Positions 1 to 64,000 of a stretch of DNA of 64,000 bases are shown here, in pieces. Below the pieces are notes generated by a model. The model was given only the letters and a program-made list of their open reading frames with translations. It was not told the origin of the DNA and did not search any database. Made by a program: the position numbers and the translations under genes. Source of the DNA: Sphingobium cyanobacteriorum (lineage in GTDB: Bacteria > Pseudomonadota > Alphaproteobacteria > Sphingomonadales > Sphingomonadaceae); NCBI RefSeq assembly GCF_030580935.1, contig NZ_JAUQOM010000002.1, positions 310,001-374,000 of the forward strand, read 5' to 3'. Numbering within the stretch: the stretch's first letter is position 1; each line of letters opens with the position of its first letter.

Positions 1-121
1 CGGCCGTTATTTCCAGCTCTGGAAGCCCGAAGCGCTGGTCGCCAGCCCGGATCGCCCGGCGTTGATCCGCAACAAGGTCAAGCGCTGGATCGATGCCCGC
101 GCCGCAGGGGATGGCAAGTGA
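1..121 (+). CDS. mraZ: MraZ, C-terminal end only (cut by window edge)
   Basis: The first 121 bases read as the last 39 codons of an open frame ending in TGA at 119-121. The visible peptide contains [12 protein letters not shown] and a basic tail, which fits the end of the second half of MraZ, the DNA-binding regulator that opens dcw clusters. Its stop overlaps the GTG start of rsmH, the usual mraZ-rsmH coupling. The DNA-binding N-terminus lies outside the window, so the call rests on this short tail and on position. Confidence 0.75.
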
Positions 122-1071
122 GCGCCCTCGCCGCCGCGCCCCATGTCCCGGTTCTCCTCGCTGAAGTGCTCGACGCCCTCGCCATCGCCCCTGGCGAGGT
201 GCATGTCGACGGCACGTTCGGCGCGGGCGGCTATAGCAGTGCCATGGCGATGGCGCAGGCGCGCGTATTCGCCTTCGATCGCGACCCTGATGCGATCCGC
301 GAAGGGCAGGCGGTGGCCGACGCCCATGGCATCATGCTGATCCCCGGCGAATTTTCGCGCATGGTCGAATTGCTGGCAGAGCACGGCATCGGCAAGGTGT
401 CGGGCATCACGCTCGACATCGGCGTATCCTCGATGCAGCTCGACCGGGTGGAGCGCGGCTTTTCCTTCCAGTCGGACGGCCCGCTCGACATGACGATGAG
501 CCAGGACGGCATGAGCGCCGCCGATTTCCTCAACAGCGCCGCGGAAGAGGAGATTGCCGACATCATCTACCGCTATGGCGAGGAGCCGCGTTCGCGCCGT
601 GTCGCCCGCGCCATCGTGGAAGCGCGCCCGCTGGAGCGCACCAGCCAGCTTGCCGCCGTGGTCCGCCGCGCGCTGGGCCACAAGCCGCATGACAAGAAAG
701 ACCCCGCGACCCGCACCTTCCAGGCGATCCGCATCCATGTGAACCGGGAACTGGAGGAACTGGAGCGCGCGCTGGATGCGGCCGAAACGCTGCTGGAAGA
801 GGGTGGCCGTCTGGCGATCGTCACCTTCCACAGCCTGGAGGACCGGATCGTCAAACAGTATCTGCGCAAGCGCAGCGGCGGCGAAGGGGCGGGGTCCAGG
901 CATTTGCCGGCCCGTGCCGTCGCCGATGCCCCCACCTTTGCCCGGCCGGCCAAGCCGGTGCGCGCGGGTGCGGCGGAACTGGCGCGCAACCCCCGCGCGC
1001 GGTCCGCCACGCTGCGCGCTGCCGTTCGTACATCCGCCCCCGCCTCTTCCACCCGGAGTAACCGCGCATGA
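118..1071 (+). CDS. rsmH: 16S rRNA m4C1402 methyltransferase RsmH
   Basis: 317-residue SAM-dependent methyltransferase that N4-methylates C1402 in the 16S rRNA decoding centre. The SAM loop DGTFGAGG is at residues 31-38, followed by the family motifs [11 protein letters not shown] and GFSF near residues 100-120 and [13 protein letters not shown] in the C-terminal half. Length is normal for the family. The start is GTG at 118, which overlaps the mraZ stop; the stop at 1069-1071 overlaps the ftsL ATG at 1068. The tail after about residue 260 is rich in Ala, Arg and Pro and is probably flexible. Confidence 0.96.
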
Positions 1072-1718
1072 TCGCCGTCAAGAGGTTGCAGAGCCTGATC
1101 TGGGTGATCCTGGTCGCGCTGGGGGCGCTGGGCGCGTACATGGTGTCGCTCAAGGTCGCGACCGAGCGCAACGAATTGATGAAGGTCCGTGCCCAGATTG
1201 CGCGGGCAAAGGCGGATATCCGTTATCTGGAAACCGAATTCAGCGCGCGCTCCTCGATGCGGCAGCTCGAAAGCTGGAACCAGCATGATTTCCTCTATGC
1301 GACCCCCACCGCGCAGCAATATCTGGGCGGGGAGCAGGCGCTCGCCCATCTGGACGGCATTCAGCCCAATGGCCCCGATTATGTCGCGCCGCCGGTGATG
1401 GTGGCGATGGTGGAAACCCCGGCCGACCTGCCCTCCGCCCCGCAAAAGGCGCCCGAAAGCCCGGCCGCCACCCAGATCCGCAGCGACATCGCGGTGATCC
1501 GCGAGGCGCATGCCGCCGACAATGTCGACAAGCTGCCCAGGCCCGCGCCCCGCACCCCGGCGATCCAGGCGAAGGTGGACGCCGATATGACCAAGCCCAA
1601 TCCGATCGCGCGCAAGGCGGAACGGATGGCGATGCTCGACGCCAAGCTGCTGGACGACAATACGCTGGGCGACCTCAGCGCGCGGGCGGCGCGCGAAAAG
1701 CGCAAGGAGGCGCGCTGA
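1068..1718 (+). CDS. ftsL: FtsL-like divisome protein with long C-terminal extension
   Basis: 216-residue bitopic membrane protein in the ftsL position between rsmH and ftsI. Residues 8-28 form one hydrophobic segment, followed by a charged helical stretch (about 30-62) suited to a periplasmic coiled coil. This is the FtsL architecture, which links FtsB/FtsQ to the FtsWI synthase. Typical FtsL proteins are about 100-160 residues. Here about 100 extra Pro/Ala-rich and charged residues follow, without a recognisable domain. FtsL sequences diverge quickly, so position, the membrane segment and the coiled coil are the main evidence. It overlaps rsmH (ATGA) and ftsI (TGATG). Confidence 0.82.
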
Positions 1719-3421
1719 TGGCCACGATCATCGTCCAGCCCGGCGGTCCCCGCGCCGGGCGGCAGCGGGTGAACCTGACCGCCATCGCCCATAACCGGCT
1801 GATGCTGCTGCTGCTGATGTTCATGGGCATTACCGGAATCCTGATCTGCCGGCTCCTGTGGGTCGGCATTTCTGCCCATGGGGCAGGGGGCGATGATGCG
1901 CTGTCCGCCTTTGTCCCCGCGCGCGCCGACATTGTCGATCGCAACGGCGTGCCGCTGGCCCGCACCATGGACGCCTATTCGGTCGCTGTCCGCCCTTCCA
2001 GGCTGATCGGCGATCCGGCTGAACTGGCGCGCAAGCTGCACGAGATTTTCCCCGACGAATCCGAAGCCGCCTTTCACAGGAAACTGACCGGGCGTGGCTG
2101 GGCCTATCTGCGCCGCCGCGCGCTGCCCGAAGAGGTAGCGGCGGTGAATACGCTGGGCGAGATCGGCATCGAATTCCCGCGCGAGAAGGAGCGCCTCTAT
2201 CCGCAGCGCTCGCTCGCGGCGCATGTGCTGGGCTTTGCCCCCAATGCCGAAGGCGTGGGTGGCATGGGCGTGGAAGCGGCATTCAACGACCGGATGACCG
2301 ACGTGGCGCAGCGCGGCAAGCCCTTCGCCCTGTCGATCGACAGCCGGGTCCAGGGCGCGCTGGAAAGCGAACTCTACGCCCAACTGGTGCAGACCAGGGC
2401 GAAGGGCGCGGGCGGCATCATCATGGACGCCAACACCGGCGAAATCATCGCCATGGCCTCCATCCCCGTATTCGATCCCAACAAGCTGCAAAACTACGCC
2501 GGCAAGCGGTGCTCCGAATCGCCGCTCTGCAACCATATGGTGCAGGCGCGCTACGAACTGGGTTCCGCCTTCAAGCCGCTGTCGATCGCCGCGGCCATGG
2601 ATGCCGGCGTCGTCACGTCGATGAGCAAGCGCTATGACGCGACGGCGCCGCTCGCTGTCGCGGGCTTCCGCATCAAGGATGATCATCCGCTCGGCCGCTG
2701 GATCAACGTGCCGGAGATATTGGTGCACAGCTCCAATATCGGCACCGCGCGCATCGCCGACGCCATGGGTGCGGCGCCGCTGCAAAAAATGTTCCGCAGC
2801 GTCGATTTCGACCAGCGCGCCCCGATCGAGTTCAACGAACGGGCCAAGGGCATCTGGCCGTCGAGCTGGGGCCGCATCACCAGCATGACCACCTCCTATG
2901 GCCATGGCATCGCGGTCACGCCGCTGCATCTGGCGGCGGCCTATGCCGCCTTGGTCAATGGCGGCATCTGGCGGCCCGCGACCGTGCGCAAGCTGGATGC
3001 CGCCGACGTGCCGGAGGGGCGCCGCGTCTTTTCCGCCGCCACCAGCGCGCGGATGCGGCAACTGTTGCGGATGATCGTGTCGGCGGGTACAGGGCGAAGT
3101 GCCGACGCCAAGGGTTTCCGGGTGGGCGGCAAGACGGGTTCCGCCGAAAAGCCCCAGGAAGGGCGCTATAACAAGACTTCGCTGGTGACGACTTTCGCTT
3201 CTGCCTTCCCGATGGACAATCCCCGCTATGTCGTGGTCGCGATCATGGACGAGGCGACGGGCCAATATGGCCTGCGCACCGCCGCATGGACCGCAGCGCC
3301 CGTGGTGAAGCGCGTGATCGAGCGTACCGGGCCGATGCTGGGCGTGATGCCGGACGAACGGCGGGACGTGGACATATCCGATTTGATGCCGCTGCTGCAC
3401 GGCGACAAGGAGAAAGAGTGA
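1718..3421 (+). CDS. ftsI: Peptidoglycan D,D-transpeptidase FtsI (PBP3)
   Basis: 567-residue septal class B penicillin-binding protein that crosslinks peptidoglycan at the division site with FtsW. A short cytoplasmic N-terminus precedes a membrane anchor at about residues 28-50. The pedestal domain covers about 65-215 and the transpeptidase domain the rest. The three active-site motifs are present: SAFK with nucleophile Ser283 and Lys286, SSN at 338-340, and KTG at 472-474. The ATG overlaps the ftsL stop and the TGA overlaps the murE ATG at 3421, so translation is probably coupled. Confidence 0.96.
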   Translation: MATIIVQPGGPRAGRQRVNLTAIAHNRLMLLLLMFMGITGILICRLLWVGISAHGAGGDDALSAFVPARADIVDRNGVPLARTMDAYSVAVRPSRLIGDPAELARKLHEIFPDESEAAFHRKLTGRGWAYLRRRALPEEVAAVNTLGEIGIEFPREKERLYPQRSLAAHVLGFAPNAEGVGGMGVEAAFNDRMTDVAQRGKPFALSIDSRVQGALESELYAQLVQTRAKGAGGIIMDANTGEIIAMASIPVFDPNKLQNYAGKRCSESPLCNHMVQARYELGSAFKPLSIAAAMDAGVVTSMSKRYDATAPLAVAGFRIKDDHPLGRWINVPEILVHSSNIGTARIADAMGAAPLQKMFRSVDFDQRAPIEFNERAKGIWPSSWGRITSMTTSYGHGIAVTPLHLAAAYAALVNGGIWRPATVRKLDAADVPEGRRVFSAATSARMRQLLRMIVSAGTGRSADAKGFRVGGKTGSAEKPQEGRYNKTSLVTTFASAFPMDNPRYVVVAIMDEATGQYGLRTAAWTAAPVVKRVIERTGPMLGVMPDERRDVDISDLMPLLHGDKEKE

Positions 3422-4863
3422 TGCGCCTCGGGTCGCTAATCGAGGCACTGGATGTCGAGGTCGGGGAACAAGCCGGCCTCGACATGTCCGTTACAGGCTT
3501 TGCCATCGACAATCGCAAGGTCGCGCCGGGCACCATATTCGGCGCCTTCCAGGGCCTGCGCGTCAATGGCGAGGCATATATTCCCGACGCGGTGAAGGCC
3601 GGGGCGGTCGCGGTGGTGGCACGCCCGGAGGCAAGGGTTGAGGGGGCGATCCACATCGCCCATCCCAATCCCCGCCGCCTCTTCGCGCTGCTCGCCGCGC
3701 GCTATTTCGCGCCCTTCCCGGACGTGACCGTGGCCGTCACCGGCACCAATGGCAAGACCAGCACGGTCGAACTCGCGCGGCAGCTCTGGCGGATGCTGGG
3801 GCAGAAATCCGCGTCGATCGGCACGCTGGGCGTCACCACGGCGGTCGATCAGGTATCCACCGGCCTCACCACGCCGGACATCGTCACCTTCCTGGCCAAC
3901 ATGTCGGGGTTGAAGCGCGAAGGCATCACCCATGCCGCGTTCGAGGCGTCGAGCCATGGCCTGGACCAGTATCGCACCGAAGGGCTGCCGGTGCTGGCGG
4001 GCGCCTTCACAAACCTGTCGCGCGATCATCTCGACTATCATGGCGACATGGACCGCTATTTCGACGCCAAGATGCGGCTGTTCGACGAAGTGGTGTCGGC
4101 CGATGGCGCGGCGGTGGTCTGGGCCGATGATGCATGGTCGGCGAAGGTCATCGACCGGGTGCGGGCACGCGGCCTGCGCCTTTTCACCGTGGGCGCGCAG
4201 GGGCAGGCGCTGCGCCTCGTCAAGCGCACCCCGACCCAGCTCGGCCAGACGCTGGACATCGATGCGGACGGCAAGACCTGCAAGGTGAACCTGCCGCTGA
4301 TCGGGGCCTATCAGGCCGCCAATGCCCTGACCGCCGCCGGGCTGGTCATCGCGACGGGCGGCGATACCGCCAAAGTGCTGGAACTGCTCGGCCGGGTCCA
4401 GCCGGTGCGCGGCCGGCTGGAACGTGCGGTCATCAGCCGGGCCGGCGCGCCGGTCTATGTCGACTATGCCCATACGCCCGATGGCCTGCGCGCCGCGATC
4501 GAGGCATTGCGGCCCCATACGCGCGGCCGGCTGATCGCGCTGTTCGGCGCGGGCGGGGATCGTGATGCGGGCAAGCGCCCCCTGATGGGTAAGGTCGCCG
4601 CCGAACTGGCCGACCATGTCATCGTCACCGACGACAATCCCCGGTCGGAAGACCCATCCGCCATTCGGGCCGCCGTGCTGGCCGGTGCGCCGGGGGCGCA
4701 GGAAGTCGGCGGCCGCCGCGCCGCCATCGCCGCCGCCATTGCGCAGGCGGGCGCGGATGACATTGTCCTGCTGGCGGGCAAGGGCCATGAACAGGGCCAG
4801 ATCATCGGCGACCGGGTGCTGCCGTTCGATGATGTGACCGTGGCGCGGGAGTGCGCGGGTTGA
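3421..4863 (+). CDS. murE: UDP-MurNAc-tripeptide synthetase MurE
   Basis: 480-residue cytoplasmic Mur ligase adding the third stem residue to UDP-MurNAc-L-Ala-D-Glu. The ATP loop GTNGKTS is at residues 108-114. The C-terminal domain carries DDNPRSEDP, the DNPR signature of meso-diaminopimelate-specific MurE, so the peptidoglycan should be of the DAP type. The ATG at 3421 is preferred over an in-frame start at 3286 because the latter would add 45 Arg/Ala-rich residues lying inside ftsI; the chosen ATG overlaps the ftsI stop. Confidence 0.96.
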   Translation: MRLGSLIEALDVEVGEQAGLDMSVTGFAIDNRKVAPGTIFGAFQGLRVNGEAYIPDAVKAGAVAVVARPEARVEGAIHIAHPNPRRLFALLAARYFAPFPDVTVAVTGTNGKTSTVELARQLWRMLGQKSASIGTLGVTTAVDQVSTGLTTPDIVTFLANMSGLKREGITHAAFEASSHGLDQYRTEGLPVLAGAFTNLSRDHLDYHGDMDRYFDAKMRLFDEVVSADGAAVVWADDAWSAKVIDRVRARGLRLFTVGAQGQALRLVKRTPTQLGQTLDIDADGKTCKVNLPLIGAYQAANALTAAGLVIATGGDTAKVLELLGRVQPVRGRLERAVISRAGAPVYVDYAHTPDGLRAAIEALRPHTRGRLIALFGAGGDRDAGKRPLMGKVAAELADHVIVTDDNPRSEDPSAIRAAVLAGAPGAQEVGGRRAAIAAAIAQAGADDIVLLAGKGHEQGQIIGDRVLPFDDVTVARECAG

Positions 4864-4900
4864 TGCATCATACGCATTCACCGAACGGGGGCTTGTGCTG

Positions 4901-6292
4901 ATGCCCCCCCTCTGGACCTCCGCCCAAATCGCAGAAGCCACAGGCGGCGCCGCGTCGGCGCCGTTCGCCGTTTCGGGCGTCGCCTTTGACAGCCGCGAAG
5001 TCGGGCCGGGCGATCTGTTCGTCGCGATGAAGGGCGAGACGACCGACGGCCACAAATTCGTGGACAAGGCATTCGGTCAGGGTGCGGCAGGGGCGATCGT
5101 CAGCGAACCCGTCGCGCATCCCCATGTCCTGGTGCGCGACAGCGCCCTCGCGCTCGAAGCGCTGGGAGTGGCGTCGCGCAAGCGCATGGGTGGCAAGCTG
5201 ATCGGCGTCACCGGATCGGTCGGCAAGACCGGCACCAAGGAAGCCCTGTTTCAGGCGCTCGACCGCGCCGCACCGGGGCAGGTGCATCGGTCGGTCAACA
5301 GTTACAACAATCATGTCGGGGTGCCGCTCAGCCTCACCCGGATGCCGCGGGACAGCGCCTATGGCGTGTTCGAAATGGGCATGAACCATGCCGGCGAACT
5401 GGCGGCACTGACCCGGCAGGTGCGTCCCCATGTCGCGATCGTCACCGCCATCGCGCCCGCCCATATCGAATTTTTCGGCACCGAAGCGAAGATCGCGGAG
5501 GCCAAGGCGGAGATTTTCGAGGGGCTGGAGCCGGGCGGCACCGCGATCATCCCCTATGACAGCCCCCATGTCGCGACCCTCTACAACAAGGCGGAGCGCC
5601 ATGCGGCGCGCATCCTGACCTTCGGCATGAGCCGCGAGGCCGACATCCACGCGCTGGAAATCGTGGCCGCGCCGGGTGGCGGCAGCCTGGTCACGGCGAA
5701 GCTGCCCGACGCTGAACTCTGTTTCACCGTCGCCGCGCCGGGGGATCATTGGGTGTCCAATGCGCTGGCCGTGCTGGCGGCGGTCGATGCGCTGGGTGGC
5801 GATCTGGCGGCGGCTGGGCTGGCGCTTGCCGAAATGCCGGGCCTGCCGGGCCGGGGTGAACGGCATATCCTGCCGGTCGCAGGCGGGCAGGCGTTGCTGA
5901 TCGACGAAAGCTACAACGCCAATCCCCTGTCCATGACCGCAACGCTCACGCAATTGGGCCGCGAGACGGCCGAGCGCCGCATCGCCATCCTGGGCGGCAT
6001 GCGCGAACTGGGTGATCGCAGCGCGGAACTGCATGCCGGCCTTGCCGAACCGCTGCGTGCGGGTCAGGTCGATTTCGCCATCCTGGTGGGTGCCGAAATG
6101 GCGCCGCTGGCTGCCATGCTCGATGGGTTCATACCCTACGTCCATGTGCCCGACACGGCGGCGGCCATCCCCCTCATCCAAACCGAAATGCGCGCGGGCG
6201 ACGCGATCCTGGTCAAGGGTTCCAACGGTGTCGGCCTGTCCCGCCTGGTCGCCACCCTTGGCCAGGCGGCCCGCGACGGAGATAGTGAATAA
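4901..6292 (+). CDS. murF: UDP-MurNAc-tripeptide:D-Ala-D-Ala ligase MurF
   Basis: 463-residue Mur ligase that adds the D-Ala-D-Ala dipeptide to complete the UDP-MurNAc-pentapeptide. The ATP loop TGSVGKTG is at residues 104-111. The family signatures [13 protein letters not shown] and DESYNANP are visible in the central and C-terminal domains. The start is taken as ATG 4901, about ten bases after a G-rich ribosome-binding stretch; a GTG at 4895 in frame is possible. The stop overlaps the mraY ATG (TAATG). A 37-base gap separates it from murE, one of the few non-overlapping junctions here. Confidence 0.95.
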
Positions 6293-7365
6293 TGCTCTAC
6301 TGGCTGGCCGAAACCCTCGATTTCGCAGGTGTTTTCAACCTGATCCGCTATCTGTCCTTCCGGGCCGGCGCGGCGATCTTCACCGCGCTGGTCATTGGCC
6401 TGGTCATCGGGCCGAAATTCATCGGCTGGCTGCGCGTCCGCCAGGGCAAGGGACAGCCGATCCGCGACGACGGCCCGCAAAGCCATCTCGCCAAGCGCGG
6501 CACGCCGACCATGGGCGGGCTGATGATCCTGACCTCCATGGTCGCTTCCGTGCTGCTGTGGATGGACCTGTCCTCCACCTATGTCTGGGCCTGCCTGTTC
6601 GTGACGCTGGGCTTCGGCGCGATCGGCTTCCTGGACGATTATGACAAGGTGACAAAGGCCAGCCACAAGGGGCTGTCGGGCAAGATGCGCCTGGCCTTCG
6701 AATTCCTGATCGCGGGTGTCGCGGCCTGGATGATCGTGCATCAGCATGGCAATACCGCGCTGTACGTACCCTTTTACAACGGCCCGGCGATCGAACTGGG
6801 GCCGTTCTACTTCTGCTTCGCCGCCTTCGTGATCGTGGCGTTCGGCAATGCGGTGAATTTGACCGATGGCCTTGACGGGCTGGCCACCATGCCGGTCATC
6901 ATCGCCAGCTTGGCTTTCCTGCTGATCGTCTATCTGGTCGGTCGCGCGGATTTCGCCCAATATCTGGGCATCCCCCATGTGCCGGGCGCGGGCAACCTCA
7001 CCATCCTGTGCGGGGCGATCATAGGCTCCGGCCTTGCCTTCCTCTGGTTCAACGCGCCGCCCGCCGCCGTGTTCATGGGCGATACCGGGAGCCTCGCGCT
7101 GGGCGGGACGATCGGCGTGATCGCCGTCACCGCCCATCATGAAATCGTGTTGGGCATCATCGGCGGCCTGTTCGTGGTGGAGGCGCTGTCGGTCATCATC
7201 CAGGTCTTTTTCTACAAGCGCACCGGCAAGCGGGTGTTCCGCATGGCGCCGATCCACCATCATTTCGAGCAACTGGGCTGGGCCGAACCGACCGTGGTGA
7301 TCCGTTTCTGGATCATCGCCTTCGTGCTGGCGCTTGCCGGCCTCGCCACGCTGAAGCTGAGGTAA
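6292..7365 (+). CDS. mraY: Phospho-MurNAc-pentapeptide transferase MraY
   Basis: 357-residue polytopic membrane enzyme that transfers phospho-MurNAc-pentapeptide to undecaprenyl phosphate, giving lipid I. About ten hydrophobic segments are separated by the conserved cytoplasmic loops. These include the aspartate motif FLDDYDKV (residues 113-120), [10 protein letters not shown] in the middle, and the HHHFE motif near the C-terminus. The start overlaps the murF stop, and murD follows after four bases. Confidence 0.97.
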
Positions 7366-7369
7366 GCGG

Positions 7370-8713
7370 ATGATCGTTTCGGAGGCTTTCAAGGGCAAGA
7401 CCTATGCCGTGCTGGGGCTGGCGCGGTCCGGCCTCGCGACTGTCGCCACGCTGGTCACCAGCGGCGCGCGCGTCGTCGCCTGGGACAGCCGGGAAGAAGC
7501 GCGCGCCCTTGTCGAGGGCAAGGCGGAGCTTGGCGATCCGATGGAGATCGACCTTGGCGGTTTCGACGGCATCGTCGTGTCGCCGGGCGTGCCCTTGAAC
7601 CGCCACCCGATCGCGATGCGCGCCAGAATCGCTGGCGTGCCGATCATCGGCGACATCGAACTGTTCGCGCTCGCCCGCCCGACGCTGCCGCCGCACAAGG
7701 TCGTCGGCATCACCGGCACCAACGGCAAGTCGACCACCACCGCGCTGATCCACCATATCATCGAACAGGCGGGTTATCCCACGGTGATGGGCGGCAATAT
7801 CGGCCTGCCGATCCTCAGCCAGCCGCCGCTGGAACCGAACCTGCATGGCGTGGGCATCTATGTGCTGGAACTGTCCAGCTACCAGATCGACCTGACGCAT
7901 AGTCTGGACTGCGATGTCGCGGTGCTGCTCAACATCACGCCGGATCATCTCGATCGGTACGATGGGTTCGAAGGCTATGTCGCGTCCAAAGCACGGTTGT
8001 TTGCGATGCAGTCGGCTGGACATAAGGCGGTGATCGCGATCGACGATGAGCCGAGCCGGTCTATATCGAACCAGATCTGTGCCGCCAAGGGAAGCGGGGA
8101 GGATGTGGTGGAGGTAGCATCGACCCAAGTCGATGCCACTGAGCAGCTTGCATGGCCCGCACTCCAAGGGCCGCACAATGCTCAGAATGTGGCGGTCGCG
8201 ATGGTGACGGCCGCCGTATTGGACATTGATGCTGCCACTACAAAAGCGGCCCTCGCCAGCTACGCCTCGCTCCCCCACCGGATGCAGGCCGTCGGCACCC
8301 GTAACGGCGTCCTTTACGTCAATGACAGCAAGGCAACGAACGCCGCATCGACCGCGCCGGCACTCGCCGCATGGCCCGCGATCGACGGCAAGCCCCGCAT
8401 TCACTGGATCCTGGGCGGCGTCGCCAAGTCCGACAATCTGGACGAGTGCGTTCCCCATTTCGCCAATGTCGCGCACGCCTACACCATCGGCGAAGCGGGG
8501 CATATGTTCGCCGATCTGCTGCGGCCCCATATGGCGGTGGACGACAGTGAAATGCTAAGCGCCGCCGTCCGCCGCGCCGCGCGCATCGCGCAGCCGGGCG
8601 ACGTGGTGCTGTTGTCGCCGGCCTGCGCCAGTTTCGACCAGTTTCGTGATTTCGAGGCGCGCGGCGACGCTTTCGCCGCCGCCGTCGCGGCGCTGGAACA
8701 GGGCGGCGAATAG
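7370..8713 (+). CDS. murD: UDP-MurNAc-L-alanine:D-glutamate ligase MurD
   Basis: 447-residue Mur ligase that adds D-glutamate to UDP-MurNAc-L-Ala. The N-terminal Rossmann-like region contains GLARSG, the ATP loop GTNGKS lies at 116-121, and the C-terminal ligase domain includes VNDSKATN. The full-length frame is intact. Roughly 7960-8255 uses codons that are rare in the neighbouring genes (ATA, TCT, GTA, CAA, ACT, CTT, AAA), while the protein remains a normal MurD. This suggests a recombined segment and is reported separately as a finding. Confidence 0.96.
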   Translation: MIVSEAFKGKTYAVLGLARSGLATVATLVTSGARVVAWDSREEARALVEGKAELGDPMEIDLGGFDGIVVSPGVPLNRHPIAMRARIAGVPIIGDIELFALARPTLPPHKVVGITGTNGKSTTTALIHHIIEQAGYPTVMGGNIGLPILSQPPLEPNLHGVGIYVLELSSYQIDLTHSLDCDVAVLLNITPDHLDRYDGFEGYVASKARLFAMQSAGHKAVIAIDDEPSRSISNQICAAKGSGEDVVEVASTQVDATEQLAWPALQGPHNAQNVAVAMVTAAVLDIDAATTKAALASYASLPHRMQAVGTRNGVLYVNDSKATNAASTAPALAAWPAIDGKPRIHWILGGVAKSDNLDECVPHFANVAHAYTIGEAGHMFADLLRPHMAVDDSEMLSAAVRRAARIAQPGDVVLLSPACASFDQFRDFEARGDAFAAAVAALEQGGE

Positions 8714-8737
8714 CCAGCAAGGCCGGGGGGCAACGCG

Positions 8738-9964
8738 ATGGGCAGGGAAGGGACGACACGCATGTTCAGGGCTGGCGAACTGGTGAAGGGGTTCCGCACC
8801 CGCACCGTGCCGCGCGAACGCACCGCGCTCGCCATCTGGTTCTGGGAAATCGACCGCGTCCTGCTGTCGCTGATCGTGGCGCTGATGGCGATCGGGCTGG
8901 TCGCCGTTGCCGCCGCGTCCCCCGTCGCGGCAATCGATCGGTCCACGGCGCAGGTCGCGGTCAATCCGCTGATCTATTTCTATCGCCAGTTGATGTGGGT
9001 GTTCTTCGGTCTGCCGATCATGCTGGTCATCTCCATGCTGCCCCGGCCGCAGGCGCGGCGGCTGGCGATTTTCCTGTGCGCCTTCTTCTTCGTCCTGCTG
9101 TTGTGCGTGCCGATCCTGGGCAGCGTGGTGAACGGGGCCAAGCGCTGGATCGACCTGCCCGGCTTCCGGCTCCAGCCTTCGGAGTTTCTGAAACCCGCCT
9201 ATGTCGTGACCACCGCCTGGCTGCTGTCGCTGCGTGGCAAGGACGCCAGCCTGCCCGTCATTCAGGCGACCGGCATCATGACCCTGATGATCGCCGGCAT
9301 CCTGATGAAACAGCCCGATTTCGGCCAGACGGTGATCTTCCTGGCCTGCTGGGGCTGCCTGCTGTTGTTGTCGGGGCTGGAAATGCGCTGGATCGCGATG
9401 CTGGCGGGCGCGGGGCTGGCGGGGCTGGTCGCAGTCTATATGTTCTATGAAAATGGCCGGCAGCGGATCAACGACTTTCTGGGCATCGGGGTACAGATGG
9501 ATACCGGGCCGGACCAGACCGACCTCGCCTTCCGCACCATCACCCATGGCGGCTTCACCGGCGTCGGGCCGGGCGGCGGCCAGAACAAGTTCCGCCTGCC
9601 CGAAGCGCATACCGACTATATCTTTTCGGTCATTGGCGAGGAGTTCGGCCTGCTTGCCTGCATCGCCATCGCCTGTGTCTATCTGGCGATCGTGGTGCGC
9701 GTGCTGCTGCGCCTGCTGGACGAGGAGGATAATTTCACCATCCTGGCCGCCGCCGGCCTCACCACCCAGTTCGGATTGCAGGCGATCATCAACATGGGCG
9801 TCAATGCGCAGATATTTCCGTCCAAGGGCATGACGCTGCCCTTTATCAGCTACGGTGGCTCCTCTATGCTCGCGCTTTGTATCGGCGTCGGCCTGCTGCT
9901 CGCATTCACGCGGCGCAACCCCTTCATGGGTCGGCACACGGTCGTCAAATGGAGTGGTCGATGA
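8738..9964 (+). CDS. ftsW: Peptidoglycan glycosyltransferase FtsW
   Basis: 408-residue SEDS-family membrane glycosyltransferase that polymerises septal glycan from lipid II with FtsI. About ten hydrophobic segments are present. The long periplasmic loop region contains NGAKRWIDLPG and QPSEFLKP, and the later loop contains DYIFSVIGEEFG, a SEDS hallmark. LPFISYGGSSMLA lies in the last membrane segments. An alternative ATG at 8762 would remove eight residues. The stop overlaps the murG ATG at 9961. Confidence 0.96.
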   Translation: MGREGTTRMFRAGELVKGFRTRTVPRERTALAIWFWEIDRVLLSLIVALMAIGLVAVAAASPVAAIDRSTAQVAVNPLIYFYRQLMWVFFGLPIMLVISMLPRPQARRLAIFLCAFFFVLLLCVPILGSVVNGAKRWIDLPGFRLQPSEFLKPAYVVTTAWLLSLRGKDASLPVIQATGIMTLMIAGILMKQPDFGQTVIFLACWGCLLLLSGLEMRWIAMLAGAGLAGLVAVYMFYENGRQRINDFLGIGVQMDTGPDQTDLAFRTITHGGFTGVGPGGGQNKFRLPEAHTDYIFSVIGEEFGLLACIAIACVYLAIVVRVLLRLLDEEDNFTILAAAGLTTQFGLQAIINMGVNAQIFPSKGMTLPFISYGGSSMLALCIGVGLLLAFTRRNPFMGRHTVVKWSGR

Positions 9965-11142
9965 GCATTTCCCGTCACTTCGTCCTGGCCGCCGGCGGGA
10001 CGGGTGGACATATGATTCCAGCCCATGCCGTGGCCGAGGAACTGATGGCGCGCGGCCATCATGTCGCGCTCGTCACCGATGAGCGCGGGGCGAAGATCCC
10101 CGGCATCTTCGATCATGCGCCGGATAACAGGGCGCAGGTCCATGTCATGCCTGCGGGGCGCATGACGAAGAATCCGGCAAGCTGGCCCGGCGCGCTGAAG
10201 GCGATCTGGGCCGGCCGCGCCATGGCCCGTCGCCTCAACGAAACCTTTCGCCCGACCGCCGTGGTCGGCTTTGGCGGCTATCCCGCCATGCCCGCGCTGC
10301 TGGGCGCGCTGGCCGATGGCATCCCGACCGCCATCCATGAACAGAATGCCGTGTTGGGCCGGGTCAACCGGCTGCTGGCGGGCCGGGTCGATGCGATCGC
10401 GACCGCCTATCCCGATGTCGAGCGGCTGAAACCCGGTCATGCCGCCAAGGTCCATCTGATCGGCAATCCGGTGCGCGAGGAAGTGAAGCAGTTGCGCGAG
10501 GAGGAATTCCCCGCGCTGACCGACGAAAGCGTGTTCCGGGTGCTGGTGATCGGCGGCAGCCAGGGCGCGACCATCCTCTCCAGCGTCGTGCCCGAAGGGC
10601 TGTCGATGCTGCCCGTCGCGCTGCGCCGCCGCCTGCAAGTCACGCAGCAATGCCGGGCCGAGGATATCGAGCGCGTGCGCAAGACCTATGCGGAGATGGA
10701 AATTCCCGCCGATCTCGCCACCTATTTCAACGACGTGCCCGAAAAGCTGGGCTGGGCGCATCTGGTGATCGCGCGGGCGGGCGCGTCGACGCTGGCCGAA
10801 CTGACCTGCGCCGGCCGCCCGGCGATCCTGATCCCGTTGCCCAGCGCCATGGACGATCATCAGACCGCCAATGCGAAGGAAATGACCGAGGCCGGCGGCG
10901 CGCGCACCATCCCGCAGGCGCGCTTCACCGCGGTCGAACTGGCCAAGCAGATGCAGAAGATGGCGATGGAGCCGGGCGCGCTCCAGAATGCGGCGAAGCG
11001 CGCGCGCAGTTGCGGCCGCCCCGATGCCGCGCGCGACATGGCCGACCTGCTCGAAAGCATCGGCCACGCGCCTATCGTCAACGATCCGGTGCGGGTCGGG
11101 CCGATGCCGACCACGCTCAATCTGGCGGGGGTGCCGGCTTGA
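9961..11142 (+). CDS. murG: Lipid II synthase MurG (GlcNAc transferase)
   Basis: 393-residue GT28 glycosyltransferase that transfers GlcNAc from UDP-GlcNAc to lipid I on the inner face of the membrane. The N-terminal glycine-rich loop AAGGTGGHMIPA begins at about residue 10. GFGGYP and HEQNAVLGRVN follow, and GGSQGA opens the C-terminal Rossmann domain. The start is ATG 9961, overlapping the ftsW stop. A longer in-frame start at 9877 lies inside ftsW and is rejected. The gene is followed by a palindromic repeat rather than a direct overlap. Confidence 0.96.
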   Translation: MSISRHFVLAAGGTGGHMIPAHAVAEELMARGHHVALVTDERGAKIPGIFDHAPDNRAQVHVMPAGRMTKNPASWPGALKAIWAGRAMARRLNETFRPTAVVGFGGYPAMPALLGALADGIPTAIHEQNAVLGRVNRLLAGRVDAIATAYPDVERLKPGHAAKVHLIGNPVREEVKQLREEEFPALTDESVFRVLVIGGSQGATILSSVVPEGLSMLPVALRRRLQVTQQCRAEDIERVRKTYAEMEIPADLATYFNDVPEKLGWAHLVIARAGASTLAELTCAGRPAILIPLPSAMDDHQTANAKEMTEAGGARTIPQARFTAVELAKQMQKMAMEPGALQNAAKRARSCGRPDAARDMADLLESIGHAPIVNDPVRVGPMPTTLNLAGVPA

Positions 11143-11157
11143 CGTGCGCACGCCACA

Positions 11158-11247
11158 CGCATCCCAGCGAAGGCTGGGATCGCCCTTGTCTTTTTTCCGT
11201 CGCTCTCGAAGAAAAGAGAGACGCCAGCCTTTGCTGGCATGACGACA
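11158..11247. repeat. Palindromic repeat (family B) between murG and murC
   Basis: The 124-base gap contains two small perfect hairpins, 11161-11168 pairing with 11173-11180 and 11223-11228 pairing with 11233-11238. They lie at either end of a larger imperfect inverted repeat with an A/T-rich centre. The flanks carry the CATGACGAC and GCCAGC...GCTGGC words also seen at 47490-47582 and 61987-62071. This fits a REP/BIME-type intergenic palindrome. It may fold in the dcw transcript and affect murC expression. Confidence 0.8.
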
Positions 11248-11266
11248 GTGTTTCGGAGTTTATCGC

Positions 11267-12706
11267 ATGAAGGGTGTCGGCACGGACATCGGCACGATCC
11301 ATTTCATCGGCATCGGCGGCATCGGCATGTCCGGCATCGCCGAAGTGATGCATAATCTGGGCTATAGCGTGCAGGGGTCCGACGTGGCCGAAGGCTATGT
11401 CGTGGAGGGATTGCGCGCCAAGGGGATCAGGGTGATGATCGGCCACAAGGCCGAAAATCTGGGCGACGCCGCCGTGGTCGTCACCTCCACCGCGATCAAG
11501 CGCGGCAACCCGGAGGTCGAACTGGCGCTGGAAACCCGTATCCCGGTGATCCGCCGCGCCGAAATGCTGGCCGAACTGATGCGCCTGAAATCGACCGTCG
11601 CGGTGGCGGGCACCCATGGCAAGACGACGACCACCTCGATGGTCGCGGCGCTGCTGGACGCGGGCGGGGTGGACCCGACCGTCATCAACGGCGGCATCAT
11701 CAACAGCTATGGGTCCAACGCGCGGCTGGGCAATAGCGACTGGATGGTGGTGGAGGCCGACGAGAGCGACGGCAGCTTCCTGCGGCTGGACGGCACGATC
11801 GCGGTCGTGACCAATATCGATCCCGAACATCTCGACCATTATGGCAGCTTCGACCGGGTGAAGGACGCCTTTGTCGAATTTGTGGGCAATGTCCCCTTCT
11901 ACGGCGCGGCGATGCTCTGCCTCGACCATCCCGAAGTGCAGGCCATCCTGCCGCGCGTGCAGGACCGCCGGATCGTCACCTATGGCTTTTCGGCGCAGGC
12001 CGACATTCGCGGCGAAAATGTCCAGCCCATCCCCGGCGGCAACCGTTTCGACGTGCAGATTCGCGAGCGCGACGGGTCGATCCGCCGGATCGAGGGGATC
12101 GAGATGCCGATGCCCGGCCGCCACAATGTGCTGAACGCCATGGCGGCGATCGGCGTGGCGCTGCAAATGGGTATCGACGACGCGACGATCCAGACCGGCT
12201 TTGCCAAGTTTGGCGGCGTGAAGCGCCGCTTCACCAAGGTCGGCGAAATCGCCGTGGACGGGGGCACCGCCACCGTCATCGACGATTATGGCCATCACCC
12301 GGTCGAGATAAAGGCGGTGCTCGCCGCCGCGCGCGAAGGCCTGTCTGGTTCGGCTAATGGGGGCCGGGTCATCGCCGTGGTCCAGCCGCACCGCTTCACC
12401 CGCCTGCGCGACCTGATGGATGAATTCCAGCAGGCGTTCAACGATGCCGACATCGTCTATGCCGCCCCGGTCTATACCGCTGGCGAGCAGCCGATCGAGG
12501 GCGTCGACAGCGCCGCGCTGGTGGCCGGATTGAAGCGGCGCGGGCATCGCCATGCCTCGACCGTCGCCGGCGCGGACGATCTGGCGAAGGCGATCGCCGC
12601 CGACATCCAGCCCGACGACATGGTCATCTGCCTGGGGGCAGGGGACATCACCAAATGGGCGGCGGGCCTGGCCGCCGCCGTCGCCACGGTCAAGGAAGCC
12701 GTCTGA
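11267..12706 (+). CDS. murC: UDP-MurNAc:L-alanine ligase MurC
   Basis: 479-residue Mur ligase that attaches L-alanine to UDP-MurNAc, the first step of the stem peptide. The N-terminal nucleotide motif GIGGIGMSG is at residues 15-23, the ATP loop GTHGKT at 115-120, and DDYGHHP in the central-to-C-terminal region is a MurC signature. It restarts the operon after the palindromic repeat. Its TGA overlaps the ATG of the next small gene. Confidence 0.96.
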
Positions 12707-12903
12707 TGTTCGAACTGTTCGCCGTTGGCCTGGAAATGCAGAAGCGCATGATCGACGCCCAGATGCAGGGCGTGGAGGCCGCGCGCGACATGGTGGACGC
12801 GGCCCGGCATCAGGTCGAAACCAGCCTTGCCGCGACGCAGGCAAATGAAGCGGGGATGAAGGCGGTGAAAAGCTGGATGAACCTGTGGGGCATCCGCGCT
12901 TGA
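12706..12903 (+). CDS. Unknown 65-residue helical protein inside the dcw operon
   Basis: A small frame starting ATG 12706 within the murC stop (TGATG) and ending TGA 12901-12903, overlapping the TTG start of murB. The 65-residue product is nearly all amphipathic helix, with repeated Met, Gln and Ala and regularly spaced charged residues, ending in a Trp-containing tail. There is no signal peptide or membrane segment. It loosely resembles phasin-type helices, but I cannot assign a family. The coupling on both sides and the matching codon use argue for a real gene expressed with the Mur ligases. Confidence 0.7.
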   Translation: MFELFAVGLEMQKRMIDAQMQGVEAARDMVDAARHQVETSLAATQANEAGMKAVKSWMNLWGIRA

Positions 12904-13799
12904 CGGCGACCATCGCCCTTCCGCCGGTGCGCGGCACGTTGAAGGCCGATGCCCCGTTGGCCCCGCTCGTCTGGTTCAAGGCGGGCGGCGCGGCGCAATG
13001 GCTGTTCGAGCCGAAGGATGCGGACGACCTCTCCGATTTTCTGGCCGCACTCGATCCGGGGGTGCCGGTGATGGCATTGGGCCTCGGCTCCAACCTCATC
13101 GTCCGCGACGGCGGCGTGCCGGGCGTGGTCGTGCGGCTGGGCAAGCCCTTCGCCAAGGTGACGGCGCTTGATGCCACCACGCTGACCTGCGGCGGCGGCG
13201 CATCGGGCATCCTGGTTTCCTCCACGGCACGCGACAATGGCATTGCCGGGCTTGAGTTCCTGCGCTCCATCCCCGGCACGGTCGGCGGCTTCGTGCGGAT
13301 GAACGGCGGCGCCTATGGCCGCGAGACGTGCGACATATTGGTGGAATGCGACATCGTCCTGCGGTCGGGCGCGCGGGTGACTCTGTCCAACGCGGACCTT
13401 GGCTACACCTATCGTCATTCGACCCTGCCCGATGGCGCGGTCGTTGTGTCGGCGACCTTTCGGGGCCATCCCGGCGAACCGGCCGCAATCCAGGCGGAAA
13501 TGGACCGCATCGCCGCCGCGCGCGAGGAAAGCCAGCCGCTGCGCAGCAAGACCGGCGGATCGACCTTCAAGAACCCGGATGGTCACAAGGCTTGGGCTTT
13601 GGTGGACGAGGCGGGCTGTCGCGGGCTGCAACTGGGCGGCGCACAGGTGAGCGAGAAGCACACCAATTTCCTGCTGAACACCGGAGAGGCCACCAGCGCC
13701 GACATCGAGGCGCTGGGCGAGGAAGTCCGCCGCCGCGTCAGGGAAAAGAGCGGAATCGAATTGGAATGGGAAATTCAGCGCGTGGGAAAAGCCAAGTGA
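12900..13799 (+). CDS. murB: UDP-N-acetylenolpyruvoylglucosamine reductase MurB
   Basis: About 299-residue FAD enzyme that reduces UDP-GlcNAc-enolpyruvate to UDP-MurNAc with NADPH. Motifs include VWFKAGG near the N-terminus, GLGSNLIVRDGG for FAD binding, GLEFLRSIPGTVGG in the core and GSTFKNPDG in the C-terminal substrate domain. The start is uncertain: TTG 12900 gives an overlap with the upstream stop and the N-terminus LTATIALPPVRG, while GTG 12885 would add five residues. The stop overlaps the GTG of ddl. Confidence 0.95.
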   Translation: MTATIALPPVRGTLKADAPLAPLVWFKAGGAAQWLFEPKDADDLSDFLAALDPGVPVMALGLGSNLIVRDGGVPGVVVRLGKPFAKVTALDATTLTCGGGASGILVSSTARDNGIAGLEFLRSIPGTVGGFVRMNGGAYGRETCDILVECDIVLRSGARVTLSNADLGYTYRHSTLPDGAVVVSATFRGHPGEPAAIQAEMDRIAAAREESQPLRSKTGGSTFKNPDGHKAWALVDEAGCRGLQLGGAQVSEKHTNFLLNTGEATSADIEALGEEVRRRVREKSGIELEWEIQRVGKAK

Positions 13800-14746
13800 C
13801 TCGTGGCCCCTGGCATGTCGCCGTCCTGATGGGCGGCTGGTCGGCGGAGCGGCCCGTATCGCTTATGAGCGGGGAGGGCGTGGCCAAGGCGCTGGAATCG
13901 CGCGGCCACACCGTCACCCGCATCGACATGGACCGCAATGTCGCCGCGCGCCTGGCTGAAACCAGGGCGGACGTGATCTTCAACGCTCTCCATGGCGTCC
14001 CCGGCGAGGATGGCACGGTGCAGGGCATGATGGACCTGATGGGCCTGACCTACACCCATAGCGGCCTTGCCACATCGGTCATCGCGATCGACAAGCAACT
14101 GACCAAGCAGGCGCTTGTCCCCCACGGCATCCCCATGCCCGGCGGCCATATCGTGCAAAGCGAAAGCCTGTTCACGGCCGATCCGCTGCCGCGCCCCTAT
14201 GTGCTCAAGCCCGTCAATGAAGGCAGTTCGGTCGGGGTCGCCATCGTCACGGCGGAGGGCAATTATGGCAACCCCATCGCCCGCGACAGCGTGGGGCCGT
14301 GGCAGGATTTCCCCGAATTGCTCGCCGAACCCTATATTCGTGGCCGCGAACTGACGACGGCCGTGCTGGGCGACGAGGCGCTGCTCGTCACCGAACTGCG
14401 CCCGAAGAGCGGCTTCTACGATTTCGACGCCAAATATACCGACGGCATGACCGAACATGTCTGCCCGGCCGATATCCCGGACGAGATCACAAAAGCCTGC
14501 AAGGCGCTGGCGCTGCGGTCGCACCGGTTGCTGGGCTGCAAGGGTGCGTCGCGGGCCGATTTTCGCTGGGATGACGAACAGGGTATCGCGGGGCTGTATC
14601 TGCTGGAGGTCAACACCCAGCCGGGCATGACCCCCTTGAGCCTGGTTCCTGAACAGGCGGCCAGGCTCGGCATTGACTATGCCACGCTGGTGGAGACTAT
14701 TGTCGAGGAAGCGCTGAACCGCGCCGGGGGTAAACAGGATGGCTGA
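13796..14746 (+). CDS. ddl: D-alanine:D-alanine ligase
   Basis: 316-residue ATP-grasp enzyme that makes D-Ala-D-Ala for MurF. The N-terminal VLMGGWSAERPVSLMSG motif, NALHGVPGEDGTVQG, the ATP-grasp segment KPVNEGSSVGV and the C-terminal LLEVNTQPGMTPLS metal and substrate motif are all present. The start is GTG 13796, overlapping the murB TGA; a longer frame upstream lies within murB and is a shadow. The stop overlaps ftsQ by eight bases. Confidence 0.96.
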   Translation: MTRGPWHVAVLMGGWSAERPVSLMSGEGVAKALESRGHTVTRIDMDRNVAARLAETRADVIFNALHGVPGEDGTVQGMMDLMGLTYTHSGLATSVIAIDKQLTKQALVPHGIPMPGGHIVQSESLFTADPLPRPYVLKPVNEGSSVGVAIVTAEGNYGNPIARDSVGPWQDFPELLAEPYIRGRELTTAVLGDEALLVTELRPKSGFYDFDAKYTDGMTEHVCPADIPDEITKACKALALRSHRLLGCKGASRADFRWDDEQGIAGLYLLEVNTQPGMTPLSLVPEQAARLGIDYATLVETIVEEALNRAGGKQDG

Positions 14747-15680
14747 GGCACGGATCAGGCGCGGCGGCACCGCGCGACTGAGCAGCGCGAAGGGGCGGGC
14801 GACGCGCGGGCGTGGCCGCACCCTCAAGCGACAGAGCAGCCTTGACCGGCTGATCGAATGGCTGCCCGTCAGTGAAGCCACGCTCCAGCGCATGGCCAGT
14901 TGGGCGATCGTCGCCATCGTCGGCGGCGTTGCCGTCACCATCGCGATCTTCATGGGGCTGCCTGGCATGGCCCGGCAACAGGTGGCCGATCTTGCCGCCC
15001 GCGCCGGTTTCGAGGTCGAGAAGGTCGAGGTGCGCGGCGTCGAGCGCATGGACGAACTGCCTGTCTATAATATCGCGCTGGGCCAGGTGGATCGTTCCAT
15101 GCTCTCGCTCGACCTGCCCAGGGTGCGTTCCGAAATGCTGCAACTGGGCTGGGTCAAGGATGCCCGTATTTCCCGCCGCCTGCCCGACACGCTGGTGGTC
15201 GACATTGTCGAGCGCGATCCGGTGGCGGTGTGGCAGCATGGCGGCAAGCTGCATCTGATCGACGTGGCCGGCGTGGTGTTGCAGTCGGTGTCCGCCAGCG
15301 CGATGCCCGACCTGCCCCTGGTCGTCGGTCCCAATGCCAACCGCCAGACCGCCGGCCTCAACCGGCTGATGGAAAATGCCCCGGCTCTCAAGCCGATGCT
15401 GGCCGGCGCCACCTGGGTCGGGAACCGCCGCTGGGACTTGCGCTTTCAGTCGGGTGAAACCCTGTCCCTGCCGGAGGGTGACAAGGATTCGGCGTCCGCG
15501 CTGGTCAATTTCGCGCGGATGGACGGGGTGAACCGGCTGCTGGGCCGGGGCATCGTCAGGTTCGACATGCGCGATCCCGACCGCTTCGTCCTGCGCCTGC
15601 CGCAGGGGCAGGTGGAAGAAAAGTCGGCCGGCGCGGCGGCCGGCAGCGCCAGTGCGCCGGTGCAAGGCGAGGAAGGCTGA
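14739..15680 (+). CDS. ftsQ: Cell division protein FtsQ
   Basis: 313-residue bitopic divisome protein. A very basic cytoplasmic N-terminus of about 50 residues precedes one membrane segment at about 53-75. The POTRA domain follows at about 90-160, containing KVEVRGVERM, and then the FtsQ beta domain with LPDTLVVDIVERDPVAVWQ. FtsQ recruits FtsL and FtsB and regulates FtsWI. It overlaps ddl by eight bases and lies five bases before ftsA. The last 25 residues are low-complexity Ala/Gly. Confidence 0.95.
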   Translation: MAEARIRRGGTARLSSAKGRATRGRGRTLKRQSSLDRLIEWLPVSEATLQRMASWAIVAIVGGVAVTIAIFMGLPGMARQQVADLAARAGFEVEKVEVRGVERMDELPVYNIALGQVDRSMLSLDLPRVRSEMLQLGWVKDARISRRLPDTLVVDIVERDPVAVWQHGGKLHLIDVAGVVLQSVSASAMPDLPLVVGPNANRQTAGLNRLMENAPALKPMLAGATWVGNRRWDLRFQSGETLSLPEGDKDSASALVNFARMDGVNRLLGRGIVRFDMRDPDRFVLRLPQGQVEEKSAGAAAGSASAPVQGEEG

Positions 15681-15685
15681 AGTCC

Positions 15686-16972
15686 ATGGCGCAGCCCAAG
15701 GTCGAAAAGCTGATCACCGCGATCGACATTGGCTCCTGGAAAGTGTCGGCGCTGATCGCCGGTCGCACCGACACCGGCGAACTCGCGATCCTGGGCACCG
15801 GCCAGCGCGAAAGCCGGGGGGTGCGCCGGGGTTTCATCGCCGACATGGAGCGCACCGAACTGGCCGTGCGCGAAACGGTGGAACAGGCCGAACGGGTCGC
15901 TGGCACCAATATCGAGGATGTGTGGGTCAGCTTTTCGGGCGGCAGCCTGGTCAGCGATGTCGTCACGGTCGAACGTGACATGGCCGGCTATCGCATCGAA
16001 CAGGCCGATATCGACGACCTGCTCACCACCGGCCAGCAGGGCATCGACCCCGATGGCCGCGTCGTCCTCCATGCCCAGCCGACCTGTTTCACCATCAATG
16101 GCAAGGTGCCGGTCAAGAAACCGCTGGGCATGCACGCCGATCTGCTGGGCGTCGACATTCATGTCGTGCTGGCCGACGGTGCGCCGCTCGCCAATCTCGA
16201 CCTGTGCGTGCGCGGCGCCTATCTCAACGTCAACTCGATCGTCGCCTCGCCGATCGCGACGGGCCTTGCCTGCCTGTCGGAGGAAGAACGCGATCTGGGC
16301 GTCGCCCTGGTGGAGATGGGCGCGGGCGTCACCAATGTCTCGCTTTATGCCGGGGGGATGCTGGTCGGCCTTCACTCGATCCCCTTTGGCGCGTCGGACA
16401 TTACCGACGATATCGCTTCGGCCTTCGGCATCCGCCGCAGCCAGGCGGAACGGATCAAATGCTTTTACGGTTCGGCGATGCAGAATCCGCGCGATTTCCG
16501 CGAGATGATCGAGATCGCGCCGCCCCATGGCGAGGTCGCGACGGCGGGGCAGGTCGCCGGTCCCAATGCGGAAGGGGGCAAGATCACGCGCGCCGCCCTG
16601 GTCGGGGTCATCTGCGAACGGCTGAACCAGATCATGACCGAAGTGAATGGCGCGCTCGCCGGCATGGGCTTCAATACGCCCACCGGGCGGCAGGTGGTGC
16701 TGACCGGCGGCGGCGCGGAAATGAAGGGGATTGCCGATTATGCGCAGGGCGCGCTGGGCCGCGCGGTGCGGGTCGGGCGGCCCAGGGGCTTGTCCGCCAT
16801 GCCCGAAGCGCATAGTGGCCCCGCCTTCGCGACATTGGCGGGTCTGGCGCTTTACGGCGCTTCCAACCCGGTTGATCTCCGCACGATGGCGCCCGCGCCG
16901 CAGACGGTGCATCGTATCGGCGCGCCGCTCTGGTGGCAGCGGATGATGCGGGCGATGAAGACCAACTATTGA
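15686..16972 (+). CDS. ftsA: Cell division protein FtsA
   Basis: 428-residue actin-fold ATPase that tethers FtsZ filaments to the membrane. The phosphate-1 loop region ITAIDIGSWKV begins near residue 10, and the SHS2-type 1C subdomain follows at about 80-160. LVEMGAGVTNVSLY is phosphate loop 2, and VVLTGGGAEMKGI is the adenosine motif. The C-terminus ends in WWQRMMRAMKTNY, an amphipathic basic helix of the membrane-targeting type. It is five bases after ftsQ and 106 bases before ftsZ. Confidence 0.96.
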   Translation: MAQPKVEKLITAIDIGSWKVSALIAGRTDTGELAILGTGQRESRGVRRGFIADMERTELAVRETVEQAERVAGTNIEDVWVSFSGGSLVSDVVTVERDMAGYRIEQADIDDLLTTGQQGIDPDGRVVLHAQPTCFTINGKVPVKKPLGMHADLLGVDIHVVLADGAPLANLDLCVRGAYLNVNSIVASPIATGLACLSEEERDLGVALVEMGAGVTNVSLYAGGMLVGLHSIPFGASDITDDIASAFGIRRSQAERIKCFYGSAMQNPRDFREMIEIAPPHGEVATAGQVAGPNAEGGKITRAALVGVICERLNQIMTEVNGALAGMGFNTPTGRQVVLTGGGAEMKGIADYAQGALGRAVRVGRPRGLSAMPEAHSGPAFATLAGLALYGASNPVDLRTMAPAPQTVHRIGAPLWWQRMMRAMKTNY

Positions 16973-17044
16973 ATGAATTTGTACGAAGACGAAATTAGGT
17001 GGTGAATCCGCTATTTTCTGGTGTTAACGATTGATGACGGTATC

Positions 17045-17062
17045 GCTTCCTGACGAGGAAGC
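17045..17062 (+). promoter_or_regulatory. Hairpin in the ftsA-ftsZ leader
   Basis: GCTTCC at 17045-17050 and GGAAGC at 17057-17062 form a perfect 6-base-pair stem with a 6-base loop, a few bases before the ftsZ ribosome-binding site (AGGGAG at 17065-17070) and 16 bases before the ATG. The 106-base ftsA-ftsZ gap is the second longest in the dcw cluster and may also hold an ftsZ promoter, though I see no clear -35/-10 pair. A role in ftsZ translation is inference. Confidence 0.35.
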
Positions 17063-17078
17063 TGAGGGAGCAGAATAT

Positions 17079-18524
17079 ATGAGCATTGAAATCAGCCCGC
17101 CGCATGTGGACGAACTGAAGCCGCGCATCGCGGTCATCGGCGTCGGCGGAGCGGGCGGCAATGCCATTGCCAACATGATCGCCGCCAGTGTCGAGGGGGT
17201 GGACTTCATCGTCGCCAACACCGACGCGCAGGCGCTCAACAGCTCGCCGGCCGAACGGCGCATCCAGCTTGGCCCGCAGATCACCGAAGGGCTGGGCGCG
17301 GGATCGCGTCCCGAAATCGGCAAGGCGGCGGCGGAAGAAACCATCGCTTCGGTCGAGCAGGCGCTGGAAGGCGCGCATATGTGCTTCATCACCGCCGGCA
17401 TGGGCGGCGGCACCGGCACCGGCGCGGCCCCCGTCATTGCCAAGGCGGCGCGCGATCGCGGCATCCTGACCGTCGGCGTCGTGACCAAGCCCTTCACCTT
17501 CGAAGGCAATCGTCGCATGAAGTCGGCGGAAGCGGGGATCGAGGAACTGCAAAAGCATGTCGATACGCTGATCGTCATCCCGAACCAGAATCTGTTCCTG
17601 ATCGCCAACCCCAACACCACCTTCAAGGAAGCCTTCCAGATGGCGGACGAGGTGCTGCAACAGGGCGTGCGGTCGATCACCGACCTCATGATCATGCCGG
17701 GCCTCATCAACCTCGACTTTGCCGACGTGCGTTCGGTGATGGGCGAAATGGGCAAGGCGATGATGGGCACCGGCGAAGCCGAAGGCGACGGCCGTGCGCT
17801 CCAGGCGGCGGAAAAGGCGATCGCCAACCCGCTGCTCGATGGCGTGTCGATGCGCGGGGCGAAGGGCGTCATCGTCTCGATCGTCGGTGGCGACGACATG
17901 CGCCTGATGGAAGTGGACGAGGCCGCCAACCATATCCGCGAACTGGTGGACCCGGACGCGAACATCATCTGGGGCAGCGCCTTCAACGACAATCTCAATG
18001 GCAAGATTCGCGTGTCGGTGGTCGCCACCGGCATCGACAACGAAATCGGCAACCATGCCGCGCCGTTGACCCAGCCGTTCAGCTTCGCCAGCCGTCCCGC
18101 CGTGTCCGTGCCCCAGGCTGCTGCGCCCAAGCCGGCGCCGGTCGCGCCGCAACCCGCCCCGGTTGCCGCGCCACAGCCGGCGCCCGAACCTGCAACGCTG
18201 GAACTGGATGTGCCCGAAGCACCCGCTCCGGTTCAGCCGACGGCTGCGCCCGCGCCCTTTTCGCCGCCCCGGCCGGCCGCGATCTTTTCCGATGAAGACC
18301 CGGATCAGGATGAACTGGTGCTGGGCGCCGACAGCGCCGAAGCGCCTGTCCCGGCCGCAGCCGCGCCGGCCCCGGCCGCGCCTGCGCCGCGGGTCGCGAC
18401 CGGCGGCACGTTGTTCGAACGGATGGCAGGGCTGACCCGTGGCCATGAAAAGGGACCGGGCGCCGACGACAGCGCGCCGGGCGTGGATATTCCGCGTTTC
18501 CTCAATCGCCAGAACAACCAGTGA
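17079..18524 (+). CDS. ftsZ: Tubulin-like division GTPase FtsZ
   Basis: 481-residue FtsZ that polymerises into the Z-ring. The tubulin signature GGGTGTG is at residues 109-115. The globular core ends at about 320, followed by a long Pro/Ala-rich disordered linker of about 120 residues. The C-terminal peptide [10 protein letters not shown] is the binding site for FtsA and other partners. The start ATG 17079 has a clear AGGGAG site; an upstream in-frame ATG at 17031 would add 16 acidic residues and is less likely. A terminator hairpin follows at 18557. Confidence 0.97.
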
Positions 18525-18556
18525 TCGTCCGGCGCGCGCCCGCGCCGTGACCCTGC

Positions 18557-18601
18557 AAAAGCGCGCCATCGGTCCCCTGGGGCGATCCGGCGCGCTTTTT
18601 C
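18557..18601 (+). terminator. Rho-independent terminator closing the dcw operon
   Basis: AAAAGCGCGCC at 18557-18567 pairs with GGCGCGCTTTT at 18589-18599, giving an 11-base stem with a 21-base loop and a run of T at the 3' side. It starts 32 bases after the ftsZ stop. The flanking A and T runs make it usable on both strands. Confidence 0.8.
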
Positions 18602-18647
18602 ATGGGGCCAATTCCCCATTCATCCTGAAATCGGCTAGAGCGCGCTG

Positions 18648-20639
18648 GTGAAACGCATTTCCTTCTGGATTCCCGGCGGCCTGCTTCTGGCAGGGATCGC
18701 GCCCACCCCGATCGTCCTGGCCCAATCCGACCAGGCCCAGCTTGCGCGCCCGTCCGGCGCGGCCGATCTCAACAACCATCTCGCCCGGCTTGCGGACAAT
18801 CCGCGCGACGTGAGCGCGCTGATCGGGGCGGGGGAGGCCGCACTGGCGCTGGACGATGCCCGCGCCGCCGCCGGTTTCTTCGCCCGCGCGGACGGGATCA
18901 CCAGCGGCAACGGCCGGATCAAGGCCGGCCTCGCCCGCGTGATGCTCCAGATGCAGAATCCCGGCGAAGCCTTACGACTGTTCGACCAGGCGCAGCGTCT
19001 GGGCTATCCCGATGCGACGATATTGTCCGACCGCGCGCTCGCCAGGGACATGACCGGCGATCAGGCGGGCGCCCAGCGCGACTATCAGGCCGCGCTGCTG
19101 CGCACGCCCGGTGACGATGAACTGGTGCGCCGCTACGCCGCCTCGCTCGGCATAGCCGGGCAGGTGGAGGCGGCGGAAAAGATACTGGACCCGCTGCTTT
19201 ACAAGAGCGACCGGGCCGCATGGCGTTACAAGGCGTTCATCCTGGCGATGAACAACAGGCAGGCGGACGCGAAGAAGATCGCTGACCAGACGATGCCGGC
19301 GCAACTGGCCATCGCGATCGTCCCCTATATGCTGAAAATGCCCTATCTGACCCCCGCGCAAAAGGCGGCGGCGGTGCATTTCGGCCATTTCCCGCAACAG
19401 ACCGGCACGACCATCGCGGCGATTGTCCCGACCCCGCCCGCGCCGGGCATCACCCTGTCCAAACCCCCGGTGACGGTGGCCGCAGCGCCCGCCACCACCC
19501 GCACCAAAGCGCTCAGCCGGTCCGAACAGCGCCGCCAGCAGCGGGAGGCCGACAGGCTGGCCCGCGCCGAAGCCGCCCGCCTGGCGCGCCAGCCAAGGTC
19601 GGTCCAGACCGCGCAATCGGTCCCGACCCCGCAACCACCCCCGCAACTGGCGCAGGCGCAGGTCGCCGCGCCTGTGCCGCAACCCATGCGTCAACCCGCG
19701 CCGCCGCAGGCGCAGGTCCAGTCTTTGCCCCCGACCCTGCCCCCGACCCTGCCTCTGCCGCTGCCATCGTCGCCGCCCGCCATCCAATCCGCGCCAACGC
19801 AGCCGGTGACGAACCAGCCTGCGCCACAGGTCCAGTCGCTGCCTGCGTCACCCTCCACAACGCCACCCCCCGCCCAGACGCCACCCGTCCGTCAGGCTGC
19901 GGCACCGTCCGCACAGGTGCAGGGGCCGCCCGCGCCGGGCTTCGATTCGATCGATCGGCCCGCCCAGCCGACCCCGCCCGCTGCCTCGCCCGCGTCGCAG
20001 ATCAACGCGATCACCCTGGCGCAGGCGTCGACCCCGCCTGTCGCCGCTCCTGTGGTGCAGGCATTGCCCCCGGCGCCGCCACCGACAACCACCCCGCAAC
20101 CCAATCCCGAAGCGACCCGCAGCCTCGCCGAGATCATCCGGGCGATCGACGTGCCCGACACCGAAAAGCAGGCGACCGTCGCCGCCGTCGACCTGGACGA
20201 GATCGCCGCGCTTCAGACGCAGCGCCGCGCCGAACGCCAGGCTGCCGCCAAAATCGCGGCGAAGCTCGCCGCTGACAAGGCGAAGAAGGACGCACTCGCC
20301 AAGGCAAAGGCGGAGGCCGACGCAAAGGCGAAAGCCGAAGCCGAGGAAAAGAAACGCCTCGCCGCCAACCCGTCACGCAACTGGCTCCAGGTCGGCGTCG
20401 GCCAGAGCAAGTCCGCCCTGGGCTTCACCATGAAAGGGCTGCGCAAGAAATATGCCCCTCTCGCGCCGCAATCCGCCTGGAGCGCGGGCTGGAGCCGCAC
20501 CAACCGCCTGCTGGTCGGTCCTTTCCCCAGCTTCGCCCGCGCGAAGGAGATGGAGGACAAGCTGAAAGCCGCCGGGGCCGATGTATTCGCATGGAAAAGC
20601 GACGCCGGGGAGGTGGTCGAACGGCTGGCGGGCGACTAA
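18648..20639 (+). CDS. SPOR-domain protein with TPR-like N-terminus
   Basis: 663-residue exported protein. A signal peptide is likely at residues 1-25 (a basic start, then hydrophobic, then a break near VLAQS). Residues about 35-240 are Ala-rich helices in pairs, TPR-like. Residues about 255-490 are a Pro/Gln/Ala linker, and about 500-590 a charged Ala/Lys coiled coil. The C-terminal 75 residues fit a SPOR domain, which binds denuded septal glycan. The GTG start follows the dcw terminator by about 50 bases. A role at the septum is inferred from the SPOR domain and the position beside ftsZ. Confidence 0.8.
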   Translation: MKRISFWIPGGLLLAGIAPTPIVLAQSDQAQLARPSGAADLNNHLARLADNPRDVSALIGAGEAALALDDARAAAGFFARADGITSGNGRIKAGLARVMLQMQNPGEALRLFDQAQRLGYPDATILSDRALARDMTGDQAGAQRDYQAALLRTPGDDELVRRYAASLGIAGQVEAAEKILDPLLYKSDRAAWRYKAFILAMNNRQADAKKIADQTMPAQLAIAIVPYMLKMPYLTPAQKAAAVHFGHFPQQTGTTIAAIVPTPPAPGITLSKPPVTVAAAPATTRTKALSRSEQRRQQREADRLARAEAARLARQPRSVQTAQSVPTPQPPPQLAQAQVAAPVPQPMRQPAPPQAQVQSLPPTLPPTLPLPLPSSPPAIQSAPTQPVTNQPAPQVQSLPASPSTTPPPAQTPPVRQAAAPSAQVQGPPAPGFDSIDRPAQPTPPAASPASQINAITLAQASTPPVAAPVVQALPPAPPPTTTPQPNPEATRSLAEIIRAIDVPDTEKQATVAAVDLDEIAALQTQRRAERQAAAKIAAKLAADKAKKDALAKAKAEADAKAKAEAEEKKRLAANPSRNWLQVGVGQSKSALGFTMKGLRKKYAPLAPQSAWSAGWSRTNRLLVGPFPSFARAKEMEDKLKAAGADVFAWKSDAGEVVERLAGD

Positions 20640-20650
20640 GAGGGCGTCCC

Positions 20651-21811
20651 ATGACGACGCTCGCCTCCTATGCCTGCCATCCCGCCGCCAGCCGTGGCCG
20701 TCTCCATGCCGAGCCGGGCGGCGAAATGCGCGGGCCGCGCGACATGTTCCAGCGCGACCGCGACCGGATCATCCACTCGATCGCCTTCCGCCGCCTGCGC
20801 CACAAGACGCAGGTGTTCGTGTCGCCCGACGGCGATCATTTCCGCGTCCGCCTGACCCACAGCCTGGAAGTCGCGCAGATCGGCCGCACCACCGCGCGCA
20901 CGCTGGGGCTGAACGAGGATCTGACCGAAGCGCTCTGCCTTGCCCATGACATCGGCCATCCGCCCTTCGGCCATGCCGGGGAGGATGCACTGGAAGTCGC
21001 GCTCGAAGATCATGGCGGTTTCGATCACAACGCCCATACGCTGCGCACCCTGATGCTGCTGGACAGTCCCTATCCGCGCTTTCGCGGCCTCAACCTCAGT
21101 TGGGAAATGCTGGAGGGGCTGGCCAAGCATAATGGGCCGATCACGAACCCCGGCTGGGCGATGCGTGAACTGGATGCACTTTTCCCGCTCGACCTGACCA
21201 GCCATGCCTCGCTGGAGGCGCAACTGGCGGCGATCTCGGACGACATTGCCTATGACAATCATGACATTGACGATGGCCTGCGCGCGGGCCTGCTGACGCT
21301 GGACCAGTTGCTGGACGTGCCGTTGGTGCGCCGCTGCTGGGACCGGGTGCGCGCCCGCTATCCCGATGTCGCGCCCGACCGGCTGCTGCGTGAACTGGTG
21401 CGCGAACAGATCGGCGTCATGGCCAATGACCTGATCGAATCGACCCGCGCCAATATCGCCGCGTCGGGCGTGGAGACGGTCGAGGATGTCCGCGCCCTGG
21501 GCCGCACCCTGGTCGCCTTCTCGCCAGAGCTGGCGGCGCAGGAACGCGACCTCAAGCGCTTCATGTACGCCACTCTCTACCATCACCCTGAACAGCTCGC
21601 CGCCGCCGACCGGGCGCGCATCATCGTCACCGACCTGTTCCGCGCCTACAGGCAGGATCCCGCGCTGATGCCGCCCGAATGGCGCGACGATTGTGTCAGC
21701 CAGGAACCCGCCCGCAGCCGCCACATCGCCGATTTCATCGCCGGCATGACCGACCGCTACGCCGAAAAGCGCCATGCGGAAATTTACGGGCTGTTCGCGC
21801 GGGCGGATTGA
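20651..21811 (+). CDS. dgt: dGTPase-like HD hydrolase
   Basis: 386-residue deoxyguanosinetriphosphate triphosphohydrolase-like protein (type 2 subfamily). The RDRDRIIHSIAFRRLRHKTQVF segment leads into the HD metal motif, with HSLE at residues 70-73 and LAHDIGHPPFGH at 98-109. Members cleave triphosphate from dGTP or other dNTPs; exact specificity cannot be read here. ATG 20651 with a GAGGG site is chosen over an in-frame start at 20591 inside the upstream gene. The gap to the SPOR gene is 11 bases, so the two are probably co-transcribed. Confidence 0.92.
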   Translation: MTTLASYACHPAASRGRLHAEPGGEMRGPRDMFQRDRDRIIHSIAFRRLRHKTQVFVSPDGDHFRVRLTHSLEVAQIGRTTARTLGLNEDLTEALCLAHDIGHPPFGHAGEDALEVALEDHGGFDHNAHTLRTLMLLDSPYPRFRGLNLSWEMLEGLAKHNGPITNPGWAMRELDALFPLDLTSHASLEAQLAAISDDIAYDNHDIDDGLRAGLLTLDQLLDVPLVRRCWDRVRARYPDVAPDRLLRELVREQIGVMANDLIESTRANIAASGVETVEDVRALGRTLVAFSPELAAQERDLKRFMYATLYHHPEQLAAADRARIIVTDLFRAYRQDPALMPPEWRDDCVSQEPARSRHIADFIAGMTDRYAEKRHAEIYGLFARAD

Positions 21812-21870
21812 CGCGCCCTGTCCTTTGCCGCAATGCAAAAGCGTCTCCGGTGGATTCGTTCGCCGGGCAT

Positions 21871-22070
21871 GATGCGGGAGAGTATGGGAAGCCTTTCAGG
21901 CCACCCCGTCACCGAAGGAGCAACCGCCCCGGAATCTCTCAGGTCAAAGGACCGCATCGCGCGCAAGGCACTCTGGAAAGCGGACGGTTCGCCCGTCCCA
22001 CCGAAGGGGTAAGCCATCGGGCCGCAAAGCCCATGGTCAAAGCTCTCAGGTTCCGTGACAGAGGGGGTGG
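21871..22070 (+). promoter_or_regulatory. Tandem glycine riboswitch upstream of gcvT
   Basis: Two back-to-back aptamers are readable. The first runs from GCGGGAGAG at about 21874 through CCGAAGGAGCAA and AATCTCTCAGGTCAAAGGACCGC to CTCTGG at about 21975. The second starts at GCGGACGG at about 21980 and runs through ACCGAAGGGGTAAG and AGCTCTCAGGTTCCGTGACAGAGGGG to about 22069. These are the conserved words of glycine riboswitch aptamers I and II. About 70 bases separate the second aptamer from the gcvT ATG. Glycine binding would be expected to turn on the gcv genes. Confidence 0.93.
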
Positions 22071-22139
22071 CAGATGCTGCGGGTCCGATTCCGGGCGCGG
22101 GCGCTGTCGCTACCACCTCCTGCACGGAAAGGCCGATCC

Positions 22140-23291
22140 ATGTCCGGCACTGATGACGTCACCCATATCGAAGAAGCCCTGCCGCTGGAGGCGCTGCCGC
22201 TCGACGCCTGGCATCGTGCCCGTGGCGCGCGCATGGTTGGCTTTGCCGGCTATCATATGCCGATCCAGTATGAAGGCATCATGGCTGAACATGGCTGGAC
22301 CCGCGAACATGCAGGCCTGTTCGATGTCAGCCATATGGGCCAGATCAGCTTTTCGGGCGAGGGTGTGGACGATGCGCTGGAATATCTGCTGCCCAGCGAT
22401 ATCAAGGGGCTGAAGCCCTTTCGCCAGCGTTATTCGATGCTGCTCGATCAGGATGGCGGCATCCTCGACGACCTGATGGTGTCGCGCCTGGGTGATGACG
22501 CCTTCGATGGCGCTGCCATCTACATGGTCGTCAACGGCGCGACCAAATATGACGATATGGGCTGGATGATCGAACATCTGCCCGACGAAGTCGTGATGAA
22601 CCACATGGCCGATCAGGCGCTGCTGGCGCTGCAAGGGCCGGAAGCGGGGGAAGCGCTGGCGGCGCTCATCCCCGGAACCGCCGACCTCATCTTCATGCAA
22701 TCGGGCCTCTTCACCTGGCGCGGCGTATCGCTGTGGATCAGCCGGTCGGGCTATACCGGGGAGGACGGGTTCGAAATCAGCATCCCCGCCGATGACGTGA
22801 CGCTGCTTGCCGATGCGCTGTGCGACCTGCCGCAGGTCAAGCCCATCGGCCTTGGCGCGCGCGACTCGCTGCGGCTGGAGGCGGGCCTGCCGCTCTACGG
22901 TCATGACCTTTCGCCCGCCGTCAGCACCATCGGCGCGGACCTGGGCTTTGCCATACAGAAGCGCCGCCGCGAGGAAGGCGGCTTCATCGGCCATGCCCGC
23001 GTGATGAAGGAACTGGCCGACGGTCCCGGCGCCAAGCGTGTCGGCCTGACAATCGAAGGCCGCCTGCCCGCGCGGGAAGGCGCGACCATCCATGTCGGGG
23101 CCACGCAGGTCGGTGAAGTGACTTCCGGCGGTTTCGCGCCGACCGTGGGCGCGCCGATCGCCATGGGCTGGGTCAGCCTGCCGCACAGCGCGCAAGGCAC
23201 GGCGCTGGAAATCGAAGTGCGCGGCAAGCGAATCGCCGCAATGGTTGCGCCAATGCCGTTCGTTCCGCATCGTTACCGCCGCAAGGCGTGA
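22140..23291 (+). CDS. gcvT: Glycine cleavage system T protein (aminomethyltransferase)
   Basis: 383-residue tetrahydrofolate-dependent aminomethyltransferase, which releases ammonia and methylene-THF from the aminomethyl-lipoyl H protein. Motifs include DVSHMGQI, the substrate-loop region [10 protein letters not shown] and [20 protein letters not shown]. The ATG at 22140 follows the riboswitch and a GGAAAG site. An in-frame ATG at 22074 overlaps the end of the riboswitch and would add 22 Arg-rich residues, so it is rejected. It heads a gcvT-H-PA-PB run. Confidence 0.95.
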
Positions 23292-23358
23292 GCCTGCGTT
23301 CCTTCCGACCTTTTTATGGGTCATGATTGTCGATCAAATCATTCCGGGGAGTATATCC

Positions 23359-23730
23359 ATGAGCCGTTATTTCACCGACGAACATGAATGGATCGATGTC
23401 GAAGGCGAAATCGCCACCGTCGGCATCACCGATTATGCGCAGGAACAGCTTGGCGACATCGTGTTCGTCGAACTGCCTGCCGAAGGCACGACCTTTGACA
23501 AGGGCGACGACGCCGCCGTCGTGGAATCGGTCAAGGCCGCGTCGGATGTCTATGCCCCGATCTCCGGCGAAGTGGTCGAAAGCAACAGCGCGCTGGAGGA
23601 CGAACCCGCGCTGGTCAACAGCGATGCGGAGGAGGACGGCTGGTTCTTCAAGCTGCGCATCACCGACGCCAGCGAGCTGGAAGGGTTGATGACCGAAGCG
23701 GCCTACAAGAAATTCGTGGCCGCGCTTTAA
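23359..23730 (+). CDS. gcvH: Glycine cleavage system H protein
   Basis: 123-residue lipoyl carrier protein that shuttles the aminomethyl group between the P, T and L proteins. The lipoyl motif ESVKAASD places the lipoylated lysine at residue 59. The N-terminal FTDEHEWI is typical. The start ATG 23359 follows GGGGAG; an in-frame upstream start at 23245 lies in gcvT and is rejected. It is 67 bases after gcvT. Confidence 0.96.
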
Positions 23731-23745
23731 AGCGACAAGAATAAA

Positions 23746-23767
23746 TCCCTCCCTTTCAAGGGAGGGG
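23746..23767 (+). repeat. Short perfect hairpin between gcvH and gcvPA
   Basis: CCCTCCCTT at 23747-23755 is complementary to AAGGGAGGG at 23758-23766. This gives a very tight G/C-rich hairpin 14 bases before the gcvPA ATG. The words resemble the CCTCCCCT...AGGGGAGG hairpin in the larger palindromic element at 60557-60680, so it may be a fragment of the same repeat family. It could also act as a processing or stability element inside the gcv transcript. Confidence 0.55.
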
Positions 23768-23780
23768 GGAGTTTTGAAAC

Positions 23781-25139
23781 ATGCGTTACCTTCCCCTGAC
23801 CGACACTGACCGGGCGGAGATGCTGTCCGTCATCGGCGCGTCGTCCATCGACGATCTGTTCGTGGACGTTCCCGCGCAGGCCCGCCTGACCGGCAAGATT
23901 GCGGGCCTGCCGACCCATGCCAGCGAACTGGCGGTCGAACGCCACATGGCGGCGCTGGCGCGGCAGAATCTGTCGGCGGGGGAAGCGCCCTTCTTCCTGG
24001 GCGCCGGCGCGTATAAACATCATGTTCCCGCCAGCGTCGATCATCTGATCCAGCGTGGCGAGTTCCTGACCGCCTACACCCCCTATCAGCCGGAAATCGC
24101 GCAGGGCACGCTTCAGGTGCTGTTCGAATTCCAGACCCAGGTGGCGCGCCTGCTGGGCTGCGACGTTGCCAACGCCTCCATGTATGACGGCTCGACCGCC
24201 TGCTGGGAGGCGATCGTCATGGCCCGCCGCATCACCAAGCGCGGCAAGGCGATCCTGTCGTCGGGTCTTCACCCCCATTATGTCTCGGTCGCCAGCACCA
24301 TGGCGAAGTTCACCGGCGACGCGCTGGCGCATGAAGCCCCGACGCTGGATGCCGCGACCGATATCGACGCCCTGATCGCAGCGATCGACAGGGACACCTC
24401 CTGCGTCGTCGTTCAATATCCCGACATTTTGGGCCGCATCGCCGACCTCACCCCGCTCGCCGACGCGGCCCATGCCGTGGGCGCGCTGCTGGTCGCGGTG
24501 GTGACGGAACCCGTCGCCCTCGGAGCGATCAAGGCACCTGGCCATATGGGCGCGGACATCGTCGTGGGCGAAGGCCAGTCGATCGGCGTCGGCCTGCAAT
24601 TTGGCGGTCCCTATCTCGGCCTGTTCGCGTGCAAGCAGAAATATGTCCGCCAGATGCCCGGCCGCCTGTGCGGTGAGACGGTCGATGCGGCGGGCAAGCG
24701 CGGCTTCGTGCTGACGCTCTCCACCCGCGAACAGCATATCCGGCGCGAGAAGGCCACGTCGAACATCTGCACCAATTCGGGCCTGTGTGCGCTGGCGTTC
24801 AGCATCCACATGACCCTGCTGGGCGAAAAGGGGCTGCGTACATTGGCGACGCTCAACCATGGCCTTGCCGTGCAGGCGGCCGACCGCCTGGCCAAGGTGC
24901 CGGGCGTGACGCTGCTCAACGACAGTTTCTTCAACGAATTCACGCTGATCCTGTCGAAGGATGCGCGAGACGTGGTTCGAACCCTTGCCGACCGGGGCGT
25001 GCTGGCGGGCGTCTCGCTCGGCCGCCTGTTCCCCAAGGCGCCGCAGATCGGCAACGGCCTGGTCGTTGCCGTCACCGAAACCGTGACGCCGGAGGATATC
25101 GAAGCCCTGGCCAACGCGCTTGAGGAGGAACTGGCATGA
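23781..25139 (+). CDS. gcvPA: Glycine dehydrogenase (decarboxylating) subunit 1
   Basis: 452-residue N-terminal half of the split P protein, which with GcvPB decarboxylates glycine on pyridoxal phosphate and passes the aminomethyl group to GcvH. Recognisable segments are [34 protein letters not shown] and [19 protein letters not shown]. The PLP lysine is in the partner subunit. The ATG follows a short hairpin, and the stop overlaps gcvPB (ATGA), as expected for a two-subunit enzyme. Confidence 0.96.
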
Positions 25140-26710
25140 CCATGCTCAAGGAAGGTCGCCCGACCACCCCCGAACCCGTCAAGGACGCCCATATGGCCCC
25201 GGCAACCGCCACCGGCAATCGCGCGCTGATGCTGGAAGAAGCGCTGATCTTCGAGATCGGGTCGACCGACACCACCGGCGTCGATTTCGCGCAAGCTCCC
25301 ACGGTCGCCAGCCGCCTCGGCACGCTGGCCCGCACCGACGCCATTGGCCTGCCCGGCCTGTCGGAACAGGAAACGGTGCGCCACTACACACGCCTGTCGC
25401 GCCAGAATTACGCCATCGACCTTGGGCTGTTCCCGCTCGGCTCCTGCACGATGAAGCATAATCCGCGCCTCAATGAAAAGGTCGCGCGGATGCCCGGTTT
25501 TGCCGATCTCCACCCGCTCGCACCCCAATCCACTGTGCAGGGTGCCCTGGGCGTCATCAACGAACTGGCCGTCTGGCTCATCAGGCTGACCGGGATGCAT
25601 GGCGTCGCGATGACGCCCAAGGCCGGCGCCCATGGCGAACTGTGCGGCCTGCTCTGCATCCGTGCCGCGCTGGAAGCACGCGGCGATGCGCGTCAGGTGG
25701 TGCTGGTTCCCGAAAGCGCCCACGGCACCAATCCCGCCACCGCGGCCTTCTGCGGCTACAAGGTCGAGGATATTCCCGCGACCCCCGAAGGCCGCGTCGA
25801 TCTGGAGGCGCTCAAGGCCCGGCTTGGTCCCGATGTTGCGGCGGTGATGATCACCAACCCCAACACCTGCGGCCTGTTCGAGCGCGACATGAAGGTGATT
25901 TCCGATGCGGTCCATGCCGCCGGGGCCTTCGTCTATTGCGACGGCGCGAACTTCAACGCCATCGTCGGCCGTGTCCGCCCCGGCGACCTCGGCGTCGACG
26001 CCATGCATATCAACCTGCACAAGACCTTCTCCACCCCCCATGGCGGCGGCGGCCCCGGCTCCGGCCCGGTGGTGCTGTCCGAAGCGCTCGCGCCCTTCGG
26101 CCCGCTCCCCTATACCGCGCGCATGGCGGACGGCTCCATCCACCTCATCGAGGAGGAGAATGTCGGCGAGGAAATGCCGCAGAGCTTCGGCCGCATGTCG
26201 GCCTTCCACGGCCAGATGGGCATGTTCACCCGCGCGCTGGCCTATATCCTCAGCCATGGCGCCGACGGCCTGCGCCAGGTGGCGGAGGATGCGGTGCTCA
26301 ACGCCAACTATATCCTGCGCAGCCTGGACGATGTGCTGGACGCCCCCTTCGCCGCCAGTGGCCCCTGCATGCATGAGGCGCTGTTCAGCGACAAGGGGCT
26401 GGCCGAAGGCTTCACCACGCTCGACATCGCCAAGGGGCTGATCGACGAGGGCTTCCACCCGATGACCATGTATTTCCCGCTGGTCGTCCATGGCGCGATG
26501 CTGATCGAACCGACCGAAACCGAAAGCAAGGCGGCGCTGGACCAGTTCATCATGGCGCTGCGCAGTCTCGCGGAACGGGCGAAGGCCGGGGATGAAGCAT
26601 TGAAGGGCGCACCCTATCATGCCCCGCGCCGGCGTCTGGATGAAACGCTGGCCGCGCGCAAGCCGGTGCTGGCCTGGACCGAGCCGGGGCTGGCGCAGGC
26701 TGCGGAATGA
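25136..26710 (+). CDS. gcvPB: Glycine dehydrogenase (decarboxylating) subunit 2
   Basis: 524-residue PLP-bearing half of the split P protein. [13 protein letters not shown] is the subunit's N-terminal signature. The PLP-binding site is [20 protein letters not shown], with the Schiff-base lysine at about residue 296. The length is normal for this subunit. It overlaps gcvPA by four bases and the next methyltransferase gene by four bases. The L protein (lpd) is not in the window. Confidence 0.96.
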
Positions 26711-27351
26711 CGGACGGGCCGGAACCTTGGGAACCCGGTTCCGGCCGCGTCGCCGCAGAAAAACGTTTCGCACCTGCAACGATGCGCAATCGCGACGCTA
26801 TCGTCGCGGTGCTGGATGATGCCCTGCCATCCTGTGGTCTTGTGCTGGAGGTGGCGAGCGGCAGTGGTCAACATGCTGTCCACTTCGCTGTCTCATTTCC
26901 TTTGCTCGACTGGCAGCCGACCGATCCTGATCCCGCCGCGCTGGCGTCGATCGCGGCCTGGCGTGCCGAGGCGAACCTGCCTAATCTCCGCCCGCCGATC
27001 CGGCTCGATGCCGCCGCCGACTGGCCCGTCGCGCAGGTCGACGCCATTCTCTGCATCAACATGGTGCATATCAGTTCATGGGACGCGACGCTTGGGCTGC
27101 TCAAGGGGGCGGGGCAGATGCTGCCGCCCGGCGGTCTGCTGTATCTCTATGGCCCTTACACCCGTGCGGGTGTGGAGACTGCGCCTAGCAATCTCGCCTT
27201 CGACGCCTCGCTCAAGGCCCGCGATCCGCGCTGGGGCCTGCGCAGGCTGGAGGATGTGGTTGCTGCGGCGGACAGGCAGGGTCTGCGCCTTGATCGCGTG
27301 ATCGACATGCCCGCCAACAATCTCTCGCTGCTTTTCAGGCGGCGGGATTGA
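26707..27351 (+). CDS. DUF938-type class I SAM methyltransferase
   Basis: 214-residue protein of the DUF938 family. Its Rossmann-like SAM loop reads LEVASGSGQHAVHFA at about residues 46-60, with an acidic DPDP segment after the second strand and CINMVHIS for the motif IV region. The substrate is unknown for this family. The ATG overlaps the gcvPB stop, so it probably sits in the gcv transcript under the same glycine riboswitch, although this does not by itself prove a link to glycine metabolism. Confidence 0.82.
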   Translation: MTDGPEPWEPGSGRVAAEKRFAPATMRNRDAIVAVLDDALPSCGLVLEVASGSGQHAVHFAVSFPLLDWQPTDPDPAALASIAAWRAEANLPNLRPPIRLDAAADWPVAQVDAILCINMVHISSWDATLGLLKGAGQMLPPGGLLYLYGPYTRAGVETAPSNLAFDASLKARDPRWGLRRLEDVVAAADRQGLRLDRVIDMPANNLSLLFRRRD

Positions 27352-27389
27352 AAAGCTAGCGTGCTCCTGCGAAGGCGGAGCATGTCATT

Positions 27390-27459
27390 CGTCATTGCGA
27401 GCGCAGCGAAGCAATCCAATGGCGTGACCGTGGATTGCTTCGCTGCGCTCGCAATGACG
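27390..27459. repeat. Perfect 29-bp palindrome (family C)
   Basis: Positions 27390-27418 are the exact reverse complement of 27431-27459, with a 12-base loop between. The arms begin CGTCATTGCGAGCG and end GAAGCAATCCA. To my knowledge this word pattern belongs to a palindromic repeat found between genes in many bacteria. It lies between the gcv-linked methyltransferase and the next + strand gene, and 16 bases before that gene's ATG. It could end transcription or fold in the leader. Confidence 0.9.
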
Positions 27460-27474
27460 AGAGTATGAATTGAT

Positions 27475-28359
27475 ATGTCATCCATGCCCCAACTCCTCCC
27501 CCTCGTCACCGCCGAACTCGCCGCCCCGGCCGACCCCCGCGCCGCGGCGATGGCGGGCGCGCTGGCGGCGCAATATCCTGATGCCGCCCGCGCTGTGCTG
27601 TTCTACGGCTCCTGCCTGCGGGAGGCCAATCTCGACGGGCTGATGCTCGATTTCTACCTGATCGTGTCCGACTATCCCGCCGCCTATGGCAAGGGCTGGC
27701 TGGCGCGGGCCAACCGCCTGATCCCCCCCAACGTCTTTCCGTTCGAACATCAGGGGCTGATCGCCAAATATGCGGTCCTGTCCGAAGCCGATTTCGCGCG
27801 TCTGAACAGCCCGGCGGCCGACAATGTCTCGCTCTGGGCGCGCTTCGCCCAGCCATCGCGGCTGCTCTGGGCGTCCGACGACCTGGCCCGCCAGCGCACC
27901 ATCGCCGCCGTGGCGCAGGCCGCGCCGACGCTCCTGTCGCTTGCCAGGCCCATGGTAAAAGAAGGGGGAGACGTGCTCTCCCTGTGGACCTCCGGCTTTG
28001 CGCTGACCTATGATGCGGAGTTGCGTGCGGAAAAGACGGGACGTTCGCGCTCGATCGTCGATGCCGATCCCGACCGCTATCGCCGCTTTGGTGATGCCGC
28101 GCTCGCCGATGGCCTGCCCCCTGCGCCGCAGGACGCGCCTGCGCTCTGGCGCGCGCTTCAGCGCCGCGGCAAGCGCCTGTCGGTGATCCGCCTGGCCAAG
28201 GCCAGCTTCACCTATGCCGGCGGCATCGATTATCTGGCGTGGAAGATCAACCGCCACGCGGGCACGCAGATCAGCATCAAGCCCTGGCAGCGGCGCTGGC
28301 CGCTGCTGGGCGCGCTCACTCTGCTGCCGCGGCTGTTCCGGGGCGGGGCGATCCGTTAA
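27475..28359 (+). CDS. Tam41/Mmp37-like nucleotidyltransferase (candidate CDP-DAG synthase)
   Basis: 294-residue protein of uncertain function. Several segments line up by eye with mitochondrial Tam41 (PF09139), which makes CDP-diacylglycerol from phosphatidate and CTP. They are YGSCLRE at 44-50 for the YGSG loop, MLDFYLIV at 57-64 for the IDF strand, IAKYAVLS at 96-103 for the KYGV strand, WARFAQPSRLL at 121-131 for AGRLQKP, LTYDAELR at 177-184 for LSYAGDIR, and a C-terminal IRLAKASFTYAGGIDYLAWK. There is no signal or membrane segment. The GSG loop reads GSC. The gene ends inside the kinase gene on the other strand (44-base overlap). Confidence 0.6.
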   Translation: MSSMPQLLPLVTAELAAPADPRAAAMAGALAAQYPDAARAVLFYGSCLREANLDGLMLDFYLIVSDYPAAYGKGWLARANRLIPPNVFPFEHQGLIAKYAVLSEADFARLNSPAADNVSLWARFAQPSRLLWASDDLARQRTIAAVAQAAPTLLSLARPMVKEGGDVLSLWTSGFALTYDAELRAEKTGRSRSIVDADPDRYRRFGDAALADGLPPAPQDAPALWRALQRRGKRLSVIRLAKASFTYAGGIDYLAWKINRHAGTQISIKPWQRRWPLLGALTLLPRLFRGGAIR

Positions 28360-30322
28360 GGGCCTCGTCGCCAAGGACATTCGCCAGTGCCTGCCCCAGC
28401 GCCGCCAGCGTATAGGGCTTGCGCAGCACCGCATGGCCTTCGAAATCGGCGCTGTCATTGCCGTCGCCGGCATAGCCGGTGACGAACAGCACGGGCAGGT
28501 GGCGGAAGCGCGCGGGCAATGCCTTCACCATTTCCGGCCCGGTCATGTCGGGCATCAACACGTCGCTGATGATCAGGCTGATGTCGCCATTATGCTCCAG
28601 CAACCTGGCCGCTTTGGCCGGATGATCGCAGGCGATCGGCAGATGGCCCAGTTCACTGAGCGCCGCCATCGTCTGGTTCAGCACGCGCGGGTCATCCTCC
28701 ACCACCAGGATGCGGGTGGGCGGCTGTTCCACCGGCATATGGGCAAATGCGGCCGCCTCGGCCCCTGCCTCATCCGCATCCTGCACGGCGCGGGGCAGGT
28801 AGAGGTGAACACTGCTGCCCTTGCCCGGCTCGGATTCGATGCGGATCTCGCCTGCGCTCTGCCGCACGAAGCCGAAAATCTGGCTGAGGCCCAGGCCCGT
28901 GCCCTTGCCGACCGGCTTAGTGGTGAAGAAAGGCTCAAATACCCGCGCCAGCACGTCGGGCGTCATGCCGCATCCATCGTCGGTCACGCGCAGCGTCACA
29001 TAGTCGCCCGCCGCACATTCGCCGATCTCGCCGGCGCCCAGTGTCACCTGTCCCGTCGCCAGGGTCAGCCGCCCACGGCCATCCATCGCGTCGCGGGCGT
29101 TGACGCACAGATTCAGGATCGCATTTTCCATCTGATGCTGGTCGACGAAGATGTGCCAGCCCTGCGCTTCCTGCGTAACGCGCACGATGATCTGGTCGCC
29201 GATGGTGCGGTCGATCAGGTCGGTCATGCCACGGAGCAGGCCATCGGGATCGACGGCGCTGGGCAATAGCGGTTCTGACCGGGCAAAGGCCAGCAGCCGG
29301 CGGGTGAGGGCGGCGGCACGATTGGCCCCGTCCATCGCATTGTCCAGATGGCGCGCGGCTTCTTCGGGCTGCAACCGAAACTTGCGCCTGGCCAGTTCCA
29401 GCCCGCCGACCACGACCGCCAGCATATTGTTGAAATCATGGGCGATGCCGCCGGTCAACTGGCCCACCGCATCCATTTTCTGCATCTGGCGCAGATTGTC
29501 CTCGGCGGCTGCGCGCTCGGCCGATTCGCGCTTCAGCCGCTCATAGGCGTCGGACAGTTCGGCGGTGCGTTCGCGCACCGCCGCTTCCATCCGGTCGGCG
29601 CGCTCGGTTTCCGCCTCCGCCTGTCGCCGGGCGTTGCGCCGCTCGCGATAGGCGATGTTGGCGAACCAGGCGACGAACAGGATGCATACCAGCATCGCCA
29701 GGCCGACCAGTTGCGATGTCTTGCCAACGGTTTCGCTGCGATCCCCTGCCAGCGTCACCGCCAGGCTGCGTTCGCGCAGCCGCTGGTCCTCCGCCTTGAT
29801 GACCAGGTCGAGCAGGGCGGTGATGCGGCGCAGATCCTGGCTCTTGCCTGCCTGATGAAAGCGCGCCAGCGCCGCCATCTTCTGGTCATAGGTGGTGCGC
29901 AGGCCGATTTCGTTCAGCGTCCGGCCGCGCTGGGTGAAGGCATATTGCAGCGCCGCGACATTGCCACGCTGCCATCCCGACCCGCGCGTCGCATAGGCCA
30001 GCGCCTTCAACTGGCTCGCCGCACTGCGCCATTGATCCTGGTAAAGCCGGCCGGTGTCGGGGTCCAGGCTGATGACATAGCGGGCCAGCGTCACTTCGGC
30101 GCGAGCGCTTTTGGCCTCGAATGCGCGGGCCAGCGCGATCACCTCGAAACTGCGCTGCTGTTCGGCCAATGCCCTTTGATGATCGCGCGATGCATTGCTG
30201 GCGGTAAAGACCAGCGCGCCCAGCGCACCGATCAGCAGCGCGGCCAGCAGCAAGGGCAGCACGCGCCGCAATGCTGCGCGCGCGCCTGCCAACTGCTGAT
30301 CCTGATGCTCGCCATCGGCCAT
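28316..30322 (-). CDS. Membrane hybrid sensor histidine kinase
   Basis: 668-residue hybrid kinase. Membrane segments at about 21-42 and 204-222 enclose a helical periplasmic sensor of about 160 residues, CHASE3-like in size and helicity. A coiled coil covers 225-285. The dimerisation/phosphoacceptor motif GGIAHDFNN places His295. The ATPase domain has NLCVNARDAM, DDGCGMT and GTGLGLSQIFG. A receiver domain fills 537-655 with phospho-acceptor Asp587 in ISDVLMP and Lys in RKPY. There is no output domain or partner regulator gene beside it. The signal is unknown. Its 3' end overlaps the convergent Tam41-like gene. Confidence 0.9.
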   Translation of the reverse strand: MADGEHQDQQLAGARAALRRVLPLLLAALLIGALGALVFTASNASRDHQRALAEQQRSFEVIALARAFEAKSARAEVTLARYVISLDPDTGRLYQDQWRSAASQLKALAYATRGSGWQRGNVAALQYAFTQRGRTLNEIGLRTTYDQKMAALARFHQAGKSQDLRRITALLDLVIKAEDQRLRERSLAVTLAGDRSETVGKTSQLVGLAMLVCILFVAWFANIAYRERRNARRQAEAETERADRMEAAVRERTAELSDAYERLKRESAERAAAEDNLRQMQKMDAVGQLTGGIAHDFNNMLAVVVGGLELARRKFRLQPEEAARHLDNAMDGANRAAALTRRLLAFARSEPLLPSAVDPDGLLRGMTDLIDRTIGDQIIVRVTQEAQGWHIFVDQHQMENAILNLCVNARDAMDGRGRLTLATGQVTLGAGEIGECAAGDYVTLRVTDDGCGMTPDVLARVFEPFFTTKPVGKGTGLGLSQIFGFVRQSAGEIRIESEPGKGSSVHLYLPRAVQDADEAGAEAAAFAHMPVEQPPTRILVVEDDPRVLNQTMAALSELGHLPIACDHPAKAARLLEHNGDISLIISDVLMPDMTGPEMVKALPARFRHLPVLFVTGYAGDGNDSADFEGHAVLRKPYTLAALGQALANVLGDEALNGSPRPGTAAAAE

Positions 30323-30437
30323 GTGACCGTTACACTAGCCCAACAAGCCCGGCCGTGAAACAGCCCAGGTCAAAAGTTCCCTTTTGGGTTATCATTCCGC
30401 CGCACCACTGGCTCAATCGACCGCGTTCGCCGGGCGA

Positions 30438-31670
30438 TCAGCCAATCGCGCCGGTCAGCTTCCCCGCCGCCTCGAACATGCCGATGATCTGTCCGACCTG
30501 TTCGTCGCTATGTTCGGCACAGAGCGAGCAGCGCAGCAGGAAGGTGCCGGCCGGGGTCGCGGGTGGCCGCGCCATGTTGACGTACAGGCCCAGTTCCAGC
30601 AGCGCCTGCCACATCGCCACAGCCTGGGCCTGATCGGTCAGGATGACGGCGATGATCGCCGACTGCGGCGTTTCCGTGCCCAGCGTGAAGCCCAGATCGG
30701 TAAGCCCCTTGTGCAGCCGCTGGCTGTTCTTCCACAGATGGGCGCGCTTGTCGCCCGCGTGCATCAGCTTGCGGATGCTGGTCGCGGCGGTGGCGACGAC
30801 GCTGGGCGGCAATGACGCGGTGAACACATAGGGGCGGCAGACGAGGCGCAGAATCTCGAACTTGGGATGGTTCGATACGCAGAAGCCGCCAACCGTGCCA
30901 ACCGATTTGGAGAAGGTGCCGACCACGAAGTCGACATCCGCCTCTACGCCCTGTTCCTCGTAAACGCCCCGGCCATGTTCGCCGAAAAAGCCCATGCCAT
31001 GGGCTTCGTCGACCAGGATCATGCAATTGGGATGCTTGCGGATCGCCGCGACCATGGCGGGCAGGGGGGCAACGTCGCCCAGCATCGAATAGACGCCTTC
31101 CAGCACCACCAGTTTCAGCGCATCGGCGGGCAGGCGGCCCAGGCGCTTGTCCAGATCCTCGACGCTGTTGTGGCGGAAACGCACGATGTCGGCATCGCCC
31201 AGGAAACAGCCGTCATAGATGGACGCATGGCTGTCCGCGTCCAGCACGACATAGTCGCCCTTGCCCGCCAGCGTCGAAATCACGCCCAGATTGGCCTGAT
31301 AGCCGGTCGAAAAGACCATCGCGCCGGACGTGCCGTAAAATTCCCGAAGCGCGTCCTCGACTTCCCTGTGGCCCTGATAGGTGCCGTTCAGGACGCGGCT
31401 GCCGGTGGTGCCGGCGCCAAATTCGTCCAGCGCCTTCTTGCCCGCCGCGACCACGTCCGGGTCGAACGTCATGCCCATATAATTATAGGTGCCCAGCAGG
31501 ATCGTGTCCTTGCCCTTGATCACGGCCTGGGTCGGGGACTTTACCTCATCCATCACGATCGCGAACGGATCGCGCACGCCCGTCGCCAGCAGCGCCTCGC
31601 GCTCGGCGATCAGGGGATCGAATTTGGAAAAGAGATCGCGTGTTTCAGTGGCGATGGCGGCGTCGGTCAT
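30438..31670 (-). CDS. spt: Serine palmitoyltransferase
   Basis: 410-residue soluble PLP enzyme of the alpha-oxoamine synthase family that condenses L-serine with a fatty acyl thioester to 3-ketosphinganine, the committed step of sphingolipid synthesis. Lys255 in GTFSKSVGT forms the PLP aldimine, His148 in DADSHAS stacks on the ring, and Asp221/His224 in DEAHGM contact the cofactor. The sequence closely follows the Sphingomonas paucimobilis enzyme throughout, including NYMGMTFDPDV and PPATPAGTFLLRCS, which separates it from KBL and ALAS. A dedicated carrier protein gene lies just upstream. Confidence 0.95.
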   Translation of the reverse strand: MTDAAIATETRDLFSKFDPLIAEREALLATGVRDPFAIVMDEVKSPTQAVIKGKDTILLGTYNYMGMTFDPDVVAAGKKALDEFGAGTTGSRVLNGTYQGHREVEDALREFYGTSGAMVFSTGYQANLGVISTLAGKGDYVVLDADSHASIYDGCFLGDADIVRFRHNSVEDLDKRLGRLPADALKLVVLEGVYSMLGDVAPLPAMVAAIRKHPNCMILVDEAHGMGFFGEHGRGVYEEQGVEADVDFVVGTFSKSVGTVGGFCVSNHPKFEILRLVCRPYVFTASLPPSVVATAATSIRKLMHAGDKRAHLWKNSQRLHKGLTDLGFTLGTETPQSAIIAVILTDQAQAVAMWQALLELGLYVNMARPPATPAGTFLLRCSLCAEHSDEQVGQIIGMFEAAGKLTGAIG

Positions 31671-31679
31671 ATGTAAAAT

Positions 31680-31759
31680 CCGTTCGGTTCAAAACCTCCG
31701 TTCGGTTCGAGCCTGTCGAAAACCAGGCGCATCGTTCTCGACAGGATCGAACCGAACGG
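31680..31759. repeat. Palindromic repeat (family A) between acp and spt
   Basis: 31698-31719 (CCGTTCGGTTCGAGCCTGTC and following) pairs with 31738-31759, with one mismatch over 22 bases. A further copy of CCGTTCGGTTC lies at 31680-31690. It sits in the 104-base gap between the carrier protein and serine palmitoyltransferase. Related copies are at 37501-37580 and 49731-49793. Confidence 0.85.
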
Positions 31760-31774
31760 GAAAGGAAAGGCGGT

Positions 31775-32017
31775 TCAGCCCTTCAGCTTGGCGACCGCGT
31801 CCACCAACTGGCCGACGGTTTCGATCTCGGCCTGCATGTTCATGGTGATGATGATGTCGAATTCATCCTCGATCGCCGCGACGAAATCCATCACCGTCAG
31901 GCTGTCCCACTCCAGGTCGCCGGCGAAGCTGGTGCCTTCGGTCAGGTCGATGCCCTTCTTGTTGAAGGGGGCGATCTGCGCCGCAACGCTGTCGAAAATC
32001 TCGGTGCGATCCGTCAT
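31775..32017 (-). CDS. Acyl carrier protein linked to sphingolipid synthesis
   Basis: 80-residue acyl carrier protein. The phosphopantetheine serine is Ser39 in LEWDSLTVMDF, and the rest is the four-helix ACP pattern with an acidic helix II-III. In Caulobacter the equivalent carrier (AcpR) lies next to serine palmitoyltransferase and is needed for ceramide synthesis, so it probably delivers the acyl chain to Spt here. ATG 32017 gives the normal ACP length; an upstream in-frame start at 32077 is unlikely. It precedes spt on the same strand. Confidence 0.9.
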   Translation of the reverse strand: MTDRTEIFDSVAAQIAPFNKKGIDLTEGTSFAGDLEWDSLTVMDFVAAIEDEFDIIITMNMQAEIETVGQLVDAVAKLKG

Positions 32018-32136
32018 TATCGTCAAATTCTTTCCGTCAAAGCGCGGCATTTGCCGCCTCAGCCCGCTCTTTGGCAAGCGAATAAGGCGTCAATCGGGCA
32101 GCATCGCGCCCGATCTGAGAGGCTGTGCCAGCGCGT

Positions 32137-32415
32137 TTAGCGGAAATTGTCGGCGTAGGCCTGCAATTTCAGCGTCTTGGGCGGGGTTGCGATGACGGTA
32201 TAGGGTACGCCCTGCTTCTGCGCATAGGCGACAGCCGCTTCCTGCGAGGGGAAGCTCAGTTTCAACTGCTGCTGCGTGTCGCCCGACCCTGCCCAGCCGG
32301 TCAGCGGGTCGGCCTTCTTCGCTTCGGCCGGCGCATATTCCAGCACCCATTTGTGGGTCAGCGCCTTGCCGGACTGGAGGGCGTTCTTCTGGATCTGGTA
32401 AATGCGCGCGCTCAT
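32137..32415 (-). CDS. NDUFS4-like complex I accessory subunit
   Basis: 92-residue protein matching the ETC complex I NDUFS4 domain (PF04800). It has ARIYQIQKNALQSGK, KWVLEY, DPLTGWAGSGDT and a C-terminal strand reading VPYTVI. In alphaproteobacteria and mitochondria this accessory subunit caps the NADH module of respiratory complex I. It is encoded away from the nuo operon, which is usual for this subunit. The ATG at 32415 gives a full domain; an upstream in-frame start adds 20 residues without domain match. Confidence 0.93.
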   Translation of the reverse strand: MSARIYQIQKNALQSGKALTHKWVLEYAPAEAKKADPLTGWAGSGDTQQQLKLSFPSQEAAVAYAQKQGVPYTVIATPPKTLKLQAYADNFR

Positions 32416-32471
32416 CGCGATAAGACTCCGGTCAATCGTCATGGTGCGTTGCACCAGCGGCCGCCGCGAAG

Positions 32472-34925
32472 TCAAGACTTGCGGGCGCCATGTCCTCTGG
32501 CATCGGCGTTTTTGGTGCGCAGCGTGGCGCTGGCGGCGGCGGGATCGTCGGGCCAGGGATGGCGCGGATAGCGGCCGCGCATTTCCTTTGCCACATCGCG
32601 CCAGTTGCCCGCCCAGAAGCCGGGCAGGTCGCGCGTCGTCTGGATCGGCCTGCCGGCCGGCGATGTGAGCGACAGGACGAGCGGAATGCGGGCGCTGCCC
32701 ACGGTCGGATGTTCGGACAGGCCGAACAGCGCCTGCACCCGCAATTCCACGCGCGGCCCGCCCTCGGCGGCATAGTCGATCGCGTGGGTGCTGCCGGCCG
32801 GCGATCGGAAGTCGGGCGGGGCGAGCCGGTCGAGCTGGCTCTTGCCATCCCAGCCGATCAGTCCCTCCAGCACGCCCGAAAGCTGTGATCGGTCGATATC
32901 GGACAGGCGCCGCTTGCCTGCCAGCAGCGGCGGCAACCAGTCGTCCAGGGTCGTGATCAGGGCCGCGTCGGACAGCGCCTCGATCCCGGCAAAGCCGCCC
33001 CGCATCCGCAGCGACTGCGCCGCCTCCGACCAGGGGAGCAGGTCGATCCCCCCCTGCAGCACGCCATCCACCAGTGCCGCGACCACGGCGTCAGGATCGG
33101 GCCTGTCGTCGGACCCGGACGACAGCCGTACCGCGCCCAGCCGCCGCTCCCGCAACGCCTCGATCCCGCCATTGGCGGGGCGGAACCTGACGGTGCATGT
33201 GGTCGCGATCCGCGCGCCGAACAGCGCGATCACGTCGCTCTCGCCGATCGGCGCGGCGGACAATATCCGCGCGCCCGCCGCGCTGCCCTGCACCTCGCCC
33301 ACCGCCAGCCAATCCTCGCGCGCCAGCGGCGACAGCGGATCGAGCCGGAAGCCGCGCCCGCCCACGCTCGCCCAGTCCGCGCCATCGGCGGAGCGGCGCT
33401 TGGCCACGCGATCGGGGAAGGCGAGGGCGAGGCAGAGGCCGACCGCATGCTCCCCGCCAGCATCGCCCGGCGCGCGCTGCACCAGCTTCGCCCACCGCCG
33501 CGCCAACCCCCGCGCCGCGTCCGCACGCTTCCCGCTTTCGCGCCGCCAGCGCTGCCGTCGCAAGGTCAGGTCGGTGTCCTGCCCGCCAATGCCACGCTCG
33601 CCCAGCAGCACCGCAACCTCGGCCGCCACCTCCGCCAGTCCCATCTCGCCCGCGCGCACCAGCATATGGGCGATGCGCGGTGCCAGCGGCAACGTCGCCA
33701 GCGCCTTGCCATGCGGCGTGATCCGTCCGTCCGCGTCCAGCGCCTCCAGCACCGTCAGCCGCCGCCGCGCTTCCTCCACCGCTGCGGCCGGCGGTGCGTC
33801 CAGCCAGCGCAGCGCAGCCGGATCGCTCACGCCCCACAGCGCGCAATCCAGCAGCAGGCTGGACAGGTCGCTCTCCAATATCTCCGGCGGGTCGAAGGGC
33901 GGCATGCCTGCGCTCGCCGCCGCTTCCCACAGGCGATAGGCGACGCCGGGCCGCTGTCGCGCGGCGCGGCCGGCGCGCTGGGTTGCCGATGCCTGGCTCG
34001 CCCGCTCCGTCACCAGCCGCGTTACCCCCGCCGCCCGGTCATAACGCGGCCGCCGCGCCAGGCCGCTATCCACCACGATCCGCACGCCATCGATCGTCAG
34101 GCTGGTTTCCGCGATCGACGTGGCCAGGATCACCTTGCGCTTGCCCTCACGCGAAGGCCGTATCGCCGCCCGCTGCGCGCCGGGGTCGAGGCTGCCGTGC
34201 AGCATATGCACCTCCGCAACCCCCTCGATCCGTTCCGCCGTCCGCTCGATCTCGCGCACGCCCGGCAGGAAGGCGAGCAGGTCGCCGTCCGCCTCTTCGC
34301 TCAGCGCGCGGCGGATCGCCGCCGCCATCTCATCCTCGATCTTGCGTTCCGCCGCGCGGCCGATATGGCGCAGGCCCAGCGGCTGGATGCGCCCCTCGCT
34401 CTCGATCACCGGCGCGCCATTGAGCAGGCTCGCAAAGCGCGCCCCGTCCAGCGTCGCGGACATCGGCACGATCCGCAGGTCCGGTCGCAAAGCCCCCTGC
34501 GCGTCCAGTGCCAGCGCAAGGCCGAAATCGCTGTCCAGGCTGCGCTCATGCACTTCGTCGAACAGCACGGCCGACACGCCTGCCAGTTCCGGGTCATCCT
34601 GTATCCGCCGCACGAAAATGCCCTCGGTCAGCACCAGCAGCCGGGTGCGGCCCGAAGTCTTGCTGTCCATGCGCGTCGCATAGCCGACCGTGCCGCCCGG
34701 TTGTTCGCCCATCATTTCGGCGATCCGTTCCGCCGCCGCGCGCGCCGCCAGCCGGCGCGGGGACAGCAACAGCACCTGGCCCGTGCACCATGGCTCATCC
34801 AGCAGGGCGGGGGCCACCGCCGTCGTCTTGCCGGCGCCCGGTGGCGCCACCAGCACGGCGTTGCTGCCGCTGCGCAAGGCGGCGAGCAGGTCGGGCAGCA
34901 CATCATGGATCGGCAGGTCACGCAT
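32472..34925 (-). CDS. hrpB: ATP-dependent helicase HrpB
   Basis: 817-residue DEAH-family helicase. Walker A APPGAGKT is at residues 27-34, DEVH at 123-126, then MSATLDG (motif III), and in the second RecA domain TSIAETSLTIDGVR and QRAGRAARQRPG. HA2 and the HrpB C-terminal domain follow. The molecular role in bacteria is not well defined; the family unwinds nucleic acid. ATG 34925 is used; the 99 bases upstream code for Cys/Arg-rich residues outside the family. It is divergent from the PAS kinase gene. Confidence 0.93.
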   Translation of the reverse strand: MRDLPIHDVLPDLLAALRSGSNAVLVAPPGAGKTTAVAPALLDEPWCTGQVLLLSPRRLAARAAAERIAEMMGEQPGGTVGYATRMDSKTSGRTRLLVLTEGIFVRRIQDDPELAGVSAVLFDEVHERSLDSDFGLALALDAQGALRPDLRIVPMSATLDGARFASLLNGAPVIESEGRIQPLGLRHIGRAAERKIEDEMAAAIRRALSEEADGDLLAFLPGVREIERTAERIEGVAEVHMLHGSLDPGAQRAAIRPSREGKRKVILATSIAETSLTIDGVRIVVDSGLARRPRYDRAAGVTRLVTERASQASATQRAGRAARQRPGVAYRLWEAAASAGMPPFDPPEILESDLSSLLLDCALWGVSDPAALRWLDAPPAAAVEEARRRLTVLEALDADGRITPHGKALATLPLAPRIAHMLVRAGEMGLAEVAAEVAVLLGERGIGGQDTDLTLRRQRWRRESGKRADAARGLARRWAKLVQRAPGDAGGEHAVGLCLALAFPDRVAKRRSADGADWASVGGRGFRLDPLSPLAREDWLAVGEVQGSAAGARILSAAPIGESDVIALFGARIATTCTVRFRPANGGIEALRERRLGAVRLSSGSDDRPDPDAVVAALVDGVLQGGIDLLPWSEAAQSLRMRGGFAGIEALSDAALITTLDDWLPPLLAGKRRLSDIDRSQLSGVLEGLIGWDGKSQLDRLAPPDFRSPAGSTHAIDYAAEGGPRVELRVQALFGLSEHPTVGSARIPLVLSLTSPAGRPIQTTRDLPGFWAGNWRDVAKEMRGRYPRHPWPDDPAAASATLRTKNADARGHGARKS

Positions 34926-35073
34926 CGCGCTTCCTCTCGCCCCAAATGTGTCAAATCGCAAGATGCGGGGAAAATCCCGCTTCCCATGGAAACAGTTGCA
35001 TCGCCGGACGTTACGCGCGCACAATGGATATCATGGCGAAAGCCTGGTGGGGCGATCAGGGGGCGACAAGATA

Positions 35074-36684
35074 ATGACAAGCCTGACGGGCAGTGCGGAA
35101 ACCTACCGCACCCTGTTCGAAACAATGGATGAAGGCTTTTGCATCATCGAATTTTTCGATGGTCCTCATGGGCCTTTGAGCGATTATATCCATGTCGAGG
35201 CCAACCCGGCCTATGAACGCCACGCCGGCATCCCCAATGTCGTGGGGCAGAAATTGCGCGAAATGGTGCCGGACGAAGCGGATGGCTGGGTCGAATTATA
35301 TGGCGGTGTCCTCCACACCGGCAAGCCGATCCGCTTTCAGCGCGAACTGGAAAAAACCGGCCACTATCTCGATGTTTCCTCCTTCCGCGTCGGTCCCTTC
35401 GAAAACCGGCAGGTTGCGGTCCTGTTCAAGGATATTACCGACCGGATCCGGGCCGAACGCGCGCTGCGCGATCTCAATGAAACGCTGGAGGCGCGGGTTG
35501 CCCAAGCGCTGGCCGAACGCGAAGAGGTCGAAACCGCGCTGCGCCAGGCGCAAAAGATGGAGGCGGTGGGTCAGTTGACCGGCGGCCTTGCCCATGATTT
35601 CAACAATCTGCTCGCCGGCATTTCCGGCGCGTTCGAAATGATCGGCGTGCGCCTGGCGCAGGGGCGCGCCGGGGACGTGGAAAAATATCTCGCCGCCGGG
35701 CAGGGGGCCACCCGTCGCGCCGCCGCGCTCACCCACCGGCTGCTGGCTTTCTCCCGCCGACAGACACTCTCGCCCAAATCGACCGTCATCAACCGGCTGC
35801 TGGGGGATTTTTCCGAACTGGTCCGCCGCACCGTCGGCCCGCAGATAGAGGTGCAGACGGTCGCCGCCAGCGGCCTGTGGCCTACGCTGGTCGATGCCAA
35901 CCAGCTTGAAAATGCGTTGCTCAACCTTTGCATCAACGCGCGCGACGCCATGCCCCACGGGGGTAAGATCACGATCGAGACGGCGAACCGCTGGCTCGAC
36001 GATCGCACCGCCCGCGATCATGGCCTGACTGCCGGCCAATATGTCACTGTCTGCACCAGCGACACCGGCGCGGGCATCGACAAGGCGATTCTCGACCGGG
36101 TGTTCGATCCTTTTTTCACCACCAAGCCGATCGGGCAGGGAACCGGCCTTGGCCTCTCCATGGTCTATGGCTTCGCGCGACAGAGCAATGGGCACGTCCG
36201 CATCTATTCAGAGCCCGGCGAAGGCACGATGGTCTGCATCTACCTGCCCCGCCATCGCGGCGAGGAAGAGGATGATGTCGCGCCGACTGGCGAAGCGATG
36301 GTCGCGGCGGATGCCGGTGAAATCGTGCTGGTGATCGACGACGAACCCTCCGTGCGGATGCTGGTGGCCGATTCGCTGGGCGACCTGGGCTATCATTGTC
36401 TGGAGGCAGGCGATGGCCCGACAGGGCTGCGTATCCTTGAATCGAAAACGCGGGTCGACCTGCTTGTCACCGATGTTGGCCTGCCCGGCGGCCTTAACGG
36501 TCGCCAGGTTGCGGATGCCGCCCGCGCCCTTCGCCCGGACCTGAAAATCCTGTTCGTGACCGGCTATGCCGAAAATGCGGTGCTCAACCACGGTCATATC
36601 GAACATGGCATGGAAGTGCTGACCAAGCCCTTCGCCGTCGATGAACTGCGCCGGCGGGTTGCGACCTTGCTGCAGGCGGAGTAG
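35074..36684 (+). CDS. Soluble PAS-domain hybrid histidine kinase
   Basis: 536-residue cytoplasmic hybrid kinase without membrane segments. A PAS domain covers about 5-125 (YRTLFETMDEGFCIIEFF to FKDITDR). A short coiled coil follows, then the phosphoacceptor His174 in GGLAHDFNN. The ATPase domain has NLCINARDAM, DTGAGID and GTGLGLSMVYGFA. A receiver domain at 416-536 has Asp467 in VTDVGLPGG and Lys in TKPF. The kinase core matches the type of the other hybrid kinase at 28316-30322. The PAS ligand is unknown. It is divergent from hrpB with a 148-base gap. Confidence 0.9.
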   Translation: MTSLTGSAETYRTLFETMDEGFCIIEFFDGPHGPLSDYIHVEANPAYERHAGIPNVVGQKLREMVPDEADGWVELYGGVLHTGKPIRFQRELEKTGHYLDVSSFRVGPFENRQVAVLFKDITDRIRAERALRDLNETLEARVAQALAEREEVETALRQAQKMEAVGQLTGGLAHDFNNLLAGISGAFEMIGVRLAQGRAGDVEKYLAAGQGATRRAAALTHRLLAFSRRQTLSPKSTVINRLLGDFSELVRRTVGPQIEVQTVAASGLWPTLVDANQLENALLNLCINARDAMPHGGKITIETANRWLDDRTARDHGLTAGQYVTVCTSDTGAGIDKAILDRVFDPFFTTKPIGQGTGLGLSMVYGFARQSNGHVRIYSEPGEGTMVCIYLPRHRGEEEDDVAPTGEAMVAADAGEIVLVIDDEPSVRMLVADSLGDLGYHCLEAGDGPTGLRILESKTRVDLLVTDVGLPGGLNGRQVADAARALRPDLKILFVTGYAENAVLNHGHIEHGMEVLTKPFAVDELRRRVATLLQAE

Positions 36685-36697
36685 GAACGCCGGGACT

Positions 36698-37477
36698 TTA
36701 CCCGAACAGATAGAGATGGACCGGGTTCTTCGGGTCCAGCAGCATCTTGGCCGTCAGCGCCAGCGACATGATGATCAGCAGCGGCTTGATCAGCCGTGAT
36801 CCGAAGCGCATCGCCAGATGCGACCCGATCTGTCCGCCGGCAATGCTGCCGACCGCCATGGCCAGCCCCGCGATCCAGATCACATGGCCGCCCGCTATCA
36901 TCGTCAGCAATCCGGCGACATTGCTCGCGAAATTCGCCGCCTTGGTCTGGGCCGTGGCGCGCAGGATCGACAGGCCGCCCAGCGCAAGGAAGATGGTGGT
37001 GTAGAAAGCGCCAGCGCCCGGCCCGAAAAAGCCGTCATAGAAACCGACCACGCCGATCAGGCCCGCCAGCCCCGCCATCCCGATCCGGGCATGGCGGTCG
37101 GCGTCGCCCAGCTTGGGGGAGAAGGTGAAATAGGCCGCCATCGCCACCAGCAGCGCGGGCATCAGCCCGGCCAGGATCGACGGATCGACCCGTTGCAACA
37201 GCCACGCCCCGCCGACCGATCCGACAAAGGCCGCGATGATCGGCGCCTTGTAGGTTCCAAGGTCCATATGCCCGCGCCGGGCATAGGCCACGCACGCCCC
37301 GAACGTGCCGAAACAGCTTTGCAGCTTGTTGGTGGCCACTGCCTGCACCGGCGGCACCCCGGCCGCCATCAAAGCGGGCAGGGTGATGAGGCCCCCGCCA
37401 CCCGCCATCGCGTCGATACACCCGGCCATCAAGGCGGCGGCCATCAGGAAGGCGATGGTTTCAGGGGACAGGATCAT
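36698..37477 (-). CDS. TSUP-family membrane transporter (TauE/SafE)
   Basis: 259-residue integral membrane protein with about eight hydrophobic segments and the N-terminal motif DAMAGGGGLITLPAL typical of the TauE/SafE/DUF81 family. Members move sulfite, sulfoacetate or other small organic anions. No sulfur-metabolism gene lies next to it, so the substrate is open. A family A palindrome starts 24 bases upstream of the ATG. Confidence 0.9.
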   Translation of the reverse strand: MILSPETIAFLMAAALMAGCIDAMAGGGGLITLPALMAAGVPPVQAVATNKLQSCFGTFGACVAYARRGHMDLGTYKAPIIAAFVGSVGGAWLLQRVDPSILAGLMPALLVAMAAYFTFSPKLGDADRHARIGMAGLAGLIGVVGFYDGFFGPGAGAFYTTIFLALGGLSILRATAQTKAANFASNVAGLLTMIAGGHVIWIAGLAMAVGSIAGGQIGSHLAMRFGSRLIKPLLIIMSLALTAKMLLDPKNPVHLYLFG

Positions 37478-37500
37478 GGATTACGGGCCTGGATTATGTT

Positions 37501-37580
37501 CCGTTCGCCCTGCGCTTGTCGAAGGGCTTCGCGTCCTGTTTTCAAGAAAGCGCGGTCTTCGACAGGCTCAGCCCGAACGG
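37501..37580. repeat. Palindromic repeat (family A)
   Basis: 37501-37524 (CCGTTCG then TTGTCGAAG) pairs with 37557-37580 at about 20 of 24 positions around a 32-base loop. It occupies most of the 132-base gap upstream of the TSUP gene and downstream of the polyprenyl synthase gene, both on the - strand. Related to 31680-31759 and 49731-49793. Confidence 0.85.
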
Positions 37581-37609
37581 AATCAAGAACGGACCAGCGG
37601 CCCGTTCCC

Positions 37610-38638
37610 TCAATAAGCGCGTGCTATCGCGAATTCGACCGCTTGCGTAAGGGCCGATTTCGCCTTGCCGGCATCGAACATGCCCAGCGCGTCGATTGCC
37701 CGCTGGCCATAATGGCGCGCCCGCGCCATCGTGTCGGCAATCGCGCCGGTCTTGCGCAGCAGGCCGGTGGCATAGGCCAGATCCTCGTCGCTGATCCGGT
37801 GGCCGGCAATCGCCGCCTTCCAGAAGGCGCGTTCCTCCTGCGAACCGCGCGCATAGGCCAGGATCACCGGCAGCGTCACCTTGCCGTCGCGGAAATCGTC
37901 GCCCGCATCCTTGCCCATGGTCGCGCCGTCCGATTCATAATCGATCGCGTCGTCGATCAACTGGAAGGCGATGCCCAGATTGCGGCCATAAACGTCCAGC
38001 GCCTGCTCCTCGCCCTCGCTGCGGTCGGCGACCACGGCGGAAATGCGACATGCGGCCGCGAACAGGGCGGCGGTCTTGGCGCCGATGATATCCAGATATT
38101 GTTCTTCGCTGGTGTCGATCTTGCGCTGCGCGGTCAACTGGTTGACCTCGCCCTCGGCGATCACCGCCGACGCATTGGATAGGATCTTGAGCACCTTGAG
38201 CGACTCGGCCTCGACCATCAGTTCGAACGAGCGCGAGAACAGGAAATCGCCGACCAGCACGCTGGCGCTGTTGCCCCAGATGATGTTGGCGGTCTTGCGG
38301 CCCCGGCGCAGGCCCGATCCGTCGACCACATCGTCGTGCAGCAACGTGGCGGTGTGGATGAACTCGACCGCGGCGGCCAGCTTGTAATGGCGGCTGCCCG
38401 CATATCCCACCAGGTCGGCGCAGGCCAGCGTCAGCATCGGCCGCAGCCGCTTGCCCCCGCCCGCGATCAGATGGCCCGCCAGTTCCGGGATCAGCGGAAT
38501 GCGCGACTGCATCCGGTCCAGAATGACGGCATTGACCTGGTTCATGCCATCGGCGACCAGGTTCAGGATGGGCGTAAGCGATGGCTCCGCTTTGGCGCGG
38601 CCGATCGCATGGACGTTACCGGGGGCTGGTGCTGTCAT
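37610..38638 (-). CDS. ispB: Long-chain polyprenyl diphosphate synthase
   Basis: 342-residue trans-prenyltransferase. The first aspartate-rich motif HDDVVD lies at 101-106 and the second reads LIDDAIDYESD. GGKRLRPML is the family's N-terminal motif. In sphingomonads the enzyme usually makes the decaprenyl side chain of ubiquinone-10; the exact chain length cannot be read here. ATG 38638 is chosen because 120 residues upstream in the open frame lie across the divergent chorismate mutase gene. The ispB label is by homology. Confidence 0.9.
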   Translation of the reverse strand: MTAPAPGNVHAIGRAKAEPSLTPILNLVADGMNQVNAVILDRMQSRIPLIPELAGHLIAGGGKRLRPMLTLACADLVGYAGSRHYKLAAAVEFIHTATLLHDDVVDGSGLRRGRKTANIIWGNSASVLVGDFLFSRSFELMVEAESLKVLKILSNASAVIAEGEVNQLTAQRKIDTSEEQYLDIIGAKTAALFAAACRISAVVADRSEGEEQALDVYGRNLGIAFQLIDDAIDYESDGATMGKDAGDDFRDGKVTLPVILAYARGSQEERAFWKAAIAGHRISDEDLAYATGLLRKTGAIADTMARARHYGQRAIDALGMFDAGKAKSALTQAVEFAIARAY

Positions 38639-38740
38639 GCGCGTCCTCTGGCTGCGCAAAATGTGAAAGGCAAGCGGGAATAGCTTGCGCGCGCGACAGG
38701 ATGCGGCAAAAAGCGCGCCATCTGGAACCGGAGGCCCCAC

Positions 38741-39022
38741 GTGGACGAGACACTGAACCGCTATCGCGAAAGCATCGACAATATCGACGCGGCGCTGGTG
38801 TTCATGCTGGCCGAACGGTTCAAGATCACCCAGGCGGTGGGCGAGCACAAGGCGACTCACGACCTGCCGCCCGCCGATGCCGGCCGCGAGGAACGCCAGA
38901 TCGCCCGGCTGCGCCAGCTTGCGCTGGACGCGAAGCTCGACCCCGACTTCACCGAAAAATTCCTGCGCTTCATCATCGACGAAGTGATCCGCCACCATGA
39001 AAGGCTGCGCGAGGGGCCATAG
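38741..39022 (+). CDS. Single-domain chorismate mutase (AroQ type)
   Basis: 93-residue all-helical chorismate mutase, converting chorismate to prephenate for Phe/Tyr synthesis. RYRESIDNIDAALVFMLAERFKIT and VGEHKA give the expected N-terminal Arg and active-site Lys, and REERQIARLR supplies the second set. It is cytoplasmic, with no signal peptide, and carries no fused prephenate dehydratase. The start is GTG 38741, seven bases after a GGAGG-like site. It is divergent from the polyprenyl synthase. Confidence 0.9.
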   Translation: MDETLNRYRESIDNIDAALVFMLAERFKITQAVGEHKATHDLPPADAGREERQIARLRQLALDAKLDPDFTEKFLRFIIDEVIRHHERLREGP

Positions 39023-39064
39023 TGCATGGTGCGGAAAAGCGGGCCCCGCTTTTAGCGGCGCATC

Positions 39065-39712
39065 CTATTCCCGGCCCGCGCGGATCGCCGCACCGCCCGC
39101 GAACGGCGTGATCGCGACCAGCAGCAGCGACGCTGCCCCCAGGAACTTGAGCGCCGCGCCGCTGCCATCGCCCAGCGTCCCCGCGCCAAAGATCAGCAGC
39201 GGCACCGCCAGCGGCAGCGCCAGCAAGCCGGCCAGCGCCCCGCTTGATCGCAGCCCGGCGGTCAGCGTCGCCACCAGCAGGCCCAGCGCCGCCAGCGCCG
39301 GGGTGCCGACCGCCAGGCCGATCTCCAGCTTCATGATTGTCGCGCCGTCCAGCTTCAGCAGCGCGGCGGCGGGCAGGGTGGCGATCATCAGCGGCGGGCC
39401 GAAGCCCAGCCAGTGTGCCGCCAGCCGCGCCATCACCACCATCTCCTCACCGATGCCGCGCAATGCGATCTGGTCCAGCACGCCCGCATCGCGATCGGGC
39501 GCGACCAGCCGGTCGACCGGCAGCAGGCTGGCGAGCAGCGCCGCGATCCACAGCATCCCGCCCCCGGTCCGCCCCAGCAGCGCCGCATCCGGGCCGACCG
39601 CAAAGGGATAGAGGCTGGCGACCAGCAGCAGGAACGCGACCGGCAGCCACAGCCCGGCCGACGCCCAGGCCTGCCGCAGGTCGCGCGCGCCCAGCAGCCA
39701 GAGCAGCCTCAT
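39065..39712 (-). CDS. ccmB: Heme exporter membrane subunit CcmB
   Basis: 215-residue membrane protein with six hydrophobic segments and the CcmB sequence RDLRQAW near the start. With CcmA it forms the ABC transporter of cytochrome c maturation system I, which supports release of holo-CcmE. It overlaps ccmA by four bases. The other ccm genes are not downstream; the next gene is the convergent chorismate mutase. Confidence 0.92.
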   Translation of the reverse strand: MRLLWLLGARDLRQAWASAGLWLPVAFLLLVASLYPFAVGPDAALLGRTGGGMLWIAALLASLLPVDRLVAPDRDAGVLDQIALRGIGEEMVVMARLAAHWLGFGPPLMIATLPAAALLKLDGATIMKLEIGLAVGTPALAALGLLVATLTAGLRSSGALAGLLALPLAVPLLIFGAGTLGDGSGAALKFLGAASLLLVAITPFAGGAAIRAGRE

Positions 39713-40308
39713 GCCGCTTCCGCCTGATAGTCGGCCAGCGCCAGCGTGACGGGCGCGGCGATCGGCAGCGGCTGGTGCGACGCGGCGAGCACGATCCCGC
39801 CCGTCGCCAGATGCGCCGCTACCGCCCGGCCGAGCAGGTCGAGCGATGCCATGTCCAGGCCATTGCCCGGCTCGTCCAGCAGCCAGATGGGCGCGCCACT
39901 GGCGATCACCCGCGCCAGCATCGCCCGCTTGCGCTGCCCGGTGGACAGCATCCGCACCGGCAGGTCGGCCAGCGGCGTCAGCGCCATCGCCGCCAGCGCA
40001 TCGGCCACCGCGCCCGGCCCGGCCCGGTCCAGCCGCGCCCAGAAATCCAGCGCCTTGGCCAGTGGCAGGTCCATGTCCAGCGCCAGCCGCTCGTCGGTCA
40101 GAGCGATCCCGCCTGACCGTTCTACCGTCCCGGCAAAGGCGGGCAGCAGACCGGCGACGACCCGCAACAGGCTGGACTTGCCGACGCCGTTCGGCCCGGT
40201 CAGCAACGCCCCGTCACCCGGCCCAAGCGCCAGGTCGACACCGGCAAACAGCATCCGCCCGCCGCGCAGGCAGGCAAGGCCGGTCAGGCGCAACGCCGCG
40301 CCGGTCAT
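39709..40308 (-). CDS. ccmA: Heme exporter ATPase CcmA
   Basis: 199-residue ABC ATPase. Walker A GPNGVGKS is at 38-45, the signature is LSTGQRKR and Walker B WLLDEPGNGLD. The degenerate signature (TGQ instead of SGGQ) is usual for CcmA. It powers the CcmAB(CD) complex in cytochrome c maturation. It overlaps the upstream zincin gene by four bases and ccmB by four bases, so the three genes form one transcription unit. Confidence 0.93.
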   Translation of the reverse strand: MTGAALRLTGLACLRGGRMLFAGVDLALGPGDGALLTGPNGVGKSSLLRVVAGLLPAFAGTVERSGGIALTDERLALDMDLPLAKALDFWARLDRAGPGAVADALAAMALTPLADLPVRMLSTGQRKRAMLARVIASGAPIWLLDEPGNGLDMASLDLLGRAVAAHLATGGIVLAASHQPLPIAAPVTLALADYQAEAA

Positions 40309-40712
40309 AAAGTGACCATATCCTCCAGCACATGCATGTCGATGTCGGACAGGCCGAAATGATGGCCGATCTCATGCACCACGACATGGGTGATCAGCGC
40401 GTCGAGCGGCACGCCCGTTTCCACCCATTCGTCCAGCAGCGGCCGGCGGAACAGATGCACGGTCGGCGGCAAATCCCCGGTCTGCGCCTCCTGTCCGATG
40501 CTGCGCCCGCTATAAAGGCCGGTCAGTTCGAACGGATCGTCCAGTTCCATGTCCTTGAGGATATCGGCCGACGCGAATTCCTCCACGAACAGCAGCACGC
40601 CATCCAGATGCTCGGCAAAGGGTGCGGGCAGGCGATTGAGCGCCGCGAGCGCCAATGTTTCGATTTCGTCCCTGGTGGGAGCGAAGCGGGGCGGTTGACC
40701 GATGGATGACAT
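40305..40712 (-). CDS. Zincin-like metallopeptidase
   Basis: 135-residue protein with the zinc motif [11 protein letters not shown] at residues 113-123, in which HExxH plus the Asp eight residues later fits the zincin type III/DUF1025-like metallopeptidase family. The motif is near the C-terminus, as in other members. There is no signal peptide, so it should act in the cytoplasm; its substrate is unknown. It is first in an overlapping three-gene unit with ccmA and ccmB, and divergent from phhB. Confidence 0.85.
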
Positions 40713-40751
40713 GGATCACATATAGCGAAAGCATGGTATCGGGATAGGGAC

Positions 40752-41042
40752 ATGATTGCAAAATTGACTGACGAGGAACGGGCGCTGGCGCTGGCCGACC
40801 TGCCCCAATGGACGCCGGTATCGGACCCGGATGGCCTGTCGCGCCGCTTCACCTTCGCCGATTTCAATGCGGCCTTCGGCTTCATGACGCGGGTGGCGAT
40901 CATGGCGGAGAAGGCGGACCATCATCCCGAATGGTCGAACGTCTATAACCGGGTGGACATCATCCTCACCACCCATGACGCGGGCGGCCTGTCGCAACGC
41001 GACATCGACCTGGCGAAGGCGATCGACGCCTTGGGTGCCTAA
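40752..41042 (+). CDS. phhB: 4a-hydroxytetrahydrobiopterin dehydratase
   Basis: 96-residue pterin-4a-carbinolamine dehydratase. The substrate-binding motif [16 protein letters not shown] and the C-terminal [13 protein letters not shown] are standard. The enzyme regenerates the pterin cofactor after aromatic amino acid hydroxylases; in bacteria without a hydroxylase it may have other pterin roles. No phenylalanine hydroxylase is visible in the window. Its stop is right before the inverted repeat region. Confidence 0.95.
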
Positions 41043-41043
41043 T

Positions 41044-41202
41044 GTGGTGGATTTGAAATTCGCCACATTTTTCGGCAAGGTTGGGCGCGAATTTCAAATC
41101 CTTGAACCACGCTGGAATCAGATATTTGCTCGTGACCCTTATGAATCTGAAGTTCGTTCAACGTCTGCCAAATAAGGTGACGAACTTTCAGATTCGGGTC
41201 AC
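41044..41202. repeat. Two consecutive large inverted repeats, unexplained
   Basis: The gap after phhB holds two stem-loops that are much richer in A/T than the flanking genes. In the first, 41049-41063 is the exact reverse complement of 41087-41101 (15 bases), extended by GTGGT 41044-41048 with ACCAC 41106-41110. In the second, GTGACCC 41132-41138 and GAATCTGA...AGTTCGT 41143-41157 pair with 41180-41202, with small bulges. The words differ from the other repeat families in the window. No coding frame is convincing here. Confidence 0.75.
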
Positions 41203-41214
41203 TGGCAACCGCGC

Positions 41215-41721
41215 TTAATAGCGCGTCACGCCCTCGATATGATCGTCATAATTCTTGAGCGCGGCGATCACCGAAGGTTCGGCGGCATAGCGCCGCCGCA
41301 GCATCGCCAGCCGGGCGTCGGTGCCGGTGCACAATTCCGCCACGCTGTCCGCGATATAGGCGCGGCGTTCGGCGTCATAGGGTTCCTCGCCGCGGAAATG
41401 ATCGCATCCGTCGCGATCGACCATGAAGGCGGTGACTTCCTGCGGGAAGGGCTGTGCCGACAGGCCATCGTCGGACGGCGGCAGGTCCAGCGCATTGCGC
41501 GGGGCGGGCTGGGCGCGCACGGTGACGACCGGCGACGGCGCGACCGGCGCGGCGACATTTTCGACCGGATCGGGCTGCGGCGCGGGTTCGGACGGGGCGA
41601 TCGCGACCGGGGCAGGGGCCGCGCCATTGTCCGCCTGGGCGCTGTCGTCGGAGGACGAACGGCATCCGCCAGCCAAGGCCAGCATCAGCATCCCAGCAAC
41701 CAGACCCGCACGCCCGCTCAC
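41215..41721 (-). CDS. Predicted lipoprotein of unknown function
   Basis: 168-residue protein with a signal peptide ending LALAGGC, which is close to a lipobox with the lipidated Cys at about residue 20. A Pro/Ala-rich linker of about 60 residues follows, then a conserved-looking C-terminal half with two cysteines (DGCDHFRGEEPYD and AELCTGT) that may form a disulfide. I recognise no family. The GTG start overlaps the stop of the patatin-like gene, so the two are probably translated together. Confidence 0.7.
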   Translation of the reverse strand: MSGRAGLVAGMLMLALAGGCRSSSDDSAQADNGAAPAPVAIAPSEPAPQPDPVENVAAPVAPSPVVTVRAQPAPRNALDLPPSDDGLSAQPFPQEVTAFMVDRDGCDHFRGEEPYDAERRAYIADSVAELCTGTDARLAMLRRRYAAEPSVIAALKNYDDHIEGVTRY

Positions 41722-44063
41722 CCGATTTCCTCCCGCAGGCTGGCGATGAGGTCGGCCACATGGGGCAGCCGCGACTCTTCCTCGTCAAGGATCGCCAGAA
41801 ACGCGGCCCGCCTATAGTCGCGCAATGCGTCGGGCGAAAGGCGGCTTGCTGCGGGCATGGTGGAATTTACGATGTCCAGAAGCCGCTCGACCCCGTGCAG
41901 CCGCCCCCACAGATAGTCATTCTCGCGATAGGCCCTGCTAAAAAAGGCGCCGAAATTGTTGAATTCAATACCTTTCAAGGTCGCCGCTGCGCCGCCGCTA
42001 CGGATTGCGCCACAATCTTCGGGCGAAATCCGGTCGACCTTGACCGGATCATATTCATCCAGACTGTCACCCTGAAGCAACGGTAGCGTGGCGATGTCGG
42101 TGAAGGGAAAGCCCAGATAAGCGAGCAGCATCGTCCGCCGCCCCGCCTTGGGCAGCGCGGCAAAGGCTTCGGCCAGCATCAGGTCGGCCTGCTCGTCGCG
42201 CGCCTTCAATCCGCGCGCCTGCGCCACCGCCGCCAGCGCCGCGCCCGCATCGGTCGGCACCGTCTTGGCCGCCGCGATCACGTCCGCCCCGTGAAAATCG
42301 CTGTCCTCGCATTCGGCATAGAGGGTCAGCGCGCCATAGATGGCGTCGTGCATCGCCAGCACCGCCGCATCGTCAGCTTCCGCCTCCAGTTCCAGCGTAT
42401 CGGCCAGCCGCCGCGCCAGAAAGCGCAGCCGGCGGATGCGGAAGGACAGGTCATGCGCGCGGAAGAAGGCGACCGGGGCGCTTGCCGAACCCTTATCCTC
42501 GCTGAGCTGGTCAGCCCCTGTCTTGCGGATTTCGGCCCAGATCGCCTGGCGATAGGCTTCGCGCATCATCGCGCTATCCTCGCCGGACAGGCGGAACAGC
42601 AGTGCACAGAGCGATTCCACGATGCCCGACAGCTTCATATGGCCATAAGCGGGATAGGCGAAGCCTGCCGCGCTCGCCGCGCGCTGCTGCGCCTTGGACC
42701 GCCAGGCCGACAACCGCGCCGGGGTCGGCCGGTCCAGGAACAGCATCCGCCCGACCGCGTCCTCCACCTCCGCCTCTATGCCCGGCCGCAGCGCATCCAA
42801 TATCCGCCGCATCCGCCGGATCTGCGCCGAATGGCGATCGATCGCCTCCAGATTGTCGCGGATCGGCTGTTCGCGCGGAATGTCCGACAATGCGCCGAAA
42901 ATGGTGCGGAAGAAGCCGGGCAGGGGCGCGTCCTCCCCGGTCGGTGCGTCGACCTGCTCCCCTTCCTTGTTCAGGCGGATGGAACGATGCCCCGGCTTGG
43001 GATCGATATAGACGAAGCGCCGGTCGACCTCGCGCCGCGACGGCCGGTTGCGCAGCGCGCCGATCGCCTGGGCGAAGGGGGCGTTGGCCAGCACCGATCC
43101 GTCGATCAGCACCGCGTCCTGCGCCGTTCCGCGCGCGGCATGGCGGGGCAGGGCGCGCGCCAGGAAGGCGTCGCGCGTCGGCCAGGCGCGATGGCGGCGC
43201 TTGAGCACCCGGTCCAGCTCACGCACGGTGAAGGGCGGGAAGGCGCCGGGAAAACTGGCCGTGGCCCGCGCCGCGAACACCAGTTCGACCGCATCGGCAA
43301 AGGGCCGCTTCCCGCCTTCCTGCCCCCGGCCGCGCGCGCGAAAGCCGATCGACAGGCGATGTTCCGTCTCGATCACTTGCGGCGGGCTGTTGAGGTGGAG
43401 GCTCTGGGGATGCCCCTCGAAATCGGTGACGGTCACGAACAGATCGAGCGGATGCCCGTCGGGCAACAGCGGCAAACCTGTCTCCGCCGTCGCCATCGCG
43501 TCGAACGCATCGATCAGCATGGTCGAGAAAATCTCCCCGCCAAAGGGCGGCTCGAACCAGCGCGAGCGGATGAAGCGCGACAGTTTCATCCGCACCTCCT
43601 CGCGCGTGTCGGGGGCGACGGTGCGTTCCACCGCGTCCCCCGGTCGCCGCGCCGCCATCCACACCAGCGGCGTCGCCCAGAATTTGGTCATGGCCCGCGC
43701 CGGCCGCGCATCGGGATCGAGCAGCCGGTCGACATCGGCATTGTCCAGCCACAGGTCGGTCAGCGGCTCCAGCGACTGGCCCGTCTCGATCGCCTGCGCC
43801 AGGAATATGCCATTGATCCCCCCCGCGCTCGCCCCTGCGATAATGTCGGGTATGACGCGCAGCCTTACCCCGCTCTGCGCTTCGATCGCCGCCAGCATCT
43901 GGCGATAGACCGCTTCGCTGCCGGCGCTGGCGGGCGCATGATCGTGAAAGGCCCGGCTTGCCCGCGCCAGCCGCCACACCTCCTTGGTGATGCCATGCAT
44001 GTAGATGGCCAGGCTGATCCCGCCATAGCAGACCAGCGCCAGCCGTAATTCCCTCTCCTTCAT
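41718..44063 (-). CDS. Large patatin-like acyl hydrolase
   Basis: 781-residue patatin-domain protein. The N-terminus LVCYGGISLAIYMHGITKEVWR supplies the oxyanion loop, GASAGG at 77-82 the nucleophile Ser79, and LIDGSVLANAPF the catalytic Asp. Such Ser-Asp dyad enzymes hydrolyse lipid acyl chains. The remaining 450 residues are mainly helical and fit the DUF3376-type extension of large bacterial patatins. There is no signal peptide. Substrate unknown. A GTGA overlap couples it to a lipoprotein gene. Confidence 0.88.
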   Translation of the reverse strand: MKERELRLALVCYGGISLAIYMHGITKEVWRLARASRAFHDHAPASAGSEAVYRQMLAAIEAQSGVRLRVIPDIIAGASAGGINGIFLAQAIETGQSLEPLTDLWLDNADVDRLLDPDARPARAMTKFWATPLVWMAARRPGDAVERTVAPDTREEVRMKLSRFIRSRWFEPPFGGEIFSTMLIDAFDAMATAETGLPLLPDGHPLDLFVTVTDFEGHPQSLHLNSPPQVIETEHRLSIGFRARGRGQEGGKRPFADAVELVFAARATASFPGAFPPFTVRELDRVLKRRHRAWPTRDAFLARALPRHAARGTAQDAVLIDGSVLANAPFAQAIGALRNRPSRREVDRRFVYIDPKPGHRSIRLNKEGEQVDAPTGEDAPLPGFFRTIFGALSDIPREQPIRDNLEAIDRHSAQIRRMRRILDALRPGIEAEVEDAVGRMLFLDRPTPARLSAWRSKAQQRAASAAGFAYPAYGHMKLSGIVESLCALLFRLSGEDSAMMREAYRQAIWAEIRKTGADQLSEDKGSASAPVAFFRAHDLSFRIRRLRFLARRLADTLELEAEADDAAVLAMHDAIYGALTLYAECEDSDFHGADVIAAAKTVPTDAGAALAAVAQARGLKARDEQADLMLAEAFAALPKAGRRTMLLAYLGFPFTDIATLPLLQGDSLDEYDPVKVDRISPEDCGAIRSGGAAATLKGIEFNNFGAFFSRAYRENDYLWGRLHGVERLLDIVNSTMPAASRLSPDALRDYRRAAFLAILDEEESRLPHVADLIASLREEIG

Positions 44064-44123
44064 GAACCGAAGGTCGCAGAGGCAAGCGCCATTGTCGAGG
44101 CCGCTGATAGAAGGGGCGGGGGC

Positions 44124-44822
44124 CTATCCAAGCGCAAATTCCGCCCAGATCGGCAGATGGTCGGACGCCTTGCGCGCTGCGGCGCTTTCGTGCACCCCGC
44201 AATCCTTCAACGTCAGCCTGCTACAATGCATGATCCGGTCGAGCCGCGCCACCGGCCGCCGCGCATGGAAGCTGCGTCCGCACGGCGCAAAACTGTAATG
44301 CCGCGCAAAATCGGCGAGGCAGCCGCGCCCCGCGCTCCATTCGTTGAGGTCGCCCATCAGCACGGTGGGCATCGCCGCCCCCTGTGCCGCGGCATGGATC
44401 ACCGCCGCCGCCTGCCGCCGCCGCCACAGGCCCGACAGGTCCAGATGCATCCCGAACACCCGCACCGTCGCGCCGTTCAGCCGCACTTCCGCCATGGTCG
44501 CGCCGCGTGGTTCCAGGCAGGGCAGGTGCAGCACGTCATGGCCCGCCACCTCGGCCGCCTTGCGCACCAGGATCGCATTGCCATGCCAGCCCATCGAATC
44601 CGTCTGCACATTCAGCGGCACCGGCCGATATCCGCTCTGCTGCTCCATCAGCAGCGGCGGGATCGCGGCCGACCGCACGCCAAAGCGCCGGTCCGCCTCC
44701 TGCAACGCGACGATGTCCGCATCCACCTCCGCCAGCACCTCCAGCACCCGTTCGGGCATCCGTCGCCGGTCGGTGCCGATGGCCTTGCGGATATTGTAGC
44801 TCGCGACGCGGATCGTTTTCAT
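44124..44822 (-). CDS. Endonuclease/exonuclease/phosphatase-family hydrolase
   Basis: 232-residue EEP-fold metal-dependent phosphodiesterase. SYNIRKAIG at residues 8-16 gives the catalytic Asn, LQEAD the metal Glu, GDLNEW the Asp/Asn pair and KASDHLPIWAEF the C-terminal DH motif. Family members act on nucleic acids, inositol phosphates or phospholipids, so the substrate is open. It lacks a signal peptide. It lies 60 bases upstream of the patatin-like gene on the same strand and is divergent from radA. Confidence 0.88.
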   Translation of the reverse strand: MKTIRVASYNIRKAIGTDRRRMPERVLEVLAEVDADIVALQEADRRFGVRSAAIPPLLMEQQSGYRPVPLNVQTDSMGWHGNAILVRKAAEVAGHDVLHLPCLEPRGATMAEVRLNGATVRVFGMHLDLSGLWRRRQAAAVIHAAAQGAAMPTVLMGDLNEWSAGRGCLADFARHYSFAPCGRSFHARRPVARLDRIMHCSRLTLKDCGVHESAAARKASDHLPIWAEFALG

Positions 44823-44910
44823 ATCGTTTCAATGCGCCAGTGCGGTGGATGTTTCCAGACGATGTTGCGATGTTCTTGCAATGTTCGCGCCGTCCCGGCA
44901 TATCGGGACC

Positions 44911-46278
44911 ATGGCCAAGGCAAAACGCAAATTCGTCTGTCAGCAATGCGGCACCGTCTCCAGCCGGTGGCAGGGCCAGTGCGAGGATTGCGGCGAATGG
45001 AACAGCATCGTCGAGGAAGCGGGCGAGACGGTCTTTTCCGCCCGGCATGACCTGCAAAATGGCGGACGTGCCATCACGCTCGTCAGCCTTGACAGCGCCG
45101 TCGAACTGCCCCCGCGCACCAGCACCGGCATTGCGGAGTTCGACCGGGCGCTGGGCGGCGGCATCGTCACCGGGTCCGCGACGCTGATCGGCGGCGATCC
45201 GGGCATCGGCAAATCGACCCTGCTGCTCCAGGCGGCGGCGCGCATCGCCTCGCGCGGATTGTCGGTCGCCTATATCAGCGGGGAGGAAGCCGCCGATCAG
45301 GTCCGCCTGCGCGCCCAGCGCCTTGGCCTTGGCAATGCCCCGGTCATGCTCGCCAGCGCCACATCGGTGCGCGACATATTGACGACGCTGGGGGAAGGGC
45401 CGCCGCCCGCCCTGCTCATCATCGATTCCATCCAGACCATGCACAGCGACCTGATCGAAGGCGCGCCGGGCACCGTCAGCCAGGTCCGCGCCTCGTCCCA
45501 GGAACTCATCAAATTCGCCAAGCAGCGCGGCACCGCGCTGATCCTGGTCGGGCATGTGACCAAGGATGGCAGCATCGCCGGTCCGCGCGTGCTCGAACAT
45601 ATGGTCGACACCGTGCTGGCGTTCGAAGGGGAACGCAGCCACCAGTATCGCATCCTGCGCGCGGTCAAGAACCGCTTCGGCGGCACGGACGAGATCGGCG
45701 TATTCGCCATGGTGGCCGAAGGGCTGGAGGAGGTCGCCAACCCGTCCGCCCTGTTCCTCACCAACCGGGACGAGACGGTGACGGGCGCGACCGTGTTCCC
45801 CGCGCTGGAAGGCACCCGGCCGGTGCTGGTGGAAATCCAGGCGCTGGTCGTGCGCCTGTCCAGCGGCGCGACGCCCAGACGTGCGGTGGTCGGCTGGGAC
45901 AGCGGACGGCTGGCGATGATATTGGCGGTGCTGGAGGCGCGCTGCGGCCTCAGTTTCTCGACCTGCGAAGTCTATCTTAACGTCGCGGGTGGCTATCGCC
46001 TGTCGGACCCGGCGGCCGACCTCGCCGTCGCCGCCGCGCTCATCTCCGCCATGTCAGAACGCCCGGTGCCTGCTGACATCGTGCTGTTCGGCGAAATCGC
46101 CCTGTCGAGCGAAATTCGCCCCGTCGCCCATTCGCCGCTACGCCTGCGCGAAGCCGCCAAGCTGGGCTTTACCCGCGCCTTCATCCCGGCCTCGGCCGCC
46201 GACGGGGTCAAGGGAATCGCGGTCAGCGGTTTCCGCACCCTTGCAGGGCTGGTTGACCAGATGCTGGGACGCGGATAG
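44911..46278 (+). CDS. radA: DNA repair protein RadA
   Basis: 455-residue recombination helicase that extends RecA-made joints. A four-Cys zinc finger uses C10, C13, C24 and C27. Walker A GDPGIGKST is at 95-103, the RadA-specific KNRFG motif at about residue 252, and the C-terminal third is the Lon-like domain. ATG 44911 is chosen over an in-frame start at 44845, whose extra residues are not part of the family. It is 11 bases upstream of cvpA. Confidence 0.96.
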   Translation: MAKAKRKFVCQQCGTVSSRWQGQCEDCGEWNSIVEEAGETVFSARHDLQNGGRAITLVSLDSAVELPPRTSTGIAEFDRALGGGIVTGSATLIGGDPGIGKSTLLLQAAARIASRGLSVAYISGEEAADQVRLRAQRLGLGNAPVMLASATSVRDILTTLGEGPPPALLIIDSIQTMHSDLIEGAPGTVSQVRASSQELIKFAKQRGTALILVGHVTKDGSIAGPRVLEHMVDTVLAFEGERSHQYRILRAVKNRFGGTDEIGVFAMVAEGLEEVANPSALFLTNRDETVTGATVFPALEGTRPVLVEIQALVVRLSSGATPRRAVVGWDSGRLAMILAVLEARCGLSFSTCEVYLNVAGGYRLSDPAADLAVAAALISAMSERPVPADIVLFGEIALSSEIRPVAHSPLRLREAAKLGFTRAFIPASAADGVKGIAVSGFRTLAGLVDQMLGRG

Positions 46279-46289
46279 CCACAGGCGCA

Positions 46290-46808
46290 ATGAACGCCAT
46301 CGACATTCTCGTCCTGCTCGCCATCGGCGGATGCGCCCTGTTGGGCCTCATGCGCGGCTTCGTGCTGGAAACCCTCTCGCTCATCGCCTGGGTGCTGGCG
46401 ATCTTCGCCATCCGCCTGTTCCACGCCTCCGCCGCCGAACTGCTCAGCGCCTTCGTCGGCAGCCCCAGCGGCGCGGCGGTGCTGGCGCTGGTCCTCGTTT
46501 TCGGCGTCACCTTCGGCGTCGGCAAGCTGATCGCCCACGCCATCGGCCGCCGCACGCGCCAGTCGGTGCTGGGGCCGGTCGACCGGGTGCTGGGCGCGGG
46601 CTTCGGCGCGGTGAAGGGCCTCATCGGCGCGACCCTGATCTTCCTCGCCTTCAGCCTGGTCTATGACACATTCTACGGCAGCGGCGCCCGCCGCCCCGAC
46701 TGGCTGAGCGACGCGCGCACCTATCCCCTGCTCAACGCCAGCGGCCAGGCGATCAGCGAATTTCTGGCCGAACAGCGCGCGAAGAAGCCGGCGGCGGCGG
46801 ATCGTTAG
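46290..46808 (+). CDS. cvpA: CvpA-family membrane protein
   Basis: 172-residue membrane protein with four hydrophobic segments and the CvpA features IDILVLL at the start, GLMRGFVLE near residue 23 and VDRVLGAGFGAVKGL in the middle. CvpA was named for colicin V production and is now linked to envelope homeostasis; its mechanism is unclear. It probably shares a transcript with radA. Confidence 0.9.
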   Translation: MNAIDILVLLAIGGCALLGLMRGFVLETLSLIAWVLAIFAIRLFHASAAELLSAFVGSPSGAAVLALVLVFGVTFGVGKLIAHAIGRRTRQSVLGPVDRVLGAGFGAVKGLIGATLIFLAFSLVYDTFYGSGARRPDWLSDARTYPLLNASGQAISEFLAEQRAKKPAAADR

Positions 46809-46920
46809 ACTGGGTGGGTCTGGTGTCGACCATTTGTTGCCGCTTTGCGAGACAGGAGCTTTCGCCTAAAGCGGACGCAAGACAGCAATCTTGTCGTCGC
46901 TGAAGCAGAGGAAGAACAAG

Positions 46921-47427
46921 ATGACCCAAAGCGTCCAGATTGCGACGGCGCGCTTCACAAAATGGTGCCGATTGGGCGGAACCCCTCTGACTAGGATGGG
47001 GCGTCTTGTAGAAGAGCAGTTGCTCCCACCCTACCTTGCCCTTGGCTTTCAAAGAGTTTCTGTGCACCTGCGCGATCCCAAAGACGTTGTTAGCGCAAGG
47101 CAAATTTGCTTGGAGCGTTTTTACGGCGACGAGATCGACACAGTTATCTTCAATTTCGACAAATACCGGCGTCCGACTTTCCAAGTTCACCTTAGTCGTC
47201 GAGAAATTGTATCACCGCACGCTTGGGTGCGGGCTGCCAATCTAGTCCGAAAGCCCTCACAATATCTTCACTTCTGGGGGAAGCCATGGTGGTTGCCGAC
47301 GCGTTATTGGACGGAGCAAATGTCCGCAAACACCATAGAGTGCGTGCTTGAAATGACAGCAAGAGCCTTGGCTTTTCTGGAACGGAGCGAACGATGCCGT
47401 AACATCAGCAAGTCTGTAAATGCCTAA
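46921..47427 (+). CDS. Orphan hypothetical protein with atypical composition
   Basis: 168-residue soluble protein I cannot assign. It has many basic and aromatic residues (WCRL, KYRRPTFQVHLSRR, HFWGKPWWLPTRYW) and no signal or membrane segment. Codon use is clearly less G/C-ended than in the flanking genes, for example TTT, AGA, CCA and ATA codons, which suggests recent acquisition. ATG 46921 has a GAGGAAGAA site upstream; a TTG at 46891 is also in frame. It lies alone between cvpA and a family B palindrome. Confidence 0.6.
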   Translation: MTQSVQIATARFTKWCRLGGTPLTRMGRLVEEQLLPPYLALGFQRVSVHLRDPKDVVSARQICLERFYGDEIDTVIFNFDKYRRPTFQVHLSRREIVSPHAWVRAANLVRKPSQYLHFWGKPWWLPTRYWTEQMSANTIECVLEMTARALAFLERSERCRNISKSVNA

Positions 47428-47489
47428 ACTGCTGGCCGCTTTATGCTGACTTCTAGCCGATGGCAGACTGTCCGCAACCCACCCTTCTT

Positions 47490-47582
47490 CGTCATTCCCG
47501 CGAAAGCGGGAACCCATCTCCTGAGCTTGCGTCCAGCACCACGCTGGGGAGATGGATCCCCGCCTGCGCGGGGATGGCGACG
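47490..47582. repeat. Palindromic repeat (family B)
   Basis: Two perfect hairpins, TTCCCGC 47495-47501 with 47506-47512 and ATCCCCGC 47556-47563 with 47568-47575, are the mirror halves of one large inverted repeat. CGTCATT at the left end and ATGGCGACG at the right, and CCCATCTCC with GGAGATGG nearer the centre, complete the pairing. A further CCAGC/GCTGG pair sits at the tip. It occupies the 225-base gap between the orphan gene and the convergent SDR gene. The rest of that gap shows nothing recognisable. Confidence 0.88.
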
Positions 47583-47652
47583 TGAAAGAAGCGAGTCCGC
47601 TACCCACCCAAATCCGCCGTTTGACAGCGTCCCGTTCTCGTACAGCTCGGCG

Positions 47653-48582
47653 CTAAAGCCACCCTTTCTCCCGATAAGCCGTCGCCGTTTCGCGCAGCCC
47701 CTCCTCGGTTCCCACCTGCGGCATCCACAGCCGTTTGGGCGGCTGCTTGCGCTTGGCCACCACCCAGTCGGGATGGCAGAAATAATCGACCCGGTCGGGG
47801 GTGAGCTTTGCCTGCTTGCCGCGCACCAGCCGGTCTGCCCGCGCGGCCACGTTGAGCAGCCATTGCGGCGTCGCGAGCGTCCTGACCGACCGGCCCACCG
47901 CCCGCCCGATCGCCGCGCCGAAATCCTTGTGCTCCCACCCGCCCGGCGTGCCGTCATCCACCTCATAGCTGCGGGTCAGGCTGTTTTCCTTTTCCTGCGC
48001 CAACGCCAGCAGCAGCCGGGCGAGGTCGCCGACATGGATCACCGACAGCCGCCCGCCCGGCGGCAGCATCATGATGCCGCGCCTGGCCATGCGGAACAGT
48101 TCCAGCATTTCCCTGTCGCCCGGCCCGTAAATCGCCGGCGGTCGCACGATGGTCCAGTCCAGTCCGCTGGCCTTGACATATTTTTCGGCCAGTTCCTTGG
48201 ACCAGCCATAGTCGGACAGGCCAGGTTCGCGCGCCGCCAGCGACGACACATGCACCAGCCGCCTGATACCCCGCCGTCGCATCGCGTCGATCACGGCCAT
48301 GGTGCCGCGCGCATTGCCCACTTCGAACCCATCGCGGTCGGGCGCGTTCACCACCCCGGCGATATGGATCACCGCATCGGCGTCCCGCACCAGCGTATCG
48401 AGCGCGGCGGCATCCTCCAGCGATCCCGGCACCCATTTCAGCTTCGCGCGCGGCGGCTGCGCCCGGCGGGTCAGCGCATTGACGCGCAACTCCCCGTTCA
48501 GGCCGTCAGCCAGCGCCTGCTCCAACGCTTCGGCGCCGACGAAGCCCGTCGCGCCGGTCATCGCAATACGGAACGGGGTCAT
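47653..48582 (-). CDS. Extended SDR / NAD-dependent epimerase-dehydratase family protein
   Basis: 309-residue extended short-chain dehydrogenase. The nucleotide loop TGATGFVG is at residues 9-16, with VHVSS and the YxxxK motif in DYGWSKELAEK. Residues 170-309 are the variable substrate region. Family members include complex I assembly proteins (NDUFA9-like), sterol or ceramide reductases and sugar epimerases; nothing here decides between them. The gene starts two bases after proB ends on the same strand, so they are probably co-transcribed. Confidence 0.82.
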   Translation of the reverse strand: MTPFRIAMTGATGFVGAEALEQALADGLNGELRVNALTRRAQPPRAKLKWVPGSLEDAAALDTLVRDADAVIHIAGVVNAPDRDGFEVGNARGTMAVIDAMRRRGIRRLVHVSSLAAREPGLSDYGWSKELAEKYVKASGLDWTIVRPPAIYGPGDREMLELFRMARRGIMMLPPGGRLSVIHVGDLARLLLALAQEKENSLTRSYEVDDGTPGGWEHKDFGAAIGRAVGRSVRTLATPQWLLNVAARADRLVRGKQAKLTPDRVDYFCHPDWVVAKRKQPPKRLWMPQVGTEEGLRETATAYREKGWL

Positions 48583-48584
48583 GA

Positions 48585-49712
48585 TCAGACCATCGCCATA
48601 TGGTCGCGATGGACCAGCACCGACCGGGGCATTTCGCCCAGCAGCGCGGCGATATCCTCGCTGCGCTTGCCCGCGATCTTCACCGCCGCCGCGCTGTCAT
48701 ATTCGATCAGGCCGCGCGCGATCACACGGCCGTCCTGGGTCACGATATCCACCACGTCGCCGCGATCGAACAGGCCCTCCACGCTCGCCACCCCTGCAGG
48801 CAGCAGGCTGTTGCCCTTGCCCAGCGCCTTTTCCGCGCCCGCATCCACGATCAGCCGGCCGCGCGTCGTCAGCCGGCCAGCCAGCCAGCCCTTGCGCGCG
48901 CCCTTGCCTTGGGCGGCAATGAAAATCGACCCCTTGCCGCCATTGGCCCAGTGCGACAGCGGCGCGTCGACCTTGCCCGAAATAATGGCCAGATGCGCGC
49001 CCGCGCCAGTGGCGATCCGCGCGGCCTGGATCTTCGATACCATGCCGCCCGATCCCATGCCCGACGCCGATCCGTCATCGGCCATCGCCATGATCCGCGC
49101 GTCGATCCTGTCTATCGTCTCTATGAGCATGGCGTTCGCATCGGCGTGCGGATTGGCGGTGTAAAGCCCGTCCACATCGGAAAGCAGCGCAACCGCGTCA
49201 GCCCGTGCCGCCTGTCCGATACGCGCCGCCAGCCGGTCATTGTCGCCGAAGCGGATTTCCGCCGTCGCCACGCTGTCATTCTCGTTGACCACCGGCACCA
49301 CGTCCAGCGCCATCAGCCGCTCCAGCGTGGCCGACGCATTCAGGTAACGCCGCCGGTTTTCCAGATCGTCCAGCGTCACCAGCATCTGCGCGGCGGTGAT
49401 GCCCTTTTCCGCGAGCAGGCTGGCCCAGCATTGCGACAGCGCGATCTGCCCGGTCGCCGCCGCCGCCTGCGCATCCTCCAGGCTGCCGCGCCCGCCCTTG
49501 GGCAGTTTCAGCCGCCGCGCGCCCAGCGCGATCGCGCCCGACGACACGATGATGACCTGCTGCCCCGCGCCTTTGCGCGCCGCGACATCGGTCACCAGCG
49601 TGCGCAGCCAGTCGACGCGCACCTCGCCCGCCGGATCGACGAGCAAAGCGGACCCGATCTTGATGACCAGGCGGCGGACAAGGGCGGGGGGGAAGCCGGA
49701 AAGGGGGTTCAT
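48585..49712 (-). CDS. proB: Glutamate 5-kinase
   Basis: 375-residue amino acid kinase plus PUA domain, which phosphorylates glutamate in the first step of proline synthesis. VIKIGSALLVD starts the kinase domain, VSSGAIALGARRL binds phosphate, NENDSVATAEIRFGDND binds glutamate and the C-terminal 80 residues are the PUA domain. The enzyme is normally feedback-inhibited by proline. proA is not in the window. A family A palindrome separates it from obgE. Confidence 0.95.
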   Translation of the reverse strand: MNPLSGFPPALVRRLVIKIGSALLVDPAGEVRVDWLRTLVTDVAARKGAGQQVIIVSSGAIALGARRLKLPKGGRGSLEDAQAAAATGQIALSQCWASLLAEKGITAAQMLVTLDDLENRRRYLNASATLERLMALDVVPVVNENDSVATAEIRFGDNDRLAARIGQAARADAVALLSDVDGLYTANPHADANAMLIETIDRIDARIMAMADDGSASGMGSGGMVSKIQAARIATGAGAHLAIISGKVDAPLSHWANGGKGSIFIAAQGKGARKGWLAGRLTTRGRLIVDAGAEKALGKGNSLLPAGVASVEGLFDRGDVVDIVTQDGRVIARGLIEYDSAAAVKIAGKRSEDIAALLGEMPRSVLVHRDHMAMV

Positions 49713-49730
49713 GGCGATCTAAGACAACAT

Positions 49731-49793
49731 CCGTTCGGTTCGAGCTTGTCGAGAATCCTCGCGCCCGGTTCTCGACAAGCGCGAACCGGACGG
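49731..49793. repeat. Palindromic repeat (family A) between obgE and proB
   Basis: 49731-49755 (beginning CCGTTCGGTTCGAGCTTGTC) pairs with 49769-49793 with three mismatches around a 13-base loop. It fills most of the 97-base gap between the obgE stop and the proB ATG, both on the - strand. Related to 31680-31759 and 37501-37580. It may separate or attenuate the two genes' transcripts. Confidence 0.85.
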
Positions 49794-49809
49794 AGGTGGA
49801 AACGGGCGC

Positions 49810-50907
49810 CTAGATCGGCGACCAGCGCGCCTCGCCCTCGTCATTCTCCTCGCCCTCTGCATCCCGCGCCTCGGCGTCCAGCATCGGCAGCACCGCGTCC
49901 ATCAGCGCGCCCACGCCTTCGCCGGTCGCGCCGGAAATGATGAACACATCTTCCACACCCGCTTCCTCGCGCAATTGCCCGGCGATGTCCTCCATCAGTT
50001 CCGGCCCCAGCAGGTCGCCCTTGTTGAGCGCCACGATCTGCGGTTTTTCGTCCAGCCCCTCGCCATAGGCGGCCAGTTCCTCGGTCACGATATGGAACGC
50101 CTCGACCGGGTCGTCGACGGTTGCGTCGATCAGGTGCAGCAGCACGCGGCACCGCTCGATATGACCCAGGAAGCGGTCGCCGATGCCCACGCCCTCGGCC
50201 GCGCCCGCGATCAGGCCGGGAATATCCGCCAGCACGAATTCGCGATCGCGATGCAGCACCACGCCCAGTTGCGGCTTGGTGGTCGTAAAGGCATAGGCGC
50301 CGACCTTCGCCTTGGTGTTCGTGACCTGGTTGATCAGGGTCGACTTGCCCGCATTGGGCATCCCCACCAGGCCCACATCGGCCAGCAGTTTCAGCCGCAG
50401 CCACACCCACATTTCCTGGCCCGGCCAGCCCGTGCCATGCTGGCGCGGGGCGCGGTTGGTGCTGGTCTTGTAGGACATGTTGCCCCGGCCGCCATCGCCG
50501 CCACGCAGGAAGGTGATGCGTTGCCCCACTTCGGTAAAGTCGGCCAGCACCTCCTGATCCTCATAATCGGGGATGCCGTCCTCGTCCTCGCTGCCCTCGA
50601 TCGGCTTGGGGTCGGACAGGATCTGCGTGCCCACCGGCACCTTGATGACCAGATCCTTGCCGCCCGCGCCATAGCGGTTCTTGCCCATGCCGGGCGTGCC
50701 GCGCTGCGCCTTGAAATGCTGGGTGTAGCGGAAGTCGATCAGGGTGTTCAAACCCTGCACCGCTTCGAAGATGATGTCGCCGCCCTTGCCGCCATTGCCG
50801 CCGTCCGGGCCGCCATATTCCTCATATTTTTCGCGACGGAAACTGACCGCGCCGGGACCACCCCAGCCGGATTTGATGTAGATTTTGGCTTGATCGAGAA
50901 AATGCAT
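49810..50907 (-). CDS. obgE: Obg-family ribosome-associated GTPase
   Basis: 365-residue GTPase for late 50S assembly and stress control. The glycine-rich Obg fold spans 1-158 (GPDGGNGGKGGD). The G domain has GMPNAGKSTLINQV, the switch region YAFTTTKPQLG, DIPGL and NKGD. The C-terminus is an acidic tail. ATG 50907 is the start; the 40 residues upstream in frame do not belong to Obg. It lies on the same strand as rplU-rpmA, its usual partners, but about 3 kb away with several genes between. Confidence 0.96.
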   Translation of the reverse strand: MHFLDQAKIYIKSGWGGPGAVSFRREKYEEYGGPDGGNGGKGGDIIFEAVQGLNTLIDFRYTQHFKAQRGTPGMGKNRYGAGGKDLVIKVPVGTQILSDPKPIEGSEDEDGIPDYEDQEVLADFTEVGQRITFLRGGDGGRGNMSYKTSTNRAPRQHGTGWPGQEMWVWLRLKLLADVGLVGMPNAGKSTLINQVTNTKAKVGAYAFTTTKPQLGVVLHRDREFVLADIPGLIAGAAEGVGIGDRFLGHIERCRVLLHLIDATVDDPVEAFHIVTEELAAYGEGLDEKPQIVALNKGDLLGPELMEDIAGQLREEAGVEDVFIISGATGEGVGALMDAVLPMLDAEARDAEGEENDEGEARWSPI

Positions 50908-51038
50908 GGCGCGCCCATAAAGCATTCTGGAGGCGGCTGGAACAGCCGCCGGGTCGCAGAATGCGGAAAACAAGAAACATGTGGGACGATGCCGGGATCG
51001 TCCATTCTGCCAGCGCCATAGCGCCATCTGCCGGAAAA

Positions 51039-51656
51039 TTAAACCTTGGCCTGCGCTGCTATCGCGGCGGCTTCCTGCATCAGCGCGAAAGTCAGGTTGT
51101 GCGTCGCGATTTCGCGCGCCTTTTCGCGCGGCAGGGCCAGGGCGGCGGCCATCGCCCCGCCCAGTTGCGAATCGCCCAGCGCCACCAGCACCAGCATCAG
51201 CGTATTGTCGCGGATCAGGTCCGCGACATTGGGGGTCAGCGCGCTCGCCGCCAGCTTGTCGACCAGCCGGTGGATCGCGTCCACCACCGGGTCCAGCGCA
51301 TCCTCATTGCCCGACGCCAGCATCCAGCTTGCCAGCGCGCCCGCACCCTCCCGGTCGAAGGCGTCGAATGTCATGTCGACGATGGTGCGCGGGCTGACCT
51401 CGCCGCGCCGCGCCGCGTCCACCGCCTCGCCGATCTTGGCGGTGATGGTGTCGGCCAGATGCGCGGCCAGCGCCTTCTGCAATCCCGCCGCCGATCCAAA
51501 ATGGTGCAGCAGATTGGCGTGGGTCCGCCCGACCCGCCCGGCCACGGCTTTCAGCGTCACCGCCTGCGGCCCCGCCTCGATCAGCAGGTCGCGCGCCGCC
51601 TCCACGGCGACGAGGCGGCTTTCATCCGGGCTGAGGCGCGCGCGTTTTATTGACAT
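51039..51656 (-). CDS. TetR-family transcriptional regulator
   Basis: 205-residue TetR-type repressor. The helix-turn-helix at about residues 33-55 reads VTLKAVAGRVGRTHANLLHHFGS. The C-terminal domain is helical and Ala-rich, with no recognisable ligand signature. The ATG at 51656 is used; a TTG at 51668 would add four residues. It is transcribed away from the di-iron hydrolase gene, and the 51-base gap contains an A/T-rich inverted repeat. It probably regulates itself and the neighbour. Confidence 0.88.
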   Translation of the reverse strand: MSIKRARLSPDESRLVAVEAARDLLIEAGPQAVTLKAVAGRVGRTHANLLHHFGSAAGLQKALAAHLADTITAKIGEAVDAARRGEVSPRTIVDMTFDAFDREGAGALASWMLASGNEDALDPVVDAIHRLVDKLAASALTPNVADLIRDNTLMLVLVALGDSQLGGAMAAALALPREKAREIATHNLTFALMQEAAAIAAQAKV

Positions 51657-51660
51657 GATT

Positions 51661-51695
51661 GTAAGCAACTCTTATTTACATAAATGTAAGTAACG
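51661..51695. promoter_or_regulatory. Likely TetR operator between divergent genes
   Basis: The gap contains TTACA-TAAA-TGTAA at 51676-51689 as a perfect inverted repeat, flanked by two GTAAG words at 51661-51665 and 51686-51690 in direct orientation. It is much richer in A/T than the surroundings and lies between the two divergent starts, the usual place for a TetR operator. No footprint evidence; inference from position and symmetry. Confidence 0.55.
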
Positions 51696-51707
51696 AAGGG
51701 AGACATC

Positions 51708-52559
51708 ATGACCCCGACCGACCTCACCATCACGCCGCGCGACCGCCGTTTCGGGCGGGATCGCAGCATTGCGCGACATTGGCTGAACGGCGACCCGATC
51801 GCTACGGCTTTCTTCAACGCGCTGTCGATCACCTTCCCGCGCGGCGAAGCCTATTTCATCGACAGCGTCCGCGCCTTCCGCGACGGCGTGCCGGACAGGC
51901 TGGGACGCGAAATCGCCGCCTTCATCAAACAGGAAGTCGTCCACAGCCGCGAACATCTGGCCTTCAACCGGCAGGTCACGGATCATGGCTATGACGTGTC
52001 GCGCCTCGACGCGGACGTCACCACCATGCTGGACCTCGCCAGACAGCGCCCGCCGATCGCCAGCCTGGCCGCGACCATGGCGCTGGAACATTTCACCGCC
52101 ATCCTCGCCCATGAACTGCTCAGTGATCCGCGCCATCTCGACGGCGCCGACCCGGACAGCGCGGCGCTCTGGCGCTGGCACGCGATCGAGGAGATCGAGC
52201 ATAAGGGCGTCGCCCATGACACATGGGTCCATGCCACGCGCGACTGGAGCCGGTTCAGGCGCTGGTGGGTGAAAAGCATGCTGATGCTGGTGGTGACGAA
52301 ACATTTCCTCCACCATCGCGCGCGCGGCATGATGGACCTGCTGCGGCAGGACGGCATCAGCGGGCGTCGCGCCTGGGGCGGGTTGCTCCATCATGCGCTG
52401 GTGCGCCCCGGCATATTGCGCCGGGTGGCGCGGCCCTGGCTCGGCTATTTCCTGCCCGGCTTTCATCCGTGGCAGGTGGATGACCGCGCGCTCATCGCGC
52501 TGGCCGACACGCCCTATGCCGCTGCGCGCAGCCCTGGTCTGCAATCCGCGCTCGCTTGA
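51708..52559 (+). CDS. Metal-dependent hydrolase, PF10118 family
   Basis: 283-residue protein of the COG3687/PF10118 predicted metal-dependent hydrolase family. The metal ligands are visible as repeated Glu/His helices, as in ferritin-like di-iron proteins. They are FPRGEAYFIDSVR, KQEVVHSREH, ALEHFTA and HAIEEIEHKGVAHD. The reaction is not established; some members are near lipid or hydrocarbon genes. It is divergent from the TetR gene, which probably controls it. Confidence 0.87.
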   Translation: MTPTDLTITPRDRRFGRDRSIARHWLNGDPIATAFFNALSITFPRGEAYFIDSVRAFRDGVPDRLGREIAAFIKQEVVHSREHLAFNRQVTDHGYDVSRLDADVTTMLDLARQRPPIASLAATMALEHFTAILAHELLSDPRHLDGADPDSAALWRWHAIEEIEHKGVAHDTWVHATRDWSRFRRWWVKSMLMLVVTKHFLHHRARGMMDLLRQDGISGRRAWGGLLHHALVRPGILRRVARPWLGYFLPGFHPWQVDDRALIALADTPYAAARSPGLQSALA

Positions 52560-52590
52560 CCCCGGTGCGGCGGCGCTATTCTATGGCGCC

Positions 52591-53124
52591 ATGGCCGATG
52601 CACCGACCCTTGAAACCATCCGCCTGATCCTCCGCCCGCATCGGGTGGAGGATTATGCTGCCTGTCGCACGCTCTGGGCCGACGCGCAGGTGGTGCGCCA
52701 TATCGGCGGCGTGCCGCAGGATGCGCAGGCGGTCTGGTTCCGCCTGCTCCGCTATGCCGGCATGTGGGCGCTGCTGGGCTATGGCATGTGGGTGATCGAG
52801 GAACGTGACAGCGGCGTGCTGCTGGGCGAAGCCGGTCTGCTCAGCGCCGAACGCGGCATCGCGTATCTGGAGGGCGTGCCCGAAGCGGGCTGGGTGCTCG
52901 GCCGCGATGCCTGGGGCAGGGGCATCGCCACGGAAGCGATGCAGGCGATCCTGCAATGGGCCGACGCCCATCTCGACGCCCCAGCCATCCGTTGCATCAT
53001 TGATCCCGGCAATCTCGCGTCGATCAAGGTGGCGGGGAAGCTGGGCTTCCACCCGCTGGCCGATGCCGATCATGGGGGCCAGCCAATCCGGCTGTTCAAC
53101 CGGCCAAGGCATCCGCCCCTGTAA
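52591..53124 (+). CDS. GNAT-family N-acetyltransferase (RimJ/RimL-like)
   Basis: 177-residue GNAT. The start TIRLILRPHRVEDY and the acetyl-CoA region GWVLGRDAWGRGIATEAMQAIL are typical of the RimJ/RimL-like branch, as is the closing NLASIKVAGKLGF. The acceptor is unknown. ATG 52591 removes 66 upstream residues that overlap the previous gene. It lies 31 bases after the di-iron hydrolase gene, so it may share the TetR-controlled transcript, and converges on another GNAT gene. Confidence 0.87.
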   Translation: MADAPTLETIRLILRPHRVEDYAACRTLWADAQVVRHIGGVPQDAQAVWFRLLRYAGMWALLGYGMWVIEERDSGVLLGEAGLLSAERGIAYLEGVPEAGWVLGRDAWGRGIATEAMQAILQWADAHLDAPAIRCIIDPGNLASIKVAGKLGFHPLADADHGGQPIRLFNRPRHPPL

Positions 53125-53144
53125 GGGCGGCGGATGCCATGCCT

Positions 53145-53717
53145 TCAGGCCGCCACCGGCAGTGCGTCGCCATACAGGTCCATCGCCGGATCGTCATTCA
53201 GGCGCGCGGCTTCGCCCTCCTCGAACAGCAGGCAATCGACCATGGCGCCACGCGCCAGGCTGTAACGCGGCTCGATCCGTCCGGTGAAGCGAAAGCCCAG
53301 CTTGCGCAGGACGTTGCCGGATGCCCGATTGTCGACAAAATGGCAGGCGCGCATGTCGCGGACGCCATTGGCCCGCGCCATCGCCATCACCGCGCGCGCG
53401 GCTTCGGTTGCAAAACCCAGTCCCCAATAGGGGCGGGCGATCCAGTAACCCAGTTCAGGGGTGCCCGTCTCGCTCAGATGAATGCCGCATCCCCCGACCA
53501 GGCGCGGCGCGCCCTGGGTGCGGGTGAAGGCCAGCAGGCGCGGCTGGCGCGGATGCTGCGGCATCGCCAGATAGGCGTGCGCATCGTCCAGGCCATAGGG
53601 GCTGGGGACGCGCGCCAGATTGCGGATGACCGCCGGGTCGCCAATGGCGTGGACCAGGGCCTGGGCGTCTTCCATCCAGCCGGGACGCAGCAGCAGGCGG
53701 GGGGTGCGGGCGAACAT
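53145..53717 (-). CDS. GNAT-family N-acetyltransferase (RimJ/RimL-like)
   Basis: 190-residue GNAT of the same branch as its convergent neighbour. It has RTPRLLLRPGWMEDA at the start, a central ELGYWIARPYWGLGFATEAARAV acetyl-CoA region, and NRASGNVLRKLGFRFTG near the end. The substrate is unknown. The two GNAT genes end 20 bases apart on opposite strands. They are not close enough in sequence to look like a recent duplication. Confidence 0.87.
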   Translation of the reverse strand: MFARTPRLLLRPGWMEDAQALVHAIGDPAVIRNLARVPSPYGLDDAHAYLAMPQHPRQPRLLAFTRTQGAPRLVGGCGIHLSETGTPELGYWIARPYWGLGFATEAARAVMAMARANGVRDMRACHFVDNRASGNVLRKLGFRFTGRIEPRYSLARGAMVDCLLFEEGEAARLNDDPAMDLYGDALPVAA

Positions 53718-53866
53718 TCTCGTCTCCTCTTCTGCGCGCCGTTAGCCGCCTTTCATGACGGCTTCGCGACGCTTTCATTCTGGCTGTTTCCCCGCCCGCA
53801 CGACGCGCGAGAAGGCGTTGAGTTCCAGAGACTTGAGGGATTTTGCGAGGGATATTCGCCCAACGG

Positions 53867-53905
53867 AAAAGGGGCGCCCCTCACATGGAAGGAGCGCCCC
53901 GTTTT
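53867..53905 (-). terminator. Hairpin terminator downstream of rplU-rpmA
   Basis: GGGGCGCCCC at 53871-53880 pairs with GGAGCGCCCC at 53891-53900 with one mismatch, around a 10-base loop. AAAA precedes it and TTTT follows, so it can work on either strand. It begins about 85 bases after the rpmA stop on the - strand. The rest of the 271-base gap (53718-53988) shows a small hairpin at about 53923-53938 and nothing else recognisable. Confidence 0.7.
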
Positions 53906-53988
53906 CCCTCGGACACCGGCGTCAGGCCATTGGCCTGAACAGCGGGAGGGTCGCTCCTGTCGGAGGACGACCCGGCATCGATCGTCCG

Positions 53989-54258
53989 TTATTCTGCGGC
54001 CTGGGCCAATGCATCCACCGACACATATTTGCGGCCGAGCTTGCCGGTGTGGAATACCACCTTGCCTTCGCCAAGCGCGAAGAGCGTGTGATCCTTGCCC
54101 ATGCCGACATTGCGGCCCGGATAGACGCGGGTGCCGCGCTGGCGAATGATGATGTTGCCGCCGATCACGTCCTGACCGCCGAACTTCTTCACGCCAAGGC
54201 GCTTCGATTCCGAATCGCGACCGTTACGCGACGAACCGCCAGCTTTCTTATGTGCCAT
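53989..54258 (-). CDS. rpmA: 50S ribosomal protein bL27
   Basis: 89-residue bL27. The N-terminus [20 protein letters not shown] is the flexible extension reaching the peptidyl transferase centre, and the body contains [17 protein letters not shown] and [12 protein letters not shown]. It needs no N-terminal cleavage, as the Firmicutes-type leader is absent. It follows rplU by 33 bases, the usual bL21-bL27 pair. Confidence 0.97.
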
Positions 54259-54291
54259 GACCTAAACTCCTCGAAAACGTTACGCTGTGGC

Positions 54292-54591
54292 TCAGGCGCC
54301 GATCGACACGATCCGCAGGATCGTGTGATTCTGGCGATGGCCATTCTTGCGGCGATAATTGTGGCGGCGACGCTTCTTGAAGACGATGACCTTCTCGCCC
54401 TTCGCCTGCGCGATGATTTCGGCCGCGACGGTCAGCTTGGCCGCGTCCTTCAGCTCGCCGCCTTCACCGGCCAGCAGGACATCGCCCAGCGTGACCTTGT
54501 CGCCGGCTTCGCCAGCCAGCTTTTCAACGACGATCTTGTCTCCGGCGGCGACGCGATACTGCTTGCCGCCTGTGCGCACGATAGCGAACAT
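54292..54591 (-). CDS. rplU: 50S ribosomal protein bL21
   Basis: 99-residue bL21, which binds 23S rRNA with uL20. [13 protein letters not shown] starts the protein, and [19 protein letters not shown] is the basic rRNA-binding end. ATG 54591 gives the normal N-terminus; an in-frame upstream start at 54612 would add seven residues. It is the first gene of the rplU-rpmA unit, with a promoter-like sequence at 54673-54701. Confidence 0.97.
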
Positions 54592-54672
54592 GGCTTGTCT
54601 CTTCTCGTTCAAATCTGCTTTACGCAGCTCACCAAAGACATGAAGTCCTGCCGACCCGCGCGGGAATGTGGC

Positions 54673-54701
54673 CCGTTAGTGGAATGACTCGCGACTGTCA
54701 A
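54673..54701 (-). promoter_or_regulatory. Sigma-70-type promoter for rplU-rpmA
   Basis: On the - strand TTGACA (54701-54696) and TAACGG (54678-54673) are separated by 17 bases. The -35 box is perfect and the spacing ideal; the -10 box is a weaker match. It lies about 80 bases upstream of the rplU ATG, leaving room for a leader. Confidence 0.6.
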
Positions 54702-54782
54702 CCGATCCGGCCCGGTTTCCGCACTGGTTTTCACCCCCGGCTTTCCCTATCTTGGGGCGCAAGCAAGGGATATGGCGAACAG

Positions 54783-55178
54783 ATGCAGTATAGCGGCATG
54801 GAAAAGCGGAAGGGAAGGGGCATCATCCCCCGCACCGCGATTCTGGCCGCGCTGTGGACCCTGATCGCCGTCACCCTGCTGTCGGCGCTGGCCCCGCTCG
54901 GCCCGCCGCTCAGCCGCGTGACCGGCTCCGCCTTCAACCCCGCGACCAGCGATGTGGTGCTCAAGGCCCGCACGCCGGCCACCACGCAGATGGTCCAGCC
55001 TGCCCGCCCCGATGGCGACGGTTTGCCGCTTTTGCCGCTGCATGGCCTGTGCGCGGCGCTGCTGGCCATGGTCTGGCGCATCCTGACCGCTATCTTTGCC
55101 CCCGCCAGGCCGCAGGGCCGGACATCCTTTGCCCTCGTCCGCGCCGGTCACGCCCGCGCGCCGCCCGCTGCCTCCTGA
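54783..55178 (+). CDS. Small membrane protein, unknown function
   Basis: 131-residue hypothetical protein. After a basic N-terminus, residues about 19-40 form a hydrophobic helix (ILAALWTLIAVTLLSALAPLG). A polar middle follows, then a second hydrophobic stretch at about 80-105. I recognise no family. ATG 54783 is used, with another ATG at 54798; the frame continues upstream to 54666 but without a good site. It is divergent from rplU-rpmA. Codon use fits the neighbourhood. Confidence 0.5.
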   Translation: MQYSGMEKRKGRGIIPRTAILAALWTLIAVTLLSALAPLGPPLSRVTGSAFNPATSDVVLKARTPATTQMVQPARPDGDGLPLLPLHGLCAALLAMVWRILTAIFAPARPQGRTSFALVRAGHARAPPAAS

Positions 55179-55234
55179 CGAATCGCAAACCCGCCCGTCC
55201 TGGACGGGCCGTTCGTTGGACGCAGGAGCCTGCC

Positions 55235-55363
55235 ATGCCTCGCAAAAATCCGCGCCGCGGCCGTCGCCGCCGCCCGCCCCGGTGGTTCATGCCCACCGTC
55301 ATGGCGGGCCTCGGCGTCGCCGCCTTCGCGCTGTCGGCGACGATGATCAGCCTCGTCGAATGA
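55235..55363 (+). CDS. 42-residue Arg-rich single-span membrane peptide
   Basis: A short gene with an AGGAG site six bases before ATG 55235. The product has seven Arg in residues 3-13 (MPRKNPRRGRRRRPPRWF), followed by one hydrophobic helix (about 19-41) and a short acidic end. This is the layout of small inner-membrane peptides with a positive-inside anchor. No family recognised. It lies between a small membrane protein and a CPA2 antiporter on the same strand, so it may belong with either. Confidence 0.55.
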   Translation: MPRKNPRRGRRRRPPRWFMPTVMAGLGVAAFALSATMISLVE

Positions 55364-55477
55364 CCGTCCTGCCGCGCCGTCGGCCCGTCCCGAATGGCGT
55401 GGTTCGCACGGACCGCATCTGCTACTTTCCCGCCGGGCGCTGTCTCCCCCGCCCGGCGGCCGGATCGAAAGGCAAAC

Positions 55478-57106
55478 ATGCCCCATCATACCCCCCTGAT
55501 CGGCACCATCGTCGCCGGTCTCGTCGTCGCCTTCATCATGGGCGCGATCGCCCATCGGCTCAAACTCTCGCCGCTGGTCGGCTATCTGGTCGCGGGCATC
55601 ATGGTCGGCCCCTTCACCCCCGGCTTCGTCGCCGACGCCGACCTTGCCAATGAACTCGCCGAAATCGGCGTCATTTTGCTGATGTTCGGCGTCGGCCTGC
55701 ATTTTTCGCTCAAGGATCTTCTGTCGGTCAAGAATATCGCGGTGCCCGGCGCGCTGGTGCAGATCGCGGTCGCGACGCTGTTGGGCATGGGCCTTTCCCA
55801 CCTGATGGGATGGCCGCTGATGGGCGGCATCGTTTTCGGCCTCGCCCTCTCGGTCGCGAGCACGGTCGTCCTGCTGCGCGCGCTCCAGGGCGCCGATCTG
55901 GTCGAAACCCGGCGCGGCCGAATCGCGATCGGCTGGCTGATCGTGGAGGATCTGGTGATGGTCCTCGCCCTTGTCCTGCTCCCCGCGCTTGCCAGCGTCA
56001 TGAACAGTGCCGACGGGGCAGGGGCCGCCGCGCTCATCGGCCCGCTGCTCGGCACCCTGCTCAAGGTAGTCGGCTTTGTCGCGGTGATGCTGATCGTCGG
56101 TCGCCGCGTCATTCCCTGGGCGCTGCACTGGGTAGTCCATACCGGATCGCGCGAGCTGTTCCGCCTCGCTGTCCTCGCCATCGCGCTCGGCGTCGCCTTC
56201 GGCGCGGCGGCGGCCTTCGACGTGTCCTTCGCGCTGGGTGCTTTCTTCGCCGGCATGATCCTGGGCGAAACCCCTTTGAGCCGCCGCGCGACGGAGGAAA
56301 CGCTGCCGCTGCGCGACGCTTTCGCCGTGCTCTTCTTCGTGTCGGTGGGGATGCTGTTCAACCCGTCGATCGTGGTGGAGCAGCCCTTGCCGCTGCTGGC
56401 CACCATCCTCATCATCGTCGTGGGCAAATCGATCGCCGCCTGGGGCATCGTCCGCGTCTTTGGCCATGCCAATGTCACCGCGCTCACCATCGCCGCCAGC
56501 CTGGCCCAGATCGGCGAATTTTCCTTCATCCTTGCATCCCTGGGCACCGGGCTTGGCGTCCTGCCGGCCGAAGGGCGCGACCTGATCCTCGCCGGGGCGA
56601 TGGCGTCGATCTTCCTCAACCCCATCCTCTTCACCCTCATCGTGCGCGACCACCGGCCGGACGAGAGCGGCGAGCCGGTCCGCGCGCCCAGCGGCCCGCG
56701 CATGGGGCATGTCATCCTGGTCGGCTATGGCCGCGTCGGCAAGATGATCGCCACCCGCCTGGCCGAGCGCAAGCTGCATGTCATCATTATCGAGGATGAC
56801 CCGGAACGGGTGGAGGAGGCCGAGGAGGCCGGCCTGTCGATCGTCAGGGGCAATGCGCTGGAGGACAAGCATCTGCTCGCCGCCGGCATCGGCGATGCGC
56901 GCCACCTGCTGATCGCCGTGCCCGAAGGGTTCGAAGGCGGCGCGATCCATGACCATGCCCGGCGGCTCAACCCAAACATCCAGGTTGTCGCCCGCGCTCA
57001 TAGCGATGCGGAGGTCGCGCATCTGGAGGGGCTGGGCGTCCCCCATATCGTCATGGGTGAACGCGAACTGGCGAACCGGATGCTGACGCTCTGCGGCGCG
57101 GGCTAG
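55478..57106 (+). CDS. CPA2 cation/proton antiporter with RCK domain (YbaL/KefB-like)
   Basis: 542-residue membrane transporter. About 12 hydrophobic segments of the Na+/H+ exchanger fold cover residues 1-390, including LVGYLVAGIMVGPFTPGF and an acidic GWLIVEDLVMVLALV segment. A TrkA-N (RCK) domain follows with the dinucleotide loop VGYGRVGKM and the strand-ending acidic IIEDD. The layout and length match YbaL-type potassium/proton antiporters. ATG 55478 follows AAAGG. Its TAG stop overlaps the stop of the convergent photolyase gene. Confidence 0.92.
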   Translation: MPHHTPLIGTIVAGLVVAFIMGAIAHRLKLSPLVGYLVAGIMVGPFTPGFVADADLANELAEIGVILLMFGVGLHFSLKDLLSVKNIAVPGALVQIAVATLLGMGLSHLMGWPLMGGIVFGLALSVASTVVLLRALQGADLVETRRGRIAIGWLIVEDLVMVLALVLLPALASVMNSADGAGAAALIGPLLGTLLKVVGFVAVMLIVGRRVIPWALHWVVHTGSRELFRLAVLAIALGVAFGAAAAFDVSFALGAFFAGMILGETPLSRRATEETLPLRDAFAVLFFVSVGMLFNPSIVVEQPLPLLATILIIVVGKSIAAWGIVRVFGHANVTALTIAASLAQIGEFSFILASLGTGLGVLPAEGRDLILAGAMASIFLNPILFTLIVRDHRPDESGEPVRAPSGPRMGHVILVGYGRVGKMIATRLAERKLHVIIIEDDPERVEEAEEAGLSIVRGNALEDKHLLAAGIGDARHLLIAVPEGFEGGAIHDHARRLNPNIQVVARAHSDAEVAHLEGLGVPHIVMGERELANRMLTLCGAG

Positions 57107-58641
57107 GCCAGACTGTCCAGAAAGCGTGCCGCCTGATCCCGGATGGCGGCGCGATCGGCCTCCGCCATCCTGGTCCATGTCCGATAGGGCATGGCCAGGC
57201 GCGGATTGCGCGTCAGCCGGTCCTCGTTGCGCGCCAGGAAATCCCAATAGAGCGCATTGAACGGGCAGGCGTCCACGCCCACCCGCTGCTTCACGTCATA
57301 GCGGCACGATCCGCAATAATCGGACATCCGGTTGATATAGGCGCCCCCGGCCGCATAGGGTTTCGACCCCAGCAACCCGCCATCGGCGAACTGGCTCATC
57401 CCCAGCGTGTTGGGCAATTCCACCCATTCATAGGCGTCGGCATAGACTTCCAGATACCAGACATGCACCTGATGCGGGTCGATCCCGGCCAGCAGCGCGA
57501 AATTGCCGGTGATCATCAGCCGCTGGATATGATGGGCATAGGCATGGTCGATCGTCTGGCCGATCGCCTGCGCCATGCAATGCATCTCCGTGTCGCCGGT
57601 CCAGTAGAAATCCGGCAGGTCGCGCGTCGCGCCCAGCGCATTGCGCCGCGCATAGTCCGGCCCTTCATGCCAGTAGATGCCGCGTATATATTCGCGCCAG
57701 CCGATGATCTGGCGGATGAAGCCCTCGGCGGCGTTCAGCGGGGCCTTGCCCGCACGATAGCGCGCCTCCACCGCCCGGCACAGGTCCAGCGGATCGATCA
57801 GCCCCACATTGATATAGGGCGACAGGATCGAATGCCACAGGAACGGCTCGTCGGTCAGCATCGCGTCCTGATAGTCGCCAAAGCGCGGCAGCGCCTCGTC
57901 CAGGAAGCGCTGCTGCTGGCGCAGGGCATCCTCCCGCGTCACGGCGAAGGCGAAATGGTCCAGGCTGCCGATATGGCCGGCAAAGCGCTCCGCCACCATC
58001 GCCAGCACCGCCTGGGTCTCTGCGTCCGGGGTAAAGCGCAATGGCTGCGGCATCAACAGGTCGCGCCTGGGCGGCGGTTTGCGATTGTCCGCATCATAAT
58101 TCCATTCGCCACCTTCGGGCGTGCCATCCGGCGTCATCAGCAGGCCGCTCATGCGGCGCATGTCGCGATAGAAATATTCCATCCGCAACGGCTTGCGCGC
58201 CGCCGCCCATGTGTCGAACTGCGCATGGGAACAGAGGAAACGATCATCCTCATGGATGGTGACGGGTATCGCGAACCGCGCTTCCCACGCCTCCAGCATC
58301 GCCCGCACGCGCCACTCGCCCGCTTCGGTGACATGGATGGCGCGGGGCCGATGCCGGCTGATCGCGCGCGCCACCGCGCCGGTGAAGCTGCCGTCATTGT
58401 CGGGATCGTCCAGCCGCACATAATCGACCGTCCAGCCGAGCGCCCGCAGCCGGTCGGCATGATGGCGCATGGCCGACAGGATGAAGGCGATCTTGGCCTT
58501 GTGATGGCGGACATAGGTGGTTTCGTCCGCCACCTCCATCATCAGCACGATGCTGTCCGCCTTGTCGGCATCGCGCAGCGCGGCTATGTCCGGCGTCAAC
58601 TGGTCGCCCAGGACGGGAATGAGGAGAGGGCCATGGCGCAT
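57103..58641 (-). CDS. phrB: Iron-sulfur bacterial (6-4) photolyase/cryptochrome (FeS-BCP)
   Basis: 512-residue flavoprotein of the FeS-BCP class, the prokaryotic (6-4) photolyases typified by Agrobacterium PhrB. Cys355, Cys443, Cys446 and Cys459 (MHCMA, DYCGSC, VDACPF) match the four cluster-binding cysteines. The FAD-binding helical domain includes GWREYIRGIYW and HHIQRLMITGNFALLAGIDP. The class binds a ribityllumazine antenna and repairs (6-4) photoproducts with light. An alternative is a signalling cryptochrome (CryB), which cannot be excluded. Confidence 0.92.
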   Translation of the reverse strand: MRHGPLLIPVLGDQLTPDIAALRDADKADSIVLMMEVADETTYVRHHKAKIAFILSAMRHHADRLRALGWTVDYVRLDDPDNDGSFTGAVARAISRHRPRAIHVTEAGEWRVRAMLEAWEARFAIPVTIHEDDRFLCSHAQFDTWAAARKPLRMEYFYRDMRRMSGLLMTPDGTPEGGEWNYDADNRKPPPRRDLLMPQPLRFTPDAETQAVLAMVAERFAGHIGSLDHFAFAVTREDALRQQQRFLDEALPRFGDYQDAMLTDEPFLWHSILSPYINVGLIDPLDLCRAVEARYRAGKAPLNAAEGFIRQIIGWREYIRGIYWHEGPDYARRNALGATRDLPDFYWTGDTEMHCMAQAIGQTIDHAYAHHIQRLMITGNFALLAGIDPHQVHVWYLEVYADAYEWVELPNTLGMSQFADGGLLGSKPYAAGGAYINRMSDYCGSCRYDVKQRVGVDACPFNALYWDFLARNEDRLTRNPRLAMPYRTWTRMAEADRAAIRDQAARFLDSLA

Positions 58642-58694
58642 CCCTGTCGGAATGCGTCACGGCCCTCTTTTATCCTACATGCCCGAAAGGGATG

Positions 58695-60446
58695 TCAGCG
58701 CGGCTTGCGCGGTCCGCCGGGCGCGCCGCGCTTGGGGCCGCCCTTGAACGGGCGCGCTGCATGGGCGGGCGGGCGCGGGCCACGATTGGGCCGCGCATCG
58801 TTGGACGGGCGCAACTGGCGGCGATTTTCCCGCGCTTCCTCGCGCGGGGCGCCGTCGACCGGCTGGAAAGACACGTCCGCGCCCTCGTCATTGGCTTCGG
58901 CGGTACGCTTGATCGATGTGATGAAACGGCTCGCGATCGCCTTGGGGATTTCGAACATCGTTTCATCGGCGGTGATGCGGATCGCGCCGATATCCTGGCG
59001 CGACACATGGCCACGGCGGCAGATCAGCGGCAATATCCAGCGCGGATCGGCATTTTGCCGCCGGCCGATGTCCATGCGGAACCATTGCGTGTCCTCAAAG
59101 CCCGGACGCGGCCCGTCGCGACGCGCGGGGGCCTCGCTGCCGTCCAGCAATTCCTCCGGCGCGGGCAGGGCGGCGCGGGCGCTGCGCACCAGCATCGCCG
59201 CGATTTCCTTGGCGGACTTCTCGGCCAGCAACTCGGCGCCCAGCGTCCAGTCGGCCTCGTCCAGTTCCGCCTTCTCCATCAGCGTCGCGCGCAGGCGCAG
59301 ATTATCCTGCTCCAGAATCGCTTCCTTGCTGGGCGGGGTGCCCCATTCGACCGGGATCTTCGCGCCGCGCAGCATGGATTCGACGCGGCGACGGCGCGGA
59401 TAGGGCACGATCAGCACGGCCGTCCCCTTCTTGCCCGCGCGGCCGGTGCGGCCCGACCGATGCTGCATCGTTTCGGCGTCGCGCGGCAGTTCGACATGCA
59501 CGACCAGGCTCAGCGAAGGCAGGTCGATGCCGCGCGCGGCCACGTCGGTCGCGACGCACACCCGCGCCCGCTTGTCGCGCAGCGCCTGCAACGCATGGTT
59601 GCGCTCATTCTGGCTATGCTCGCCCGACAGTGCCACGGCGGCAAAGCCGCGCTCGGTCAGGCTGCTGTGCAGGTGGCGGACATTGTCGCGCGTGGCGCAG
59701 AATAGCATCGCCGTCTCCGCCTCATGATAGCGCAGCAGGTTGACCACCGCATTTTCGATGTCGGACGGCGCGACGGTCAGCGCCTGATAGCTGATGTCGC
59801 CATGGCCGCGTTCCTCGGTGACGGTCGAGATGCGCAGCGCATCGCGCTGGTAGCGCTTGGCCAGCGCCACGATCGGCTTGGGCATGGTGGCGGAGAAAAG
59901 GAGCGTGCGGCGGCCTTCGGGCGCGCTGTCGAGAATGCCCTCCAGATCCTCGCGAAAGCCCATGTCCAGCATTTCGTCGGCTTCATCCAGCACGACCGAC
60001 CTGATCGCCGACAGGTCGAGCGCCCCGCGTTCCAGATGGTCGCGCAGGCGGCCCGGCGTGCCGACCACGATATGCGCGCCATGGGCCAGGCTGCGGCGCT
60101 CCTTGGCGGCGTCCATCCCGCCCACGCAGGTCGCGATGCGCGCGCGCGCCGCGCCATAGAGCCATTCCAGCTCGCGGCTCACCTGCAACGCCAGTTCGCG
60201 CGTCGGCGCGATCACCAGCGCCAGCGGCAGGCCGGCGACGGGGAGCTTCTCGCCGTCGCCCAGCAATTCGCCCGCCATGGCCAGGCCGAATGCGACGGTC
60301 TTGCCCGATCCGGTCTTGGCCGACACGATCATGTCGCGGCCAATGGCTTCGGGCTCGATGACGGACGCCTGCACTTCGGTCAGGCTTTCATAGCCCTTGG
60401 CGGTCAGCGCCTGGGCAAGGATGGAAGGAAGTGTTTCAAATGCCAT
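58695..60446 (-). CDS. DEAD-box RNA helicase with DbpA-type RNA-binding domain
   Basis: 583-residue ATP-dependent RNA helicase. Q motif region at the start, Walker A AKTGSGKT at 43-50, DEAD at 154-157, SAT in FSATMP and HRSGRTGRAG in domain 2. Residues about 460-530 fit the DbpA/DeaD RNA-binding fold (MDIGRRQNADPRWILPLICRRG). The tail is an Arg/Pro/Gly-rich RNA-binding segment. Likely roles are ribosome assembly or cold adaptation. It lies on the same strand as rplK-rplA, separated by a terminator and a palindromic element. Confidence 0.92.
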   Translation of the reverse strand: MAFETLPSILAQALTAKGYESLTEVQASVIEPEAIGRDMIVSAKTGSGKTVAFGLAMAGELLGDGEKLPVAGLPLALVIAPTRELALQVSRELEWLYGAARARIATCVGGMDAAKERRSLAHGAHIVVGTPGRLRDHLERGALDLSAIRSVVLDEADEMLDMGFREDLEGILDSAPEGRRTLLFSATMPKPIVALAKRYQRDALRISTVTEERGHGDISYQALTVAPSDIENAVVNLLRYHEAETAMLFCATRDNVRHLHSSLTERGFAAVALSGEHSQNERNHALQALRDKRARVCVATDVAARGIDLPSLSLVVHVELPRDAETMQHRSGRTGRAGKKGTAVLIVPYPRRRRVESMLRGAKIPVEWGTPPSKEAILEQDNLRLRATLMEKAELDEADWTLGAELLAEKSAKEIAAMLVRSARAALPAPEELLDGSEAPARRDGPRPGFEDTQWFRMDIGRRQNADPRWILPLICRRGHVSRQDIGAIRITADETMFEIPKAIASRFITSIKRTAEANDEGADVSFQPVDGAPREEARENRRQLRPSNDARPNRGPRPPAHAARPFKGGPKRGAPGGPRKPR

Positions 60447-60556
60447 ATCTTGTTGTCTCGTCGGTTAAGCGACCCGCCATTCCCGACGGATACGAAAAGA
60501 CCGCTCATGCTTCCGCGCGGGAAGCCCAAGGGTCGGTCGTGCCCTTGGTTCCAAAA

Positions 60557-60680
60557 TCCTCCCCTGGCAGGGGAGGGGGACCACCGCCGACGGCGGTGGT
60601 GGAGGGGTGTCCCCCTATCGAGAGATGAACACCCCTCCGTCAGGGCTACGCCCTGCCACCTCCCCTGCAAGAGGGAGGAT
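60557..60680. repeat. Large composite palindromic element (family D)
   Basis: The 308-base gap 60447-60754 between the helicase start and the rplA stop contains a nested inverted repeat. TCCTCCCCT at the left end pairs with AGAGGGAGGA at the right, and GGAGGGGTGT 60601-60610 pairs with ACACCCCTCC 60630-60639. Inside are a CCTCCCCT/AGGGGAGG hairpin (60558-60565 with 60569-60576) and a CCACCGCC/GGCGGTGG hairpin (60581-60588 with 60592-60599). GTCAGGGCTACGCCCTG at about 60640-60656 is a further hairpin. The remaining 60447-60556 shows nothing recognisable. Confidence 0.85.
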
Positions 60681-60683
60681 GAT

Positions 60684-60728
60684 GCAAAAACAGGAAAGCC
60701 TCCTTCCCCATTTCGCGAGGAAGGAGGC
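60684..60728 (-). terminator. Rho-independent terminator of the rplK-rplA transcript
   Basis: GCCTCCTTCC 60698-60707 pairs perfectly with GGAAGGAGGC 60719-60728 around an 11-base loop. Read on the - strand the stem is followed by TTTCCTGTTTTT (complement of 60685-60696). It lies 27 bases after the rplA stop, so the operon ends at rplA and does not continue to rplJ-rplL. Confidence 0.85.
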
Positions 60729-60754
60729 TTGCCCGATCGTCTATAGCGCAAAAA

Positions 60755-61453
60755 TCAGACCGAAGCGACTTCCGCCACATCGACCTTCACGCCCGGACCC
60801 ATCGAGGAGGACAGGGCGATCTTGCGAACATATTTGCCCTTCGAACCCGACGGCTTGGCCTTGACGATCGCGTCGACGAAGGCGTCGAAATTCTTGCGCA
60901 GATCCTCGGCCGAAAAGCTCGACTTGCCCAGGCCCGCATGGATGATGCCCGCCTTTTCGACGCGGAATTCGATCTGGCCACCCTTGGCGGCCTTCACGGC
61001 TTCGGCGACGTTCGGCGTCACGGTGCCCAGCTTGGGGTTCGGCATCAGGCCCTTGGGACCAAGCACCTTGCCCAGGCGACCCACCAGACCCATCATGTCC
61101 GGCGTCGCGATCACGCGCTGGAAGTCGATGTTGCCGGCCTGGATCGATTCCAGCAGGTCCTCGGCGCCCACGATGTCGGCGCCGGCGTCGAGCGCCTGCT
61201 GCGCCTTGTCGTTGCGGGCGAACACGGCGACGCGCACGTCCTTGCCGGTGCCGGCGGGCAGGGTGACGACGCCACGGACCATCTGGTCGGCATGACGGGG
61301 ATCGACGCCCAGGTTGATCGCGATTTCGACGCTTTCGTCGAACTTGGCGGTCGCATGGGTCTTGATCAGGCCCAGCGCTTCGTCAACGCCGTGCAGCTTG
61401 TCCTTGTTGATCGCGGCGGCCAGAGCCTTCGCCTTCTTGGTCTGCTTTGCCAT
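60755..61453 (-). CDS. rplA: 50S ribosomal protein uL1
   Basis: 232-residue uL1 of the ribosomal L1 stalk. The start [18 protein letters not shown] is typical. [46 protein letters not shown] and [19 protein letters not shown] are the conserved RNA-binding and domain I/II motifs. In many bacteria uL1 represses its own operon. It is four bases after rplK and followed by a terminator; rplJ and rplL, often next, are absent here. Confidence 0.97.
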
Positions 61454-61457
61454 GGTC

Positions 61458-61889
61458 TTAGCCCTCCACCACGTCGAGGCCCATCGCGCGGGCGGAGCCT
61501 TCGATGATCTTCGTCGCTGCGTCGATGTCGTTCGCGTTCAGGTCAACCATCTTGGCCTGGGCGATTTCGGCGAGCTGCGCGCGGGTGATCTTGCCGGCGA
61601 CGATCTTGCCCGGTTCCTTGGAACCCGACTTCAGGTTGATCGCCTTCTTGATCAGGAATGTGGCCGGCGGCTGCTTCGTGGTGAAGGTGAAGCTGCGGTC
61701 CGCATAGACGGTGATGATCGTGGGCAGCGGGGTGCCCTTGTCGACATTCGCCGTCTGGGCGTTGAACGCCTTGCAGAATTCCATGATGTTCACGCCGCGC
61801 TGACCCAGGGCAGGGCCGATCGGCGGGGCAGGCTTGGCGTCTCCAGCGGGCACCTGGAGTTTGATATAGCCCGTAATCTTCTTGGCCAT
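61458..61889 (-). CDS. rplK: 50S ribosomal protein uL11
   Basis: 143-residue uL11 at the GTPase-associated centre of 23S rRNA. The N-terminus [20 protein letters not shown] is standard, with [22 protein letters not shown] in the N-terminal domain and the rRNA-binding C-terminal domain ending [16 protein letters not shown] 61889 is preferred to a GTG two codons earlier. A family B palindrome lies between it and the upstream nusG. Confidence 0.97.
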
Positions 61890-61986
61890 TGTCACTCACT
61901 CTGTTGCTGGGCCTTTCCTTGAAGGATCGGCCCGGTTCAAGTTTAGCGGTCAGACGAAGGCCAAAGCCTCCTCCCGCGTTCATCCC

Positions 61987-62071
61987 TTGTCGTCATGCCA
62001 GCGAAGGCTGGCATCTCAGGCCGCAAGGGGACGGCTTGAGGCACGCGATCCCGGCCTTCGCCGGGACGGCG
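61987..62071. repeat. Palindromic repeat (family B) between nusG and rplK
   Basis: GCCAGC 61997-62002 with GCTGGC 62007-62012, and TCCCGGC 62049-62055 with GCCGGGA 62060-62066, form two perfect hairpins. The flanking CGTCAT at 61991 and ACGGCG at 62066-62071, and CATCTCA with TGAGGCA nearer the middle, pair as halves of one larger inverted repeat. It lies immediately after the nusG stop, in the 185-base nusG-rplK gap. Same family as 11158-11247 and 47490-47582. Confidence 0.85.
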
Positions 62072-62074
62072 TAA

Positions 62075-62611
62075 TCACTTCGACAGTTCGACCTGCTCGA
62101 AATCCAGTTCGACCGGGGTGGCGCGGCCGAAGATCGACACCGACACCTTGACCCGGTTCTTTTCGAAATCCAGTTCCTCGACCACGCCGTTGAAGCTGGC
62201 GAACGGACCGTCCAGCACCTTGACGCTGTCGCCGATCTCGTAATCGACGCTGACCTTGTGCTTGGGCGCGGCCTCGGCTTCCTTCTGGGCGCCGAAATAG
62301 CGCGCCGCGTCGGCCTCGCTGATCGCCTGCGGCTTGCCGCTCGAACCCAGGAAGCCCGTCACCTTGGGCGTGTTCTTCACCAGGTGATAGATATCGTCGT
62401 TCATCGCCAGCTTGGCCAGGACATAGCCGGGCATGAACTTGCGCTCGACCTGCACCTTCTTGCCGCGCTTCACCTCTGTCACCGTCTCGGTGGGGACTTC
62501 CACCTGCTCGACCAGTTGGGAGAGGCCCATGCGCTCGGCTTCGGACAGGATCGATTCCTTGACCTTGTTCTCGAAGCCCGAATAGGCGTGGATGATGTAC
62601 CAGCGCGCCAT
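62075..62611 (-). CDS. nusG: Transcription termination/antitermination factor NusG
   Basis: 178-residue NusG, which binds RNA polymerase and couples it to Rho or to the ribosome (uS10). The NGN domain starts ARWYIIHAYSGFENKVK and includes KFMPGYVLAKL. The C-terminal KOW domain contains GDSVKVLDGPFASFNGVVEELD. The length is typical of alphaproteobacteria. It is 21 bases after secE. Confidence 0.96.
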   Translation of the reverse strand: MARWYIIHAYSGFENKVKESILSEAERMGLSQLVEQVEVPTETVTEVKRGKKVQVERKFMPGYVLAKLAMNDDIYHLVKNTPKVTGFLGSSGKPQAISEADAARYFGAQKEAEAAPKHKVSVDYEIGDSVKVLDGPFASFNGVVEELDFEKNRVKVSVSIFGRATPVELDFEQVELSK

Positions 62612-62632
62612 GTTACCCTTTCAAAATCTTAA

Positions 62633-62839
62633 TCAGGCCTGGCCTGCCGCGACGCTCAGCAACCACTGAACGATCGCGCCGAAGAAGGTGTCGATGCCGA
62701 AGAAGAAGAGACCCAGCAGCGTCGTCATGATGACGACCATCACGCCTGTCATCATTGTCTCGCGGCCGGTCGGCCACACGATCTTCTTCGCTTCGGTCTG
62801 CACCTGATTGACGAATTCGCCGGGGGAAACCTTCGCCAT
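62633..62839 (-). CDS. secE: Preprotein translocase subunit SecE
   Basis: 68-residue short-form SecE, an essential SecYEG channel subunit. A cytoplasmic amphipathic helix (VNQVQTEAKKIVWPTGRET, with the conserved WP) is followed by one membrane segment (about 32-52). ATG 62839 gives the usual single-span form; the open frame upstream runs through the tRNA gene and is not coding. It lies between tRNA-Trp and nusG, the classic order. Confidence 0.95.
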   Translation of the reverse strand: MAKVSPGEFVNQVQTEAKKIVWPTGRETMMTGVMVVIMTTLLGLFFFGIDTFFGAIVQWLLSVAAGQA

Positions 62840-62968
62840 CGTTTGCCTTCTTGCGTTTCGAACCAACACCAATTCGCGCAGCAACAGTTCGCCCTCCCGA
62901 TCCCGCCCTGTTTGGCGTCCGGGGGTGCGACCGCTTGCTCCGCGATCTTGTTTCGCCTGCGCACTTAG

Positions 62969-63000
62969 CCGCGAACCCCTGCATTTACAAGGGTTCGCGG
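62969..63000 (-). repeat. Perfect 10-bp hairpin between tRNA-Trp and secE
   Basis: CCGCGAACCC 62969-62978 is the exact reverse complement of 62991-63000, with a 12-base loop. It starts 11 bases after the tRNA 3' end and lies 130 bases before secE. There is no T run, so it is more likely a processing or leader structure than a terminator. Confidence 0.5.
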
Positions 63001-63010
63001 CCAGTTCGCT

Positions 63011-63086
63011 TGGCAGGAGTGGAGGGACTCGAACCCACGGCATTCGGTTTTGGAGACCGACGCTCTACCAACTGAGCTACACTCCT
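63011..63086 (-). tRNA. trnW: tRNA-Trp (anticodon CCA)
   Basis: 76-base tRNA on the - strand, with CCA encoded (63013-63011). The acceptor stem AGGAGTG pairs with the 3' CACTCCT segment, the D-loop has AGCTCAGTTGGTAGAGC, the anticodon loop CTCCAAA carries anticodon CCA, and the T-arm has GGGTTCGAGTCC. It precedes secE-nusG as in most proteobacteria. Confidence 0.97.
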
Positions 63087-63114
63087 GCACTGGCCGGGGC
63101 CAGCGAAGGAGGGC

Positions 63115-63143
63115 GCTTTAGCGTGGGCGGCCGGGCAGGGCAA
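63115..63143 (-). promoter_or_regulatory. Probable promoter for tRNA-Trp
   Basis: On the - strand TTGCCC (63143-63138) and TAAAGC (63120-63115) lie 17 bases apart, ending about 28 bases before the tRNA 5' end. Match and spacing fit a sigma-70 promoter of moderate strength. It sits in the 63-base gap after the YihY-family gene stop. Inference from sequence only. Confidence 0.4.
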
Positions 63144-63149
63144 GCGCGA

Positions 63150-64000
63150 TTATGCGGCTTTTTGCATCGGCCCGGCGACGTGCGTGTCCACGCTGGTCTG
63201 CCGCTCGGCCTCCGCGTTGATCTGCGCGCCCAGCAACACGACATAGGCGGATGCGAACAGCCATAGCTGCAACACCACCACCGCGCCCAGCGACCCGTAC
63301 GTCTCGTTATACTTGCCGAAGGTGGACACATAATAGGACACGCCCAGCGTCACCAGCAGCCAGAACAGGGTCGCCGTCACCGATCCCACCGTCAGCCATT
63401 GCCATTGCGCCTGCCGCCGGTTCGGCCCGAACCGATAGATCAGGCCGAAGATGACGCTGGCCAGCAGCCCCGCGCACACCCATGTCACCGCCTTGACCGC
63501 GAACAGCGCGCCTGGGCCCCAGTCCGTCAGCCATTTCTGGACAAGGCCGATGATCGTCGCGGTGAACACGCCCGCCACCACCACCAGCACGGCGGAAAAG
63601 GTGATGCCCATGGACGTGCGGTAAAAGCGCAAGATGTTGCGCCCTTCCTTCTGGCCATAGACGATGTTCAACGCCTCCATGATCGCCGACGCCGCGCGCG
63701 TCGCGCCATAGACCGCCAGCGCCAGCGCGCCGAACAGCCCCAGGCCGACCGCCGGCTTGGCCGCGCTCACCACCCCCAGCAACTGGTCGTTGATCAGGCG
63801 TGCCGCATCGGCGGGGACCACGGTGATGATCGCCTGCATATGCCGCGCCACCAGTTGCGGATCGCCGAACAGGCCATATGTCAGCGCGACCGCGCCGAAC
63901 AGCGGCGCGATCGACAGAAAGGCGTAATAGGCCACCCCCGCCGCCAGCAGGCCGACATGATTGTCGCCGATCGCGGCATAGACGCGCTTCAATATCTCCC
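63150..64000 (-). CDS. YihY-family inner membrane protein (start beyond window)
   Basis: At least 283 residues of a YihY/UPF0761 membrane protein, once called ribonuclease BN but not a nuclease. The segment GDNHVGLLAAGVAYYAFLSIAPLF is the family's first conserved helix, and five to six hydrophobic segments follow. The frame stays open to the window edge; the TTG at 63992 is inside the expected N-terminal region and is probably not the start. The last 30 residues are polar. Function unknown. Confidence 0.88.
   Translation of the reverse strand, partial: EILKRVYAAIGDNHVGLLAAGVAYYAFLSIAPLFGAVALTYGLFGDPQLVARHMQAIITVVPADAARLINDQLLGVVSAAKPAVGLGLFGALALAVYGATRAASAIMEALNIVYGQKEGRNILRFYRTSMGITFSAVLVVVAGVFTATIIGLVQKWLTDWGPGALFAVKAVTWVCAGLLASVIFGLIYRFGPNRRQAQWQWLTVGSVTATLFWLLVTLGVSYYVSTFGKYNETYGSLGAVVVLQLWLFASAYVVLLGAQINAEAERQTSVDTHVAGPMQKAA

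Follow-up and report, generated by a model that had tools for sequence, protein, structure and literature searches.

What does the protein encoded at 27475-28359 of this Sphingobium DNA do, and is it tied to the serine palmitoyltransferase (SPT) gene that lies close by? A preliminary description of the window (the whole stretch of 64,000 nucleotides analysed here) had proposed a bacterial Tam41-like nucleotidyltransferase, perhaps a CTP-dependent enzyme activating phospholipid or sphingolipid head groups. The genes on which the question turns are as follows.

27475..28359, + strand: Tam41-like nucleotidyltransferase gene, probable CpgC/CC_1161 orthologue (294-aa ORF; conservation, models and fold searches)
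28316..30322, - strand: hybrid histidine kinase, 668 aa, CckA-like, between the Tam41-like gene and SPT (HisKA, HATPase_c and Response_reg)
30438..31670, - strand: SPT, first enzyme of sphingolipid synthesis (NF047603, 788.5 bits, cut-off 670; NF047599, 589.5 bits, cut-off 500)
31775..32077, - strand: acyl carrier protein (ACP), AcpR-like, adjoining SPT (ACP profiles, none above cut-off; recurs beside SPT)

The Tam41-like ORF is a genuine conserved gene. Homologues at E <= 0.001 were detected in 57 of the 61 genomes searched, a count that includes the window's own genome and one weak match (G028; 75 residues, E 7e-4). When nine of the 30 same-genus loci were compared with it, codon position 3 took most of the mismatches in all nine (with counts such as 21/16/77 and 72/46/150 over the three positions), a bias that led us to reject a chance ORF. 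Opposite the gene runs a long antisense ORF (27478-28473, - strand). The longest open antisense stretch in the nine homologues was 152-167 aa in five, 254 aa in one and the whole length in three; because the antisense frame is fully open in these three, an antisense gene was rejected less firmly.

Tam41 (TAMM41) is the mitochondrial CDP-diacylglycerol (CDP-DAG) synthase, represented by Pfam family PF09139 and by PDB structures 6ig2 and 6ig4. The likeness to Tam41 claimed in the preliminary description held at the level of predicted fold, in two models and with two aligners. AlphaFold2 model 1 was derived from a 22-sequence alignment (pLDDT 88.6) and model 2 from the Sphingobium protein (P0001) together with 41 sequences taken from a different collection (pLDDT 89.3); they agree in secondary structure, with small differences chiefly around residues 180-193. 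In VIA, the top match of both was 7ecd, a Firmicutes Tam41 with CTP-Mg, with Z 18.1 for model 1 (219 residues, 3.1 Å) and 17.8 for model 2 (217 residues, 3.1 Å). Mitochondrial Tam41 (6ig4) followed with Z 15.1 and 14.3, whereas the best non-Tam41 folds, aminoglycoside nucleotidyltransferases, reached 7.4 (119 residues) and 7.5 (113 residues). In Foldseek, too, Tam41 chains led the list, filling the first five rows with model 1 and the first four with model 2, at moderate TM-scores of 0.40-0.53 by query length; 7ecd was absent among the top 50 rows for model 2. The structural alignment to 7ecd ends at residue 247 in both models, and a basic helical C-terminus is present. Taken by their top matches, both models show the Tam41 variant of the nucleotidyltransferase fold. 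An antibiotic nucleotidyltransferase was considered and rejected, given structural Z values of about 7 and NCBIfam matches of this kind at E 0.051 or weaker.

The first check named in the preliminary description, a profile match to PF09139, failed. The Pfam scan of the Sphingobium protein gave no PF09139 match at E <= 10, NCBIfam and PADLOC scans gave no match, and sequence searches of the PDB (phmmer and profiles) did not retrieve Tam41; the best PDB profile match, the small nucleotidyltransferase-domain protein 9xbd, was not significant (E 0.012) and fits the fold. Among 54 family members, two matched PF09139 at E <= 1 (a second matcher having been sought in 20 of the 54, in two batches), and one of them, L175, passed the Pfam cut-off with 28.8 vs 24 bits. 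Residues 87-222 of L175 correspond to profile positions 81-213 and align to residues 85-213 of P0001, collinear with the core. L184/L051 scored 23.1 bits, just below the cut-off of 24, and L197, from elsewhere in the phylum and outside the 54, scored 21.8 bits, also below. A six-frame genome search with PF09139 matched one of 289 class genomes and one of 398 phylum genomes, both below cut-off; this search is no measure of absence, since no control genome matched, and G183, the source of L175, was missed. The Sphingobium protein itself fails the profile and is therefore best placed in a Tam41-like sister group, not in PF09139 by Pfam's rule.

Conservation across the 54 family members concentrates in a few segments.

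27604..27621, + strand: YGSCLR loop, residues 44-49, start of the nucleotidyltransferase core (Y44 and G45 in 54/54, S46 in 52/54)
27649..27651, + strand: D59 (acid in 54/54)
27766..27768, + strand: K98 of the KY strand (54/54)
27835..27855, + strand: W-A-R-F-x-Q-P segment, residues 121-127 (W121, R123, Q126 and P127 in 54/54)
28018..28032, + strand: E-L-R-x-E segment, residues 182-186 (E182, R184 and E186 in 54/54)
28189..28263, + strand: basic/aromatic C-terminal helices, residues 239-263 (conservation; model helices 221-246 and 250-262)

The Tam41 order of motifs, previously read by eye, is thus retained in the family (YGS loop, KY strand and the other motifs), and so are the acid and the serine (D59, S46) expected of orthologues. 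P85, L240 and T246 were likewise invariant. It had also been suggested that GSC in place of GSG in the loop might matter for activity; C47, where Tam41 presumably has a glycine, is the family norm (43/54 members, G in 3/54), and for this reason the loop carries no special message. L48 and R49 were found in 48/54 and 47/54 members, respectively.

Within residues 38-71, 84-103 and 128-133, D59 is the only position acidic in all members. At the assumed sites of the other two usual catalytic acids, namely position 61 and strand 95-103, D or E occurred in 0/54, and position 65 had D/E in 42/54 members and S in the Sphingobium protein. Tam41 has one only of the three usual nucleotidyltransferase acids, according to the available part of PMC11646218, and this single-acid trait recurs here, with D59 invariant and no acid at the two presumed other sites. 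In the C-terminal part, Y253 and K257 were present in 54/54, R239 and H261 in 53/54, K242 and T246 in at least 53/54 and R260 in 50/54 members; these basic and aromatic helices could possibly contact the membrane or a lipid phosphate.

We then turn to gene context. SPT had been placed about 2 kb from the gene, and the gap is indeed 2.08 kb. It is occupied by the histidine kinase ORF, which overlaps the 3' end of the Tam41-like gene by 44 bp and which we regard as a neighbour of both genes rather than a demonstrated member of the pathway. The median gap in the 75 SPT-holding loci of the genome_contigs collection (best 80 of 489 relatives) is likewise 2.08 kb, suggesting the same histidine kinase neighbour there. 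Two further features of the window were observed. A perfect 30-nt inverted repeat with a 12-nt spacer lies at 27389-27460, between a DUF938 methyltransferase gene and the Tam41-like gene; no further copy of its arm with <= 3 mismatches was detected within the window, and the repeat could represent either a hairpin resembling a terminator or a dispersed palindromic element. A short-chain dehydrogenase (47653-48582, - strand; NAD_binding_10/Epimerase) resembles the reductase of the Roseomonas cluster described below and could be a ceramide reductase or an unrelated relative.

At the level of the family, the gene is linked to a lipid kinase as well as to SPT. A lipid kinase gene lies directly upstream on the same strand in all 20 order-level loci, in 30 of the 34 class-level loci (from 33 genomes, one giving two loci, with the window's genome excluded) and in 49 of the 80 genome_contigs loci (best 80 of 489 relatives). 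Of these loci, 18/20, 24/34 and 75/80, respectively, had SPT within the DNA fetched; several missing neighbours reflect short contigs, and some genome_contigs loci come from the same strains as loci of the 61-genome search. The 31 genome_contigs loci without an adjacent kinase include 26 named Sphingobium and one (L065) whose upstream DNA is too short to judge; none of these best 80 relatives was titled Caulobacter. In the window's own genome, a kinase and two other candidate pathway genes occur elsewhere on the same contig.

C12:238569-239537, - strand: lipid kinase, CpgB-like (DAGK_cat, 55.3 bits), about 98 kb before the Tam41-like gene
C12:262592-263392: CpgD-like cytidylyltransferase (47% identity to a Pseudomonas plasmid protein)
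C12:280979-282097: CpgA-like CDP-alcohol transferase (49% over 257 residues to a Roseomonas protein)

This kinase adjoins a DUF2141 match, two LptF/LptG-family genes and a GNAT-like gene. It keeps the neighbours found beside the Tam41-like gene in other Sphingomonadales, so the junction between the two genes seems to have been broken in this lineage. The genome also contains five CDP-alcohol transferase matches in all and, on contig 1, a CdsA (193 bits).

A whole series, ACP-SPT / Tam41-like gene-kinase-CDP-alcohol transferase / phosphoesterase-(HIT)-LptF-LptG, was present in five of the 34 class-level loci (L162, L163, L166, L178 and L183). It starts with acyl-AMP ligase, reductase, ACP and SPT, and continues on the opposite strand with the Tam41-like gene, kinase and CDP-alcohol transferase; in the remaining class-level loci it is partial or rearranged. 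The Sphingomonadales arrangement differs (Tam41-like gene-kinase-DUF2141-LptF-LptG), and a CDP-alcohol transferase like that of Caulobacter CC_1159 was not found in the fetched flanks of the 20 order-level loci. On a Roseomonas plasmid the order is nearly preserved, a glycosyltransferase gene separating the Tam41-like gene from SPT, and a Pseudomonas plasmid carries this gene set in a different arrangement; on both, the Tam41-like gene is annotated 'hypothetical protein'. In addition, six clusters (L162, L163, L166, L173, L194 and L200) contained, past LptG, another CDP-alcohol transferase match, which is a candidate for a CDP-ceramide-consuming enzyme.

Distribution of the gene follows that of SPT. 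Among 289 Alphaproteobacteria, 34 genomes had both, none the gene alone, five SPT alone and 250 neither, with SPT counted above the profile cut-off (39/289) and G306, a partial match just under it, scored as lacking SPT. The Fisher p of 2.7e-39 overstates the association because related genomes are not independent. This co-occurrence and the gene order bear out the sphingolipid link made in the preliminary description. In a draw from the phylum, the gene was detected in 27 of 398 genomes, two of them outside the class. The five genomes with SPT above cut-off and no CpgC-like match (G072, G126, G139, G205 and G340, two of which are in the window's family) may be sphingolipid makers lacking phosphoglycerate head groups.

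The same genes have been studied in Caulobacter. In the available part of PMC11324152, the order is given as acpR, spt (CC_1162), CC_1161, CC_1160 (ceramide kinase) and CC_1159 onward, and our five whole class-level series correspond to CC_1163-CC_1155 as laid out there. That source reports that loss of CC_1161 abolishes ceramide phosphoglycerate (CPG) and CPG2 with a moderate rise in ceramide, that complementation brings both back, that CC_1159 is dispensable for CPG, that CC_1161 has an InterPro CDP-DAG-synthase domain, and that most cluster genes have orthologues in Sphingomonas wittichii and Zymomonas; the available part of its transmembrane-helix figure legend does not name CC_1161. Gene order matches Caulobacter CC_1163-CC_1159, and the Sphingobium gene is therefore probably the orthologue of CpgC (CC_1161/CCNA_01219), a call that draws on gene order and gene content. 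As far as the available parts of these sources go, the CpgC step still proceeds by an "unidentified mechanism" in a May 2026 preprint (PMC13228409), and the 2025 CpgD paper (PMC12275187) likewise leaves it unidentified. Since CC_1161 is reported to be needed for CPG, the gene is thus of a known but biochemically unsolved kind.

We propose, with a probability of about 0.6, that the Tam41-like protein catalyzes the CpgC step as CTP + ceramide-1-phosphate -> CDP-ceramide + PPi. A CpgB-type lipid kinase would first make ceramide-1-phosphate. The Tam41-like enzyme, sitting at the inner membrane through its basic C-terminal helices, would then allow ceramide-1-phosphate to attack the alpha-phosphate of CTP, with release of pyrophosphate and formation of CDP-ceramide. 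Ceramide phosphoglycerate would arise when a further enzyme, of the CDP-alcohol phosphotransferase type or otherwise, replaced CMP with (phospho)glycerate, and CpgD, through CDP-glycerate, and CpgA would lengthen the head group. Extended to the whole family, the proposal is that these proteins are CTP:ceramide-1-phosphate cytidylyltransferases, that phosphosphingolipids are made via CDP-ceramide and that a Tam41 relative has been re-used; we lean towards this as well, a little less strongly. The general hypothesis is already in print, an NDP-activated ceramide having been suggested in 2024 (available part of PMC11324152); the structural and comparative support given here narrows it down to this reaction. 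In open-licence literature, we found neither CDP-ceramide nor CDP-ceramide synthase, which does not show that they are missing from print, nor Mmp37 in connection with ceramide and bacteria; titles and abstract openings since 2019 yielded no ceramide-1-phosphate cytidylyltransferase or Tam41-type assignment.

The rival that survives best, and which we consider unlikely, is that the protein, though a cytidylyltransferase with this fold, has a different phosphate as its substrate, such as (phospho)glycerate or a head-group precursor, or uses another NTP, so that no CDP-ceramide would be made. Substrate choice is not dictated by the fold, and the clusters contain more nucleotidyltransferases and CDP-alcohol transferases. 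Also on its side is L200, from plasmid pDCB2 of Diaphorobacter sp. JS3051 (typed conjugative IncP), where a CpgC-like gene lies in a lipid cluster with two CDP-alcohol transferases, a non-adjacent DAGK-family kinase, LptF/LptG and an acyltransferase, and where SPT was neither annotated nor found by tblastn within the 20.75 kb fetched. The substrate may therefore not always be ceramide phosphate, and L200 might be a transferable set of envelope-lipid genes based on a different lipid. However, Tam41, the nearest fold, works on a lipid phosphate, and the gene is tightly paired with a lipid kinase whose product would be one. Moreover, CDP-glycerate is already made by CpgD, the loss of which leaves CPG intact (available part of PMC12275187).

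A second alternative, less probable again, dispenses with nucleotide transfer: the protein would join glycerate directly to ceramide-1-phosphate, or represent a degenerate, regulatory nucleotidyltransferase fold. Direct attachment of glycerate by CC_1161 was proposed earlier and is called energetically not very favourable in the available part of PMC11324152. The invariance of one core acid only might be taken as a sign of degeneration, but Tam41 is active with one of the three acids (available part of PMC11646218), and D59, K98, R123, Q126, E182, R184 and E186 are all kept in 54/54 members.

The weakest reading, a true CDP-DAG synthase using phosphatidate as a second route beside CdsA, agrees with the nearest solved structures being mitochondrial and Firmicutes CDP-DAG synthases, but it seems improbable given the genome's CdsA, the constant company of SPT (34/34 among 289 genomes), the pairing with the lipid kinase of a sphingolipid cluster and the loss of CPG and CPG2 without CC_1161 in Caulobacter (available part of PMC11324152). 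The presence of CdsA makes a housekeeping CDP-DAG role unlikely, and with the gene confined to SPT genomes (34/34 of the 289 drawn) such a role was rejected; the phospholipid option of the preliminary description is weakened on the same ground.

We thus favor CDP-ceramide formation. The Tam41-like fold and the single-acid core single out one specific candidate reaction, that of CTP with ceramide-1-phosphate. If this is true, it would supply the missing activation step of anionic bacterial sphingolipids, and CDP-ceramide would join the lipid intermediates, on a sphingolipid route that parallels the one through CDP-diacylglycerol. Viability of Caulobacter without lipopolysaccharide depends in part on anionic sphingolipids (available part of PMC12275187).

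Compared with known systems, the protein would share with CdsA (PF01148) the transfer of CMP to a lipid phosphate, as proposed for the Tam41-like protein, whereas CdsA is an integral membrane protein that is not homologous to Tam41 (available part of PMC7018664). CpgD, the CTP:phosphoglycerate cytidylyltransferase, works in the same pathway but belongs to a different family: for the genome's own CpgD-like protein, NTP_transferase and NTP_transf_3 were among the matches listed and Tam41 was not. Tam41 is similar in fold over approximately 194-219 aligned residues, in the single invariant core acid, in the order of motifs (as given in the preliminary description) and perhaps in the basic C-terminal helical part; it differs in that identity is about 17%, the Sphingobium protein has no Pfam match, and the gene context here is a lipid kinase and SPT. 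As for CpgC, the Sphingobium kinase lies about 98 kb off and a histidine kinase ORF separates the gene from SPT, but at the family level the gene holds the same slot in the order ACP-SPT-nucleotidyltransferase-kinase-CDP-alcohol transferase.
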